Source: Oligoflexia bacterium (GTDB lineage: Bacteria > Bdellovibrionota > UBA1018). From it: 64,000 nt of DNA. Below the pieces are notes generated by a model, which saw only the letters and a list, made by a program, of their open reading frames with translations, was not told the DNA's origin and did not search any database. Positions 1 to 64,000 of this stretch are shown piece after piece. Numbering within the stretch: the first letter of the stretch is position 1; each line of letters opens with the position of its first letter. The position numbers and the translations under genes were made by a program. The stretch covers positions 1 to 64,000 of the forward strand of contig JACMNQ010000070.1 of assembly GCA_014378465.1 (NCBI GenBank), given 5' to 3'.

Positions 1-725
1 GTGAAGAGACCAAGGTAGGTGCCAATAAATACAAATCCTTCGTCAGTTGGAATATAGGAAATGTCACTTGCCCATACCTGGTTCGTTTCCACGGGATGAG
101 TTTCAGGCTCCTCGGCTTGAAAGGTTCTTGGCGCCACCGGCAGATCATGCTTTGAGTCAGTTGTGCTCACGCGAAACCGTTCATGAATTAGGCCAGAAAT
201 GCGTGACAACCCCATCAATCTTGAAATGCGTCCTCGTCCAACTGCCTAGCCTTCACGACGCAGCTGTGCGCAAAGCCTCGGCAAACAGTACGCGCCACGA
301 CTCACTTGGTGGATCTTCCGCATCTTCGTCACAAGCTCCGCGTTCTACCTGCCACGATCGGACTGCGGGCGGCGACGCCAGGAGTAGAGACCGCTCCGAC
401 TGACCCTCAGAACTCGGCGGGAAAGCTTCACAGACATTTTCTCTCCTACCATCGTTTCGACCCTCTGAAATTTCACTACAAGTGGTGCCTTCGGAGAAAA
501 AAGCCGCTGCCGCCTCCAAGATGTGATTCACCTTCTTGAGTTCCATGTTCTCTCGGCGAAGGCGCTTAAGTTCCTCAGCCTCTACTCATGAAAGCGCGGG
601 GCTCGAAGCTGCTGAGGAACGCGTTGATCAGCGGAGCCAACATGGCTCATCATCGCCTCCAGCTCGGCTGAGCAGGAGTGATGGGACCCTGGTGCAGCTC
701 AGCTTGGCAGGCACCGACGTGTCAC
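1..725 (-). pseudogene. Decayed IS3-family transposase (OrfA/OrfB remnants), runs off the left edge
   Basis: Minus-strand pieces in shifting frames with stops: EAEELKRLRRENMELKKVNHILEAAAAFF (OrfA C-terminus), VLRVSRSGLYSWRRRPQS, NAELVTKMRKIHQVSRGAYCLPRLCAQLRREG-stop, NQVWASDISYIPTDEGFVFIGTYLGLF (OrfB DDE region). Confidence 0.85.
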
Positions 726-784
726 CGGAGACACATTTGCCATCCTCTCAAATTTTATTTATTCTTTTACAAGAGGTAAGTTGC

Positions 785-3286
785 ATGTCGGAGAATGTCT
801 CGATGGATTTTAGGGTTCATCTCGCACGGCTGACCCTGATTTTCCTATCGGCATTTTATTTGACGGCCTGCTCGCTCAGGCTGAATCAGGGATTGATTCC
901 GGCACATGAGTCAATATCTTCCGTTGTTGCCAACAAAGCCGTCATCCTCTCGCGATTGACGCCTGATCAATCCAACAAGACCCCTGTATTTCAAATCTCC
1001 AATCTTCCCGCAGGCTCGCTCGTCGAATTCATGCCGGACTCCGATATTTCATGCTCAGGCAGTTCAGTGCTTCAGGCCCTGGTGACTGCAGTGCCTGACC
1101 AGTTACTATCCTGGGTGAATCTGCCTCTGGTCGATTCGGAAATCGCAATCCGCGTTCGTGCAAAGTTTCCCGATGGATCATCAGTTTGTACCAACTCAGT
1201 GACCTACAAGTTTCCCCTGATGACGACTGCAACCCAGGTCTCATTGGGCGGCAATCATTCCTGCGCCGTGCTCCCAGGAGGCAGTGTCAAGTGTTGGGGC
1301 TACAATGGGGCCGGTCAACTTGGGGACGGTACGCTGGTCAGTTCAGGCTCTCCAGTTTCAGTTCCTAATCTTGCGGTCACCTCAGTCTCGACCGGATATT
1401 CCCATAGCTGTGCGGTTCTCACGACTGGAGCGGTCAAATGTTGGGGATCCAATGCGTCAGGACAGCTCGGTAACGGCAACTCTATCGATTCGACGACACC
1501 CGTCCTCGTGCTGGGAGGGATCACAGCCGTCGCAGTCACAACAGGCTACGGGCAATCTTGCGCGCTCCTGACCAACGCGACGATCAAGTGCTGGGGCGAT
1601 AATACTTACGGGCAACTCGGAAATGGTACGAATACCAGTTCAAATTCTCCCGTTCTGGTTTCTGGGATCACGGCGAGTGCCGTTTCTGTGGGGACTTATC
1701 ACACTTGCGCACTTCTTCTGAATGGCACTGTGAATTGCTGGGGAGCCAACTGGGGCAAACAGCTGGGTAATGGCACGACTACCAACTCCAGCGTTCCAGT
1801 TGTGGTCACCGGACTGACCGCGTTTTCGATCTCGTCAAACGGCTATCACACCTGCTCTGTACTTCTGAACGGGACAGTCAAATGCTGGGGATACAACGCT
1901 CAGGGACAATTGGGGAACGGATCGACTACCAACGCGGGTACTCCGACTCTTGTTGCAGGAATATCGGCGACAGCCGTCACGGTCGGAACCGCTCACACCT
2001 GCGCCCTGCTCGCGGGCGGCGCCGTGCAATGCTGGGGAAATAATGCCAGTGGCGAACTTGGAACCGGAACGACCACGAACGCAAGCGTGCCTGCACTCGT
2101 AGCTGGGCTGACCGCACAGAGCATTACGGCTGGAAACGGATTCACTTGCGCACTGCTCTTGTCGGGAGGAACGAAGTGCTGGGGAATCGATACCCTGGGC
2201 AGGCTCGGAGACGCTGTCGATTCAGATCCGACTCTCCCCAATCTGGTCCCCGCACTGATCGCTTTGAAAACAGCGGCTGGAGGCGACCACAGTTGTGCGA
2301 TACTTTTTGACCACACGGTCAAATGCTGGGGGAAAAATTTGTCAGGCCAGCTCGGAAATGGAACCAATCTCAATTCTGCCGTACCTGTTCTGGTGCCCGG
2401 AATCACTGCGATGGCAATTGCTGCCGGCGCAAGCCATACTTGCGCAGTTTTAACCAGCGGAGCCGTAAAATGCTGGGGATACAACTCGACTGGACAACTG
2501 GGGAACGGCACTACGGTCAGCTCAAACACACCGGTCCTGGTTCCGGGCGTTTCGGCTAAAGCGATTGCCACCGGTAGCTCACATTCGTGCGCAATTCTGA
2601 CCAGTGGCGGGATCCAGTGCTGGGGTTGGAACTTGATGGGGCAATTAGGAAACGCATCCAACACGAATTCCAGCTCACCGGTTCTAGTCCCGAGTCTGAC
2701 TGCAAGCGCAATCACCACCGGAACCAATCACACCTGTGCGGTATTGATCTCAGGCACGGTCCAATGCTGGGGAGACAACAGTTTTGGACAACTCGGAATT
2801 GGAAATACGACGAGCAGCAATACGCCAGCAACGGTCCCCGGTCTCACTGCATCCGCAGTCGTGGCCGGCAGTGCTCACTCTTGTGCACTTGTGACAGGTG
2901 TGGGCGGCATCAAGTGCTGGGGATACAACTGGAGTGGACAATTAGGGACCTCCACCAACACCGATTCCTACACGCCAGTCTGGGTGCCTGGTGTCTCTGC
3001 TACAGCGATCTTCTCGGGCGACGATCACGTCGGAGCAATCGGCTCGGCTGGATCGCTGAAAATCTGGGGAAACAATTATTATGGCCAACTGGGCAACGGG
3101 GCAGTTGCAAATTTGAACACGCCGGTGTCCATCAACGGAATTTCGGTAATATCCGTTTCCGGGGGAACACGACATAGCTGTGCCACTCTCAGCAACAGTA
3201 CCGTGAAATGCTGGGGCGACAATTCCTTCGGGCAACTCGGGCGCGCCAATTCGCAGCAGCTCAGTCTGAGATGGGTGCTCGAATGA
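785..3286 (+). CDS. RCC1/BLIP-II-like repeat lipoprotein
   Basis: Lipobox-like N-terminus MDFRVHLARLTLIFLSAFYLTACS; about 16 repeats of the type H(S/T)CA(V/L)L..G.VKCWG.N..GQLGNGT. The listed start at 536 lies in the antisense of the IS3 remnant, so 785 or 803 is preferred. Confidence 0.85.
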   Translation: MSENVSMDFRVHLARLTLIFLSAFYLTACSLRLNQGLIPAHESISSVVANKAVILSRLTPDQSNKTPVFQISNLPAGSLVEFMPDSDISCSGSSVLQALVTAVPDQLLSWVNLPLVDSEIAIRVRAKFPDGSSVCTNSVTYKFPLMTTATQVSLGGNHSCAVLPGGSVKCWGYNGAGQLGDGTLVSSGSPVSVPNLAVTSVSTGYSHSCAVLTTGAVKCWGSNASGQLGNGNSIDSTTPVLVLGGITAVAVTTGYGQSCALLTNATIKCWGDNTYGQLGNGTNTSSNSPVLVSGITASAVSVGTYHTCALLLNGTVNCWGANWGKQLGNGTTTNSSVPVVVTGLTAFSISSNGYHTCSVLLNGTVKCWGYNAQGQLGNGSTTNAGTPTLVAGISATAVTVGTAHTCALLAGGAVQCWGNNASGELGTGTTTNASVPALVAGLTAQSITAGNGFTCALLLSGGTKCWGIDTLGRLGDAVDSDPTLPNLVPALIALKTAAGGDHSCAILFDHTVKCWGKNLSGQLGNGTNLNSAVPVLVPGITAMAIAAGASHTCAVLTSGAVKCWGYNSTGQLGNGTTVSSNTPVLVPGVSAKAIATGSSHSCAILTSGGIQCWGWNLMGQLGNASNTNSSSPVLVPSLTASAITTGTNHTCAVLISGTVQCWGDNSFGQLGIGNTTSSNTPATVPGLTASAVVAGSAHSCALVTGVGGIKCWGYNWSGQLGTSTNTDSYTPVWVPGVSATAIFSGDDHVGAIGSAGSLKIWGNNYYGQLGNGAVANLNTPVSINGISVISVSGGTRHSCATLSNSTVKCWGDNSFGQLGRANSQQLSLRWVLE

Positions 3287-3501
3287 AGCCGGGATTCACT
3301 TCGCAAAAGTTTCGTCAGGACGGGACGACGCTTTCCTTCTTGCCGATAAACCAGGAAGGAAGCGACGTTCAACCTGTCCAGCGCCGCTCGGGACGAACAG
3401 AATTGAATTTCCCTTGCCACCACTCGAGCCCACTGCGATCCCTCCATGGGATCGTCCACTCTCCAATGAAAGTTCCCGCCCCTTCTTTGTGACTGGCAGC
3501 T

Positions 3502-4293
3502 TCAATCAAGTTCTGCAGGATCCTGTTGATAGAAATCACTCAAAACTCCGTAAAGTTCCGGGTGGTGCTTTTTCAACCCGGTCGGCTGACCGAAGAACTG
3601 CTCAGTGATGACCGCGAAGAATTCCGCCTCATTCACCGCTCCATAACTCTCCAGAAAAGTCCGCTCACCCTTTTCAGTGATCGCACGAAGGCGCAAAAAC
3701 TCCCTCGAGCAGACTTCGACCCAACTCCGGTACTGCTCAGGGCTGCCGAGCGGAGGAGTGCCGTCAACGCGACCGTCGAGCATGTCAAGTTTATGGGCAA
3801 ATTCATGGTACACGACATTGTGACCCTTCTCGGGATGGCGTGCGGTCTGCAGAACCGCGTCCCAAACGAGGATGACGGGTCCTCGCATCTGGGCTTCTCC
3901 GAGAATCGAGACAGACTCGCGCACCGGAGCCTGCGGCATCTCAAAAAATCCGACCGGGCGTTCGGGCGTCATGACGGTTGAAGGATAAATGAAGATGGAG
4001 TCCACATCCGGAAACAGATCATGATTCAGAGCAAGAATCATCAGGCAGGCCTGAGCGGCAACCGTCACACGAATTTCGTCAGTGAGCACGAGGCCGCCAC
4101 AGCCCTCCCAATGTTTTTCAGCGACGAAGACCTGAATCATCCCGGAAAGTTCCCTGCGCCCACCTTCACTGAGTCGACGAAAATGAGCGACATTTCGTTC
4201 CAGGATCCTCACCCATGCATCAGGAAATTCCGTTTCGAGAATTTTCTTCCGACGATGATCCCGTATCCAGTGCCAGGAGAAGTCTTGGTTCAT
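3502..4293 (-). CDS. MtfA-like zinc-dependent peptidase (M90 family)
   Basis: HEFAHKLDMLDG motif with LVWDAVLQTARHPEKGHNVVYHEFAHKLD and NEAEFFAVITEQFF; start at MNQDFSW (4293) or 4347. Confidence 0.85.
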   Translation of the reverse strand: MNQDFSWHWIRDHRRKKILETEFPDAWVRILERNVAHFRRLSEGGRRELSGMIQVFVAEKHWEGCGGLVLTDEIRVTVAAQACLMILALNHDLFPDVDSIFIYPSTVMTPERPVGFFEMPQAPVRESVSILGEAQMRGPVILVWDAVLQTARHPEKGHNVVYHEFAHKLDMLDGRVDGTPPLGSPEQYRSWVEVCSREFLRLRAITEKGERTFLESYGAVNEAEFFAVITEQFFGQPTGLKKHHPELYGVLSDFYQQDPAELD

Positions 4294-4420
4294 TCCGAGA
4301 GAGTACCACAGATGGACGAACACGAGGAGCACTTCGGAACTCCTCATCTGAGACCCCGGATTGGCCAAGAAACGATTCAAGGCATGCGACCTTTTCCACT
4401 GAGGAGACCTTACGCGGAGC

Positions 4421-5410
4421 TCAGGCTTGTGAAACCCGCTTTGAGCTTTGAGTATCCTCCTGGAGGAGCGTCGGCCCGCAGACCCAGACCGGATACATCT
4501 GCTTTCGGATGACATCCCTGGCGACGCTTCCGGCAACGATTGACTTGAGCTCACCGCTCACCGAAGCCATGGCGATGAGACTGACCTGCTCTCTTTCAGC
4601 GATGTCAAAAATGCACTCCGCGACGTTGCATGAATACCCGGAGTCCGCGATGACAAACCTCACGGGCACTCCAAGCGCCTGCGCCGCCTGCTTCCATTTC
4701 ACTCCTTCGTCGTTGGCCAGCCGCTCCTGTTCACTGAAATAGTTCTCTGGCACAGAGAAGGCGCCAGTCGCGCCATAATCAGTCGCGACCATGGCGTAGA
4801 GGGAGATCGCATGCAGCACGATGACTTCTGAATCCTTCGAGGTGAGATCACGGAGAAAACGCACGAATGCCCTGAACGAAAAGGTGGAGAAGTCCGTAGG
4901 AAACAGCACTCGACTGGTCGGGCTCACACTTGCAGAAACCTCTGAATGGTTCAGAAAAAGTACCGGATGGCGCGACGTCAGGAGAAGCTTTTCAGAAAAA
5001 CTTCCGAACATCAGTCGTCCAATTCCCGAGCGCCCATGGGATGATACGACGATCAGCGGAGAGTCCACTTCTCCACTCAAGCACAGGATCTTGCGAACTG
5101 CATCAGCCGTGGATGAGGATTTCTCGGTGATCACCACTGCGGGCAAGGCTCTGCTCATTCCGAGGGCGTGAACTGATTGATCGGTCAACTTCTGGGCAGC
5201 CGGGACATAGTGATGGAGCCCGACATGCCGGCTGCCTTCGGGCCTCGGCATCGAAAGGATATGAACCGGCTGAAGCGCAAGTTTTCCCGCTTTCACCCAC
5301 CTGGTGAGCTCGCGCACGGAGTCCCAATTCGGTGTGGTATCCATCTGAAAGGGATCCATTGCCCAGATTACCGCGTGGAGCGGGACGCACCCGGAGTTCT
5401 TCTGTTTCAT
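4421..5410 (-). CDS. Tandem universal stress protein (two UspA domains)
   Basis: SSHGRSGIGRLMFGSFSEKLLLTSRHPVLFL followed by a second unit with VLFPTDFSTFSFRAF...AGSVARDVIRKQMYPVWV. Confidence 0.8.
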   Translation of the reverse strand: MKQKNSGCVPLHAVIWAMDPFQMDTTPNWDSVRELTRWVKAGKLALQPVHILSMPRPEGSRHVGLHHYVPAAQKLTDQSVHALGMSRALPAVVITEKSSSTADAVRKILCLSGEVDSPLIVVSSHGRSGIGRLMFGSFSEKLLLTSRHPVLFLNHSEVSASVSPTSRVLFPTDFSTFSFRAFVRFLRDLTSKDSEVIVLHAISLYAMVATDYGATGAFSVPENYFSEQERLANDEGVKWKQAAQALGVPVRFVIADSGYSCNVAECIFDIAEREQVSLIAMASVSGELKSIVAGSVARDVIRKQMYPVWVCGPTLLQEDTQSSKRVSQA

Positions 5411-5560
5411 CGTTTCTCCCTGTTCACGTTGTTCACCGCCAAAGGGAGAGCAAGTGGTGATCCAGCCCGTCGGGCACCTGGGACGACTTCAAGGAGAATC
5501 GCGTCGCTGACTGGGACGAAAACACCTGAGACTGGGAAAGATTGTCTCGTTTCACGAACT

Positions 5561-6712
5561 TCAGGAGGCCGCGTTCAGCGCCGGGCTTTCAACTGGGGGA
5601 AGCTCCACATAGAAGCTTGAGCCCACTCCCACTTCGCTTTCCAGTCGAATGGATCCGCCATGTGCTGTCAGGATCTCCTTCACGATATAAAGTCCGAGTC
5701 CCAGGCCATTCACTTCCTTCCCGGCCGCTCGTTCAAATCTTTGAAAAATTCTTTCATGATTCTCCGGGGCGATTCCCTGCCCATGATCCTGGACCACAAT
5801 GCGTGCCATACCCCGCGACGATTCGACCTGCACGAAGATCGGCTTGCCCGCGCCGTACCGCATGGCATTAGTCAGGAGATTCGTCACGACCTGTTCGATC
5901 CGGAATCGATCCCAGTTCCCGCGCACCCCGCCGCAGAACTCACTCGAAACCGAACAGGCAGCGGCGGAAAAGAGTTCCTTGTTGCGCTCCAGCAGATCGC
6001 GAACCAGCTCGCACAGATCAAACTGCTCCACTCGAATCGAAAGCTTCCCGGAATTGATGCGCGAGATATCGAGCATATCATCGATGAGATGAGTGATCCG
6101 GTCCAGCTGCTTCTCATCGGCGACGAACATCCGGGTCATCGCTTCCGCCGTGAACGATTTCGAGTCTCCCTTCGCGATCCTCCGCTTCCGCAACTGCGAC
6201 TGAAGCTTGAGAACAGTGAGCGGAGTCTTCAGTTCATGGGAGGCGATCGACATGAACTCGTCCCGGATCTGTACCGCCTGTTCGAGCTCAATTTCCGTAT
6301 TCCTGAGCTTGGTCAGGGTCAATTCGAGCTCCTGTCTCTGGCGAAAGAGTTCAATGAAGATATTGACCTTGTTCTTGAGCGCATGGGTATCGAGAGGCTT
6401 CAGCAGAAAGTCCACGGCCCCGCTCTCGTAACCTCGGAATGAAAAGCTCTCGCTCTTGGCAGTCGCTGACACGAAAATGATGGGCACGGATTTGGTCTTG
6501 TTGGTCCCCCGTATCAGTTCGGCGAGCTCAAAACCGCTCATGCCGGGCATCTGAACATCAATGAGCGCCAGCGCGAACTCATGGCGACTGATGAACTCAA
6601 GCGCGTCTGTCCCGCACCGCGCTTTGAAAATCTCGAGATCGTCCCGCTTCAACAGCCATTCCAGAGCGAGAAGATTGTCCTTCAGATCATCGACGAGTAG
6701 AATTTTGATCAT
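5561..6712 (-). CDS. Response regulator-histidine kinase fusion (REC-HisKA-HATPase)
   Basis: MIKILLVDDLKDNLLALEWLL..ALIDVQMPGMSG; H-box SIASHELKTPLTVLKLQ; GLGLGLYIVKEIL; 4-nt overlap with the upstream kinase. Confidence 0.92.
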   Translation of the reverse strand: MIKILLVDDLKDNLLALEWLLKRDDLEIFKARCGTDALEFISRHEFALALIDVQMPGMSGFELAELIRGTNKTKSVPIIFVSATAKSESFSFRGYESGAVDFLLKPLDTHALKNKVNIFIELFRQRQELELTLTKLRNTEIELEQAVQIRDEFMSIASHELKTPLTVLKLQSQLRKRRIAKGDSKSFTAEAMTRMFVADEKQLDRITHLIDDMLDISRINSGKLSIRVEQFDLCELVRDLLERNKELFSAAACSVSSEFCGGVRGNWDRFRIEQVVTNLLTNAMRYGAGKPIFVQVESSRGMARIVVQDHGQGIAPENHERIFQRFERAAGKEVNGLGLGLYIVKEILTAHGGSIRLESEVGVGSSFYVELPPVESPALNAAS

Positions 6713-9700
6713 GAGATCATTTCCGCCAGGGGTGCCCAGATCCGAATCAATGAAAGAAGCTTTTCAAGATCCACCGGTTTTGAAACATAATCATTCGTCC
6801 CCGCATCCAGGCACTTTTGGTGATCGTCTTTCATCGCCTTCGCAGTGACCGCGATGATCGGAAGCCTTTCGAACCGCTTCTGTCTGCGGATTCTCCGGGT
6901 CGCTTCATATCCGTCCATTTCCGGCATCATGATGTCCATGAGCACCAGATCGATGAGCGGGTCAAGATCCAGCTGATCGAGTGCCTCCTGCCCATTTCTG
7001 CCCGTCACGACCGTGGCACCCTTCTTTTCCAGAACACTGGTGAGCGCGAAAATGTTGCGGATGTCGTCATCGACCAGCAAAATCTTCTTTCCATGGAAAA
7101 TCTGTTCCCGGCTCCTGACCGCCTTGATGATCTTGCGATGAGCCGTGGATAATTTCGAGTCGTCACGGTGCAATGCGAGGGTCACCTCATTCAGAAGTTT
7201 TTCGGGAGACCTGGCACCCTTGATGATGATCGAAGCCGACAGTCTCTTCAGACTGTCTTCGTGTTCCTTCGTGAGTGCGGTCCCCGTGTAGACGATCACC
7301 GGCGGAAAAAACGCAATCGTCTCACGCTTCATCTGCTCGAGAAGTTCGCTCCCGCTCAGGTCAGGGAGTGTCAGATCCGTGATCATGCAGTCGAAGACCG
7401 TCTTCTTGAGTTCAAGAATCGCTTCTCTGGCCAACCCCACCGAAGTGATTTCAATCCCATCATCCGCAATCAGGTGCGCAATCCCCTCTCTCTGGGTTTC
7501 ATCATCCTCGACGATCAGGACGCGCTTGATTTTCTTTGAAAATTTCTCCTCGAGCTTTCCGAACGCATTCTTGATTTCAGCGTGCTTGACCGGCTTGAGC
7601 ATGAAGCCGATCGCCCCCATCTGGACTGCAGCTTTTGAATGGTCCTCGATGGACATGACCTGGACCGGGATATGGCGGGTCTTTGGATTTTCCTTCAGAC
7701 GATCCAGCACCGTCAGGCCAAGATGATCCGGAAGTTTCATATCCAGCAGAATCGCGTCAGGATTGTACTCCAGAGCCAGTTCAAACCCCTCGTCCGCGCC
7801 CTGCGCGATGATGCATCTGAATTTCAGCTCATGAGCCAGATCGAGAAGGATCTTGGCAAACTTCACATCATCGTCAATCACGAGAAAAGTCCTGCCTTCG
7901 CGCTCCTGATCCGTGCGGTCGTCCGCAAATGGCAGCGGTGAAGGTGGCAAGGCCTTTTCGAAATGACGATGAGCGCTCGTCGCGACCGCATGAAACACGG
8001 GCTCCCACATTTCCGGCTGGACGAGCGATTCATCCAGCAACTCCGGGAGGATCAGGGTGAAGCGACTCCCACGGCCGGCTGAACTCTCGACTTCAATGCT
8101 TCCGCCGAGCAGTTTTGCCAGGTCTCGCGAGATCGAAAGCCCGAGTCCGGTGCCTCCGTACTTGCGGTTAGTGGTGCCGTCCGCCTGTCTGAAGGCCTCA
8201 AAAATGATCGCCTGCTGTTCCTTCGGAATTCCGATCCCGGTATCGCTCACTTCAAAAGCGACGAAACCCTTGGAATGACCGTAAAGGCGGATCTTCACGA
8301 ATCCCTGGGCCGTGAACTTCAACGCATTGGAGATCAGATTCTTGAGGATCTGGTCCAGTCTCTGACGATCCGTCTGAAAAGATTTAGGGAGGTCGGCTTC
8401 CTGCGTGACTTCAAAGAGGAGTTTCCTTTCCAGAGCCAATGGCTGAAAAGTCTGTTTGAGTCCATCGATCACTTTCCGGATCACGACGTTCTCAGCCCGG
8501 ATATCGAGCTTGCCCGCCTCGACTTTGGAAAGATCCAGAATGTCATTGATGAGATTGAGAAGATCGTTTCCGGAGGAGTAGATCGAAGTGGCGAACTCGA
8601 TCTGTTCTTCAGTCAGATTTTCCTGGGCGTTGTCCATCAGCAACTTGGCCAGAATGAGTGAGCTGTTGAGCGGAGTCCTGAGTTCGTGGGACATGTTCGC
8701 GAGAAATTCGGTCTTGTACTGGCTGGCCCGCTGAACTTCGTTCGCCTTTTCTTCCAGAAGAACCTGCGCCTTGTTCAACGCCTCGTTCTGCTTCTGTACT
8801 TTCTTGCGCACATCCGATGTGTTGATGGCGATGCCGATGTTTTCAGAAACGTGGCCCAGAAAGGCCCTCTGATGTTCAGTGAACGGATGCAGTGAGCCCA
8901 GTTCAATCACGCCGGTAACCTCATTTTCATAGAGGATCGGGCAGATGAGAAGCGACCGCGGGACAAGCTCCCCCAGGGACGATTCGATCTTGCTGAAATA
9001 GCTCGGTGGGACGTCCTCGATCAACAGGGACTTCTTTTCGATGGCGACCTGGCCGATCAGGCCCTGGCCAAAATCAATGACGCTGTCCGAGGAAGCTTTT
9101 TTGGAGAGAGCGTGTCCGCTGACCATCTGAAGCTTCTTCTCATCCGTGACGAGATAAAATGCGCCCACCTGCGCATTGGTGAAGGGCACAAGATGGCTCA
9201 GAATGCTCTGCCCGAGCCTCGAGATGATCTGTTCTCCTCGCATTCTTTCGGAAAGCGCGATCTGCCCTTCACGGAGGTAGTCGAGTTCCCGGTACTTTTC
9301 CCGAAGAGAAGCTTCAGACTGCTTTCGTTCGGTGATGTCACGTTCGGTCGTGGCGATGCCGGTCAGCTTTCCCTTTTCATCGGTCAATTTCGTGTTGATC
9401 AACCAGACGTCGATGATGCGTCCGTCCTTGTGCTTGCGTTTGGTCTCCAGATTGGGCAGCAGTTCACCGCGTTTCAGAGAAGCCAGAAAGCCGCGGGCTT
9501 CTTCCTGATACTCCGGGGGCACGGTATCGACGATGTTCTTGCTGAGGGCTTCGGCCTCGGAGTAGCCGTACATCGTCTCCGCACCGCGGTTCCACGCCAG
9601 GATATTTCCTTCGAGGTCCTGAAACGTGATCGCGTCGTTGGAATCCTGAATCACGGTCGCCATCCGGCGAAATTTCTCGAGCGCACCCATACGCTCGGAA

Positions 9701-10944
9701 ATATCGCGTTCGGTGGTGGCGATGCCGGTCAGGTTGCCCTTGTCATCGGTCAGTTTGGTATTGGTCAACCAGACATCGATGATCTTGCCGTTCTTGTGCT
9801 TCCGCTTGGTTTCAAGATTCGGAAGCAACTCTCCACGCTTCAGCGACGCGAGAAAACCACGCGCTTCTTCCTGATATTCCTTGGGCACGGTATCCACGAT
9901 GTTCATGCTCAGGGCTTCAGCCTGAGAATACCCGTAGATGATTTCGGCGGCCTTGTTCCAGGCCAGAATGTTGCCTTCAAGATCCTGGAACGTGATCGCG
10001 TCGTTGGAATCCTGGATCACGGTCGCCATCCGGCGAAACTTCTCGAGGGCGCCGATGCGCTCCGAAATATCGCGTTCCGTGGTGGCGATGCCGGTGAGGT
10101 TTCCCTTGTCATCCGTCAGCTTCGTATTGGTCAACCAGACGTCGACGATCTTGCCATCTTTGGTTTTTCTCTTGGTCTCCAGAGTCGGAACGAGTTCTCC
10201 GCGCTTGAGTGAGGACAGAAATTCACGCGCTTCTTCCTGGTACTCCTTGGGAACCGTATCGACGATGTTCATCCGGAGCGCTTCGGCCTGGGAGTAGCCG
10301 TAAATCTGCTGGGCGCCCTGATTCCAGGCCAGAATGTTTCCATCGAGATCCTGAAACGTGATCGCGTCGTTGGAATCCTGAATCACGGTCGCCATCCGGC
10401 GAAATTTTTCGAGCGTTTTCGTCTGCTCGGTGATGTCACGTTCAGTGGTGGCGACTCCGGTCAATCGACCTTTATCGTCCGTCAGCTTCGTGTTGGTGAG
10501 CCAGACGTCGACGATGCGTCCATCCTTGTGCCTGCGCTTGGTTTCGAGAGTGGGGACCAGTTCTCCGCGCTTCAGTGACGAGAGAAACTCACGCGCTTCT
10601 TCCTGATACTCCTTCGGCACCGTATCGACGATGTTCATGTGAAGCGCTTCGGCTTCCGAGTATCCGTAAATCTGCTCGGCCCCCCGGTTCCAGGCCAGAA
10701 TATTACCATCCAGATCCTGAAAGGTGATGGCGTCGTTGGAATCCTGAATCACGGTCGCCATGCGGCGGAACTTTTCGAGTGAACCCATGCGTTCCGCGGT
10801 GGCCCTCGGAAGTCTGACCTTTCTCAAGGACTTCGCCTGCCCCGAAGACTTCACAGGCACCAGGGGTTTCGCTGGGCTGCGGCGCTTTGCAAGAACAGCT
10901 CGAGAAGCCTTCGATGAAGGCGTGATTTGCGTGATTCGGGACAT
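6709..10944 (-). CDS. Hybrid sensor kinase: 4 x PAS - GAF - HisKA - HATPase - 3 x REC
   Basis: Four repeats of LEKFRRMATVIQDSNDAITFQDL.GNILAWN...TTERDI; NMSHELRTPLNSSLILAKLL; three receiver domains (VIDDDVKFAKIL, VLIVEDDETQ, ILLVDDDIRNIFALTSVLE). Confidence 0.95.
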   Translation of the reverse strand: MSRITQITPSSKASRAVLAKRRSPAKPLVPVKSSGQAKSLRKVRLPRATAERMGSLEKFRRMATVIQDSNDAITFQDLDGNILAWNRGAEQIYGYSEAEALHMNIVDTVPKEYQEEAREFLSSLKRGELVPTLETKRRHKDGRIVDVWLTNTKLTDDKGRLTGVATTERDITEQTKTLEKFRRMATVIQDSNDAITFQDLDGNILAWNQGAQQIYGYSQAEALRMNIVDTVPKEYQEEAREFLSSLKRGELVPTLETKRKTKDGKIVDVWLTNTKLTDDKGNLTGIATTERDISERIGALEKFRRMATVIQDSNDAITFQDLEGNILAWNKAAEIIYGYSQAEALSMNIVDTVPKEYQEEARGFLASLKRGELLPNLETKRKHKNGKIIDVWLTNTKLTDDKGNLTGIATTERDISERMGALEKFRRMATVIQDSNDAITFQDLEGNILAWNRGAETMYGYSEAEALSKNIVDTVPPEYQEEARGFLASLKRGELLPNLETKRKHKDGRIIDVWLINTKLTDEKGKLTGIATTERDITERKQSEASLREKYRELDYLREGQIALSERMRGEQIISRLGQSILSHLVPFTNAQVGAFYLVTDEKKLQMVSGHALSKKASSDSVIDFGQGLIGQVAIEKKSLLIEDVPPSYFSKIESSLGELVPRSLLICPILYENEVTGVIELGSLHPFTEHQRAFLGHVSENIGIAINTSDVRKKVQKQNEALNKAQVLLEEKANEVQRASQYKTEFLANMSHELRTPLNSSLILAKLLMDNAQENLTEEQIEFATSIYSSGNDLLNLINDILDLSKVEAGKLDIRAENVVIRKVIDGLKQTFQPLALERKLLFEVTQEADLPKSFQTDRQRLDQILKNLISNALKFTAQGFVKIRLYGHSKGFVAFEVSDTGIGIPKEQQAIIFEAFRQADGTTNRKYGGTGLGLSISRDLAKLLGGSIEVESSAGRGSRFTLILPELLDESLVQPEMWEPVFHAVATSAHRHFEKALPPSPLPFADDRTDQEREGRTFLVIDDDVKFAKILLDLAHELKFRCIIAQGADEGFELALEYNPDAILLDMKLPDHLGLTVLDRLKENPKTRHIPVQVMSIEDHSKAAVQMGAIGFMLKPVKHAEIKNAFGKLEEKFSKKIKRVLIVEDDETQREGIAHLIADDGIEITSVGLAREAILELKKTVFDCMITDLTLPDLSGSELLEQMKRETIAFFPPVIVYTGTALTKEHEDSLKRLSASIIIKGARSPEKLLNEVTLALHRDDSKLSTAHRKIIKAVRSREQIFHGKKILLVDDDIRNIFALTSVLEKKGATVVTGRNGQEALDQLDLDPLIDLVLMDIMMPEMDGYEATRRIRRQKRFERLPIIAVTAKAMKDDHQKCLDAGTNDYVSKPVDLEKLLSLIRIWAPLAEMIS
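9640..10760 (-). repeat. 366-bp direct tandem repeats encoding near-identical PAS domains
   Basis: The anchor 'tcacggtcgcc' occurs at 9651, 10017, 10383 and 10749 (+ strand), exactly 366 bp apart. Confidence 0.95.
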
Positions 10945-11444
10945 GCTTCGGTCTCACTTCTGTTCCATGGCGATGGAGCGCATCGCCTCGTCACGAATCG
11001 AATGAGCAGTCCTGCAGTCAGCGCGTGCTCGCGGTCATTCGTTGATCAGCAGGAACTCTAACGCATCCATCTTTGAATAGACATGGCTAGCGAATATAAG
11101 TTGTTCAAGGTTTCAAATCGTTCACCGGCGAGCAGGGCCCCTGCTGCCACACCGAGGTGCGTCTGAACCCGGTGACTGAGCGAAACTCGCAGCCGACGGC
11201 TTGCCGCCACCGCCACGTGCTGAAGCGAATTTCAACCCGTATTCGGCAGCGTGAAATGAAAGGCACTTCCCAGACCCAACGTGCTCTCTGCCCAGACTTT
11301 TCAATTCTCTCCAGACACGGAAGAATCGCGTCAGCGTGGGAATTCGGTCCCGTTCTTTCTGAGTCCGAAAAGTTCGAGTCCCGTACCCATGTGTCGGGGA
11401 GTCTGATGAAGCATCCAGCAGTGCGAGACTCATCGCTGCAAGCT

Positions 11445-12165
11445 TCATGAGCGCTCCCGGTACACTTCGTGCCAACTCTTCTCCAGGAACTCCCGTTCGT
11501 CAGGGTGAGCGATCGCGATCAGGGCTTTGGACCGCTGAGCCAGGTTCTTGCCGAAGAGATCAGCGACGCCATATTCAGTGATGACGTAGTGAACGTGAGC
11601 CCGAGTCGTGACGACACCGGCTCCCTGCTTCAACATCGGAACAATGCGGGAAACTCCCTTTCGGGTCCGGTTGGTCAGTGCGATGATCGGCTTGCCTGCC
11701 TGAGACAGCGCCGCACCTCGAATGAAGTCGATCTGTCCTCCCGCGCCGGAAATGATCCGTGGGCCGATCGAGTCGGCGCAGACCTGCCCGGTCAGATCAA
11801 TCTCGATCGCGGAGTTGATGGCGACGACCTTCGGATTGAGAGCGATATTGACCGGATTGTTCACGAAAGCGATATCCAGGCCAAGTACGGCCGGGTTATC
11901 GTGAATATGATCGTAAAGTCTCTTCGAACCCATGACAAAGCCGGCCACTGTGCGGCCCGGATGAATTTTTTTCAAGGAGTTGTCAACTGTACCACAGAGC
12001 AGAAGTTCGAGGGCCCCATCACTCCACATTTCCGAATGGACGCCGAGATGCCGATGAGCGGTGAGCGCCCGCAGCACCGCATCGGGCAGAGAGCCGATTC
12101 CCACCTGAAGAGTGGAACCGTCCTCGATCAGGTCAGCGGTGAGGACGCCGATTCTCTTCTCCTTG
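11445..12165 (-). pseudogene. C-terminal fragment of acetyl-CoA hydrolase/CoA-transferase
   Basis: KEKRIGVLTADLIEDGSTLQVGIGSLPDAVLRAL...GPRIISGAGGQIDFIRGAALSQAGKPIIAL...HYVITEYGVADLFGKNL; a TGA lies just upstream of KEKRIG in frame and the N-terminal domain is absent. Confidence 0.8.
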
Positions 12166-12189
12166 GGGGCTGTTCAAGGGTGGGTCCTG

Positions 12190-12343
12190 ACTTCACTGAA
12201 AACTCACCTTTCAAGACAGGGACGTCAGTCCCGCAAATCGTCGTTGTGGTGATTTTCATCAACGCCGCGCCATGAAAGGGACGCGGGATCGGCTTGTCCA
12301 CCAGGCCAATCTTCCCCGGACTGAGAAGGACCAGAGCTTTCAT
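12190..12343 (-). pseudogene. N-terminal fragment of zinc-dependent alcohol dehydrogenase
   Basis: MKALVLLSPGKIGLVDKPIPRPFHGAALMKITTTTICGTDVPVLKGEFSVKSG, then homology stops where the CoA-transferase fragment begins. Confidence 0.75.
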
Positions 12344-12656
12344 CGTTCCTTGCAGATGTGCCTGGATACTTTCAGATCGGACAGAAGTGTTCATGACGGG
12401 AAGACGGTGCAATCCCGAGCCCATGTGTAATTTGCGCTTTTTGCTCGTTCCAGCAGCATTCCAGTGGCATTTGTGTGCATCGGCAGGACTTTATGTCCCA
12501 TTACCAACCCCAGGAAAAGTGACGCTGCCGAGGCTTTATCCGGAAGCCAACGTGAAGCCCTTGGAAGCTTCCCGTTGAGCCATTTCAGAGATTGCCATCT
12601 CCCGCCTCCTGCGGTAATTCCGCGAGCGACTGCGAACATTCTGGAGATCTTGAACT

Positions 12657-13667
12657 TTGAAACCCATCCGCCTGACATCGGCGCTTGCCGCCTTCGCAAT
12701 CGCTTCACAGACAGCTATCGCCTCAACCGCAATCGTTTTGGAGCCCGCGCCGAGTCGTCCGACCGCGCTTCCTGCTGTTCTCCCAGGCGAGATTCAGATC
12801 CAGCTCCATGGCCACGCATTTTCACTCTTCACCAATGCCGATCTCAATCAAGCGCACCCGAACGTTGAACAAGCCCTCCTCATCATTCACGGGTCTGAAG
12901 GAAATGCGGATCGCTACTTCAAGACGGGCATGGCCGTGGCTTCCCAAATCGGCAAGTCAGACACCACCGTCGTGATCGCACCCCGATTCAAAGTCCAGAC
13001 CGACCGACCCGGACCAACCGAGTTCTCCTTCACTGACGAAGGCTGGATTCGCGGAGATGCAGCCCTCAACGACAGCAAGTTCGGCTCCTTTGACATCGTG
13101 GATTCACTGTTGATTCTCCTCAGCGATCGCCTGAATTTCCCTCACTTGAAATCGATCGTGGTCACTGGGCACTCCGCCGGCGGACAACTCACCCAGCGCT
13201 TTGCCATCGGTTCTTCCGTCGAAGACAGCCTGAAAGAGATCCGGATCCGGTACCTCGTGGTCAACCCGGGATCCTTCGCTTACTTGAATGGAGACCGCCG
13301 AGTGAGCTCCACTCTTTTCGCAATTCCCGCTGGAACCGGAAACTGCCGATACAACGCCTACAAATACGGACTCGAAAACCTGAATGCGTATGAATCGAGA
13401 ACTCCGGTGGCAGAGGCCATCCCACGCTACCTGGCCCGCGACATCGTTTACCTGACCGGCGAGCAGGACGTGCTCACCGATGGACTCGACAACAGCTGCG
13501 AGGCTGAACTCCAGGGCCACACCCGGCATGAACGCAGCTTGAACTTCAGGGCCTTCCTCGATCAGGACTACCCCGCCCACCGTCACAGCCTGCTCACAGT
13601 ACCCGGCATCGGTCACAGTGAATGGGGCATGTACACTTCAACTCAGGCCAAACAGCTTCTGTTTTGA
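12657..13667 (+). CDS. Secreted alpha/beta-hydrolase-like protein
   Basis: Signal peptide MKPIRLTSALAAFAIASQTAIAS (non-ATG start in track); VVTGHSAGGQLTQRF nucleophile elbow; C-terminal GIGHSEWGMY. Confidence 0.7.
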   Translation: MKPIRLTSALAAFAIASQTAIASTAIVLEPAPSRPTALPAVLPGEIQIQLHGHAFSLFTNADLNQAHPNVEQALLIIHGSEGNADRYFKTGMAVASQIGKSDTTVVIAPRFKVQTDRPGPTEFSFTDEGWIRGDAALNDSKFGSFDIVDSLLILLSDRLNFPHLKSIVVTGHSAGGQLTQRFAIGSSVEDSLKEIRIRYLVVNPGSFAYLNGDRRVSSTLFAIPAGTGNCRYNAYKYGLENLNAYESRTPVAEAIPRYLARDIVYLTGEQDVLTDGLDNSCEAELQGHTRHERSLNFRAFLDQDYPAHRHSLLTVPGIGHSEWGMYTSTQAKQLLF

Positions 13668-13809
13668 ATGGGAGGACCGCAAAGGTACTGGCCTGCGCGG
13701 ACCAAGCTCATGGCACTGGAGAAGGAACTATCCGACCTCGAGGACATCTCATCGAACGGTCAGTCGAACCGATGAATTGAGTACCAGGAGAGCTGGCTGA
13801 ACAGTATTC

Positions 13810-14385
13810 TCAGAAAATGAACCGGTAATTTCTACCGAAATCCGAGTCCCATTTCCCCTGATCATCAAAGGCCGAGGTTTCAAGCTGAATGGATGGGCCC
13901 CTGAAGAGATCGCTGACAAAGGAGCTTTCCTGCGGATTTCCAGGATGCACTTCCCAGACGATCATTTCCGAATCTGGAGTTTCCTGAACGCGGTTTCGGC
14001 ACCACGAATATTCTCCAGGATGGGCCGGCAGAGTTGCTCCAGGAGCAGTACCATGGGGTTTCGCGACGCACTTGGATGCATGCGGGTCACCGAAGACCAC
14101 GGTTGGCTGCTCCCACTGATTCTGGATCAAAGGAAGTGAATACGCTCGGCCCTGACCATTCTCAAGCAGGACGTTCACGCGATTCCTGGAGGACTTGACG
14201 AGGTATCCCGTATACTTGATTTGGACCCGAGGAAAAGTGCCCTCGGAGCGATTGATCAGGCAAACTTCGAATCCGGCCTGGTTCCGGCACTCGTGAGTGA
14301 CGGGATAGCCCGGGGGGTAATCGCTCGCATGTACAGAAATCGAAAACAAAATGGCAAACAGCGGGGCCAGCGAAATACTTTTCAT
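13810..14385 (-). CDS. Secreted hypothetical protein
   Basis: MKSISLAPLFAILFSISVHASDYPPGYP signal peptide; open frame of ~190 aa. Confidence 0.55.
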   Translation of the reverse strand: MKSISLAPLFAILFSISVHASDYPPGYPVTHECRNQAGFEVCLINRSEGTFPRVQIKYTGYLVKSSRNRVNVLLENGQGRAYSLPLIQNQWEQPTVVFGDPHASKCVAKPHGTAPGATLPAHPGEYSWCRNRVQETPDSEMIVWEVHPGNPQESSFVSDLFRGPSIQLETSAFDDQGKWDSDFGRNYRFIF

Positions 14386-14410
14386 GAGGTGCACCCTAGC
14401 ACATTCCATG

Positions 14411-15220
14411 TCACGGCGTCAGAACTTTCAAGAGAGGGAAACCACCTGAAGTTTCCTGGGTGCAGGCGCCACCTTCACATGGAGGGCAGACGTCCCACAT
14501 TGTTTCAATTTCCCCGCCTCCACCCGCTTTTGAATGACTTCTGAAGAAATCCACCACGCACTTCAACACATCATCACGAACGGGATCACTTTCCATCATG
14601 AGTTCATGAAACGCTCCCGAGTACCGTACCCCTTTGCAGTCCGCCGCCGCTGAACAGAGCTGGTCCTGAGCCGCCACTTCAACGATCTTGTCCTGCCCAG
14701 CTTGTAGAATCAGAGTCGGAATGTGGAGCTTCACCCCTTCCGCGCGAAGGGTTCGGGTAGCCCGGAGAGTTTCGTGCACCCAGCGATGGGTGGGTCGACC
14801 GATGACCAGGTCAGGGTCTGCGCTACAGAAAGCTGCCGCCATGTTGAAGCGTGCGAGGCTGTGTGTCACTTCGTTTCGCCCAAACGGAGGAAAGGGTTCG
14901 TACCCTTTTCGGTCCAGTGACGCTTTCTGACCTGCACCCAGCGCAACTGCTGCGCCCGTGATGGTCGTGGCGACATTCAGCGAGTAAGGCGTGGTCTTGA
15001 TCTGATACATCGGGGAAACCAGAACTGCGGAGGCGAAAATATCCGGGTGATTCATCAGGTAGAACGTTCCGATCGCGCCGCCCATGGAATTCGTGAGCAG
15101 TTGCAAGCTCGACCAGTTGCGCTTGAGAACCACTTCATCCATGAACTGCCTGAAGTCAGTGACGTAATCATCAAACTTCACGATGGCTGGCGGGGTCGAG
15201 GCCATCACGGAACGCCGCAA
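14411..15220 (-). CDS. Lysophospholipase-like alpha/beta hydrolase, apparently N-terminally truncated
   Basis: LQLLTNSMGGAIGTFYLMNHPDIFASAVLVSPMYQIKTTPYS; begins at the equivalent of the KFDDYV.DF region of PldB-like proteins. Confidence 0.7.
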   Translation of the reverse strand: MRRSVMASTPPAIVKFDDYVTDFRQFMDEVVLKRNWSSLQLLTNSMGGAIGTFYLMNHPDIFASAVLVSPMYQIKTTPYSLNVATTITGAAVALGAGQKASLDRKGYEPFPPFGRNEVTHSLARFNMAAAFCSADPDLVIGRPTHRWVHETLRATRTLRAEGVKLHIPTLILQAGQDKIVEVAAQDQLCSAAADCKGVRYSGAFHELMMESDPVRDDVLKCVVDFFRSHSKAGGGGEIETMWDVCPPCEGGACTQETSGGFPLLKVLTP

Positions 15221-15306
15221 TCTAGCTCTCGACCTCCTTGACCTTCCGTGTTAACTGCCTGTCACATCCAGCTTTACAATCGGGCCGGGTCCGGAGACTT
15301 CAGTTC

Positions 15307-16623
15307 ATGCGTGTTCAACTTCATCGTTTTTCGACTCTCTTGCCCACTGGGCTCCTGCTTCTGGGGCTCACTGCCGGGACTTCTTCCCAGTCTGAGGCCC
15401 GGGTCAGCTTTGATTCCGGTCAGCAGATTCTGCTCGATGCCGAGATCCAGAACGGGGTGATGCTCAGCCCGGCCGGAACGTCCGAGCGCGAACTGAATCA
15501 GGCGATCCGAAATCAGCTGTCCTACACCATCGGACAGCTCGCCGTCATCGACGCCGCACCTCGAGTGAACCGATTTGAAGTCACGGTCGTTCAGATTGAA
15601 GAGGTGCCCGCCGCGAATGGGGAGCCAGCCCAGAGAAGAATTCACTACCGGGCCAAAGGACAGTTGGCCTGGGGTCGCAACTGGAGAATCCCCGCTCAGA
15701 TCGAACTGATTCTGCCGAGTCAGGGACATGAAATCGCATTGACTGCATTCGGTGAGCACTATCTGAAGCCCTGTTCGACAGACAAATATGCCGAGAACTG
15801 GAGCCTCTTCTATTACTTTCATCCGCTCATGGCAGGATGTCCGCTTCAGATCAGGAACACCGCAACCGAGTCAGATGTCGTGCGCTTTCCGGTCTCCTTC
15901 GCCGTCAGCCGCGAGAACTCAACTGGAAAATCCCCGGAGTACGGTGAAATCTGGAAGGACGGAAAGTTGACCGTCACCGCGATCTTTGGCAAGTACTCGC
16001 CCGAATCCACATCGAAAGACGACGACGGACTCCTGGGTTACAACGATTTCCACGAATATCTTTTACAGCAGTTCGGCCAGCCCACCACTCGCAGTGAAAC
16101 CTTTTTGGGCGCCCCCGGCCTCGCTCATCCGGTGCTGGATCTCAGCTTTCGCTCGTACCGGGGCCCGATTCTGGTCCACATGGAATTGATCGACAGCATG
16201 ACTCAGACTCCTCCAGAATTCAAAAAGCGCTTTGTCCAGAATGCTCGTGATGCAGATCTCGTGATTTACAGCGGCCATTCAGAACTGGGCGGAAGCATGG
16301 AGGCCCTGAGCAATCTGATGGAATTCAGCGCTGGGAAGTACCAGATCTTTCTCGTGAACGGCTGTGGCTCGTTTTCTCATCTGAATGACCGACTCTTTGA
16401 AAAGCGAGCACTGATCAATCCCGAAGCGGCCGCAAGCAAGTACCTGGACGTCATTTCGAATTCACTGTCGAACTACTTCGTCTGGATGCCGATTGAAGCC
16501 GTCAACCTCATCACGGACCTTTCGAGCCGCAGTCGCCCTGGCTACCGCCAGATCCTGGACCGCTTTGATCCCCGCCAGCGCGTGGTGGTCGAAGGCGAAG
16601 AGGACAATCACTGGCCCTTGTAG
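15307..16623 (+). CDS. Secreted protein with GHS...NGC dyad, possible clan CD (gingipain/caspase-like) fold
   Basis: Signal peptide MRVQLHRFSTLLPTGLLLLGLTAGTSSQSEA; DADLVIYSGHSELGG...KYQIFLVNGCGS; paralog of 60868..62184. Confidence 0.6.
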   Translation: MRVQLHRFSTLLPTGLLLLGLTAGTSSQSEARVSFDSGQQILLDAEIQNGVMLSPAGTSERELNQAIRNQLSYTIGQLAVIDAAPRVNRFEVTVVQIEEVPAANGEPAQRRIHYRAKGQLAWGRNWRIPAQIELILPSQGHEIALTAFGEHYLKPCSTDKYAENWSLFYYFHPLMAGCPLQIRNTATESDVVRFPVSFAVSRENSTGKSPEYGEIWKDGKLTVTAIFGKYSPESTSKDDDGLLGYNDFHEYLLQQFGQPTTRSETFLGAPGLAHPVLDLSFRSYRGPILVHMELIDSMTQTPPEFKKRFVQNARDADLVIYSGHSELGGSMEALSNLMEFSAGKYQIFLVNGCGSFSHLNDRLFEKRALINPEAAASKYLDVISNSLSNYFVWMPIEAVNLITDLSSRSRPGYRQILDRFDPRQRVVVEGEEDNHWPL

Positions 16624-17249
16624 AAAGACACATAGACCGAATCAAAGAGTCCGGCGATCTCGGGAGCTGTCCTCCGATTTCGCGCTGAGGAAGTTCAAGC
16701 AGAAGCGCCGGTATCGGGATCCATCCGTTCAGCCAGAGCCAAAAGCACTTCAGTAGGTGACGATTTCGGATGAACCGTCAGGGAAAAGACGCAGGCTCGG
16801 AAGACCTTCTTCATTTCTTCATTCATGGAGTCAAAGTCCCGGTCGCGGTCGTCACCGCAGGTCCGGCCACGGACACGGATTCGATCGAACCTGAAGTGCG
16901 GAAGTGTTGCCGTCTGCAGTGATGCCGCCAAGAAGGAAGAAATGGGGACTGAAGAATTTCATTTTCTAGCGGTACTCATGGCCTGGATCACGGCACCCGG
17001 CAGTGGATCCACCCTTGAAAGTCCGAAGTGAGCCACGACTTGAGAAGCAACGTGAATTTCCCAAAAAATCGGTCTTCTCTGAAACATGCACGACAGCGGC
17101 GTTTCCGAAGAAAGTTCGACCTGCATCCTGCTCGGGCCGTCGTTCAGCTCAAGGGAAATATCTGAAAGCTTCTCCGCCCCAGTTCCCATTGACTTCAAAT
17201 ACCCCTGCTCAAGCGCGCAACATTCGCGCCTGCAAACGCCAACGGGCCG

Positions 17250-17660
17250 TCATTTTCGAATCTTGCTCTTCAGTTGCCTTGAATAGGCAGTGAACACGTA
17301 TCCCGGGGGGCTTCTGAAAGTGAATTCGTTCAGCGACGCGTTTTCATTGAAATGAATCTCTTCGATGATCTGGGCGCGAGCCCGGCGGCAGCGCTGATGC
17401 ACGGCTTCGAGATCGTCGACTTCGACATAGAACGTGACGCCGGTTCCGAGTGCGGCGTCCGCCGACGCCCGAAGGTGCTCGTGAGCATCTCCAGCTGATT
17501 GTGAACCATTCAGCTTGTGAAGCCAGAGCGCGATCTCCCCGTTCGAGTTCAAAAGCTCCTCGAAATGAGGCCCGCCATGATTGCTGGTCCAATCAAAAAT
17601 CTTCTGCAGCCACTTTGAAGCCAGTTGAACTCGGTGAACACCGAGGAGCGGAATCGTCAT
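17250..17660 (-). CDS. VOC-family (glyoxalase/bleomycin resistance-like) protein
   Basis: TIPLLGVHRVQLAS..WLQKIFDW...ALWLHK...VTFYVEVDDLEAVHQRCRRA...FRSPPGYVFTAYS. Confidence 0.65.
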   Translation of the reverse strand: MTIPLLGVHRVQLASKWLQKIFDWTSNHGGPHFEELLNSNGEIALWLHKLNGSQSAGDAHEHLRASADAALGTGVTFYVEVDDLEAVHQRCRRARAQIIEEIHFNENASLNEFTFRSPPGYVFTAYSRQLKSKIRK

Positions 17661-17856
17661 GAAGGCATCGTCGCATTACCCAAGGCCAAAAAGCCAGAAA
17701 GGAAAGCAATGAGGTTGGCAGGATCATCCTGACAACCTCATTGCAAACGAGCCCCTGATCGCAAAGCCGGACGGCGTGATCACGGACTCGGGCACCGACA
17801 CCTCAGATCCTGGAAGCTGCCTTGCCTAATTCGGCAGGCGATACTATGAAAGACGC

Positions 17857-18906
17857 ATGAAGACGCCCAGAAGATTGATCCGACCACCTGCCCTCAACCC
17901 CGGAGCCACGATCGGAATCTTCACTCCTTCATTCCCAGCCCATGTGAAATTCAGGGAGAAATACCTTCACGGCATTGAGGTCCTGAAGCGCATGGGGTTT
18001 CATGTGCTCGAAGGCTCTTTGACCGCCAGCCACAAATCCGAAGGATATCGATCGGGCTCACCGCGCGAACGCGCCGACGAATTCATGGGGTTGATTCGAA
18101 ACCCGAAAGTGAGCTGCATGATCTCCACGATCGGAGGCTCCAATTCATCCAGCATGATTCCGTATCTCGACTTTGATGAAATCCGCGCGAATCCCAAGAT
18201 CATCTGCGGCTACAGTGATGTGACTTCCCTGCACCTGTCCATTCTCGCCTATTCCGGACTCAGCACATTTTATGGTCCTGCGGTCATGCCTTCGTTCGGA
18301 GAGTGGCCCGATCTCCTTCCGGAAACACGAGATTCATTTCTCGCGGCCGTTCAGGAAACTGGACCTGCGCCGAGAAAGTTCACGCCTCCTGCACGCTGGA
18401 GCACTCATTTGAGATCTGCCCTCACTGACGCCTGGAAGACGGAACCGCGCCGCTTTGAGCCCAACCCGGGCTGGCGATCGCTGCACCCCGGTGAAGCCTC
18501 CGCTCCGATCCTCGTCGCCAATCTGAACACGTTGATGAGCTCAGCAGGCACCTCCTACTTTCCTGATTTGAATGGAAAGATCCTGCTTCTTGAGGAGATG
18601 AGTGCCCCGCTATCGCTCGAAGAGCGAAGCCTGCGGCACCTCGAACGCCTGGGAGTGTTCGAAAGCATCTCCGGCCTCATCGTGAGCAAACCTGAGATGT
18701 ATCAGCAGGAAGACGCACCTTTCGGTTACGACGAACTCATTCTTGAAATCGTCGGGACTCACCGCAAATACCCGATCATCACTCAGTTTGATTGCGGACA
18801 CGTCAATCCGACCCTGACCTTGGCTGAGATGACTCAGGTTTCAATCTCAGCCCATCACGATCACGACGCGACTTTCACAGTGCTTGAACCCATGGTCACG
18901 AGCTGA
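17857..18906 (+). CDS. S66-family LD-carboxypeptidase / MccF-like protein
   Basis: LNPGATIGIFTPSFPA...CMISTIGGSNSSSMIPYLDFDEIRANPKIICGYSDVTSLHLSI...FYGPAVMP. Confidence 0.9.
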   Translation: MKTPRRLIRPPALNPGATIGIFTPSFPAHVKFREKYLHGIEVLKRMGFHVLEGSLTASHKSEGYRSGSPRERADEFMGLIRNPKVSCMISTIGGSNSSSMIPYLDFDEIRANPKIICGYSDVTSLHLSILAYSGLSTFYGPAVMPSFGEWPDLLPETRDSFLAAVQETGPAPRKFTPPARWSTHLRSALTDAWKTEPRRFEPNPGWRSLHPGEASAPILVANLNTLMSSAGTSYFPDLNGKILLLEEMSAPLSLEERSLRHLERLGVFESISGLIVSKPEMYQQEDAPFGYDELILEIVGTHRKYPIITQFDCGHVNPTLTLAEMTQVSISAHHDHDATFTVLEPMVTS

Positions 18907-19201
18907 AGCGTGCTTGACACGAAGTCGGCTGAGCGCTTTCATCAAGAAAAAGTCACTTTGCGCCCGTCTCCGCTGCCATGATCTTCGTCAGTTTCGGATC
19001 CAGAGAGGTTGAACGCTTCATCCCGCGCCGTGAAGCAGATTGCATACCACCCGGAAGTCTCCTGGCGATTGCCAAGCCCGACCTGAGCTCGCTTCAAAAG
19101 TCCTGCACTGTCTCACGACTGGACTGGGGTCAAAGGCCGCACTGCAATGATCAGGCGCGGCGTTGACAAGGAGACCCGTGAAATGATGTGTGGGGGTTCT
19201 G

Positions 19202-20722
19202 ATGAAGTCCCCCTCTTTCAACCGCCTGGGCATCCTCACCGCGACCATCCTCGGCTCCAGCATGGTGATCATGGACTCCACCGTCGTGAATGTCATTCTC
19301 CCCCGGCTTCAGACTGAATTTCAAGTCAGTGCGGATCAGATCCAGTGGGTAGTTGAAGCTTATTTTCTATTTCTGTCTGCCTTGATTCTGCTCGGGGGAG
19401 CGCTCGGAGACCGATTCGGCCGAAAGTGCATCTTTCAGCTGGGCACTGTCCTCTTCATCGCGGCTTCACTCGGTTGCGCACTGGCGGGTTCCCTCCTGCA
19501 GCTCACGGTGGCCCGCGCACTCCAGGGAATCGGCGGCGCACTCCTCACTCCAGGCAGTTTGGCCATCATCAACGCCACTTTTCCGAAAGCTGAAAGGGGC
19601 CGAGCGATCGGGACCTGGGCCGGTTTCAGCGCGATCACTTCCGCGCTCGGCCCCGTGCTCGGAGGATGGCTCACTGAGGAATTCTCCTGGCGCTCAGTCT
19701 TTCTGCTGAATCTGCCGCTCGGACTTCTCACTCTCCACTTCGCTCGCAAGTTCGTTCCCGCAAACTGCGGCGAATCTGAGAAATCTGGAAGGTCCCGCCT
19801 CGACTACCGCGGTGCCTTGACCTCAACATTCGGTCTCGCCGGGATCACCTTTGGCCTCATCGAGTCGAGCAGACTGGGTTTTCAGGATCCGCGAGTGTTC
19901 GGGAGCCTCGGAGCGGGGGCTCTTCTGCTTGCGCATTTTCTCTGGCTTGAACTTCGAACACCCTCTCCTCTGCTGCCCCCGGAGCTCTTCAGGTCCAGAG
20001 CTTTCACCGGTGCGAACTTCTCGACTTTCCTTCTTTACGGTGCCCTCGGCGGGGTGTTCTTCTTTCTACCGTTCAATCTGATTCAGGTGCAGGGATTCAC
20101 GCCGACTCAAGCGGGCGCGGCCAACCTTCCGTTCGTTCTCATCCTGTTCATTCTCTCGCGCTGGACCGGAGGATTTCACGACCGGTACGGCCCTCGCTAT
20201 CCACTTGTGGGCGGATCCCTCATTGCAGGCGTTGGATTTCTCCTGCTGGGTTTTCTACCCGGGCTTCTGGCTGGTCCCACCGGTCAGGCCGGATACTGGA
20301 GTGCGTTTTTTCCGGGCCTCATCGTTTTCGGCATCGGGATGTCCTTCTGCGTTTCGCCTCTTACCACGGCGGTGCTCGAGTCCGTGCCGACGGAACACTC
20401 CGGAGTCGGGTCAGGGATCAACAACGCGATTGCCCGCTTCGCCGGACTGATCGCGATTGCAGTCATGACTCTGTTGATTCTTCGATCCTTCAAGATTCAC
20501 TTGAAATCAGAATTGCTGCATGCGCCAAACGCCGCAATTCTTGCCCGTGCTTCTGAGCTTGCGGCACTCGACGCCCCTGAAGCCAGAGTCGAAATCAGAC
20601 GAGCCTACCTTGCCAGCTTCCGCGAGCTCATGGGGTTGTCTTTCCTTCTCGCGCTGGGGAGCGCGCTCTGCGCTTTCTTCACGCTCAAGCAGGCGCCTCC
20701 CGCTGCTCGCCCCAAATCCTAG
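19202..20722 (+). CDS. MFS transporter, DHA2 (EmrB/QacA-like) family
   Basis: MVIMDSTVVNVILPRLQTEFQVSADQIQWVVEAYFLFLSALILLGGALGDRFGRK; multiple TM segments. Confidence 0.92.
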   Translation: MKSPSFNRLGILTATILGSSMVIMDSTVVNVILPRLQTEFQVSADQIQWVVEAYFLFLSALILLGGALGDRFGRKCIFQLGTVLFIAASLGCALAGSLLQLTVARALQGIGGALLTPGSLAIINATFPKAERGRAIGTWAGFSAITSALGPVLGGWLTEEFSWRSVFLLNLPLGLLTLHFARKFVPANCGESEKSGRSRLDYRGALTSTFGLAGITFGLIESSRLGFQDPRVFGSLGAGALLLAHFLWLELRTPSPLLPPELFRSRAFTGANFSTFLLYGALGGVFFFLPFNLIQVQGFTPTQAGAANLPFVLILFILSRWTGGFHDRYGPRYPLVGGSLIAGVGFLLLGFLPGLLAGPTGQAGYWSAFFPGLIVFGIGMSFCVSPLTTAVLESVPTEHSGVGSGINNAIARFAGLIAIAVMTLLILRSFKIHLKSELLHAPNAAILARASELAALDAPEARVEIRRAYLASFRELMGLSFLLALGSALCAFFTLKQAPPAARPKS

Positions 20723-20732
20723 CCGGAAATGA

Positions 20733-21869
20733 TCACGCCGCCTGATCAGCAGCTTGAGCCTTCTTCAGGTGATTGCCCACGGAGCCCAGGTCGCTCAGAT
20801 CAGACCTTCCTTCGACGGCCTTCAGGGATGCGAGATCAATCACATACCTGTACCGGACTTTCTTTTTCTCCACGTTCTCAAAACACTCATTGATCCGCTC
20901 AATCGGGATCACTTCGACCTGGGGAGCTATGCCGTGCTCGCTGCAGAAATCGAGAACCTCCTGGGTCTCCCGAATGCTTCCGATGAGACTGCCGCCCAAA
21001 AGTCTTCTTTTCATGATCACTTTCTGCGGATCCCACCCTGGCTCGGGCATCAATACTCCCACAATGATCATCACGGCGTCGCGCCTGAGAAGTTCCAGAT
21101 AAGGTTCAATCTCATGCTTCTCCGGCACTGTATTCAGAATGAAATCCAGAGACTCCGCCGCTTCCTCCATCTGCGTTTTGTCGCCGGAATGAATGAAGCT
21201 CGAAGCGCCCAACCTCAGTGCGTCTTCCTTCTTGTCTGGAGAAGTGGAAAGCACCGTCACTTCGGCGCCCATCGCACGTGCAATCTGAGTGGCCATGTGG
21301 CCCAGGCCCCCGAAACCCACGACTCCGACTTTCTGTCCGGCTTTGACCTTGAAATGCTTGAGAGGTGAATAAGTCGTCACTCCGGCGCAAAGGATGGGTG
21401 CCACTGATTTGAGATCCAGATTCCCCGGGACTTTCAGGACGAAGTGCTCACTGACGACCAGCGTGTTCGAATACCCACCGAAAGTATTCTGGCCATTCGG
21501 CATCATCGCGCCGTTGTAAGTGGCGAGCCAACTCGTTTCGCTCTCACAGTACTGCTCATTTCCTTCGATGCAGCTGGGACAGCTCATGCAGGATTCGATC
21601 ATGCAGCCGACTGCCGCAGTATCGCCTGCTTTGAAATTTTTCACGTTCGCGCCAACTCGAGTCACTTTACCCACGACTTCGTGCCCCGGCATGCAGGGCC
21701 AGACCGTGTTCTTCCAGTCGTTGTTCACCTGATGCACGTCTGAATGACAGACGCCCGTATAGAGGACTTCGATCAGGACATCCTCAGGCCCTGGCTCCTC
21801 ACGCGTGAATTGATGAGGCTCGAGCTTATTTTTGGATTTTTTGACGGCATAGCCGATGCTTTTTATCAT
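20733..21869 (-). CDS. NAD(P)-dependent zinc alcohol dehydrogenase (YahK/CAD-like)
   Basis: VLYTGVCHSDVHQVNNDW...MPGHEVVGKVTRVG...CMIESCMSCPSCIEGNEQYCE; GVVGFGGLGHMATQIARAMGAEV. Confidence 0.92.
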   Translation of the reverse strand: MIKSIGYAVKKSKNKLEPHQFTREEPGPEDVLIEVLYTGVCHSDVHQVNNDWKNTVWPCMPGHEVVGKVTRVGANVKNFKAGDTAAVGCMIESCMSCPSCIEGNEQYCESETSWLATYNGAMMPNGQNTFGGYSNTLVVSEHFVLKVPGNLDLKSVAPILCAGVTTYSPLKHFKVKAGQKVGVVGFGGLGHMATQIARAMGAEVTVLSTSPDKKEDALRLGASSFIHSGDKTQMEEAAESLDFILNTVPEKHEIEPYLELLRRDAVMIIVGVLMPEPGWDPQKVIMKRRLLGGSLIGSIRETQEVLDFCSEHGIAPQVEVIPIERINECFENVEKKKVRYRYVIDLASLKAVEGRSDLSDLGSVGNHLKKAQAADQAA

Positions 21870-21888
21870 GAGAAGGGAGTTGCAAAGA

Positions 21889-22149
21889 TCAATCCGGAAT
21901 CAGGATCGTTGATCCGGTCGTCTTGCGCGATTAAAGGTCGCGATGAGCTTGCGCAGCGTCCCGAAATGAATAAGTCTGACCCATCGAAATCCTGACCGCG
22001 CCATTCTTCACGACTCTGAAAAGTTTGCGCGGGCGGGACGCGTCAGAAAAAGGTGTGGCCGGCCCGGGTCCCGGTTTGCCCAGTTCGACTTCTTCCCACT
22101 TCAACTTCTCAGGATCGACGGTTTCAAGAATTTGAATCGCATGGCTCAT
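21889..22149 (-). pseudogene. Quinone oxidoreductase (Qor-like) remnant: internal deletion plus nonsense codon
   Basis: N-terminus MSHAIQILETVDPEKLKWEEVELGKPGPG joined to C-terminal VVKNGAVRISMGQTYSFRDAAQAHRDL-TAA-SRKTTGSTILIPD-stop. Confidence 0.85.
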
Positions 22150-22476
22150 GAGTCGCTCCCCCTGGCATCAGGGGGTGCAATCCGTGGACCTTGCCGTTCG
22201 TGACGAAAGTGGAAGAGTTGGAGCGGTGACAAGCTTTCGCAAGTTCACCGAGCTCGTTGACTCCTGAAGTGAACCAATCCTGTCGGTTCGGCATCCCGAA
22301 ACTCAGGAAGCTCGGGTTTCATCCAGTAGCGGATTTTTCAACACCGGTCTGGTTCAGGAGCTCACTCATGCGTTGCTTATGACCCCAGTTTGCCGGGTGT
22401 CAAAAAAATTGCGCGAGACCCTTTGCTGGCCACTTGCGTATTCTGAAATGAACCGATTCCAAACACGAGGAGCCTT

Positions 22477-23340
22477 GTGATCCATTTCAATTCTAGATCG
22501 GCCGTGAGCATCCTGATGACTCTGTTTTTTCTGACTGCAGTCGCCTGCAATTCTTCGACGGGTGAATCAATCGCTGCCGATCCTTCGGCCTCCGCCCCGG
22601 TATCCGGAAATCCCACTCAAGATCAGAAGCCAATCTCGCAGCCGACAGCGCCTTCGGGCGCCACTCCCGTCGTGACTCCTGCACCACTTCCCGGTGCTTC
22701 TCCCGCTTCAAAACCCATCGCTCTGGTTTACGGGGGACCGGGTGTTCTGCCTGGACCGGGAGATACGCTGGACATGGCCAAATCCGTCGCCGCAAAAGCG
22801 GGCTTCAAAGTGATCGAAGTCACTCAATTCGTCGATTCGGAAATTCTCGACAGCGCCAGCGTGTGGGTCCAGCCGGGAGGTCCGAATCTCTCTGCGGACT
22901 CCTACATGAATGCCAATGGCATGGCCGATCAAGTGAGGAATTTCGTGACCCGTGGAGGTGGCTACGTCGGTTTCTGCGGCGGAGCCTTTTCAGCGGTGAA
23001 CAATCTCGAACTCATCGCCGGGAGCGCATGGAACCTCGACGAAGCCACGGGCAAGATTCCAGTGAAATGGCTGGGAGCGACTCGTTACATGCATTTTGAG
23101 CACGGGCCTTATCTGCAACTCTCAGACAAGTCGGCGGAGGTGGTGGCCACTTACGCGGACGGTTCCACCGCCGCAGCACGAAGCCATTACGGTAAAGGTG
23201 AAGTCTTCATCAGCGGGGTTCATCCCGAGGCCGATCAGTATTGGCAACCGACCTATGATCCAGATGGACTTGATCAGGATCTTGCGATCACGATGCTTCG
23301 AGAAGTGGCTAAGCGACCTGATCCGTCGACCGGTGAGTGA
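22477..23340 (+). CDS. Lipoprotein with BPL_N/GATase1-like domain
   Basis: FFLTAVACNSS lipobox; ALVYGGPGVLPGP...VWVQPGGPNLSADSYM...VRNFVTRGGGYVGFCGGAFSA. Confidence 0.75.
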   Translation: MIHFNSRSAVSILMTLFFLTAVACNSSTGESIAADPSASAPVSGNPTQDQKPISQPTAPSGATPVVTPAPLPGASPASKPIALVYGGPGVLPGPGDTLDMAKSVAAKAGFKVIEVTQFVDSEILDSASVWVQPGGPNLSADSYMNANGMADQVRNFVTRGGGYVGFCGGAFSAVNNLELIAGSAWNLDEATGKIPVKWLGATRYMHFEHGPYLQLSDKSAEVVATYADGSTAAARSHYGKGEVFISGVHPEADQYWQPTYDPDGLDQDLAITMLREVAKRPDPSTGE

Positions 23341-23560
23341 TGACTGCATCCAGCCGGATCTCCTGACCTGAGTCGAGCTTCAAATAGTCCGCATGATCCC
23401 TGGCGTAAATGTCCGTGATGGTTCCATTCAGCCAGGCGACGCTTCCATCCTTCTGGCTCACCTTCAGGCGGACGGGCGTCTGATGTGAAGACAAGGCTTC
23501 GAGCTGATCCATGAGATCACAGCTGACCGGTTTGTAGTCATTCGAGTTTTGTTCTTTCAT
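23309..23560 (-). CDS. Rof-like (Rho-binding antiterminator family) protein
   Basis: YKPVSCDLMDQLEALSSHQTPVRL...GTITDIYARDHADYLKLDSGQEIRLDAV. Confidence 0.6.
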   Translation of the reverse strand: MKEQNSNDYKPVSCDLMDQLEALSSHQTPVRLKVSQKDGSVAWLNGTITDIYARDHADYLKLDSGQEIRLDAVITHRSTDQVA

Positions 23561-23644
23561 AGGCCGATATTCATGGAAGAACGGGGCCAACAGAGCGGCG
23601 CACCTGGTGTTCTCGACGCTCTTTGCGTTATCGGCACTCCTTGC

Positions 23645-23688
23645 GCAAAAAAAGCCCCGCCATGCAGCGCATGTGCGGGGCCGAAACT
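23645..23688 (-). terminator. Rho-independent terminator
   Basis: Minus strand GCCCCGCACATGCGCTGCATGGCGGGGCTTTTTTT. Confidence 0.8.
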
Positions 23689-23704
23689 TTCAAAGTCCGC
23701 GAAA

Positions 23705-24211
23705 TCAGCGTTTGCGAATGGGAAGGGGTACGGGGTCTCCCGCACAATTCAGAGGACCACAGTTGACCGGGCAACCCTTCTTGATTTCCGGAGCGCCGTA
23801 AGTGCAGCCTTCGGGCGGAGCCGAACACTGCGGAAGGTGGCAGACGACTGGATCACCTGCGGATTTGCAGGAGGCGCCTTCTTTGGAAGGTTTACAGCCG
23901 GAGTCGCAGGTGACGGAATTGGCCGTGGCCACTTCCACTCCCGGAGCGATCTGCATGCACGAAAATTCAATCAGGTTCTTCTTGCTCGCGCAGATGTCGC
24001 GGAGCACTTCCCTGGACTCTGACGGCGATCCGCCAGGTGCGGCGCAGGACTGAGTCACGATGACTTCTCCAGGAACCTCGGCAACCACTCCTCCATCGGA
24101 ATCCGAACACTTCTGCACGCACGTGGCATGAGCCGAAGCGCTGGTCAGGCTCACCAGCACGCAGAGGAAGACCGAAGAGAAGGCGGAGAAACGGTTGGGC
24201 AGAGATTTCAT
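23705..24211 (-). CDS. Secreted Cys-rich hypothetical protein
   Basis: Signal peptide MKSLPNRFSAFSSVFLCVLVSLTSASAHA; many Cys residues; followed by a terminator. Confidence 0.65.
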   Translation of the reverse strand: MKSLPNRFSAFSSVFLCVLVSLTSASAHATCVQKCSDSDGGVVAEVPGEVIVTQSCAAPGGSPSESREVLRDICASKKNLIEFSCMQIAPGVEVATANSVTCDSGCKPSKEGASCKSAGDPVVCHLPQCSAPPEGCTYGAPEIKKGCPVNCGPLNCAGDPVPLPIRKR

Positions 24212-24465
24212 GAATGGACCCCTTTGATGGTACGTGGACATTAGCCCGGGCTTGACTCGGGCTCATAGGATCATCCCTCAGCTTCAATCGGATTGTAATG
24301 TCACTTGAGTGACACACCCTCTCCTCTCAAGCGGTCTGGTTGCATTCTTGGGCCTGGCCTTCCATTTTTATGGATTATTCTGCCGACTCCAGTCAGAATT
24401 CCATCACCCGCCTTCATGATGAAGGTGGCGCGGCATGACGTCCAAGAGACGAAGAGAGATCAGGG

Positions 24466-26340
24466 ATGGAAAGCAATCAGACCACTGTTGAAAGTACAAG
24501 CCCGAGCAATCCTTCAAATGCCGCAGCCGCAGGACCTGTCCCCCTGACTGGAGAAGCGAATCACCCCTGGCATGGCTTCGCTCACCCCAATCACACTTCA
24601 GCGGATTCCGACCATGTGATCCGCACGCTGCGCTTCACCCATATTCAACTCAACAAGTTCTGGATCGAACTCCAGTCCATCCCGGCCTTCATGAGTGGCC
24701 TCAAGGCTCCGTCCATCGTGGAACTCGAAAAGATCTTCGCCTGGGCACGCGCTTCGACCGACTGGAAAAGAGCCGTGCAGGACTCCCGTTACATTTCGGT
24801 ACTGACGAGCCCGACTTATCGAAGCGTGCTCCTCACTTTCATTTCAGAAGTCGAAACCGTCATCCGCCTTCGCCAGAAGCTCGCAGCCGATCAATCCCTT
24901 CACCAGAATAACCCGCAGCACCTGATCACGCAGATGCAGACTGCCCTTGAACTGCTGCAGCGGCTTCAGATCCTGACCGATGACACGCGTCCGGCCGATA
25001 TCACGAACTTCATCCTGACCTCCGAGGAGAACCTCCTTCAGCTCGAGCAGAGCCTGAGGTTTCTCGCGGATCTTGGAGCAAAGGTGTCGGCCCTGCCGGC
25101 AGCCACGACCGTGGCTTCGGCGCGTGCCATCGCAACCGCCCTTGAACAGGTCCGCTCCACTCCCGCCTGCTTCTTCACCTGGCGTACACCCGCCCTCCTT
25201 GAGAACGCTGATTCAGAAACAGGAAAGGTGGTCGAAGCCCATGCCAGAGCCACCGAGCTTCGGAAGATTCGCGAGGATCTCGGCGCGACTTTCAAGATCG
25301 ACGAATTCTGCGATCCCGCTTCAGTGAGACAGGCGTCCGATGCCTTGAAAAGCGCCGGAATGCTCAGCCTCATCAACCAGCACTGCAAGAATGCTCATCA
25401 GCTCTACCTCAAACTGACGGCGGGTGCTTCGGATCCGAGTGCGGCGAAAAAAGCTTCGAAAGCTCAGATGGCGGAACAGCTCTCCAAACTGGCTGATCAC
25501 CTTGAACAGGCTCAGGTCTTCAACACGGATGCGACTTACCAGGCTGCTCTCGGCGCCCATTTCAAGGGCATTGATACGGACTTCAGAACGGCAAAAGACG
25601 TCAGCTCGAGATTTGCTGAAATCAGAACGGCTCTTGATGCGAACCGCTCCGCCTTCGGCGCGCAGCTCTTCAGTTTCATCGCGAGTGCCTCCGTGGCAGA
25701 TCTCCAGACTCTGCGAGAAATGGCCGAAGCGCCGTTGGCTTTACCTTTTTTGAAGATGAATTCTGAAATGGACGCGGAATCGAACCTTTCCACGCTGCAG
25801 GCCACGCTGCTTGAAAGGCTGACCAGCCTCCGGGCTCTCCAGGCGATACTGAACGAAGTGGGCGCCAACCCCGAGCAGGATCTGAATTCACTTTCGCGTG
25901 CACAGCTCTGCGCTGAGCAGATCCGCGCACTCGAGACACGCATCCAGTCCGATACCCATCTTCTGACCCTCATGAAGAATGATTACCGTGGCATTGACAC
26001 GGACCTGACTCCGATCCGCCAGTGCCTCGATTACATTCAGTTCATTGAAACTGCGGACGTCCCCACCGGCCTCAAATCCACTCTCCTCACGCCTCAGGGC
26101 CCGCAAAGAACGATGGAGTCCAAACACCTGCTTGCCGCGATGGAAACAACTTTCATGGCGACCAAGGAACACTTGATCAAGTTTGAAGCGATCACGTACT
26201 TTCAGCCCAATACTTGGGGAAATCACGCGTCTCTCTTTGAAATCCCGGTTCCGACTCTGCTGAACCGGATGAGCATGGCCCTCAAGCAGCCGGAACTTTT
26301 CACTCCGCTGACGGAAGAGCTTCGCGCCGGCCGCGCCTGA
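24466..26340 (+). CDS. Hypothetical 624-aa helical protein
   Basis: Long uninterrupted ORF, helical/coiled composition, no recognised motif. Confidence 0.7.
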   Translation: MESNQTTVESTSPSNPSNAAAAGPVPLTGEANHPWHGFAHPNHTSADSDHVIRTLRFTHIQLNKFWIELQSIPAFMSGLKAPSIVELEKIFAWARASTDWKRAVQDSRYISVLTSPTYRSVLLTFISEVETVIRLRQKLAADQSLHQNNPQHLITQMQTALELLQRLQILTDDTRPADITNFILTSEENLLQLEQSLRFLADLGAKVSALPAATTVASARAIATALEQVRSTPACFFTWRTPALLENADSETGKVVEAHARATELRKIREDLGATFKIDEFCDPASVRQASDALKSAGMLSLINQHCKNAHQLYLKLTAGASDPSAAKKASKAQMAEQLSKLADHLEQAQVFNTDATYQAALGAHFKGIDTDFRTAKDVSSRFAEIRTALDANRSAFGAQLFSFIASASVADLQTLREMAEAPLALPFLKMNSEMDAESNLSTLQATLLERLTSLRALQAILNEVGANPEQDLNSLSRAQLCAEQIRALETRIQSDTHLLTLMKNDYRGIDTDLTPIRQCLDYIQFIETADVPTGLKSTLLTPQGPQRTMESKHLLAAMETTFMATKEHLIKFEAITYFQPNTWGNHASLFEIPVPTLLNRMSMALKQPELFTPLTEELRAGRA

Positions 26341-26393
26341 CTCGAAAACCTTAATACTCCGCGTTAACGAGCTGGGATGAGCTCGTTTTTGAC

Positions 26394-26693
26394 GTGAAAC
26401 CCTTTGAAATGCGCCAACTCTGGGTCCATCACCTTGAAAATTATCATCCGGGTCGCGTGACCCGTCAGGCCCGCTACTTCGTTCGCCAGCTCTACGAAAG
26501 CATCTCCGCCGGAGAAACACGAATGACGTTTCAGACTCAGGTTGATCCGAGCCTTTCGCCTGAAGTACGCCTCTTCTTCAGGCTGGAGAACATCAAAGCG
26601 GCAATTGAAGAAGGGCAAACTTTCGTCCGACCCCACCCTTGGAGAAAACCGCGCAAGATCTCGCTCGAATCCATTTTCACAGACCGCGACTGA
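26394..26693 (+). CDS. Hypothetical 99-aa protein
   Basis: ORF between two same-strand ORFs; alternate (GTG) start in the track. Confidence 0.5.
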   Translation: MKPFEMRQLWVHHLENYHPGRVTRQARYFVRQLYESISAGETRMTFQTQVDPSLSPEVRLFFRLENIKAAIEEGQTFVRPHPWRKPRKISLESIFTDRD

Positions 26694-26776
26694 ATTCTTC
26701 ACGTCGCGTCAGGAATCCTTGAGTTTTAGCGTCGAAGGCAGCCCACTCAGAACGCGAATTGCAGAGCATAAGCCCT

Positions 26777-27154
26777 ATGAAAAATGAAAACTCAGCGAAG
26801 CAACCTGTTCAAAGCCCACGCGGAATCAAGCTGCTCATTGAAGCGGTTCGCGCGGAACCTTCGGATGAATTTCCGATGGACCACAGCGCCATTGACTACA
26901 ACTTCGGGGACATCGAACTCGAAGACGGCAAAGGAAGCTTCATCCCGGTGAGAGATCTGACCGATCATCTCAAGGGTGAGACGTTTGAGACGGCCGATGA
27001 AGTGCTTCAGGGACTCCAGGACGCCATGGTTGCCTGGAAGGGCCTGGATCTGCACCTCACGCATCTGGATGATCAGGGCAATGCCTTGAACAATCTTCCG
27101 GATGTCGGAGAAAATACGGACGAGGATGCTGACGATTACAGAAGAGCCGTTTGA
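26777..27154 (+). CDS. Hypothetical acidic protein
   Basis: MKNENSAKQPVQSPRGIKLLIEAVRAEP...; followed by a terminator. Confidence 0.55.
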   Translation: MKNENSAKQPVQSPRGIKLLIEAVRAEPSDEFPMDHSAIDYNFGDIELEDGKGSFIPVRDLTDHLKGETFETADEVLQGLQDAMVAWKGLDLHLTHLDDQGNALNNLPDVGENTDEDADDYRRAV

Positions 27155-27177
27155 AGCGCGAACGAATTTTAGAAAGA

Positions 27178-27234
27178 AAAGGGCTGCCCTTCGTGATCCA
27201 TCGATGGATCTGCGAATGGGCAGCCTCTTTATTT
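27178..27234. terminator. Bidirectional hairpin terminator
   Basis: aagaaaaGGGCTGCCCttcg...cgaatGGGCAGCCTctttatt, inner palindrome gatccatcgatggatc. Confidence 0.7.
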
Positions 27235-27257
27235 CAGAGCAAACGAGCGCTGACGAA

Positions 27258-27596
27258 TCAGGCGCTGTGGATGTCTTTCACGCCACGGTCACTGGCGCGG
27301 TCCATGATCGGGCCGGAGGGCTTGCGAGCGGATTTTTCCGGGCCGCCGAGCTTGGCTTCGAGCTGTTCAGCCCATTTGTCAGTCTTGACCGTTTCAAAAC
27401 GGTTCGTGCTGTACTGATAGAGTCGGAAAAGACCGTAGGCGGCAGCGCCCAGGCCCAGGGTCCACAGGACTGGCCTGGTGTATTTTGAACTCTTCACGCT
27501 CGTGAAAGAGTTGCCTACAGTATCTCCAATTTTGGAAAACTGAGTCTTGAAATCCTGATTTTCGAATGGGGTCGTGAGTTCATTGAGTGTGTTCAT
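27258..27596 (-). CDS. Small membrane protein
   Basis: MNTLNELTTPFENQDFKTQFSKIGDTVGNSF...YTRPVLWTLGLGAAAYGLFRLYQ. Confidence 0.6.
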   Translation of the reverse strand: MNTLNELTTPFENQDFKTQFSKIGDTVGNSFTSVKSSKYTRPVLWTLGLGAAAYGLFRLYQYSTNRFETVKTDKWAEQLEAKLGGPEKSARKPSGPIMDRASDRGVKDIHSA

Positions 27597-27799
27597 TTGA
27601 GTAAAATCTCCTTGCCGCCGGGGATTGCAGGAATGGTGCCCTGCTGCGTGAGGCAGCGGAGGGTTGAGCGCTTGCAGCAGGCCCCTTGTCCAGCTTGCGC
27701 ACAACTTTTTCGCGAGACTGCCCGCGTTAAGCATCGCATGAACCGGGCAGAGCAGCATGCCTCTTTACTCGGAGTGCAAAAAAGCAGTATCAAAGGGCT

Positions 27800-28183
27800 A
27801 TGTACTACGAACTGACCCAAGGCATCGAAGTCGAAGTCACCCCGCAATACCTTCCGGCGGAATCCGCACCCGAGCGGTCTCAGTACGTCTTTGGCTATCA
27901 CATCACCATCACGAACAAGGGTGATACGGAAGTGCAGCTCATCAGCCGTCACTGGATCATCTCCGATGGCGAAGGCGTGATTCGTGAAGTGAAGGGTCCT
28001 GGTGTCATCGGTGAACAGCCCAACCTGAAGCCGGGCCAGAAGCATGAGTACTCCAGTTTCTGCCCCCTCCCCACTCCGACCGGAAACATGCGGGGCACCT
28101 TTCAGATGGTCAATACTCTCGGCGCAAGCTTTGACGTGAAGATTCCGCTCTTCTTTCTGCGCGACATCCGAAATCTCCACTGA
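27800..28183 (+). CDS. apaG: ApaG-family protein
   Basis: GIEVEVTPQYLPAESAPERSQYVFGYHITITNKGDTEVQLISRHWIISDGEG...GVIGEQPNLKPGQKHEYSSFCPLPTPTGNMRGTFQM. Confidence 0.95.
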   Translation: MYYELTQGIEVEVTPQYLPAESAPERSQYVFGYHITITNKGDTEVQLISRHWIISDGEGVIREVKGPGVIGEQPNLKPGQKHEYSSFCPLPTPTGNMRGTFQMVNTLGASFDVKIPLFFLRDIRNLH

Positions 28184-28187
28184 AAGT

Positions 28188-28379
28188 TCACGCGTTTGGC
28201 AGTTTTCTCAGACGACTGTCAATGAACAGGCAGAGCCCGCTCACGAGTGCAGGCAAAGCTTTCATTTCACGCTCTTGGACGAAGAAATAAAAGAAGAGCA
28301 CGACTCCGCCGAGTCCAACGAGAAGAAAGCCGGCCCGCAAAGCACGCACGGTCGACGGTGATATCTCCGCGCCCGTCAT
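28188..28379 (-). CDS. Small membrane protein
   Basis: 63 aa with one hydrophobic stretch; ATG overlaps the stop of the preceding small ORF (ATGA). Confidence 0.5.
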   Translation of the reverse strand: MTGAEISPSTVRALRAGFLLVGLGGVVLFFYFFVQEREMKALPALVSGLCLFIDSRLRKLPNA

Positions 28380-28510
28380 TCGATTTCAAATTCCAGAGCG
28401 GAATGATCCGAAGCGCGGTCGAGCTGCACTTTCAGGTCCGGAATGTTCGGGTTGGACCAGCGGACTTCTTCGAGGCCGGCTTCCTTCAACACGATCGGCA
28501 ATTTGCGCAT
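28376..28510 (-). CDS. Small ORF (44 aa), not in the ORF track
   Basis: MRKLPIVLKEAGLEEVRWSNPNIPDLKVQLDRASDHSALEFEIE; ATGA overlap with 28188..28379. Confidence 0.45.
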   Translation of the reverse strand: MRKLPIVLKEAGLEEVRWSNPNIPDLKVQLDRASDHSALEFEIE

Positions 28511-28561
28511 GGGAGGAACATTAAGGTCTGCCCTGGCACCACGCAAGCTGAAACTGGAACA

Positions 28562-29137
28562 TCAGAATTTCAACTTTCTTGAGGAATGGTTGTCGTAACC
28601 GCCCGGATTCTTGACCAGGTACTTCTGGTGATACTCCTCGGCTGGATGAAATTCAGTGGCCGGCGCGATTTCCGTCGTGATCTTCGCCTTCCACCCCAGA
28701 GGTCCCTCGGCTCGCGCTTTGACCTTCTCCGCGATTTTCAACTGTTCAGGGGTATGGGTGAAGATTGCGGAGCGGTACTGGGTGCCGCGGTCATTGCCCT
28801 GACGATTCAAAGTGGTCGGGTCATGCATCTTGAAGAAGGAAACCACAAGACTTTCATAACTCACTTGTCCTGGATCAAACTTCAGCTGCAGAGTTTCAGC
28901 GTAGCCGGTTGATCCCCCACTCACGGAGCCGTAATCCGCCTGCCCCTTGCCTCCTTCGTAACCGACTTGGGTCTCCATGACCCCCGGGATCTTCCGGAAA
29001 AACTCTTCAGTGCCCCAGAAGCAACCTGCCGCGAAAGTGGCGGTTTGCGATGCCGCAGATGCAACCCCAGGAAGGAAGAAGGCGATTGACGTGACCCAGG
29101 AGCAGTTCAGCGCGAAGGAACGAAGTCGGGTCATCAT
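28562..29137 (-). CDS. msrA: Peptide methionine sulfoxide reductase A with signal peptide
   Basis: ATFAAGCFWGTEEFFRKIPGVMETQVGYEGG...GSTGYAETLQLKFDP...RGTQYRSAIF. Confidence 0.95.
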   Translation of the reverse strand: MMTRLRSFALNCSWVTSIAFFLPGVASAASQTATFAAGCFWGTEEFFRKIPGVMETQVGYEGGKGQADYGSVSGGSTGYAETLQLKFDPGQVSYESLVVSFFKMHDPTTLNRQGNDRGTQYRSAIFTHTPEQLKIAEKVKARAEGPLGWKAKITTEIAPATEFHPAEEYHQKYLVKNPGGYDNHSSRKLKF

Positions 29138-29211
29138 GAAAAAATCCTCGTACTGAGGATTCGCTCAGAAACCGCGAAAGGTTACAAGCCGGGACTCGAA
29201 AAGACTTGAAT

Positions 29212-29451
29212 TCAGGAACAGGCGCCGACGGCGTCCACCGCCGCCCGGATCTGCGCTTTGAGAAGCTCCGTGCCACTGAGGCCACAGAGCGGAGAGGAAA
29301 GGTCAGCCACATTGCCTGAACGGTAGGCCCCAAAACCTTCGCCTACAATATCCAGATAAGCGTATTTTTCAGACTTCTCGAGCTGAGAACGGTCAAAAGG
29401 CTCACGTGTGGAAGCGGTCTTCTTCGAAGTTTGAAGTGTGTTCATGGGCAC
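29212..29451 (-). CDS. Small hypothetical protein
   Basis: MPMNTLQTSKKTASTREPFDRSQLEKSEKYAYLDIVGEGFGAYRSGNVADLSS. Confidence 0.4.
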   Translation of the reverse strand: MPMNTLQTSKKTASTREPFDRSQLEKSEKYAYLDIVGEGFGAYRSGNVADLSSPLCGLSGTELLKAQIRAAVDAVGACS

Positions 29452-29559
29452 ATGCTTTAAGCAAATTGACTCATCATGTCAACACTAAATCAATCGACGC
29501 CGACTCGCTGTCCCCTTGGAGAGCGAAACTGTTGAAAGGGGTTCAATAAATCCCATAGT

Positions 29560-30795
29560 TTGGATATTCCAAACGGAGTGGAAATCAACCATCGCCAAAG
29601 CAACCAGGAAACCGCTCGGGTCCTGATCATCACGATTCTCGTCATCTTCGCAACGATGACTCCCGTCGATCTCTCGGTCATCGCACGCACGGACTGGGCC
29701 GTCTTTCTCGTCTGTCGCGTTTTCGTCAGTGCCTTCGTTTTCACACTTCTGGTCAAGATTCAGCGCAGAACTCTCAGTGCCCGCGCCAGCACCTGGCTGC
29801 CCTGGATTCTGTGGCTCATCAATCTCTTTCATCTCTGCGTCGACGTGTATTTCCGCGCCGGTTACGTGATCGGCTATTTTCAGACCGTCATGATCTGGGC
29901 CTTCTTCTTTCATCTCAGTCGCCGGGAATTTCGCTGGCAACTGGCCGTAGGGCAGCTTTTCTTCGGAGTCGCCTTCTACTTTTCCAAGGCGATCGTCGGG
30001 CTGGGACTCAATGGCTTTCACACCGATCTCTACATCGGCATGGTCATGACCAACCTGATCGCGGTGTATGGTCACTCGAGCATCTCTGAAAGAAGAGCGC
30101 TGAAACAGGAACAGTATCGCCGCTTCGCGGACGCGGGTCGCTACACCTCGATGCTGGTGCACGACCTCAAAGGGATGATGGCCACTCCCCTCATCTCCGC
30201 CGCGATTCTCAAGCGCGAACTCAAGGACACTTCAAATCCGAGAATCCAGGCCGTGATGAAAGGGCTCGAAGAAAGCCTGACGTTCTCCAAGGACCTCGTC
30301 TCCGGTGCCAATCGCCTTTCGTCGGCGCAACTCGAAAAGGGCGAGCCCATCTCGATGAGTGAACTCCTCTCGGCGATCGAAGCTCTGCTCAAGGCGCGCA
30401 TGAGAAACGGAGCGAAGCTCGTGCTCAGGGACCCGGAACAATGCCCGCCGGTTTCGCAGCACCATAATCTCCTATTCCGGACTCTGCTGAATGTTCTCAC
30501 GAATTCGCTGGATGCGATCGAGGAACGAAAAAGCCCGAACCCTCGCATGGAAGTGTCCTGTCAATCTGCCGGAGCGCTGAGACGCATCGTGCTCTGGGAC
30601 AATGCGGGAGGCTTCTCACCCGCGACGCTGAAGCGCCTCAATCAGGGCCAGTACATCTCCACGAAAAAACAGGGCAGCGGCCTCGGCTGCATGATCGTCA
30701 GCGATTACATGGAAATCATGGGCGGGGTCGTTCAGTACTCCAACGAAACTCGGGGCGCTGAAACCGGAGCCTGCGTGACCCTGGTGTTCGGCTGA
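29560..30795 (+). CDS. Membrane sensor histidine kinase
   Basis: TM N-terminus; YTSMLVHDLKGMMATPLISAAIL; N-box TLLNVLTNSLDAIEE; STKKQGSGLGCMIVSDYMEIMGG. Confidence 0.85.
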   Translation: MDIPNGVEINHRQSNQETARVLIITILVIFATMTPVDLSVIARTDWAVFLVCRVFVSAFVFTLLVKIQRRTLSARASTWLPWILWLINLFHLCVDVYFRAGYVIGYFQTVMIWAFFFHLSRREFRWQLAVGQLFFGVAFYFSKAIVGLGLNGFHTDLYIGMVMTNLIAVYGHSSISERRALKQEQYRRFADAGRYTSMLVHDLKGMMATPLISAAILKRELKDTSNPRIQAVMKGLEESLTFSKDLVSGANRLSSAQLEKGEPISMSELLSAIEALLKARMRNGAKLVLRDPEQCPPVSQHHNLLFRTLLNVLTNSLDAIEERKSPNPRMEVSCQSAGALRRIVLWDNAGGFSPATLKRLNQGQYISTKKQGSGLGCMIVSDYMEIMGGVVQYSNETRGAETGACVTLVFG

Positions 30796-30819
30796 AGCTC
30801 CGAGTACAAAGGAGAGCTG

Positions 30820-30975
30820 GGGGTCAGCGTACACTGAACTTCCCGACCTCAGCGTACACTGAACTTCCCGACCTCAGCGTACACTGAACTTCCCGACCTC
30901 AGCGTACACTGAACTTCCCGACCCCAGCGTACACTGAACTTCCCGACCTCAGCGTACACCGTGTACGCTGACCCC
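30820..30975. mobile_element. MITE-like 156-bp element with 15-bp perfect terminal inverted repeats and 25-bp internal tandem repeats
   Basis: GGGGTCAGCGTACAC (30820-30834) vs GTGTACGCTGACCCC (30961-30975); flanking GCTG on both sides (30816-30819, 30976-30979); five 25-bp units cagcgtacactgaacttcccgacct from 30825. Confidence 0.6.
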
Positions 30976-31010
30976 GCTGAAACACTTCTCTGCGCGGAGG
31001 AGTCTGAGCC

Positions 31011-32595
31011 TCAGTCAAGATCTGAACTGCCCCCATCGCCGCTTTTCAGAACGTCTTTGAAATAGGCTCCCGTGCTCTGCTGTTTCGGAAGGAGATCATC
31101 CGTCCTGATCTTCGGATCCAGAATGGCTTGAGCCAGACTGGACACGACTTTGACGTCAGAGCGCGCGGCTTCTCTCAGGACTGCAATGGCTCTCGGCCGG
31201 GTTCGAATTTCCGCAAGAGAGTAGAGCGCCGCTCTCGCCACCTCGGGCAGGTGATGGTCTGAGATCAATTCGCTCGCGTAACAATAGAACCGGTCCGGGT
31301 ACTCGTATTTCAGTCGATGCAGCAACAGCACTTTCTGCATGGCAGTCTGACCCAGCAGCGTTCGTGCCTGAGTTCCAAAATCTCTGGGATGCTGGCCGGG
31401 CTTGAGGGCCCAGCTTTCTCCGTAAAGATCAGGCCTCTGAACAAGAAACTCCGACCGGGAGCGCCTGGCTTCGGGCGAAGCTTCAAACTGCGAGGAGTTG
31501 CCGAACTTTTCGAGATTGGTCGCGAGACTCTTTCCAAAGCTTGCGCCCGAAAGATCCAGGTTCAACCTCTTTCTTGAATCCTTCAAATCGTACTTCACGG
31601 CGGTGACCACTGACTCCTCGAGTTTGATCAGGGCAGTCGTGGGCAGTCGTGGGCAGTCGTGGCACCCGAGAACGCTCGGCCGTATAGGCGTGAAGAGCCG
31701 TTCCGAAGAAATGATACCAGGCACTGAAGTTATCTCCTCGGACGAATTCATGACTCTCACCCGCCCGCGTCTTCTGACGGATTCCGTCAAAGCGTATCAG
31801 CTCGCCGGTGATGTCCTTGAGCTTGAGAGTGGTGAAGCGACTGTTTCTTTCAATGGCGGCACTGTTCCAACCGTCTGACAGTTGATTCCAGCAGCAGATC
31901 AACGCACGCTGAACATTTCCACCCGCCCCATCCAGAGCGTGCATGAAAAGCGCATCAGGAGTGATGGTCCCTTCTTTCCGCGTTTCGAGCCACTTTCTGA
32001 GCTCGTCGCGCTGCTGTTCAGAAGCTGGGTAGGCGATCTGGGTTCCTTCGAACAGAGAAAAACCCAGGGACGGCAGGCTCTCGACTTCAAGTTTATTTTC
32101 ACGCTGCGCCTTGTGAGCCAGAACCTGGGCGGTCACGCGGTGAGCGAGCACCTCGCCGTCCAGGTAGAGATTGGGCTGGTAGACTTCATATTTTTTCACG
32201 AGTTCAGGTGTCAGGCAGCTGGAAATCTGATTGACCAGATCCCGGTAGCCTCCCACCTCAGCGGCGAGTTCCGACAGGTTTCCAGGCTTTGAGCATGAGC
32301 TCGCTCCCCCGGGAACGGATGCCGGCGCTGCCGCCCAAACTGGAGAAAAAGTGGTCAGCTGCGAAATCACGACCAGGAGTGGACTGAAAGTACCCAGGAA
32401 ACGATGATGTTCAAGCACTTGATGTGAATCCCCTGCCCGTTTTGATGTCCTGCGGGCCTTTTCCAAGCTTAAGGGGTTTTTCAGGGAACTTCCCAGAAAA
32501 AACGTTGGCTCGGGCCATGGCACTGAGATCGCAATTGAGATAATGCTGGAGCCATGAACTCCCTGAAATTTTCTGACCTCCCCTGGGAATCCCAT
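31011..32595 (-). pseudogene. Secreted hypothetical protein gene split by a frameshift at a 10-bp tandem repeat
   Basis: ORFs 31483..32595 and 31011..31790 join in frame if one of three gggcagtcgt copies (31631-31660) is removed: ...YTAERSRVPRLPTTALIKLEESVVTAVKYDLKD... Confidence 0.8.
31631..31660. repeat. Three perfect copies of a 10-bp tandem repeat (gggcagtcgt)
   Basis: agtttgatca|gggcagtcgt|gggcagtcgt|gggcagtcgt|ggcacccgag. Confidence 0.98.
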
Positions 32596-34176
32596 CTCGC
32601 CAACAGCCTTCCGGCGGATCCGGAGACTCGGAACTTCACGCGCACCGTGCAGGAGGTTTCCTACTCGAGCGTTCAGCCTACCCCCGTCCGAAATCCCCAG
32701 CTCCTCGGCTGGTCTGATTCTCTGGCTGCGGAGCTTGGGATCTCAAAGCCCACTCTGGAAGATCGGCGCTCCGTTGAAATTCTGGGAGGCAACCTCGTCC
32801 TGCCGACCATGAAACCCCATGCCGCTCGTTACGGCGGGCATCAGTTCGGTCATTGGGCCGGCCAGCTGGGAGATGGTCGAGCGATCACTCTGGGAGAAGC
32901 GCTCACCCCCGGAAAAGGACGCTTCGAATACCAGCTGAAAGGCGCAGGTCCCACCCCTTATTCTCGGCGCGCCGACGGAAGAGCGGTCCTGAGATCCTCG
33001 GTGCGCGAATTTCTCTGCAGCGAAGCCATGCACTTTCTCGGGGTCCCCACCACCCGTGCCCTGAGTCTCGTCACGACGGGAGACGCCGTCGTGCGCGACA
33101 TGTTCTACGACGGAAATGCAAAGCCGGAACCCGGAGCCATCGTCTGCCGAGTGGCCCCTTCCTTTCTGCGTTTTGGAAATTTTGAGATCCTCGCTTCATC
33201 CGGAGAAATCCCACTGCTGAAAAAGTTGACGGACTTTCTCATCACCGATCATTACCCGGAGCTCGACCTGAGGGACTCGGATGTGTACGGAAAACTTCTC
33301 GACGAAGTTTCGCGTCGCACGGCTTTCATGATCTCGGAATGGATGCGCGTGGGCTTTGTTCACGGCGTGATGAATACCGACAACATGTCTGTCCTCGGAC
33401 TCACCATCGACTACGGGCCTTACGGATGGCTTGAGCCCTATGATCCGAACTGGACTCCAAACACGACGGATGCTCAGGGAAGACGGTACCGCTACGGCAA
33501 TCAACCCAGCATCGCGCTCTGGAATCTCTCGCGCCTGGCCGAAGCCCTTCTCCCCCTGATCCAGGATCAGGCGCGTGCGCTGGCGAGCCTTGAACTCTAC
33601 AAAACCACTTTTCAAGAAGCTTACGCGAAAACTCTCGCGAAGAAGCTGGGCTTGTCCTCCATTGAATCAGAAGCGGACCAGAAGCTGGTTCTTGAACTCT
33701 TTGAGCTGCTCCAGGGATCCGAAGCCGACATGACGCTTTTTTTCAGGCGTCTCTGCGATTGGCCCACGGGAGTGCCGGCCGCGGGACCTGCGGGAGAAAA
33801 AGAGCTTGAAGCCGATTTCAGGGAGCTGATTCAGCCCACTTTTTATACCACGAATTTTTCGCTCCCGAAGTGGGTCAGCTGGTTCACCCGGTACTCCGCT
33901 CGAGTCCGAAGTGAAGTCGAAGCTCAGGGAGCCGGAATGAAACCCACTCGCAGCGCTTTGATGAAGAGCGTGAATCCGAAATACGTGCTCAGGAACTACC
34001 TGGCGCAGAACGCGATCACGGCTGCCGAGAAGGGCGACCCCTCCGTGCTGGAGCGTCTGCTCCGAGTCCTCAGGACTCCTTACGACGAAATGCCGAGCGA
34101 AGAAGACCTGGCTGAGAAGCGCCCGGACTGGGCCCGCGATGCGCCTGGCTGTTCGGCTTTGTCGTGCTCTTCCTGA
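32554..34176 (+). CDS. selO: SelO (YdiU/UPF0061) protein adenylyltransferase
   Basis: ARYGGHQFGHWAGQLGDGRAITLGEAL...FEYQLKGAGPTPYSRRADGRAVLRSSVREFLCSEAMHFLGVPTTRALSLV; C-terminal ...LSCSS. Confidence 0.95.
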   Translation: MNSLKFSDLPWESHLANSLPADPETRNFTRTVQEVSYSSVQPTPVRNPQLLGWSDSLAAELGISKPTLEDRRSVEILGGNLVLPTMKPHAARYGGHQFGHWAGQLGDGRAITLGEALTPGKGRFEYQLKGAGPTPYSRRADGRAVLRSSVREFLCSEAMHFLGVPTTRALSLVTTGDAVVRDMFYDGNAKPEPGAIVCRVAPSFLRFGNFEILASSGEIPLLKKLTDFLITDHYPELDLRDSDVYGKLLDEVSRRTAFMISEWMRVGFVHGVMNTDNMSVLGLTIDYGPYGWLEPYDPNWTPNTTDAQGRRYRYGNQPSIALWNLSRLAEALLPLIQDQARALASLELYKTTFQEAYAKTLAKKLGLSSIESEADQKLVLELFELLQGSEADMTLFFRRLCDWPTGVPAAGPAGEKELEADFRELIQPTFYTTNFSLPKWVSWFTRYSARVRSEVEAQGAGMKPTRSALMKSVNPKYVLRNYLAQNAITAAEKGDPSVLERLLRVLRTPYDEMPSEEDLAEKRPDWARDAPGCSALSCSS

Positions 34177-34248
34177 AGCACGATGGCGTCAGGCTTTTGT
34201 CGACGGGATACTCTTCACTTTTAAACGGAATCTGTCGAAAAGTCAGGA

Positions 34249-35277
34249 ATGCCCTTTTTTCGCCTCCTCTCATTCTTCTTTTTCAAATGCTTTTTCAAAC
34301 GCTTCTTCAAATGCTTCTTTAAATTCTCCTTCGGCGCGTTGAGCTCCTGGAGTGTTCTCGCCTCCTTCGCGATTTTGGTTCTCGCGGGTCCCCTGAGCCA
34401 GGCCGCTGACTTTTTCAGTCCCAAGCCGTGCACGGTCCTGCTCCGAGATCCGAATATCGTGCCGTGGAGACCCGGAGTTGAAGCGCCGAAGCTCGAAGCT
34501 GCAGACCTGCTGCCCGTCGCTTTTCTCGAAACGATTCGAAGCAAACTCGGTGTGACTCCCTACGTGGACTCCAGTCGCATCGATGACGTCATGGCTTTCG
34601 AAGTTCGCTTTTCAAAGAAGATCCCGGAATTCATGCGGTGGAAATTCATTCTGGATCCTGCCCATCCGCAAACGGTCGGAATCGACGCTCTTCGCCTCGA
34701 AAATCCGATGTATGTTCCTGGCACTTCGCGACTTCACGCTTCGCAGGAAAGAACAGGACTCCCGATGGACGTCTTTCGTTTTGCCAAGGAGCGACTCCTG
34801 GAACTCGCGCGCAAGGGCGGCTTCACGAAACTCACCACACCGGGCAGTCAGAACTACCTGGTCTCGAATCTCTACCGACGGATGGTCGGAATGAAACCGA
34901 TTCCGGGAGTTTCAGAGAAAGCTTTCGCACTTCTCGACTCCTGCTACCTGTATGCGACGAGAAAGCTCCCGCCTGAGGAACGCATCGGCTCGATCGAAGG
35001 CTTCAACCACGTGATCGGGGATTACTTTGAAACCAGTACCAGCGAGCGCGCGCAACGTTTCTGGAATCGTTACCGCGCGACTGCAAGAGAAGAAGTGGGG
35101 TTCAAACTTCTGAAGGACGACCAGGACACCGTGATCGGGTTTCTGGACCAGCAGGCGGAGAGCCGAGCCGCGCGGCTCTACTTCATCAATACGCTCGATA
35201 CTGATCGGCCGATTCTTCAGTACAAGGCACTGGTCACTTCCGGACAACTGGGCCTGGAGCTCGATCTCACCCCATAA
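34249..35277 (+). CDS. Secreted hypothetical protein with repetitive FFK N-terminus
   Basis: MPFFRLLSFFFFKCFFKRFFKCFFKFSFGALSSWSVLASFAILVLAGPLSQAADF; open frame of 342 aa. Confidence 0.65.
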   Translation: MPFFRLLSFFFFKCFFKRFFKCFFKFSFGALSSWSVLASFAILVLAGPLSQAADFFSPKPCTVLLRDPNIVPWRPGVEAPKLEAADLLPVAFLETIRSKLGVTPYVDSSRIDDVMAFEVRFSKKIPEFMRWKFILDPAHPQTVGIDALRLENPMYVPGTSRLHASQERTGLPMDVFRFAKERLLELARKGGFTKLTTPGSQNYLVSNLYRRMVGMKPIPGVSEKAFALLDSCYLYATRKLPPEERIGSIEGFNHVIGDYFETSTSERAQRFWNRYRATAREEVGFKLLKDDQDTVIGFLDQQAESRAARLYFINTLDTDRPILQYKALVTSGQLGLELDLTP

Positions 35278-35290
35278 ACCCGACCCATCC

Positions 35291-35304
35291 TGCGTTATAA
35301 CGCA
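35291..35304. promoter_or_regulatory. 14-bp perfect palindrome TGCGTTATAACGCA upstream of the lipoprotein/OmpA genes
   Basis: Read directly; sits 73-86 bp before the ATG at 35377. Confidence 0.35.
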
Positions 35305-35376
35305 CTTAGTTATTATTCTTTGACTTATTTACTCAGACATTAGATAAGGCTCCACGCTACTCAAACTGGAGACCTT

Positions 35377-36036
35377 ATGTTGAATCAAATTTCGCCAAAA
35401 ACCGCCCTTTTCCTCACCTTGGCTCTGGCCATCACTGCTTGCGGACAGACTGTGAAAAGCACGCACCCCACGGGTCCCGGCGCGACTGATACCCTCAACC
35501 GCACTCAGCCGGTTCAACAGCCGGTTCAACAGCCGAGCGATGCCCCCACCATCGTCGATGGCAAGCCCACCGACATTCCGGTTCTCAACTCGGGCGAAAT
35601 CGCCCCTCTGCCTTCCCTTCCTGTGGGCCTTCAGGTTCCTGCACTGCCAGGACTTCCGAGCGTCGTCGTGAGCCACGGGCCCGGCCCTGATGTGGTCGTC
35701 ACTTATCCAAAACAACCCGGCGAAGTGACCACGGGTCCAACCTTCCCTGAAGACTGCGAAGGCGAAGAAGGATCCATTTATATCTGGTGTGAAACCGGTG
35801 ACGTCTTTGAAAAGATCAAAGGTATCTGGACCATCGTCGATCATTACGACGCTTCAGAACTCGCGAAGCTGACGAAATGTGAAACCGCACCTGCAAAGCC
35901 GAATGCTCCCGCCACTCCGAGTGCGCCAGTGAAGCCCAATGCTCCTGGAAAAAAATCCAGGAACGAAAAACGCAATTCAAACGCTGCGGCCCATTCACGC
36001 CGCAATTCGCCTGCGAACTCACCTGAGAAGTATTGA
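35377..36036 (+). CDS. Pro-rich lipoprotein
   Basis: ALFLTLALAITACGQ lipobox; QPVQQPVQQP and PNAPATPSAPVKPNAPGKK repeats. Confidence 0.75.
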   Translation: MLNQISPKTALFLTLALAITACGQTVKSTHPTGPGATDTLNRTQPVQQPVQQPSDAPTIVDGKPTDIPVLNSGEIAPLPSLPVGLQVPALPGLPSVVVSHGPGPDVVVTYPKQPGEVTTGPTFPEDCEGEEGSIYIWCETGDVFEKIKGIWTIVDHYDASELAKLTKCETAPAKPNAPATPSAPVKPNAPGKKSRNEKRNSNAAAHSRRNSPANSPEKY

Positions 36037-37235
36037 CCCTCATGAAAACACACCCATCACGTATTCGCGCATTGACTCCCACTTCAAGCACACTGGCTCT
36101 CCTGCTCCCGGCTCTGATCGCCGGTGCCGTGACAGCACCCTCCGCATTTGCGCAGGATTTTAGGGAATCGCATGCTGCCCCCAGTGAAGTCGCTCCCCGG
36201 CTCAAGGACTGGATCTACATCGGTGCCGACGTCGGCAAAGCGTGGCTTTCGACCGATTTCGCAAACGAAGCGGACAAGAAGGGCACGCAGTACAATCTGA
36301 AGCTCCTGGAGTCACACTACTGGAACGAGTGGCTGCTGGATCTCGGCGCCGGCTACTTCTACAATGAACTGTCCGGCGGCAACGCTCAGGGCAACCGGGT
36401 CGTCAAGACGCGCGCGCTCCTCATCGAAGTCAGTCCACGTTACCGAATTCCCACCGAAGGCATGCACTGGCAGATCGGTCCAGTCGTGAACGCTCTCTTC
36501 GGCGCCGACGTTTCCTTTGATGAAACTGAAGCCGTCCAGGAAAAGAAATTCACGCTGATCGGCGGACTTCGCGCCCAATACGAAACCGGCGGTGAAGCCA
36601 GTCGCTGGCGCTTCGGCGTCCAGGCGATGAATGATCTCAACATCGCCCACCGAAATGTCCAGTGGCTGCAGGCAGACATTCAGTTTGGATTTCCCTGGGA
36701 AAAATCCGGAAAATCGCGACCGGCTCCCGCGCCCGCCGCCCCTTCAAAACCGGTCGTGGCCCGCGCCACCCCGCATTTCGCTGAGATCAAAGGCGCCAAT
36801 ACCGTCAAGATTCACCTCAGTGAAACCATTCTCCACTTCAAGAGCGGCAGTCACACGTTGGCCCCATCGTCAGAGCGAATTTTGAATCAGGTCGCCACTT
36901 ACCTGAAGAACGCTCCTGACGCCTGGAAGACGATGCGCATCGAAGGGCACACGGATCGCATCGGGAAACACCCTTACAACATGAAGCTTTCAGATCGCAG
37001 AGCTGGCGCCTTGAAAAAGCGCTTCACGCAGCTTGGACTTCCCGGAAGTCACATGACCACGCAAGGCTTCGGCCCCGATCGACCGATCGACGTGGACTTC
37101 ACGCCCAAAGCCTTCGCTCGCAATCGGCGCGCGGAACTCTGGCTTGACGGAGTCATGGATCCTGAGACTCTCACAAAAGACATGAATGAGATCGGTGATC
37201 TCAGTGAGATCGATGAAGTCAATTCGAACCATTGA
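36033..37235 (+). CDS. OmpA-family outer-membrane protein
   Basis: Signal peptide; C-terminal MRIEGHTDRIGKHPYNMKLSDRRAGALKKRF...GFGPDRPIDVD..PKAFARNRRAEL; 4-nt overlap with the lipoprotein gene. Confidence 0.9.
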   Translation: MTLMKTHPSRIRALTPTSSTLALLLPALIAGAVTAPSAFAQDFRESHAAPSEVAPRLKDWIYIGADVGKAWLSTDFANEADKKGTQYNLKLLESHYWNEWLLDLGAGYFYNELSGGNAQGNRVVKTRALLIEVSPRYRIPTEGMHWQIGPVVNALFGADVSFDETEAVQEKKFTLIGGLRAQYETGGEASRWRFGVQAMNDLNIAHRNVQWLQADIQFGFPWEKSGKSRPAPAPAAPSKPVVARATPHFAEIKGANTVKIHLSETILHFKSGSHTLAPSSERILNQVATYLKNAPDAWKTMRIEGHTDRIGKHPYNMKLSDRRAGALKKRFTQLGLPGSHMTTQGFGPDRPIDVDFTPKAFARNRRAELWLDGVMDPETLTKDMNEIGDLSEIDEVNSNH

Positions 37236-37357
37236 ATTTTGACGGGGATTTGACGCTTTTATACGCTGTCTGAATACTTTTTCGGAAGAATTCCCATGCA
37301 GATGCATGGGTAAGCGTTCCCGCTCAGGTTGCCTGACTCTCTGGCCGATAAAGAGAC

Positions 37358-39265
37358 ATGAAATTTTCTCATAATGCCCAAAGCCGCACGATCCTGACTT
37401 CCCGGTTCATGCCCCTGCTCATGACCTCCGCACTTCTGCTCCAGTTCGCCCTGGCCGGTTGCGCAGGCCCGACCCTCGGACGAAATCCGGCCAGCGGCGC
37501 CACGAGTGGCAGTACTGCGGCCAGCTATGAGAAGATGCTCGATCTCACCAATCAGGTGATGACGAGAAAGCTCGCCCGAGACTTTCTGAATGACGCCTTC
37601 AAGGAAGAGCTGACCGTCAATGCCGCTGAAGCCACGAAATACGGCTTTTCCGGTGCGGCGGTCAAGAGCCTCACGGAGACTCAGTTCATGATGCTGCTTC
37701 AGGAAAATCCAGACCACTGGGGTGACATTGAAAAGTACCTTGCCAGTATTCCGGCCAAGCCGACCCCGCAGCAGATCAAGGATCTGGCGGCGCAAAGAAC
37801 CGCTTACCGCAAGCAGTTCAAAGCCATGATCAACAGTTCTTCCGTTCTCGAAAATTTCAAAAAGAAGAACAACGTCTTTGACCCCTTCGTCATGGAGACC
37901 GCAGACGGCTCACCTGGGTACTCCAATCTTCAGATCTTCGTCGATCATCCTTCGATTGATCGCAACGGAGTCACGCACGATCCTGAGAACCTGAGACAGG
38001 TCTGGGTGGATTTCATCAACTCCGCGAAGAACGAACTGATTTTGAATGTTTTTGATTTTGACCTGATGGTTCTCGCCGATGCTCTGATCGACAGAGCGAA
38101 TACGCGCGCACAGGACAAAAAAAGCAACATCACCGTCCAGGTCGGCATCGACAAGAATGTCATCGCCACTCGTCCGGAAGTTCAGGCCGTGTTCAACAAA
38201 CTTCTGAACGGCGGCGTGAAAGTCACGGCAGTCGACAGCGTCGGACTCAATCACCAGAAACTGATCGCCATTGACTGGAGCGTCGCAGGCAAGGGCCGCG
38301 TCCTGATGTCGTCGGGCAACGCGACCCAGTCCTGCATCGGCCCGGAAGGTGATCAGGTTCTGGCCACGGCTCCGGCACGTTCGCCCTACTCGATCCCGAA
38401 CGCAAACCATGTCATGACGATGGACAGCCCGATGATCTCGCTCGTCATCCATCATGAACTCACCAAGACTCTCGACGCGAAGTACCTGCTGCGCGGAAAT
38501 GAATATCCTCTCAGCGGCACTTACAAAGTCTATGGCGAAGCCTCGCCAGTCCATACGGGCCGCCGTTCCGTGGTTCTTGCCTTCACGCCGAACGGAGGCC
38601 TCGACAACATCAACGCCAACTTCATCGGACGCGCGATTCGCACGACGACCGGGCCGATCCGCATGGCGCAGTTCGCATTTTCCTCCAAGGATGTCGAAGC
38701 TGCACTTCTTGACCGCGCGAAAGCGGACGTCTCAAAGCCCGGCGGCATCTTCGACTTTCAATCCGTGGGCGATACTCCGTTCGCCATGCAGGACTGGAGC
38801 ATCTTTCTCGACATGACCGGCATGCAGCTGGACCGCAAACGCAAGCCCGACCCTTACTTCTTCAAAACTTCAGATCCCTTCCTCGCCGTTCTCGGCGCAA
38901 AGCGGGATACTGCTTTCCGTGAAAGCATCCGCATCGCCCCAGCCCAGTACGGAACTCACGGCAGCGTGGATCAGAACGGCGCCAAAGCCGAATTGACTTC
39001 AAAGATCCATCACAAGGTCATCATTCTGGGCGATTATACGATCACCGGCTCCTTCAATTTCAGTGAAGGCGCGGAGAGCAATCAGGAGTACATCACGCTC
39101 TGGGATGATGAGCGCGTGAACACCAGGGCAAAGTCGTTCTTCGATTGGCTGTACAAGAATTCCGCCTCTTCCGTCTCTGCCGAAGCGCTCAAGCGCAACA
39201 AGACCAGGAAATTCGACAAGCCGGAACCAAAGAACGTGGAAACGACCGGTAAAAGCGGAGACTGA
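37358..39265 (+). CDS. Phospholipase D-like (HKD) lipoprotein
   Basis: LLQFALAGCAG lipobox; NHQKLIAIDWSVAGKGRVLMSSGNAT and HHKVIILGDYTITGSFNFSEGAESNQEY. Confidence 0.85.
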   Translation: MKFSHNAQSRTILTSRFMPLLMTSALLLQFALAGCAGPTLGRNPASGATSGSTAASYEKMLDLTNQVMTRKLARDFLNDAFKEELTVNAAEATKYGFSGAAVKSLTETQFMMLLQENPDHWGDIEKYLASIPAKPTPQQIKDLAAQRTAYRKQFKAMINSSSVLENFKKKNNVFDPFVMETADGSPGYSNLQIFVDHPSIDRNGVTHDPENLRQVWVDFINSAKNELILNVFDFDLMVLADALIDRANTRAQDKKSNITVQVGIDKNVIATRPEVQAVFNKLLNGGVKVTAVDSVGLNHQKLIAIDWSVAGKGRVLMSSGNATQSCIGPEGDQVLATAPARSPYSIPNANHVMTMDSPMISLVIHHELTKTLDAKYLLRGNEYPLSGTYKVYGEASPVHTGRRSVVLAFTPNGGLDNINANFIGRAIRTTTGPIRMAQFAFSSKDVEAALLDRAKADVSKPGGIFDFQSVGDTPFAMQDWSIFLDMTGMQLDRKRKPDPYFFKTSDPFLAVLGAKRDTAFRESIRIAPAQYGTHGSVDQNGAKAELTSKIHHKVIILGDYTITGSFNFSEGAESNQEYITLWDDERVNTRAKSFFDWLYKNSASSVSAEALKRNKTRKFDKPEPKNVETTGKSGD

Positions 39266-39294
39266 TCGTTTTACCGCCGTTGCGTTGCAACGGC
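39247..39294. terminator. Hairpins between convergent genes
   Basis: ggtaaaa...ttttacc and gccgttgcgttgcaacggc (39276-39294). Confidence 0.4.
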
Positions 39295-39295
39295 C

Positions 39296-39553
39296 TCACT
39301 CCATCTGAATGACAAGGACGCCTTCATTGTTCTTTCCATTGCTGAGCTTCTCGTACTTCCAGGTGTAGTGCGCCTGTTTCAGGTAGGCGATCACGCTCTT
39401 CTGCACGGCTCCCGTCCCCTTGCCGGTGACGATGCGAACCTGCTTGAGTGAGCTGTCGGCAGCGGCGACGATGAATTTGTCCACTGCCTCGAGCACGTCG
39501 GCCGTTCTAAAACCGTGAAGATCCAGACTGCCTTTGCTTTTGGATGTCGACAT
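39296..39553 (-). CDS. Smr-domain protein
   Basis: SLDLHGFRTADVLEAVDKFI...QVRIVTGKGTGAVQKSVIAYLK. Confidence 0.9.
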   Translation of the reverse strand: MSTSKSKGSLDLHGFRTADVLEAVDKFIVAAADSSLKQVRIVTGKGTGAVQKSVIAYLKQAHYTWKYEKLSNGKNNEGVLVIQME

Positions 39554-39636
39554 AGTGTCCAGCTTACCATGCCTCCGGGACGGCGGATATCGTCTTTCGC
39601 CGCCGAATTCTCCGCGAAATCAGGTAGAGTCAGGGG

Positions 39637-40047
39637 ATGACTCCTTCTGAAAATGCCCACGAAGTCTCGCGCCTGGAAGTCTTTTATGATGGGGCCTGCC
39701 ACCTCTGCTCCCGCGAAATTGAACACTACCGGAAGATCGATCGTGAAGGCGCCCTCCGACTGGTCGATATTTCCTTGCCCACTTTTGATGCCGGAAGCCT
39801 GGGTGTGGATCCGGTTCAAGTCCAGAAGGAGATGCACGTGAGGCGTGGACACGAGATCTTTGTCGGAGTTCCCGCCTTCATGGAAATCTGGAAGTGCTTT
39901 CCCGGGTACCGGTCTCTCGTGCCTTTCGCGCAGTCCCCGCTGATCATGCCGATTTTAAACGTGGGTTACTGGGCTTTTGCCAAGATCAGACCCCTCCTGC
40001 CCCGTCGCAAAGTCGACTCCTGCGACACCGGAACGTGCGCGCGTTAA
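39637..40047 (+). CDS. DCC-family thiol-disulfide oxidoreductase-like (DUF393)
   Basis: LEVFYDGACHLCSREIEHYRKID...IFVGVPAFMEIWKCFPGYRSL. Confidence 0.88.
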   Translation: MTPSENAHEVSRLEVFYDGACHLCSREIEHYRKIDREGALRLVDISLPTFDAGSLGVDPVQVQKEMHVRRGHEIFVGVPAFMEIWKCFPGYRSLVPFAQSPLIMPILNVGYWAFAKIRPLLPRRKVDSCDTGTCAR

Positions 40048-40125
40048 TGCGGGCCCATTTCATCGTTTGCTCTCGAGGCAAATGCTCCGAGCCCACCTTC
40101 GAGTCAAAAGCCCTCGGAAGACGGA

Positions 40126-40776
40126 TCAAAATCCGCCTGATGGAAGAGGCACCGTCGGCGTCGGACTTGGGCCCGGTGAAGGCACTGGCACGGAAACCGG
40201 CAGATTGCAGACGCCATCACTGATGGCTTTTCTCAACTGGCCAGCGGCGTTCTTGATCGCATCGTCCGTACACATCGTGGCGGCATCATAACCGTCCCAG
40301 CAGATGTTCACCCCTTTGTCGAGCAGAGGTGCGACGACGCAACCGGTGGAGTCACCCGAGTGAGGATTCTTCGGATAGCCCTTGAGACCCATCGAACCCA
40401 CTGCCGCGCTGAACACGTAGTAGTCACAGAAGGTGCGTGAATTGAGGCGGTGATCCGACACGACGCAAGCGCCGAGCTGATGATTTCGGGCAGCATCAAA
40501 AAGAAACTGATCGGACTGCGCCAGGAGGCCCGCTGCCACGCTCTGCACTTCGGCTTCAGTGACAGGATGCTCCGGTGAAGATTCATTGAGCGGGTGTTCC
40601 ACTTCAAAAGCGGAATCGAGCCTCGAATTGTCGTGTCCGTCGGAAAGCGCGCTTGGGTCCTGCACATTGCAACCGGTGATCAGGGCGAGCGCGGCGATCA
40701 TGGAAACCGCGGCAACAACTCCACTTGAAGATGAGGTCTGAAACATGTGAACAGCGTTAAAGGTGGGGATTTTCAT
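40126..40776 (-). CDS. Lipoprotein, hypothetical
   Basis: SMIAALALITGCNVQDPSAL lipobox; Cys-containing, Pro-rich C-terminus. Confidence 0.65.
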   Translation of the reverse strand: MKIPTFNAVHMFQTSSSSGVVAAVSMIAALALITGCNVQDPSALSDGHDNSRLDSAFEVEHPLNESSPEHPVTEAEVQSVAAGLLAQSDQFLFDAARNHQLGACVVSDHRLNSRTFCDYYVFSAAVGSMGLKGYPKNPHSGDSTGCVVAPLLDKGVNICWDGYDAATMCTDDAIKNAAGQLRKAISDGVCNLPVSVPVPSPGPSPTPTVPLPSGGF

Positions 40777-40984
40777 GGTACAGCGTTCTCCGGCTTAAAG
40801 TGTTAACTTATATACACAATGTTATATTAAATTAACTCATCTGCAACTTTATTTTACTCAATGCGTTAAAAAGTTATTTCATGCAGAGTTTCAATGAGTT
40901 CGGGATACCGACTGTGGGTTGAGTGACCTGCCGGGTGCATTTTTTTGATTGCCCGGGGGAGCTCCCGCTGCGAACCTCGCTCAC

Positions 40985-41329
40985 ATGCACTTCTTCATCA
41001 AGATCGTCCTCTCCGCACTGATCATTGCCGGCGTCTCTGAAATCGGAAAACGCTCGAGTGCATTCGCCGCCGTCCTCGCTTCCCTCCCCTTGAGTTCGAT
41101 CCTCGCCATGATCTGGCTTTATGCGGATACAGGAGACGTCGCGAAAGTCAGCGAACTCTCCACCTCGATTCTCTGGGCCGTGATCCCGTCGTTTCTCTTC
41201 TTCATTTCATTCCCGCTCCTGCTGAAAACGGGAATGCGCTTCGTCTTCGCCATGCCGCTGGCGTGCGCCATCATGTTCGCGGGCTACACCGTTTACATGC
41301 TGGTGCTGAAAAAGATGGGCGTGGCCTGA
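40985..41329 (+). CDS. DUF3147-like small membrane protein
   Basis: MHFFIKIVLSALIIAGVSEIGKRSSAFAAVLASLPLSSILAMIWLYADTGD. Confidence 0.75.
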   Translation: MHFFIKIVLSALIIAGVSEIGKRSSAFAAVLASLPLSSILAMIWLYADTGDVAKVSELSTSILWAVIPSFLFFISFPLLLKTGMRFVFAMPLACAIMFAGYTVYMLVLKKMGVA

Positions 41330-41691
41330 GCCGACGTGCGAATGCCGCGCGGGACTTCGACGGCGCTCACGTGCTGGGAGCGAAAGAGAAGCCGGAGATC
41401 GTCCTGAATGAACTGCGCATTCATCTTTTCGCTGCAGGTGAAAATGTCGACCGCAGCATAGGCGTGCTCCGGCCAGGTATGAACGGAGACGTGGGACTCC
41501 GCGATGACGGCGACACCCGTGACGCCCTGGGGGCTGAACTGATGAAAGACGTCCGTGATCAGAGTCGCTCCTGATCTCGCGATCGCCCGGAGCATCCCCT
41601 CTCGAATGCGCTCGGGCTGATTGAGCACCTCGGGATCGCATTGACCGTATTCGATGAGAAAGTGTCGCCCGAGCCTGAAAATATCCGTCAT
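41293..41691 (-). CDS. speD: S-adenosylmethionine decarboxylase proenzyme (prokaryotic SpeD type)
   Basis: GRHFLIEYGQCDPEVLN...VFHQFSPQGVTGVAVIAESHVSVHTWPEHAYAAVDIFTCSEKMN. Confidence 0.93.
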   Translation of the reverse strand: MTDIFRLGRHFLIEYGQCDPEVLNQPERIREGMLRAIARSGATLITDVFHQFSPQGVTGVAVIAESHVSVHTWPEHAYAAVDIFTCSEKMNAQFIQDDLRLLFRSQHVSAVEVPRGIRTSAQATPIFFSTSM

Positions 41692-42809
41692 GATCCTGTC
41701 TCCTGTGAAAAAAGAGGCTCTTTGCCTCGAACCCGCCAGATGAAACCATCCAGAACATAATGAGTGAACTGCGGAAGGGCCAGGAGCGGCACGACCCACA
41801 TCAACGTGGTTTCATCCACGAGATGCGGGAGCTTCGAGAACCAGGTGAAGACGCCCGAATGATCCCGCCAGATGAGCGAATCCCAAAGGCCCTCCTCAAG
41901 GTAGGCCACGAGAAAAAGAGCGCCGAGAAAAAGCGGCAGCGCGCGCCGAGAATAGATCGCGCGATGGGAAGCCTGCTTTCGCCCGTGGATCCAGATCAGT
42001 GCGAGATAAGGAATCCCGTGAGAGATGACGTTGGTCACCGTGAAGGCCAGATCTCCGTTGAAACGCACGATGCCCAGGTACCAGGAGAGCGCAGTTCCAG
42101 TGACCAGAAGATTCTTGGGCAGATTGAACTTCCGCTGAAGCAGGCTCTCATGGAGCTCTTTCGCCCCGTAAAGGGTGAGAATCCCCAGGTAGCTCATTCC
42201 CGCGAACTGGCTAAAGATCTCACTCTGACTCGCACTCAACCCCAGAAAAACCGGGAGCGAAAGAAAATCTCCCGCGACAAACCACTGAAAATTTCTCGGC
42301 AGATGAAGGTGCCAGTGAATGAGAGGGTAAAGTGTCGCGCTGTAGATGGTCGCCACATCAATGGAGCGAGACCACCTGGAGCGGAGCGGAAGCTCGTCTT
42401 TTCTGGAGTAGAGCGCCAGGAAACCATACTGCTGTCGAATGAAATGAAAGACCGCCAGATAGGCGAGAAAGCGCCAGAAAGTCAGACTGCCGAAAGAATA
42501 GAGCAGAATGCCGAACACCCAGCAGACAAGCGGAGCGAGCGTATAAAGTGTGTGGCGTTTCTTGAATTCCACCGGATCCAGATAGGTCCGGTAAAACGTG
42601 CTGTAAACGTGTGAAACATCCACCGCCACGACCAGCGCGAGCCAACCCCAGACAGAGATCTGCTGGCCGGCAGCTGCGCTCTCCACGCCTGCAACTCCCG
42701 CCCCCGCATGGATCTGATGAAACAGCACCCAGACGACGGAAAGAAGTGCCGGTGAGAGAATGAAGAGTCCGTCGAAAGAAGCGGAACGAATCCAGGGCTG
42801 AGCCATCAA
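41688..42809 (-). CDS. Polytopic membrane protein
   Basis: Multiple TM segments; ATGA overlaps with both neighbours. Confidence 0.7.
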   Translation of the reverse strand: MMAQPWIRSASFDGLFILSPALLSVVWVLFHQIHAGAGVAGVESAAAGQQISVWGWLALVVAVDVSHVYSTFYRTYLDPVEFKKRHTLYTLAPLVCWVFGILLYSFGSLTFWRFLAYLAVFHFIRQQYGFLALYSRKDELPLRSRWSRSIDVATIYSATLYPLIHWHLHLPRNFQWFVAGDFLSLPVFLGLSASQSEIFSQFAGMSYLGILTLYGAKELHESLLQRKFNLPKNLLVTGTALSWYLGIVRFNGDLAFTVTNVISHGIPYLALIWIHGRKQASHRAIYSRRALPLFLGALFLVAYLEEGLWDSLIWRDHSGVFTWFSKLPHLVDETTLMWVVPLLALPQFTHYVLDGFIWRVRGKEPLFSQETGS

Positions 42810-44557
42810 CTCCCCTGCTCTTTCAATTTTTCCGGATCCGGCACCGTCGGCAGATGAGCCAGCACTTGATCGGCAGCGCGCACTCCCCAGTACTGGGCTT
42901 CTTCAAATATCGAAATCCCGCTCAGGTCCGAATGTGCGAAGACCAGCCGGCCCCAGGGCTCAGCCGCGGCCTTGCGGTCTTTGCCCCAGATGAAACCACG
43001 ACCGGGACGGATCATTCCATGCCCCCAGATCCAGACGTCCAGGCGAGTGATCCTGGACTCAATGCCCGGATGCATCCTTGAAAGGTCCCCCACCACCAGA
43101 TCCTGCCAGTCCTCGAGACTTTTTTTCGATGCAGACTTTCGAGCAGCTTCGGGCGCTTCGTCACTCAAAGGGAGATAATAGGTCAGAACACTCTTTTCCC
43201 GGGAGTAACGCACAATTTCCTGATGAGTGGAGAGCACGTATCCGAGAGAGGGACTCTGATAGGAAACATTATCCCAGGAAAGGGGCGCACCGTGACCGGC
43301 TGGGACCGAGTCCACGCTGACGTTCGCGACCATCCAGGGTGCGTAGTGAAAAGCCTCAGAAACACGGGCTCGCTCGGACGGGAACCCTTCGATCACGTGC
43401 CTCGCAATAAACCGCGGAGCTGCGAAAATCACGTGGTCAGCGATGAGGCGGACGGTACGCTGAGCGCCTTCAGGGTTTCCGATCTCGAGATAATCAACGA
43501 AAAAACCCGAAGTCCCTTCTGACTTCTGTTCTGATTTCTGGCGACTGATGCGGTAAACGAGAGAGCCGGTGCGGACTTGCTCCTGAACGCGTTCACGCAA
43601 TCGTTTGACCAACCAGCCATTGCCTTCCGGCCAGGTGAGAACGGACTGAGGAGCGGCATTGGCTGCCCTGCCTGAGCGACCTGCGAAGTAGTGAATGCCC
43701 GCCCACGCAGAAACCTGGTCGAGCGTACCCCCGTAGTCGTCGCGACAGCAGTAGTTCACGTACCAGCGCAGATGAGGCGAATCCCACCCCTTCTCTTTCA
43801 AATACTCTTCCATCGTCAGCGCGTCGAGCCTTCGAAAACGTGAGTCCTGCGAACTTCCTTCGAGCGGAATGGCGAACGCAGGTCGACCATCAGCGCCTCG
43901 GGCGGTGCGAAACTCATCCATCTGTTTCAGAAAATTCCGGTACTGTCGCTGCTCCGATTCCGGCACTCCAAACTGGGGGATCAACCCTTCCTGCCATCTC
44001 CCGTGCAGAAGAAGGCGTTCCTGGGGATCGGCGCAGAGGTAGGTCTCATTGTAGAGGGGAAGGCCACGAGTCGATGCTTCCAGCGAATGGCCGGTGATCA
44101 CTCCGAGCTCTTCAAAAAGTTCGCGGACCAGAAATGAGTCTGCGTTCGGGATCGGAACATAGTGGGCCCCCCAGGGATACGCGCTCACTTCGGTCTCGCC
44201 ACTTCGCGAGTTTCCCCCAACCTCAGAATCCAGTTCAAGAAGGACAAACTTGCTGAAGCCCTTTTTCCGGAGTCTCCACGCGGCCGACAGTCCAGCCATG
44301 CCGCCGCCCACGACCACGCACGACACGGTCTCCGTGCGGGTGGGTACACCCGAAAGGGCGGAAAGAACGGGCGTCCCTCTTCTCAGTCGATGACCGATCG
44401 AAGCTGCGGCGCCTAGAATTCGGCCGGGAATCTTCCGGCGCCGAGCTCCCACTCCGGAAAACAACTCCCCCGAAAATAAATGTCGGCCGAGCATCATTCC
44501 TGAAGCCAAAGCGGCGCCGGCACCCACTGCGGCGGCCAGAAATCGCCGGCGGTGCAT
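42806..44557 (-). CDS. FAD/NAD(P)-binding amine-oxidase-like oxidoreductase, possible Tat signal
   Basis: MHRRRFLAAAVGAGAALASG; CVVVGGGMAGLSAAWRLRKKGFSKFVLLELDSEVGGNSRSG. Confidence 0.85.
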   Translation of the reverse strand: MHRRRFLAAAVGAGAALASGMMLGRHLFSGELFSGVGARRRKIPGRILGAAASIGHRLRRGTPVLSALSGVPTRTETVSCVVVGGGMAGLSAAWRLRKKGFSKFVLLELDSEVGGNSRSGETEVSAYPWGAHYVPIPNADSFLVRELFEELGVITGHSLEASTRGLPLYNETYLCADPQERLLLHGRWQEGLIPQFGVPESEQRQYRNFLKQMDEFRTARGADGRPAFAIPLEGSSQDSRFRRLDALTMEEYLKEKGWDSPHLRWYVNYCCRDDYGGTLDQVSAWAGIHYFAGRSGRAANAAPQSVLTWPEGNGWLVKRLRERVQEQVRTGSLVYRISRQKSEQKSEGTSGFFVDYLEIGNPEGAQRTVRLIADHVIFAAPRFIARHVIEGFPSERARVSEAFHYAPWMVANVSVDSVPAGHGAPLSWDNVSYQSPSLGYVLSTHQEIVRYSREKSVLTYYLPLSDEAPEAARKSASKKSLEDWQDLVVGDLSRMHPGIESRITRLDVWIWGHGMIRPGRGFIWGKDRKAAAEPWGRLVFAHSDLSGISIFEEAQYWGVRAADQVLAHLPTVPDPEKLKEQGS

Positions 44558-44585
44558 CAGTCGCTCTCGGCGATCTTCTGAAGGT

Positions 44586-46091
44586 TCAGTGGGAGTACTC
44601 AGACCACTCCTCCTCGAAGTACTTGACAAGCACCTGATTGTTGAGCCGATTCACTTCGGTGGCGACCGGCTTCATATCGGGTGGAAAGTCGAGCATCGCC
44701 TTCGCCGTCTTCGGATCCATGTACTTCAGGCCCGGAAGAAAATGCTCCGGCATTTGAAACGCCTCCTTCGAAGCGAGAACAAACCCCCACTCTCCGAACG
44801 AAGGGACATAAAGGTGGTAGGGAGTCGTCTTGAACCCCACCGAGCGCAGCGTCGCGTCCACACACCAGAAGGATTTTCGAGCCACGTAAGGCGAAGTGCT
44901 CTGAATCACGACAGCCCCCCGAGTTGCGACGACCTTGGACAGGAGACGGTAGAAAGTCGTCGAATACAACTTGCCGATTGAATAATTGGAGGGATCCGGA
45001 AAATCCACCACCACGAAGTCATACTGCTCGCCTGCAGCCTGTGCTTCCTTCAACCAGATGAAGGCATCGGAATTGATGACTTTGACCCGAGGGGATCTTA
45101 AGGCGCCAGCGTTGAGCTTGACCAGCCAGTCCTGTTTCGAAAAGAGCTGGGTCATGGCGGGATCCAGATCCACGAGCGTGACGGAGCTCACGGTGTCGTA
45201 TTTCAGGATTTCTCGTACCGCGAGACCATCGCCTCCTCCCAGCACGAGCACTCGCCTCGGTTCGTGAACGGCCTGAAGTCCAAGGTGAATCAACGCTTCA
45301 TGGTAGCGGTACTCATCGCGCGAACTGAACTGAAGATTGCCATTGAGAAAGAGCCTCAGATCATGAGGCGTCTTCGTGATCACCAGGCGCTGGTACTGCG
45401 AGGACTTGGCATAGATCACGGGATCAGGGAAAGTCGAGGCTTCCGCGTAGTTCATGATCTTCTCGGAATAGATGAACCCGATGACCAGAATGAGGAGTAC
45501 CACGAGAGCTGAAGAACGCAGGAGCCTCACCCAGGGAATGTCGCGCTTGAACATTTGCAGGGTCCAGATCGCCGTCAGCACGTTGAAGATTCCGAACATG
45601 AACGAAGAGCGGATCAACCCCAGGTGCGGCACCAGCACCAGCGGAAAAATGAGAGACGCCAGCAGCGCTCCGATATAATCAAAGGTGAAGATTTTGGAAA
45701 CGAGGTCCTTGAATTCAAATTTGTCCTGCAGAATTCTCATCAGAAGCGGAATCTCGAGCCCCACCAGCATGCCGGTGATCGAAACCAGAGAATAGAGCAG
45801 AATGCGAAACGAACTGACGTGCTCGAAAAGGACGAAGAGAAAAGCCGCCGAAAAACCGCCCACGAGACCGATGAGCAGCTCCACCTTGATGAAAGTGGCG
45901 ATGATATTCTTCTCGACGTACTTGGACAGAAACGAACCAATGCCCATCGAAAACAGGTAGACGCCGATGACCGTCGAGAACTGCGTCACCGAATCCCCCA
46001 GCAGGTAGCTGGCGAGCGTGCCGGAGATCAATTCATAGACGAGCCCGCAGGTTGAGACGACGAAGGCTGAAAAAAGAAGGAGAAACGTCAC
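44586..46091 (-). CDS. Membrane-anchored polyamine aminopropyltransferase (spermidine synthase-like)
   Basis: Hydrophobic N-terminal half; RRVLVLGGGDGLAVREILKYDTVSSVTLVDLDPAMTQLF...YDFVVVDFPDPSNYSIGKLYSTTFYRLL; GTG start. Confidence 0.92.
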   Translation of the reverse strand: MTFLLLFSAFVVSTCGLVYELISGTLASYLLGDSVTQFSTVIGVYLFSMGIGSFLSKYVEKNIIATFIKVELLIGLVGGFSAAFLFVLFEHVSSFRILLYSLVSITGMLVGLEIPLLMRILQDKFEFKDLVSKIFTFDYIGALLASLIFPLVLVPHLGLIRSSFMFGIFNVLTAIWTLQMFKRDIPWVRLLRSSALVVLLILVIGFIYSEKIMNYAEASTFPDPVIYAKSSQYQRLVITKTPHDLRLFLNGNLQFSSRDEYRYHEALIHLGLQAVHEPRRVLVLGGGDGLAVREILKYDTVSSVTLVDLDPAMTQLFSKQDWLVKLNAGALRSPRVKVINSDAFIWLKEAQAAGEQYDFVVVDFPDPSNYSIGKLYSTTFYRLLSKVVATRGAVVIQSTSPYVARKSFWCVDATLRSVGFKTTPYHLYVPSFGEWGFVLASKEAFQMPEHFLPGLKYMDPKTAKAMLDFPPDMKPVATEVNRLNNQVLVKYFEEEWSEYSH

Positions 46092-46309
46092 TAGGCGTGA
46101 ATCGCCGCTGCAATGATGAGCGCGATGCCGATGGACATGGCACCGACGACGATGGCCAGGGAAGTATTGTGCTCTTCGATCACTTCCTTCCAGAGGTGAT
46201 AGGGAGTGACCTTGTCAAAGAGGTAGAAGCCGGCGCCGTACACCCCGAGCCCGATGAACGAAAAAAGCAGAGAATTGACGACGTATTTCAGATTGATCAG
46301 GTTTTCCAT
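46091..46309 (-). CDS. DUF350-like small membrane protein
   Basis: YVVNSLLFSFIGLGVYGAGFYLFDKVTPYHLWKEVIEEHNTSLAIVVGAMSIGIALIIAAAIHA; stop overlaps SpeE-like GTG start. Confidence 0.85.
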   Translation of the reverse strand: MENLINLKYVVNSLLFSFIGLGVYGAGFYLFDKVTPYHLWKEVIEEHNTSLAIVVGAMSIGIALIIAAAIHA

Positions 46310-46375
46310 TTCATCTCCTGGGTTGTGGCCCTGTCAGGCCCCATTGTGCAAAGTCGGACGAAGTCAGTGATACTT

Positions 46376-46552
46376 TCATTTGTGGTAAAATCCATGCATG
46401 CCTCCGACGCCGCCATGATGACCGCCGCGCGCGCTCGGCCCGCTGTGATCCCATTGCCCCGACGAGCTGCCAAGCAAGCTCCATCCTGTTCCATTGGCGT
46501 AAGTGAGGAGTGCCCCCACGAGGACTCCGAAGATCACATAAGCTTTAATCAT
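46376..46552 (-). CDS. Small Gly/His-rich protein with N-terminal TM or signal (58 aa), not in ORF track
   Basis: MIKAYVIFGVLVGALLTYANGTGWSLLGSSSGQWDHSGPSARGGHHGGVGGMHGFYHK; ATG overlaps the stop of the upstream DUF4178-like gene. Confidence 0.65.
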   Translation of the reverse strand: MIKAYVIFGVLVGALLTYANGTGWSLLGSSSGQWDHSGPSARGGHHGGVGGMHGFYHK

Positions 46553-47879
46553 CGTCGGACCCTCCGCTGCGCACGAGATTGTATTCGCTGTTGCTGTCGG
46601 CCCAGCGGCGCTGTTCGTAACGACTGCTGATCCACCAGACGCTCACTGGAAAAGCGCTCACCAGAAAAAGGGCGAGAAAAAAATTGGACCAGGAGACCAC
46701 TCCCCTTCGCACGTCGATGTTGTAAGGCTGTTCTTTTGCGGTCGCCGCCGAGACTGAAATCGGTCCGACGATCTGATAATTGAGGTGATAAGTTCCAGCC
46801 GTTACCGAGGAAATCACATTTTCCTGATGCTGGGCCCCTTCAGACCAGGAGCCGTCACTATCAGAGCCGTAATAGTACTCCACTCCCTGCTCGAAGTTGT
46901 ACTGTGCGCCAGTCGAATCATTGACGAGCGTCGCATCGAGCTCCAGCCAATTGTTATTCACCGGGGATTGGAAGGTGACTTCGACGTTCGTCCCCTTTCG
47001 CAGCTGAAAGGATTCGGTGACCTTTGGCTTCTCCACGTCGTTGCCCGTATAGACCCCCGACAGGTGCAGGAGTTTCTCATTGCTTGACAGCATTACCGTC
47101 AAAAGTTGAAGTGCGAGCAATGCCACGAGAAAAAACGCCCAGTATCGCGCGAGTGGACGAAGAAGCAGACTGCTCTTCACAGGCTGAGCCGGAGCGATGC
47201 CGATTCTTCCGGGCATGGGCTGAGAGATTGCAAAGGCCGCCTGAATGACTCCGGGATCCAGGTATTCGCCCAGCGACCAGACCGTCTCCTGATCGCCGCT
47301 TTCACTCGAGAGAATGCGGGGAGGACAGACGTAGTCTTCGACCTGGACGGTTTCGCCGGCGCTGACTTTCCAATAGAACTCACCCACGACAAACGTGACT
47401 TTTCCAGTGCCCTTTTCAAAGAGCTTGTAGGTCTCGCCGAGAAACTTCGCGTCTCCGTGCTGAATCGTGGGTTTCGATTTCGTCATGATGACGTAATTCC
47501 AGTGCCCATCGCTCTCCACGAGCCAGCGAAACCCCTTGAAAGGATTGTAGAGCAGGTATTCGCGCCAGGAGTAGAGCTCCGAGCCGTCACAGCGCTGCAT
47601 GAACCCGATCACCTGCCAGGTTTCGCCGCGGAGTTTTCCTTTCTGTCCCAGCGGAATCAGCGGGATGACTTTGTTCTTCTGAAAGGCGGAGCTTAGAATC
47701 TGGTAATTCTCATTCGTGACATCGATCACGGAGCCGCAGGACCCGCACACGACCGAGATGGACTGGCCGACCGCCCGCAGAATCACTCCCGCTCCGCAGC
47801 TGGGGCACGAGAAGGTTTTCACGCTCGGGCCGGGGGCGGGCTTCTTCGCGCCAAACGGCGGAGGACTCTCACCAGCCAT
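46545..47879 (-). CDS. DUF4178-like zinc-ribbon membrane protein
   Basis: FSCPSCGAGVILRAVGQSISVVCGSCGSVID; GKLRGETWQVIGFMQRCDGSELYSWREYLLYNPFKGFRWLVESDGHWNYV; two C-terminal TM segments. Confidence 0.8.
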   Translation of the reverse strand: MAGESPPPFGAKKPAPGPSVKTFSCPSCGAGVILRAVGQSISVVCGSCGSVIDVTNENYQILSSAFQKNKVIPLIPLGQKGKLRGETWQVIGFMQRCDGSELYSWREYLLYNPFKGFRWLVESDGHWNYVIMTKSKPTIQHGDAKFLGETYKLFEKGTGKVTFVVGEFYWKVSAGETVQVEDYVCPPRILSSESGDQETVWSLGEYLDPGVIQAAFAISQPMPGRIGIAPAQPVKSSLLLRPLARYWAFFLVALLALQLLTVMLSSNEKLLHLSGVYTGNDVEKPKVTESFQLRKGTNVEVTFQSPVNNNWLELDATLVNDSTGAQYNFEQGVEYYYGSDSDGSWSEGAQHQENVISSVTAGTYHLNYQIVGPISVSAATAKEQPYNIDVRRGVVSWSNFFLALFLVSAFPVSVWWISSRYEQRRWADSNSEYNLVRSGGSDDD

Positions 47880-48537
47880 CGAGTTCTCGCAGTCCGGTGA
47901 ATTTGAAGTCATCAAATTCGAGGTACTTGCCGACATAAAGCTTCACGCCATCCGACGAATAATCGAGACTCGCGAAAGCGTTCTGGGTACCGCTGAGGTT
48001 GCTGCCCGGCGCAGCACTGAGGTCGACGCTCACATTTTTGCGACCCTGGGGTGCACGAAAGGGCAATTCCCCCTCGGAGCCGATGCACTGGGCCTGCTTG
48101 ATGTCATCCACGACAAAAGTTTTTCCGCCGAGGAGAAGCACATTCTTTCCAGGCACGAGCTCACTGACGGCAGGCACGCCTCGCCGGTCTTCTTCCGGAA
48201 AGCTGATCATGTAGAAACCCTGAGCTTCGCCGAGCCAGCCCTGGCGGCCGTCATCCAATTGCAGGAACCATTCATTCCACGTGCCGCCATCCAGGGTGCC
48301 CTGAGGCCAGCCGATTTTCAGGCGTCCGATGATTTCAAAACTACCGCGTTCGAACACACCACGCGTTCCGACCTGAAGAGGACTCATGTCCTCGAGAAGT
48401 TCAGACATCTTTCCAAGAGATTCGAGATTGAGGTCGTGACGAACCAGCATGGACTTGCAATAAGTGCAGACGGAAAAAACGGTTGCGCGTGACTTGAAGT
48501 GCACGGCAGCGCCGCACGATGGACAGGTGTATTCCAT
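47869..48537 (-). CDS. DUF4178-like zinc-ribbon protein
   Basis: MEYTCPSCGAAVHFKSRATVFSVCTYCKSMLV; FEIIGRLKIGWPQGTLDGGTWNEWFLQLDDGRQGWLGEAQGFYMI. Confidence 0.8.
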   Translation of the reverse strand: MEYTCPSCGAAVHFKSRATVFSVCTYCKSMLVRHDLNLESLGKMSELLEDMSPLQVGTRGVFERGSFEIIGRLKIGWPQGTLDGGTWNEWFLQLDDGRQGWLGEAQGFYMISFPEEDRRGVPAVSELVPGKNVLLLGGKTFVVDDIKQAQCIGSEGELPFRAPQGRKNVSVDLSAAPGSNLSGTQNAFASLDYSSDGVKLYVGKYLEFDDFKFTGLRELDGW

Positions 48538-48611
48538 GGTTCAGGAGACTTAACTCCATGTTCTGAAACTTATCAACTCAGTTGTTCGCATCGGTGCCCA
48601 GGATTCCATGA

Positions 48612-48657
48612 AAAAAGCCACCGGCGCTCTCCAGATTGGAAAGGTCGCCAGTGGCTT
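48612..48657 (-). terminator. Rho-independent terminator
   Basis: Minus strand GCCACTGGCG...CGCCGGTGGCTTTTTT. Confidence 0.75.
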
Positions 48658-48694
48658 CTGATGACTTGAACAGTACTTCTAAAAAAGCCTGAAA

Positions 48695-49363
48695 TCAGGC
48701 CTTGGGAGTGATGGTCGGAGCTTTTGCCGGAGCGGCTGAAGAATTGGAAGCGCCACCGAGCTTGATCAGAGGAGAAGTCTTGCCCGTGCCTGGAGCTGGA
48801 CGAGGGGCAGCTGCTGCGCCATCGCGGCCGCGTCCACCGCCGGCCTGTGCACCGTCACGACCGCCGCCGCGGCCACTGTCAGCGCCACGTCCGCCGCCTG
48901 CGCCTGGCTTGCCATCACGGCCGCCACGACCTTTGCCGCCGCCCTTTTTATCGCCGAACTTGCCTTGAGGAGCCGCTTGGGTTTCTGCGGGACGTCCGGC
49001 TTCTTCGAAAAATTCGACGCTGAAATGCTTGCCGTCGATTTCCTGAGCGCCGTGAGGAGCGCTTTCGCCTTCAGCAGCCTGCATGACGAGAACTCGCTTC
49101 AGATTGCCCTTCTTGTTTTTCACGAGAGAAAGGGCGTTCTTCAACCAGGTAAGCTTGTCGCCTTCGTACTTGGTGAGTTCACCGAGCTTGGTGTTGATCG
49201 CGGTCTGAATGGCTTCGGGAAGCGCGGCCTGGAATTCTTCGTCAGACTTGCCTTCGGCTTTCAGGGCTTCAGTTGCAGAGTGAGTCGCATCCTGAGTGAT
49301 CTGGGTCATCTGTTCTTCAAGAGTTCTCAAACTTTTTCCAAAAAAATCGGTCAACGTTTTCAT
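48695..49363 (-). CDS. Hypothetical protein with RGG/GR-rich disordered tail
   Basis: N-terminal helical ~120 aa then KKGGGKGRGGRDGKPGAGGGRGADSGRGGGRDGAQAGGGRGRDG. Confidence 0.8.
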   Translation of the reverse strand: MKTLTDFFGKSLRTLEEQMTQITQDATHSATEALKAEGKSDEEFQAALPEAIQTAINTKLGELTKYEGDKLTWLKNALSLVKNKKGNLKRVLVMQAAEGESAPHGAQEIDGKHFSVEFFEEAGRPAETQAAPQGKFGDKKGGGKGRGGRDGKPGAGGGRGADSGRGGGRDGAQAGGGRGRDGAAAAPRPAPGTGKTSPLIKLGGASNSSAAPAKAPTITPKA

Positions 49364-49544
49364 CTGAATCCTTTCGAGGGGTGGCCCGAGGGCCCATTCG
49401 GCAGCGCGGAAGCGGGAGCTTATTCATAACTGCGTTAAATTAAACTGAGCCCTGAACCTAACAGAAGAGGGTCAGTTCTGTCTCGTGAGAATGACCAAGC
49501 GGGCTGTTTTCAGACTGTCAGCCGGTGGAACTTGGCCCAATGGA

Positions 49545-52500
49545 TCACAAAATGACTTCAACCGTGTGCTTCTTTCCATCATCCGTGATCGGAATCTCTC
49601 CACTCGGGTAGACGATGCCATCCAGAGTGATGCGCTTGTCTGAGATCGAAGTGGCGTTCGTATTCCTGACTTGAATCAGGTATTCCGTCTCCCGGGCTTC
49701 GCCGACTGACGGCGCGCCCGCGCCTGCCTTTGCCACCGCTGGTCTCCGGTAGACGATCTCAAAGCCTTCCCAGTTCTGCGGGATACAGGGCTCAATCCGA
49801 AGTCGATTGCCCCGGAGATCGAACCCCAGGATGGATTCGATGGCAGAGCGGTACATCCAGCTTGCCGACCCCGTGTACCAGGTCCAGCCGCCGCGACCCA
49901 CATGAGGAGAATGCCCGTAAATGTCGGCGGCCATCACGTAAGGCTCCACTTTGTATTTGTGCAGCCCAGCGCGGGTCGCCGAATGATTGATCGGGTTCAG
50001 CAGACTGTAAAGCTCGAGCGCACGGTCCCCGTCCCCAAGAGTCGCGTAAGCCATCATGGTCCAGATTGCCGCGTGAGTGTATTGTCCGCCATTTTCACGC
50101 ACACCCGGAACATAGCCCTTGATGTAGCCTGGATCGGCTGCGCTCTTGTCAAACGGCGGACTGAAGAGATTGATCAATCCGTCACTGCGCCGAATGAGGT
50201 GCTGATCGACCGCGGCCATCGCTCTCACGCTTCTCGCCGGATCTCCGGCACCGGAGAGCACGGCCCAGGACTGGGCGATTGAATCGATCTTGCACTCTTC
50301 ACTCTTCGAGGACCCCATGGCTGATCCATCATCGAAGTAAGCGCGCAGGTACCAGTCGCCATCCCAGGCATTCTTTTCGACATTGGTCTTGAGAGTCACC
50401 AGGTGCTGCGCATAACGAGAGGCGCGAGCGGCGTTTTCAAGATCACCAGGTGAACCTGTCGACAGGCCGGCAGCCCCATTCGTGAAATTCCTGAAGAGTG
50501 GGAGAAATTGACTGAGCGTCTTGTAGAGAAACCACGCGACCCAGACGCTTTCGCCTCGGCCCTGATTTCCCACGCGGTTCATCCCGTCATTCCAGTCGCC
50601 CGATCCCATGAGCGGCAGCCCGTGAGCGCCAGTCTTGAGGCTGCGGTCCAGCGTGCGAGCGCAGTGTTCAAACACCGTTGCCGTTTCGTGGGACTGCTCA
50701 GGCAACGTGTAGGAGTCGTCTTCGCCGGCTTCCAGTTCCTTGGACTCAATGAAAGATACGGTTTCGCTCAGCACCGTGAGATCACCCGTCACTTTGACGT
50801 AAAAACTCACGACGTAGGGGAGCCAGATGAGGTCATCTGAGAAACGTGTCCTCACTCCTCGTCCCGTCGGAGGATGCCACCAGTGCTGGACATCCCCTTC
50901 CTTGAACTGCCTCGCGGCCGCGGTCAGAATCTGCGCGCGCGCGATTTCAGGCTTGGAGTAGATCAGGGCCATGACGTCCTGAAGCTGATCGCGGAAACCG
51001 AACGCTCCGCCCGATTGGTAGAAAGCGGAACGGGCCCAGATTCGGCAGGAAAGAGTCTGATAGACGAGCCAGCGATTGACGAGCGTGTTCATTGACTCAT
51101 CGGGCGTTCGGATCTCGAGCGCGCCGAGCGCCTCTTCCCAGTGCGTGATCACGCGGTCAAAGGCGGCACGGACTTCGAAAGGATTCCGGTAGAGCGTGGC
51201 CAGGCGTCTCGCTTCTTCAACGGAATCGGCCTGCCCAAGAAGAATGCTGATTTCGCGCTCTTCACCAGGAGCGAGTTCAAAGTGCGTCTGGAAGGCGGCG
51301 CAGGGATCCATCCCTCCACCTGAACGCCCGGAAAGTTCCACGCGGTCCATGGCGGCTGGCCGGGCCGCGCTGCCATTTCGACCGAGAAATTCTCGACGAT
51401 CGCAGGTGAATGTACGATTGGCCTCACCCATGTCCGCAAACGCCACCCGGTCAGCGAATTCATTATTGTAGGCATTTCTGGCGAAAATCGCCTGAGTTCT
51501 GGTATCCACTTCCGTGACGACTGAAGGCGCCGAAACTCCGCGCTGAAAACCGAGCACCCACTCGACGTAACTGGACACGGACAGACGCCGAGGGTGCGCT
51601 CCGAGGTTCTTCAGCTTCAATCGACTGATCTTGACCCCGGCTTCGAGGACGACGAAGAGCTGCAGCTGTTGAGCGATCCCATGACTCGTGTGCTGAAACT
51701 GAGTGTAACCCTGACCATGCGTGACGATGTAGGGTTCGACTTCGCGAATGGGCAACGGTGTCGGACTCCAGAACTCGCCCGTCTCTTCATCGCGAATGTA
51801 GATGGCTTCGCCCACCGGATCTGAAACCGCGTCGTTGGACCAGGGAGTGAGCCGATTCTCGCGGCTGTTGACGGACCACGTGTAACCCGAACCGGATTCA
51901 GAGATGAGGAATCCGAAGTCCTTGGAATTCGCGATGACGTTGATCCAGGGAGCAGGAGTCCATTGCCCTTCCTTGAGGATGATGACGTACTCGCGTCCGC
52001 CTTCACCGAAACCGCCGAGGCCGTTGAAGAACTTGAGCACCGGCATCTTCAAAACCGGAGCGGGAGGAAGTTTCCGTCTGTCGTTTGACTTTTCAAGGCG
52101 CCGAGGCAATTCATTTTCAATCGGGCGACGCTTGAGCTGTTCCTCGAGAGTGCCTTTTTCAGCACTGAGCATGACTCGGGCCACGGCCTTGAGCAGAATC
52201 ACGTCCGCTTCGGGCATGATGTCCGTGCGCCGGATGAAGACTCCGCCAGGCTTGTCAAGCAGGGCCTGAGACCCGCTCATGCGGATCTGCCGCTGCAACT
52301 CTTCCTGAAGGGACTGGATGTAGCTCGGGGCACGTTCGTTGAGGATGACCAGGTCAATGGAGAGGCCCTTGAGTCTCAGATACTCATGCGCGTGCAGGAG
52401 TTGGCGAACCATCGCCATGTCCTTTTCATCGCTGATGCGAGTCAGAAGGATCGGCAGATCACCGCTGATGCCGTAAGCCCAGAGGTTGGACTGCTTGCGA

Positions 52501-55500
52501 GTGTTGAGAGCCAGATGATGAGAGCGCGGACGCAGCATCGGATCTGAAAACAAAATTCTTCCGGCCAGACGCTGAAAGAGATGGGCCTCGTCCGTGCCGA
52601 CATTCAGATGCCGCAACTGAACCTGCGACTGAGTCCAGGCGATTTCGGCTTCGCGCGCGAAAATGTGGATCTCACGGTACTTGTCCGCGAGGCGCAACGC
52701 CTCTTCACGGGACTCCGCGGTCCCGGTGGAGAAAGTGACCTTGACGGTCGCACGCGGTCCAACCCGAACGGTTTCACGCAGGGCGAAGATCGGATCAAGC
52801 ACTGCGCCTACGGTGTTTGAAAGCGGTCGGCCCTCATGAAAGACGAAGGGGTTCGAGGCGTCCCGTCCGCGGCCGATGAATTTGGAACGGTCGGTTTCGT
52901 ACTGCAGCGGACTGACCCCTTCAGAATCCGACACCACTCCGTGAAAGGCCCAGATCTGCTTCTCATGGTTCGAGCGCCGACGTCGGGTGCCCAGCAGCGC
53001 ATTGCCTTCAGGAACGAACTCGGTCTGCACGAAGAGATTGCTGTAGGCCGGGTGGGCGGCATCATCATTGGGTTTGGCCAGGACCACTTCCATGAAGCTC
53101 GTCAGTTCAAACTCACACGCTTCATCCGAATTGTTCGTGATCGAAACCCGCCGGAGTTCGACTGGATCCTCAGGTGAAACGATGATTTCCGTGTGAGTGA
53201 GGATCTTGCCGTCCTTGCCGTCACAGCGCGAGATCTCCACTCGGTCCTCGGCGAAATTGACTTTGTAGCTCTTCGGCACGCTCGCGACCGGCTGGTAACC
53301 GCTGGACCAGTAATCCCCGCTGGCGCGATTGCGGATATAGATGAAGTGCCCCCAGGAGTCGCGCGTCCAGTCCTCGCGCCAACGGCTGACGGAAAGTCCC
53401 GAAGAGCGTGAATAACCACTCCCTGCTGAGGTGACCATGACTGAGTAGGTCCCGTTCGACAGCAGCTGAGTCCGCGGCGTCGAGACGTGGATGTCCGAAT
53501 ATTGCCGAGGATTCGGGGCGGCGATGAAACGCAGGCTCTCGGAGTGAACTTCTTCGGCGCGAGGTCTGGAGATCGCCACCGCGTGCGGGATCTTCTCCTG
53601 CAACAGCAGCTGAGTCGCCTGCACGAGCGGATCGGCGTGAAAACGGCGCTGCATCGGAGCGTCGTTCACCAGGTGATTGAGTGCGACGAGACTCATGCCC
53701 TGATGATGGGCCATGAAGGATTTCAGGATGAAGAATTTCTGATTTTGCGGCAATCGATCGGCCGTGTAATCAATGGATTCGTAGAAACCGTAGCGAGCGA
53801 AAGCCCCAGTCGAAACCAGAGTTTTCAGATTGGTCAGCGCCGACCAGGGATCAATCACCGCCGCAAGCAGCGTCGAATAGGGTGAAATCACGAGATCATC
53901 GCTGAGGCCGCGCTTCAGACCCAGCCCCGGAATCCCGAAAGGTCCGTACTGAAAATTCAACTGCAGATCGCGAGCGTTATAACCGGCTTCTGAAATTCCC
54001 CAGGGAACATTCCTGTTCTTTCCATACTCGATCTGGCGAGCGACGATCGCCTGGTAAGTCTGTTCGAGCAGAGTGTTCTCGTACCGTTTCATGACGAGAA
54101 CGGGCATCAGGTATTCGAACATGGTCGCAGTCCAGGCAATGAGAGCGCGACTGCCGAGCACCGGAGTCATCTTGCGACCGAGGCGGAACCAATGCTCTTC
54201 AGGCACGTCTCCCTTGGCAATCGCGATGAAACTCGCCAGACGCGATTCCGATGCCAGCAGGTCGTAATAGGAAACGTCCCGTCTGGCATCCGCGACATTG
54301 TAACCGATGACGAAAAGCTTGCGAGCCTGATCAAAGAGAAACGTGAAATCCATCGCCAGGGCCAGTTCATTGCTCCGAACCTCAAGGGAACGGAGTCTGG
54401 CGGAGATTTCCGCCGGAACGATTTCAGCTTCATCGCGCAGAAACTGCAGCACCTGATTTCGGGCGGCCTTCAGCCAGATCCAGACCTCCGACGGGGCATC
54501 ACTCACTCCGCGCTTGACCGGCAGGTCAGGAGACTCCTGAGTTCCCACGAGGGCGGTCAGAATGTCGGCTGCGACTTCGAGCTTTTCAAGCAAAGCGCTC
54601 AGACTCCCGGCAAAACCCTCGACCTGCGGCTCACCCCTTGCCAGATCCAGAGTGTCCTGGATCGCCTGCAGGAGCTGAGCATGGGTGACGGACCCCGTGC
54701 TTTCAGCGAAACTTTCCAGCTTCTCAGCTTCTCCGCGCAGAAGGGCCAACGTGTCCAGCAGTCCCGCCCGAGCCTGGACGTTGAACTTCGGTCCACTCGC
54801 GAGTTCGATGCAGGCCTGCTTCAGCGTCAGCAGATGCCCTGCGAGATTTCCGCTGTCGACGGTCGAAATGTATTGCGGCCGCAGAGGCTCCAGGGATTTC
54901 GTATCGTACCAGTTGAAGAGATGGCCATTCATCTTCTCCATCTTCTCAAGAGTGGTGATCGTGCGCTCCAGGCTCTCGACGCACTCCAGGAACCCAAGAT
55001 ATCCGAAATCATGGGCGGAGACCGTGGAGAGCAGCTGCAATCCGATGTTCGTTGGCGAAGTGCGGAAGGCGACCACGGGTCTCGGATCTTCCTGAAAATT
55101 GTCAGGAGCCAGCCAATGCCCTTCGGCCGTGACGAAGGTTTCAAAGAAATGCCAGGTTCTTCGAGCGTAGGCGCGAAAGGCGTGCAGCTCACCGGTTCCA
55201 AGGCCGCGCACTTTCACCGGCACTTTGCGCTTGAGCCAGGTCTTGATGAGAGGATTCAGGGTCCAGAGTGCGAGAAAGGGAGTGGCCTCGCGGAAGGCAG
55301 CAGGATGAAACGCCGACAGACCTGCGATGATGCCCACGGCGGACCACGTGCCGAAATCCGGAAAATTTCTGAATATCCAGGTTGTTCCAGCAGTCCTGGA
55401 ACCCCTGGCTGAGCTCTCGAGCTGAGCGAAAGTCACCCACTCGAGGAGTTTCTTCTTTGAAATCAGCTTGCGGTACGAAGTCCGCACGATGGCGTCCGTC

Positions 55501-58259
55501 TGCATGCCTGCCTGCGAAGCGAGAAACGACACCATCAGGATGATCTGAATGATCTTGTCCTGAAAACCGAGAGCACACTTCCGGAAGTACTCACGCCAGG
55601 GTAGATTCTGCGGCCGAAAGACGCTTCCCGTGGTCAAAGGCGCATAGATCGGAAAACTGAGAATCAGGATGACGACAAGAGTGCCTGACAGCGCCCCACC
55701 CGGAAAAACACTCCAGGAGAGCACGAGCCAGGCGAACATCACCTGGGCCATGAGGCTTCGTCTGAGATTGTCAAAGATCTTCCACCTGGAAATCAGGGAC
55801 AGCGAGTTGGGACCGAAGATCCAGGCGGCGATCTGCCAGTCGCCGCGCACCCACCGGTGCTGACGTTTTGAGAAAGCGACATAATCTGATGGATAATCAT
55901 CGAAAAGTTCGATGTCCGTGACGAGAGCGGCTCGCGCATAGGATCCTTCAAAGAGATCGTGACTCAGGACCGAGTTTTCCGGGACACGGTTCTCCAGCGC
56001 TCTTTCAAAGGCGTCGACGACATACAGACCCTTGCCGGTGAAACTGCCTTCGGCGAAAAGGTCCTGATACACGTCTGAAACCGCGGTCGTGTAGGGATCG
56101 AGTCCAGTGTTGCCGGAGAAAATCTGCGCGAACCGGGTTCTGCGACCGCTGCCCAGATCCACGCTCACCCGGGGCTGAAGGATTCCGTAACCTTCCGTGA
56201 CTCGTTTCACGGTTTCATCATAGTACGGTTGATTGAGAGGATGAGTGATGGTCCCGATGAGGCGATGAGCGCAGTTGCGAGGCAGCTGAGTATCGGAGTC
56301 GAGTGTGATCACGTACTGAATCTGGAGGAGCGCGGCGGGCAACGGCCCGGACAGAAGGTAGCTCGTATCCGTGGCCCCTCGAATGAGACGATTGAATTCC
56401 TGAAGCTTGCCCCGTTTGCGTTCCCAGCCGATCCACTTTCCTTCAGACGGATTCCACTGCCGACGGCGAAGAAAGGAGTGAAACCTGAACTCACCGGGAT
56501 CAGCCGCATATTTGTGATTGAGTTCGCGGATTCCGAGCTCGGCGACTGCCTGAAGCGCTTCGTCACCCGGTGCGCGCTCCAAGTCCGCGTCCGCAAAATC
56601 CCCCAGCAGCGCGAAGTGGATGTGAGGATCGCGGTTCGCGAGGTAATGCACTTCAAGACTTTCAATCAGGCGGAGCACGCCCTCTTCACCCGTGAAGAGC
56701 GTGGGGATGACGACGATGGAACGGGAATGCTCGGGAATCCCCTTCTCCAGGTCGAGCTTGGGCAAAGCCTGGGGCTTCATGAAAAAAGTGACGTAGTGAT
56801 TGAGAAGGTTCAGACCGAATTCACTGGCCAGGGAAACCACGAGCACGATGAGCGCGACGACCTTGAAGAAAGACCAGCCTCCCCCCGCCTCTGCCGAGTC
56901 CGGCGAACTCACGAAGTGAGCGATCGTGAGGGCGGAAAACCCCAGAGTCAGAAACGAAAGAGTTCCCAGGTAGAAAGCTGAAGGGTATTTTCGAATCAGC
57001 CGGATGACCGCCTCGCGGAAGTAAGGGCGGTAATCGAACGCTTTCTCGAGTTCCAGAATCCCATCACCCACGAGAAAATAGCCGACATGGGATCGGCGGA
57101 GGTCGCGCGGATCCTTCTTGTGATTGCGTTTACCGAGTTCGACCGCTTTTTGGGCGACTTCAAGTTCACTCGGCAGTTTCGAAGACCGCGAAGCGATTCT
57201 TTCCACCGCGTGCCGGTAACTGTCGCGCGTCTGAAAATCCATTTGAGAATACGATCCGGTCGCGTCCTGAGCCAGTACCGGATCCACAAGACTGATGCTT
57301 TCAAAGAAGTCACGCCAGTCCAGCGCCGAGAGCAGTCGCATGCTGGAGATGATGTTCCCGACCGTGACCTGCGAAGCGGCCTGCTGGTGATGCTCAAGCT
57401 GAATGACCTGATGAGTGCTGGTGTCCTGGGTCTGGAGCTGCTTTTCAAGCCAGTCAAAAGCCGGCCAGACATCGGGATCCTGGTCACGGAGTCGCTGAAT
57501 CAGCTGAACGACGAAGGCTCGGTCGAAGAACTCCGGCCGCCCCAGTTCAAGCGACATCAGATTGATGAGATCTCGAGGCTCGCTGCCGGGCTGCACCCCG
57601 AGCTCAAGCAGTCGATCCGCGAGTGCGTCCGCCTGCTCGCGCTTCTGCCTGGCGTTCACGATGGAAAGGGCCAGCGGCTCAAGCTGCTGGACCAGGGCAA
57701 TTCGCAGAGTGAGCGCGACGGCCCAGAGTTCTCCCATCTTGAGTGGAGTGACGGTCTGGTAAGATTGCAGGAACCGTTTCAGGCTTTCAGCATCAAGTCT
57801 CGAATCCGTGTGAGCGATGAAGGCGAGAGCCATCGCGTAGACTCGCGGGTAGCCGGCAAGCTCCCCTTCGGCAAGTTTCGGAAGTTCGTAGTAGTAATCC
57901 TTGGGCAGATCGCGCTGGATCCCCCGGATCTGATCTTCGATGATGTGAAAGTTGTCGAGAAACCACTCAGCCGCGGGTGAAATCGCCTGCTTGGTTCTCA
58001 CCGTATCGGCGAGCAGACGGTACGCCGCCAGCAACCGCTTCCCACTTTCGCTCAATTCTGGAAGAAGGGACCGACCCCGAGCGGGATCAGCACTCACCGT
58101 CAGCTGCGTCGCGAGGTAGCTGGAGTACTGCTCGAGTCGCTCCACGCTGAAAAGCTCTTCCCGAACCGGATCGGTATTCAAAAGGTCAGTCGAACGACGA
58201 AGAATCTTCAGGAAGTCGGCGTAGCTGCGGCCAGATTCTGGCTTTTGATGCGGTCTCAA
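49545..58259 (-). CDS. ndvB: Cyclic beta-1,2-glucan synthase (NdvB/ChvB-like; GT84 + GH94 modules)
   Basis: 2904 aa; RSIVVIPTLFTGEEGVLRLIESLEVHYLANRDPHIHFALLGDFADA...; ILQPRVSVDLGS..RTRFAQIFSGNTGLDPYTTAVSDVYQDLFAEGSFTGKGLYVVDAFERAL; GGAFGFRDQLQDVMAL; GSGDWNDGMNRVG. Confidence 0.93.
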   Translation of the reverse strand: MRPHQKPESGRSYADFLKILRRSTDLLNTDPVREELFSVERLEQYSSYLATQLTVSADPARGRSLLPELSESGKRLLAAYRLLADTVRTKQAISPAAEWFLDNFHIIEDQIRGIQRDLPKDYYYELPKLAEGELAGYPRVYAMALAFIAHTDSRLDAESLKRFLQSYQTVTPLKMGELWAVALTLRIALVQQLEPLALSIVNARQKREQADALADRLLELGVQPGSEPRDLINLMSLELGRPEFFDRAFVVQLIQRLRDQDPDVWPAFDWLEKQLQTQDTSTHQVIQLEHHQQAASQVTVGNIISSMRLLSALDWRDFFESISLVDPVLAQDATGSYSQMDFQTRDSYRHAVERIASRSSKLPSELEVAQKAVELGKRNHKKDPRDLRRSHVGYFLVGDGILELEKAFDYRPYFREAVIRLIRKYPSAFYLGTLSFLTLGFSALTIAHFVSSPDSAEAGGGWSFFKVVALIVLVVSLASEFGLNLLNHYVTFFMKPQALPKLDLEKGIPEHSRSIVVIPTLFTGEEGVLRLIESLEVHYLANRDPHIHFALLGDFADADLERAPGDEALQAVAELGIRELNHKYAADPGEFRFHSFLRRRQWNPSEGKWIGWERKRGKLQEFNRLIRGATDTSYLLSGPLPAALLQIQYVITLDSDTQLPRNCAHRLIGTITHPLNQPYYDETVKRVTEGYGILQPRVSVDLGSGRRTRFAQIFSGNTGLDPYTTAVSDVYQDLFAEGSFTGKGLYVVDAFERALENRVPENSVLSHDLFEGSYARAALVTDIELFDDYPSDYVAFSKRQHRWVRGDWQIAAWIFGPNSLSLISRWKIFDNLRRSLMAQVMFAWLVLSWSVFPGGALSGTLVVILILSFPIYAPLTTGSVFRPQNLPWREYFRKCALGFQDKIIQIILMVSFLASQAGMQTDAIVRTSYRKLISKKKLLEWVTFAQLESSARGSRTAGTTWIFRNFPDFGTWSAVGIIAGLSAFHPAAFREATPFLALWTLNPLIKTWLKRKVPVKVRGLGTGELHAFRAYARRTWHFFETFVTAEGHWLAPDNFQEDPRPVVAFRTSPTNIGLQLLSTVSAHDFGYLGFLECVESLERTITTLEKMEKMNGHLFNWYDTKSLEPLRPQYISTVDSGNLAGHLLTLKQACIELASGPKFNVQARAGLLDTLALLRGEAEKLESFAESTGSVTHAQLLQAIQDTLDLARGEPQVEGFAGSLSALLEKLEVAADILTALVGTQESPDLPVKRGVSDAPSEVWIWLKAARNQVLQFLRDEAEIVPAEISARLRSLEVRSNELALAMDFTFLFDQARKLFVIGYNVADARRDVSYYDLLASESRLASFIAIAKGDVPEEHWFRLGRKMTPVLGSRALIAWTATMFEYLMPVLVMKRYENTLLEQTYQAIVARQIEYGKNRNVPWGISEAGYNARDLQLNFQYGPFGIPGLGLKRGLSDDLVISPYSTLLAAVIDPWSALTNLKTLVSTGAFARYGFYESIDYTADRLPQNQKFFILKSFMAHHQGMSLVALNHLVNDAPMQRRFHADPLVQATQLLLQEKIPHAVAISRPRAEEVHSESLRFIAAPNPRQYSDIHVSTPRTQLLSNGTYSVMVTSAGSGYSRSSGLSVSRWREDWTRDSWGHFIYIRNRASGDYWSSGYQPVASVPKSYKVNFAEDRVEISRCDGKDGKILTHTEIIVSPEDPVELRRVSITNNSDEACEFELTSFMEVVLAKPNDDAAHPAYSNLFVQTEFVPEGNALLGTRRRRSNHEKQIWAFHGVVSDSEGVSPLQYETDRSKFIGRGRDASNPFVFHEGRPLSNTVGAVLDPIFALRETVRVGPRATVKVTFSTGTAESREEALRLADKYREIHIFAREAEIAWTQSQVQLRHLNVGTDEAHLFQRLAGRILFSDPMLRPRSHHLALNTRKQSNLWAYGISGDLPILLTRISDEKDMAMVRQLLHAHEYLRLKGLSIDLVILNERAPSYIQSLQEELQRQIRMSGSQALLDKPGGVFIRRTDIMPEADVILLKAVARVMLSAEKGTLEEQLKRRPIENELPRRLEKSNDRRKLPPAPVLKMPVLKFFNGLGGFGEGGREYVIILKEGQWTPAPWINVIANSKDFGFLISESGSGYTWSVNSRENRLTPWSNDAVSDPVGEAIYIRDEETGEFWSPTPLPIREVEPYIVTHGQGYTQFQHTSHGIAQQLQLFVVLEAGVKISRLKLKNLGAHPRRLSVSSYVEWVLGFQRGVSAPSVVTEVDTRTQAIFARNAYNNEFADRVAFADMGEANRTFTCDRREFLGRNGSAARPAAMDRVELSGRSGGGMDPCAAFQTHFELAPGEEREISILLGQADSVEEARRLATLYRNPFEVRAAFDRVITHWEEALGALEIRTPDESMNTLVNRWLVYQTLSCRIWARSAFYQSGGAFGFRDQLQDVMALIYSKPEIARAQILTAAARQFKEGDVQHWWHPPTGRGVRTRFSDDLIWLPYVVSFYVKVTGDLTVLSETVSFIESKELEAGEDDSYTLPEQSHETATVFEHCARTLDRSLKTGAHGLPLMGSGDWNDGMNRVGNQGRGESVWVAWFLYKTLSQFLPLFRNFTNGAAGLSTGSPGDLENAARASRYAQHLVTLKTNVEKNAWDGDWYLRAYFDDGSAMGSSKSEECKIDSIAQSWAVLSGAGDPARSVRAMAAVDQHLIRRSDGLINLFSPPFDKSAADPGYIKGYVPGVRENGGQYTHAAIWTMMAYATLGDGDRALELYSLLNPINHSATRAGLHKYKVEPYVMAADIYGHSPHVGRGGWTWYTGSASWMYRSAIESILGFDLRGNRLRIEPCIPQNWEGFEIVYRRPAVAKAGAGAPSVGEARETEYLIQVRNTNATSISDKRITLDGIVYPSGEIPITDDGKKHTVEVIL

Positions 58260-58413
58260 TGAAGCGGTGTCTCCCCGGAATGATGTTGAGCAGTCCTACC
58301 ACAGACTTGGGATGAATCCCGAGTCTGCCGATTTTATTTGTCAGCGCTGAAACCGTGCTCGATGCACGACACCTTCGTGATAAGGGTTCCATAACGCAGC
58401 TGATTGCAACGAA

Positions 58414-60762
58414 TCAGCTCAGGACCGGAGCTATTTCAACTGGCTCCGCCGGAAGTTGAACGGTAAAGAGGGAGCCCTGACCCAGGTCGCTTTCAATCTC
58501 GATGACCCCGTGATGAGCATCGACGATCTGTTTTGAAATGTAGAGCCCCAGCCCCAGGCCGCTGATATTGGAATGCGAGATCGCGCGCTCAAAGCGCCCG
58601 AAGATAGTGCCCTGCTTGCTTTTGTCGATACCAATCCCACCATCTTTGAAGCTCAATTGAGCCATTCGACCCTTCGCGGAGTCCACCCGGCTCAGAATTG
58701 AAATCTCGATCGGCTTTCCAGCTCCATATTTCATGGCATTGGTGAGAAGGTTGGTGATCACCTGCTCGATCCGGAAGCGGTCGCATTCAATGACCACGGG
58801 CGCGGGCGCAGTCAGAGTGAGCGGACACCGGGCGAGGGCCAATGAATCCGAGAGCTGCTCGATCACATTCTGCGTGAGCTCAACCAGATCCACTTCTTCA
58901 CGCGAGTACTCAATCTTGCCGGCTCCGATTTTGGAAACGTCGAGAAGATTCTCGACGAGACCGGAGAGTCGATTGACCTGCCGAGTGAAAATCTCCATGG
59001 CTTTGTCGAGTCTTTCCGGCGAAGGCATGCTGAGCTCAGTTCCAGACGGTCCCGCCTTGAGAGACCTCTGGGTCAACTGGATCTGCATCTTCAGAGAAGT
59101 GATCGGAGTCTTGAGCTCGTGTGAAGCGATGGATAGAAATTCATCCCGAATGCGAACCGCCTCCTGAGCTTCCTGAAAAAGTCGTGCATTATCGATTCCG
59201 ACGGCGGCCTGGGCGGCAAGCCCCACGACGACCTGCTCTTCGCGCTCCGTGAAGACCGCTTTTTGGGCATGCCCGAAAAAAAGTCCCCCCAGAACCACTC
59301 CGGTCCGCGAGATCACCGGAACAGCGAGGTAGCTCACGACTGGCAGATGCCCTTCCGGCATGCCGTGATGAGGCAGGTTCTTTCCATAACGCGGGTCCTG
59401 AGTGATGTCGTCACTGCGAATGACTTCGTTGCTTTTGAAAGCCGGGGCGAGGCCCTGCGTATCGAGCGGGAGAGGAAACCGAGAAGAGTGCTCGATGGGC
59501 ACTCCGGAGATCGTGTAGAGAGTCAGCGTTGCGCCGGCCTCATCCGTCACATTGTAAAAAAAAGCACCAAACTGCGCGCCGCAGACTTTCGTCGCGGCAT
59601 CAGTCACCGATTGCACCAGCTTCTGGAGATTGAGCTCAGACGCGATGCTCTGCCCGAGATGATTGACCGTCTGAAGAACTTCCTTCTCGGTCTTCAGCCT
59701 GGCTTGACTTTCCTGCAGCTCATGTCGGGAGCCCAGCTCTTTGTCCACGGCCCGCATCGAATAGAGAATCAGAAAGGTCACCAGAAGCCCGGTCAGCAGG
59801 ACCGCCGTCGCGGCATGACGCGTCCAGGGAACTCTGAATCCCGGGAGCGATTTTGCGCGGACGGTCCAGACCCGCCCAGCCACCTTGAGCGGCAGATCCG
59901 AAATGAGTCGAGGGCGCCCGGAAAGGGTGCGCTCCGTCAGAAGCTCCGCCTCATGAGTCGAAAAAAGAAGCGCTTCAGGTTTCAATTCTTTCCCCTCAAA
60001 GACTTCGAAGCCCACGTGCGAAGGCCGGGACGCCAGGCGAAAAATCCCTTGAAACAGGTCCTCGGTCCGAAACGGGCTGGACACGAAGCCTTGAAGCGCT
60101 GAGCGACGCTGCTCCACAGTCCGCACCTGCGCATCCTTCACATAGACCGGAACATAAATCACGAAACCCGTCTGCTTTGACTCGGTCGTTTCCTGCACCA
60201 GAGTGACCGGTCCGCTTGCTGCCGCAATCCCTTCGTCCCTCGCCTTCTCCATGGCAGCCCGACGTACGGAATCCGACATCATGTCAAAACCGAAGGCTCT
60301 CTGATTGCGCTGGTTGAAGGGCTCAATGAAAACCACTGAACTGTATTCCGCGCGCTCCCCTGCCGGCCAGATCCGGTAATCGGGAAATCCTTCTTTCCTG
60401 ACTGCGCTCAGATGCGTCTTGAGTTCGGAAGGCCGAACCCTCATGGAGTAAGCCACTCCCTGAATCCCCGGATAGTGACTCAACAACTGCAGGCTCTCGA
60501 CATACTCGTGAAACGCTTTTCGAGTCACGACCGGCGTCACTCCAAACATGCTCCTCATCTGGACGAGGGTGTTCACGTATGCCTCCATCTGATTGGAAAT
60601 ATTTTCTCGAATGTCCGCGTGCGCGGCGGCAAAGCGATTGGAATCATTCAGATCGATGCTCGATTTTACCGAATACCACGCAAAGAGCGTGAGTAAAAGA
60701 GAGACGATGGCTGCCAGATAAACGCGAAAGTTCATGCTGCTGCAAGCATAACTCAGGATCAT
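58414..60762 (-). CDS. CHASE-GAF-HisKA-HATPase sensor kinase
   Basis: Extracytoplasmic GVAYSMRVRPSELKTHLSAV...GFDMMSDSVRRAAMEKARDEG; GAF; SIASHELKTPITSLKMQIQL; GLGLGLYISKQIVDAHHG. Confidence 0.93.
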   Translation of the reverse strand: MILSYACSSMNFRVYLAAIVSLLLTLFAWYSVKSSIDLNDSNRFAAAHADIRENISNQMEAYVNTLVQMRSMFGVTPVVTRKAFHEYVESLQLLSHYPGIQGVAYSMRVRPSELKTHLSAVRKEGFPDYRIWPAGERAEYSSVVFIEPFNQRNQRAFGFDMMSDSVRRAAMEKARDEGIAAASGPVTLVQETTESKQTGFVIYVPVYVKDAQVRTVEQRRSALQGFVSSPFRTEDLFQGIFRLASRPSHVGFEVFEGKELKPEALLFSTHEAELLTERTLSGRPRLISDLPLKVAGRVWTVRAKSLPGFRVPWTRHAATAVLLTGLLVTFLILYSMRAVDKELGSRHELQESQARLKTEKEVLQTVNHLGQSIASELNLQKLVQSVTDAATKVCGAQFGAFFYNVTDEAGATLTLYTISGVPIEHSSRFPLPLDTQGLAPAFKSNEVIRSDDITQDPRYGKNLPHHGMPEGHLPVVSYLAVPVISRTGVVLGGLFFGHAQKAVFTEREEQVVVGLAAQAAVGIDNARLFQEAQEAVRIRDEFLSIASHELKTPITSLKMQIQLTQRSLKAGPSGTELSMPSPERLDKAMEIFTRQVNRLSGLVENLLDVSKIGAGKIEYSREEVDLVELTQNVIEQLSDSLALARCPLTLTAPAPVVIECDRFRIEQVITNLLTNAMKYGAGKPIEISILSRVDSAKGRMAQLSFKDGGIGIDKSKQGTIFGRFERAISHSNISGLGLGLYISKQIVDAHHGVIEIESDLGQGSLFTVQLPAEPVEIAPVLS

Positions 60763-60867
60763 CCAAAAGGACAGACCACACCCGACTGGTTAATGCTTGA
60801 AGTCAATCCCTCCGGACAAATTCAGAGGAAGCTTGTGCGAGCGTGCAATCCAACTTAAAACCAGAGA

Positions 60868-62184
60868 GTGAAAACCCTCCCAAGATTCGCGTGGCAAGGT
60901 CTCGGTCTCATAATATTCTTCGGTGCTGGAATCACCACAGCCCAGGCGCAAATCGTGAACTTTCCCAGTTCCACGGACGATCACTCTTTTGACTCTGCAC
61001 ATCAAGTCGCCCTTGACGGGATCATCCCCGAAGGAATTCTACTCAGCGCAAGTCCGGACTCCGAGCAGGAAGCCGAAGTGAAGAATCAGCTCAAATACAC
61101 TTTGGGCTATTTCAACAATCTTGAAGGCGGTGTTCAACTCCCTGATCTCAAAGTACAGCTCCTCGGTCGTGAACGGCTGCCCCACGGCCTGACTCGAATC
61201 AGGTATTCCGCGCAGTTGCTCATTTCATGGAGCCGCGCTCGTCAGATTCCGTCCCAGCTTCAGCTTATCCTGCCCGAAAAAGTCGATGACGCATCCATCG
61301 AAACCTACTTTCAGACTTACGGCACAAGCTGTGTGAGTGAAAACGACGCCACCGTCGCCGGATTCTGGTACTTTTACAGGCCGCTCTCCTGCTCACTGCG
61401 AAGTCCACGTGCCGGAGACCTTGCCGTGCGTTTCCCGATTTCACTCCGCCTCAGCGCGATCAACACTGAAGGAAAAGCTCCCGAATATGGCAAGATCTGG
61501 GAGGACGGTGAACTCACCGCCACATTCGTGGTGGGAAAGTACAGCTCCGGTGCGACTTCAACGGAAGATGTCGGGATCCAGAACTACAACGCGATCTACT
61601 CAGGCCTCTTCAGCACCTTCGGTCAGCCCGTTGCCGTATCCCCTGCCATCAACGGTCTGCCGGGTGCGCAGTACCCGGAGATGCATCTCACTTTCAACCT
61701 TTCGCAGAATCGACGCGCCGTCATTCACCTCCTGCTCGTGGATGAACTCTCCAGCGTGGGAGCGGAATTCAAGGCAAAGTACAGTCGGTTGACCGAAGTC
61801 TCTGATCTCGTGATCTACAACGGACATTCGGGACTCGGGGCGAACATCGCCAATCTCAACCGCATGGGACGCTTCAAAGCCGGAAAGTACCAGATTTTCA
61901 TGATCAATGGCTGTGACTCCCTCTCATACGCCGATCACACACTTTTCGAGGCCCATCAGAGGGTCAATCCCGCCTACGCGCCCACCAAGTACCTCGACGT
62001 GATCATCAATGCGATGCCCGCTTATTTCAATCAGATGGCCCACGCTTCGTTGCAATTGCTCTCGGCGACGCTGGGGTCCCAGAAAACCTACCGCCAGATT
62101 CTCGCGCAAGTGGATCCGAGCCAGAAGGCCATCGTCATCGGTGAAGAGGACAATCAGTGGCCCGAGACCTTTGGCGCTCCCTGA
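60868..62184 (+). CDS. Secreted protein, paralog of 15307..16623 with GHS...NGC dyad
   Basis: GTG start, signal peptide; SDLVIYNGHSGLGA...KYQIFMINGCDSLSY; ends VIGEEDNQWPE (cf. VEGEEDNHWP). Confidence 0.65.
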   Translation: MKTLPRFAWQGLGLIIFFGAGITTAQAQIVNFPSSTDDHSFDSAHQVALDGIIPEGILLSASPDSEQEAEVKNQLKYTLGYFNNLEGGVQLPDLKVQLLGRERLPHGLTRIRYSAQLLISWSRARQIPSQLQLILPEKVDDASIETYFQTYGTSCVSENDATVAGFWYFYRPLSCSLRSPRAGDLAVRFPISLRLSAINTEGKAPEYGKIWEDGELTATFVVGKYSSGATSTEDVGIQNYNAIYSGLFSTFGQPVAVSPAINGLPGAQYPEMHLTFNLSQNRRAVIHLLLVDELSSVGAEFKAKYSRLTEVSDLVIYNGHSGLGANIANLNRMGRFKAGKYQIFMINGCDSLSYADHTLFEAHQRVNPAYAPTKYLDVIINAMPAYFNQMAHASLQLLSATLGSQKTYRQILAQVDPSQKAIVIGEEDNQWPETFGAP

Positions 62185-62230
62185 GAAAGGTCTCTGAAGA
62201 CAATGCCGCCCTTTCGAGTTAGAGTGCCGC

Positions 62231-63211
62231 ATGAAATCTACCCCGACTCTTCTCGCCGCATCCTTTGCCACCACTCTTGCCACAGCTGTGGGCATGCTCG
62301 CTTTCCCAGGTTGCGCGCATGGCGTTTCTTCCGTTTCTCGCTCACCTGCAAGTTTTGAAGTGCAGGGTCACCGAGGAGCAAGGGGGTCACGCCCGGAAAA
62401 CACGCTCAGTGCTTTCCGTTTTGCCCTCAAAGCCGGCGTCGACACTCTGGAGATGGATCTGAACGTCACGCACGATGACGTGCTGGTGGTGACTCATGAT
62501 CCGGCCCTCAATCCAAAAATTTGCCTGGCCCCCAGCGGCAAGAAAATCACTCACACGATTCTCGTTCGCGGCCTCACTCTCCAGGAACTGAAACGGTACG
62601 ACTGCGGCACGCTCATCAATCCCCGCTTCCCTGAGCAGGTACCTCAGCCCGGCGAGCCCATTCCGACTTTTGACGAACTGCTGAGTTGGCTTGATACCGA
62701 TCCTGACCCGAGAGCACGCGTCGTGCGCCTGAACGTCGAAACCAAGAGCGAGGAGGCTCATCCAGAGTACACCCCTCCCCCTGAGAAGTTTTCCGCACTG
62801 GTCCTGGATGCCTTGAAACGGCATCATTTCATGGAACGCACCACTCTGCAGTCCTTTGACTACCGCACTCTCGTTGCCGCGCGTGCACTGGATCCAGCCA
62901 TTGAAACATCGATTCTGGTCGAAGAGCGTCCATCCGAGCCTCTGACTGTTCTTGCGAAGCGGTACCAGGGCAACATCATCTCTCCAGATCACGAATGGCT
63001 CACGAAGTCCGATGTCGAAGAACTTCACCAGATCGGGGTGCGCGTGATTCCCTGGACGGTCAATACCCCTGATGCCTGGGCAAAACTTTCGTCCTGGAAG
63101 ATCGACGGTATCATTTCGGACAATCCCGCCGCACTGCTGAAATTCAGAAGCACGCTGAGCAAATCAACCGAGACCCACTCAAGGCGTGAAATGCCTGAGA
63201 CTGACCCATGA
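62231..63211 (+). CDS. Glycerophosphodiester phosphodiesterase (GlpQ-like), exported
   Basis: LAFPGCAHG; FEVQGHRGARGSRPENTLSAFRFALKAGVDTLEMDLNVTHDDVLVVTHDPALN. Confidence 0.93.
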   Translation: MKSTPTLLAASFATTLATAVGMLAFPGCAHGVSSVSRSPASFEVQGHRGARGSRPENTLSAFRFALKAGVDTLEMDLNVTHDDVLVVTHDPALNPKICLAPSGKKITHTILVRGLTLQELKRYDCGTLINPRFPEQVPQPGEPIPTFDELLSWLDTDPDPRARVVRLNVETKSEEAHPEYTPPPEKFSALVLDALKRHHFMERTTLQSFDYRTLVAARALDPAIETSILVEERPSEPLTVLAKRYQGNIISPDHEWLTKSDVEELHQIGVRVIPWTVNTPDAWAKLSSWKIDGIISDNPAALLKFRSTLSKSTETHSRREMPETDP

Positions 63212-63248
63212 AAAAAGGGGCCGAGTGCGATGCACCCGACCCCTTTTC
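63212..63248. terminator. Bidirectional hairpin terminator
   Basis: aaaaaaGGGGCCGAGTGCgatGCACCCGACCCCttttcg. Confidence 0.75.
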
Positions 63249-63278
63249 GATTTGAATTCGAACGACTCGCCAAACGGA

Positions 63279-64000
63279 TCAGCGTCCAGTCAAAGGAGCG
63301 AACCAGCAGTTCGGCCGGAGACCGGATTTAAAACCGGAAGCCTTCATGCAGGAGTAGCGAGAAGCCACTTTTTCAGCATCGATCGAGTGCTCGCCCCCTG
63401 GGTTTTTTCTTGCAGGAATGACGGCAGCGTCGAAGTTCGCGGTACAGACGGCACCCATCAAATAGGTGTCCATGCGGCATTGAGCGTCTGGATGAGCATC
63501 GTTCGTCTTGTTGACGACCTTCGTGTCCATCTTGGAATAATCAAGGGACTTGGGATCCTTGCCCTGAAGAACACCCAGCAGCGTGGCCAACGGAATGCCA
63601 GCATTCGCAGTGCGGTAGCAGAGGTTTCGGTCGGACTGGCGAGAGTACGATCCATCGCACGCTTTCCTGGCGAAGGAATTGACCGTGTTGGTGGCCTTGG
63701 CGTTGTCAGACAGTTCATTTGCCCAGACGCGTTTCGCGCAGACCTGTGTGGCAAAATAATCTGCCTGGCCTTCGTCCGCAGCCCAGGCAGCCGTGAAGCT
63801 GTCCGGGTAGTACGGGTAACCGCCCAGGTGGTGGCCGAGTTCATGACAGAGGACGAGGGCAAATCCATCAACGGTCATTTCAGGACGACGAAAAAGACCG
63901 CCGTACATGTTCAATCTCCAGCCATTTCCGAAAGTGTCCTGAGTGGCGGAGGCATTGACTGTCGAATCTTTCCAGAGGCGATTGACCACGAGGTTTCCGC
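63279..64000 (-). CDS. HExxH zinc metalloprotease-like protein, 5' end beyond window
   Basis: VDGFALVLCHELGHHLGGYPYYP...WAADEGQADYFATQVCAKRVW; frame open to the right edge. Confidence 0.8.
   Translation of the reverse strand, partial: GNLVVNRLWKDSTVNASATQDTFGNGWRLNMYGGLFRRPEMTVDGFALVLCHELGHHLGGYPYYPDSFTAAWAADEGQADYFATQVCAKRVWANELSDNAKATNTVNSFARKACDGSYSRQSDRNLCYRTANAGIPLATLLGVLQGKDPKSLDYSKMDTKVVNKTNDAHPDAQCRMDTYLMGAVCTANFDAAVIPARKNPGGEHSIDAEKVASRYSCMKASGFKSGLRPNCWFAPLTGR

Follow-up and report, generated by a model that had tools for sequence, protein, structure and literature searches.

The locus and the encoded protein

The window, that is the whole stretch of 64,000 nucleotides analysed here, carries at positions 15307-16623 of the forward strand an intact open reading frame with an ATG start, which encodes 438 amino acids plus the stop codon and to which homologues can be aligned over nearly the full length. 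A GGAG sequence on the same strand (15293-15296), 10 nt upstream of the start, might serve as the ribosome-binding site. The first 31 residues (15307-15399) have, judged by eye, the appearance of a Sec signal peptide with a guessed cleavage site, in line with an earlier note on this DNA in which the protein was described as secreted. In several relatives a lipobox-like Cys could be recognized, likewise by eye, in the signal-peptide-like N-terminal stretch.

Two domains can be distinguished in the protein, and their features all lie on the forward strand. Residues 35-205 (15409-15921) form, according to the alignment and the structure model, a beta-rich N-terminal domain which is conserved in the family and contains Cys156 (codon 15772-15774) and Cys178 (codon 15838-15840), likely partners in a disulfide bond. 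Residues 215-438 (15949-16620) constitute the predicted clan-CD-like catalytic domain, assigned from the models and from hhalign alignment to the C14 peptidases. In this domain the predicted catalytic His324 (codon CAT, 16276-16278) stands past a modelled strand of residues 318-323, and the predicted nucleophile Cys353 (codon TGT, 16363-16365) past a modelled strand of residues 346-351. Attention had been drawn to this pair by the earlier note through the stretches DADLVIYSGHSELGG and KYQIFLVNGCGS; both were found in the translation, and the Cys codon at 16363 follows the His codon at 16276 by exactly 29 residues, as claimed. The limits proposed there for the conserved C-terminal domain, residues 240-400, had to be extended to about 215-438. 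Where that note recognized nothing in the N-terminal ~300 residues, the first ~205 turned out to make up another domain, which the family members share.

A paralogue of the same length (438 aa, GTG start, about 39% identical) is encoded at 60868-62184 on the forward strand of the same window, where His320 (codon 61825) and Cys349 (codon 61912) have the same 29-residue spacing. Besides this paralogue the genome contains two more members on other contigs, L003 on C34 (the two C34 matches being one open reading frame) and L005 on C60, so that there are three members in addition to the protein of 15307-16623.

The gene is adjoined by 12657-13667, 13810-14409 and 14411-15220; two of these neighbours look like alpha/beta-hydrolase genes, and one, which no Pfam family matches, seems to encode a secreted protein. 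At 11445-12424 the match of a 219-aa open reading frame to acetyl-CoA hydrolase is confined to the C-terminal domain of that enzyme, and an adjoining 98-aa frame resembles by eye the N-terminus of zinc alcohol dehydrogenase; the two are possibly pseudogenes or products of frameshifts. A large gene on the reverse strand (49545-58259) encodes a 2904-aa protein in which GH94, glucoamylase and glycosyltransferase segments are combined; it belongs to the cyclic beta-1,2-glucan synthase type.

Conservation and distribution of the family

The conservation of the protein was analysed in an alignment of 64 members, most of which are only 20-25% identical to it. Among the columns passing a 90% filter G76, G228, Y321, G323, H324 and C353 were fully invariant, while Q70, Y114, P137, C156, Y169, P173, C178, P210, Y212, D239, F305, L327, G328, Y345, G430, D433 and N434 were conserved in at least 90% of the members. 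The two residues on which the earlier proposal depended, the His and the Cys, were thus retained in 64 of 64 sequences, always in the order His then Cys that is characteristic of the clan CD dyad, at a distance of 29-42 residues. The invariance in such divergent members, together with the identical spacing in the paralogue, indicates that the motif goes beyond chance. The residue after the His was Ser in 42 members and Ala in the other 22, and is therefore a trait of the family; three of the 20 C14 sequences counted have Ser there as well.

The near-invariant Cys pair of the N-terminal domain (61/64) was lost jointly in L042, L044 and L062, as expected of residues forming a disulfide bond. The protein of 15307-16623 itself deviates at three near-invariant sites in the vicinity of the dyad (E326 for Gly, F356 for Tyr and H358 for Tyr), thus its activity or specificity may differ from that of the other members.

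In whole-genome searches the family turned up in 35% of the Bdellovibrionota genomes sampled (129 of 369; 78 of 235 high-quality genomes), in 81 of 284 genomes of Myxococcota (28%) and in 25 of 295 genomes of Elusimicrobiota (8%); for the scan of named genomes a profile built from the nine closer rows of the alignment was used. Scans with Pfam, NCBIfam, PHROG and PADLOC gave no relevant family for the protein or its relatives, and in 21 members scanned there were zero matches to PF00656 (C14), PF01364 (C25) and PF03415 (C11). Since the family has no model among the Pfam and NCBIfam collections searched, most likely its proteins have been entered in databases as hypothetical. Sequence searches of the PDB returned chance-like matches and no relative; one of them, a ribosomal L17 chain (E 2e-4), was rejected because its own relatives scored 0.05 or worse. 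In the collection of literature searched, no paper was found that links Bdellovibrio to clan CD cysteine peptidases or to clostripain.

On the phylogenetic tree both proteins of the window fall in a 22-row clade (SH-aLRT 100) together with 20 myxobacterial sequences, and this clade excludes the two other copies of the genome; the branching inside the clade and the long branches elsewhere are uncertain. A PPC domain (PF04151), the bacterial pre-peptidase C-terminal domain, was found above the curated cut-off in four of five myxobacterial proteins of the window type that were scanned, and this counts in favour of a peptidase. More distant relatives were seen in a Myxococcales MAG (L084, L085 and L086), which have a GHSMLG or a GHAGP motif and are extended at the C-terminus, with a sub-threshold match to the lamin tail domain in L085 and Cys-rich stretches in others.

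Probable relationship with clan CD peptidases

An AlphaFold2 model of the full-length protein, built on a 39-row alignment, had a pLDDT of 82 and a pTM of 0.82, and the domain model of a canonical member, L031, reached 91.5 and 0.92, respectively. In the models the alpha/beta domain is arranged as strand, helix, strand, beta-hairpin, helix and a strand that ends before the GH motif, followed by helix, a strand ending before the Cys, helix, strand and helix. Both models place the His and the Cys 1-3 residues beyond the ends of successive strands, which agrees with the strand-GH and strand-C arrangement suggested in the earlier note. This predicted placement fits the published description of clan CD, where the dyad residues sit at the points where beta3 and beta4 end on their C-terminal side (PMC4357240); in that clan the two strands are neighbours within a six-stranded sheet. 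Neither of the two outcomes that the earlier note named as speaking against its idea was encountered, since both residues are invariant and, in the models, follow the ends of successive strands.

The main evidence against clan CD comes from the Foldseek comparison of these models with the PDB: no clan CD entry was present in the best 50 of 833 and of 1,060 matches (E up to 10). With the full and with the domain model these best 50 were mostly Ras, FeoB and other GTPase domains, and the order of strand, helix, strand, hairpin and helix does resemble that of a G domain. It could be assumed on this basis that the domain is a Rossmann-like, for example GTPase-like, fold without peptidase function, in which the His and the Cys serve binding or structure. 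The TM-scores of the matches were low, at most about 0.5, with rmsd values of 5-19 A, the P-loop GxxxxGK[ST] is absent from the conserved columns, and the protein has an apparent export signal, whereas such GTPases work in the cytosol.

Profile-profile comparisons (hhalign) were made with alignments prepared from genome loci of C14 (n=32), C11 (n=29) and C25 (n=7) peptidases and of FeoB G domains (n=23). When both sides were gap-trimmed, the family domain matched C14 with probabilities of 84% and 89% and E-values of 8e-6 and 2e-6, the best of which is to be read in the light of the fact that trimming variants were tried in turn, against 0.28-0.44 for the FeoB G domains. Without trimming on either side the E-values for C14 were 6e-4 to 9e-3, and trimming of the family side lowered them into the range of 4e-5 to 1.6e-4; C14 ranked first in every variant. 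With both sides trimmed the alignment begins at beta1 and includes the C-terminal helices, covering up to 193 columns and pairing the Cys residues, and in 100 block shuffles the score was at most 20.4 versus 42.9 for the real profile. Nine clusters of neighbour genes or antisense frames gave 0.24 or worse as controls. For accepted pairs of the clan, compared untrimmed in the same set-up, the values were 2e-4 to 7e-4 (C14-C25) and 0.06 (C11-C14). When the family was divided, the 42 rows that do not belong to the myxobacterial-type clade gave 5e-6 to 1e-5, and the 22 that do, among them the protein of 15307-16623, gave a weak signal (0.004-0.013). The register of the His depends on the direction of the query: with C14 as query and the alignment forced to full length His falls on His, and in the family-to-C14 direction the His strand of C14 lands on the beta-hairpin of the family. 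Taken together, the profiles point to a remote homology to C14 across the catalytic domain. We consider a clan-CD-type domain in the protein probable, and the non-peptidase, GTPase-like fold very improbable.

C11 (0.15-0.29) and C25 (0.05-0.09) were rejected as the closest family, their profile similarities not being significant. From the original description as gingipain/caspase-like, the caspase side could therefore be kept, through the similarity to the C14 family of caspases and metacaspases, and the gingipain side could not. In common with C14 (caspases, metacaspases and bacterial C14; PF00656) the family has the His-then-Cys order at successive strand ends, the Gly before the His, a beta1 with a conserved Gly and a collinear profile alignment. 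It is unlike C14 in having Ser or Ala after the His, a beta-hairpin that precedes the His strand, a conserved N-terminal domain containing a Cys pair, an apparent export signal and a conserved GDEDN-like C-terminus. The gingipains (C25, PF01364) are secreted, as is predicted for the family, and local hhalign alignments pair the two His residues with each other and likewise the two Cys, but the C25 set has GHG or SHG and the similarity is statistically weak. Clostripain (C11, PF03415) is a separate protein, a clan CD peptidase that is widespread among the bacteria concerned (45 of 58 relatives). A non-Gly residue after the His is also described for YabG (MEROPS U57), a His-Cys peptidase proposed for clan CD (PMC12445089); YabG, unlike the family, is a sporulation peptidase of endospore formers.

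Proposed function of the family

Most likely the proteins are exported cysteine peptidases of clan CD and form a family of their own, to which C14 is the nearest. The invariant dyad, its predicted placement on the strands and the profile similarity to C14 support the earlier idea of a candidate new clan CD family as a hypothesis, and the invariant His-Cys pair combined with the distant similarity to caspases and metacaspases argues that the proteins are probably a new group of caspase-like cysteine peptidases. For the protein of 15307-16623 we estimate a probability of about 0.7 that it is an exported cysteine endopeptidase of this previously unrecognized family, as suggested by sequence and models.

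Such an enzyme would be exported to the periplasm or the cell surface, the signal being read from the sequence only. Residues from about 215 to 438 would fold into the caspase/metacaspase-like alpha/beta domain, where His324, presumably close to Cys353, would activate it, and Cys353 would attack the substrate carbonyl after a specific P1 residue. The N-terminal domain with the Cys pair might act as a prodomain or as a module binding substrates or partners.

A clan CD fold could also be used differently. By analogy, the main reaction might be transpeptidation or ligation instead of hydrolysis, since the clan includes the GPI transamidase and legumain has ligase activity; an exported enzyme of this kind could link surface proteins to one another or fix them in place. 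We consider this unlikely, and about equally so that the protein of 15307-16623 has kept the caspase-like fold but lost its activity and now binds a partner: the changes at the three near-invariant positions near its dyad would suit such a loss; against it stands the 64/64 invariance of the dyad, which is unexpected for a family of dead enzymes.

Also in favour of a peptidase, in one sublineage a C11 clostripain gene lies directly downstream on the same strand in seven distinct genomes (family loci L028, L030, L031, L032, L037, L039 and L040). The reading frames of the two genes overlap in six of these genomes, and the adjacency is kept although L028, L030, L037 and L039 share no more than 49-56% identity with L031 in the family domain. 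The six clostripain neighbours scanned matched PF03415 with E-values of 1e-17 to 3e-25, and a signal-peptide-like start was seen in all three that were read. The copy at 15307-16623 has no clostripain neighbour, and its genome gave no C11 match. Upstream of the family gene, on the opposite strand, a phospholipase-D-type-like neighbour recurs at L032, L040 and L065. It is a tentative and rather doubtful suggestion that, within a family spanning Bdellovibrionota, Myxococcota and Elusimicrobiota, the new protease and the clostripain of the tight operon form in this one lineage an exported two-protease system, possibly cross-activating, with the N-terminal domain as prodomain.

If the proposed assignment is true, it adds one family to clan CD, in which a 2025 review counts eight (PMC12445089). 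The clostripain operon offers a testable two-protease system, and the dyad a simple two-residue test of activity. Two of the phyla rich in the family are known for predatory members, and the proteins described here are candidate exported peptidases with a possible part in predation or in envelope maturation.
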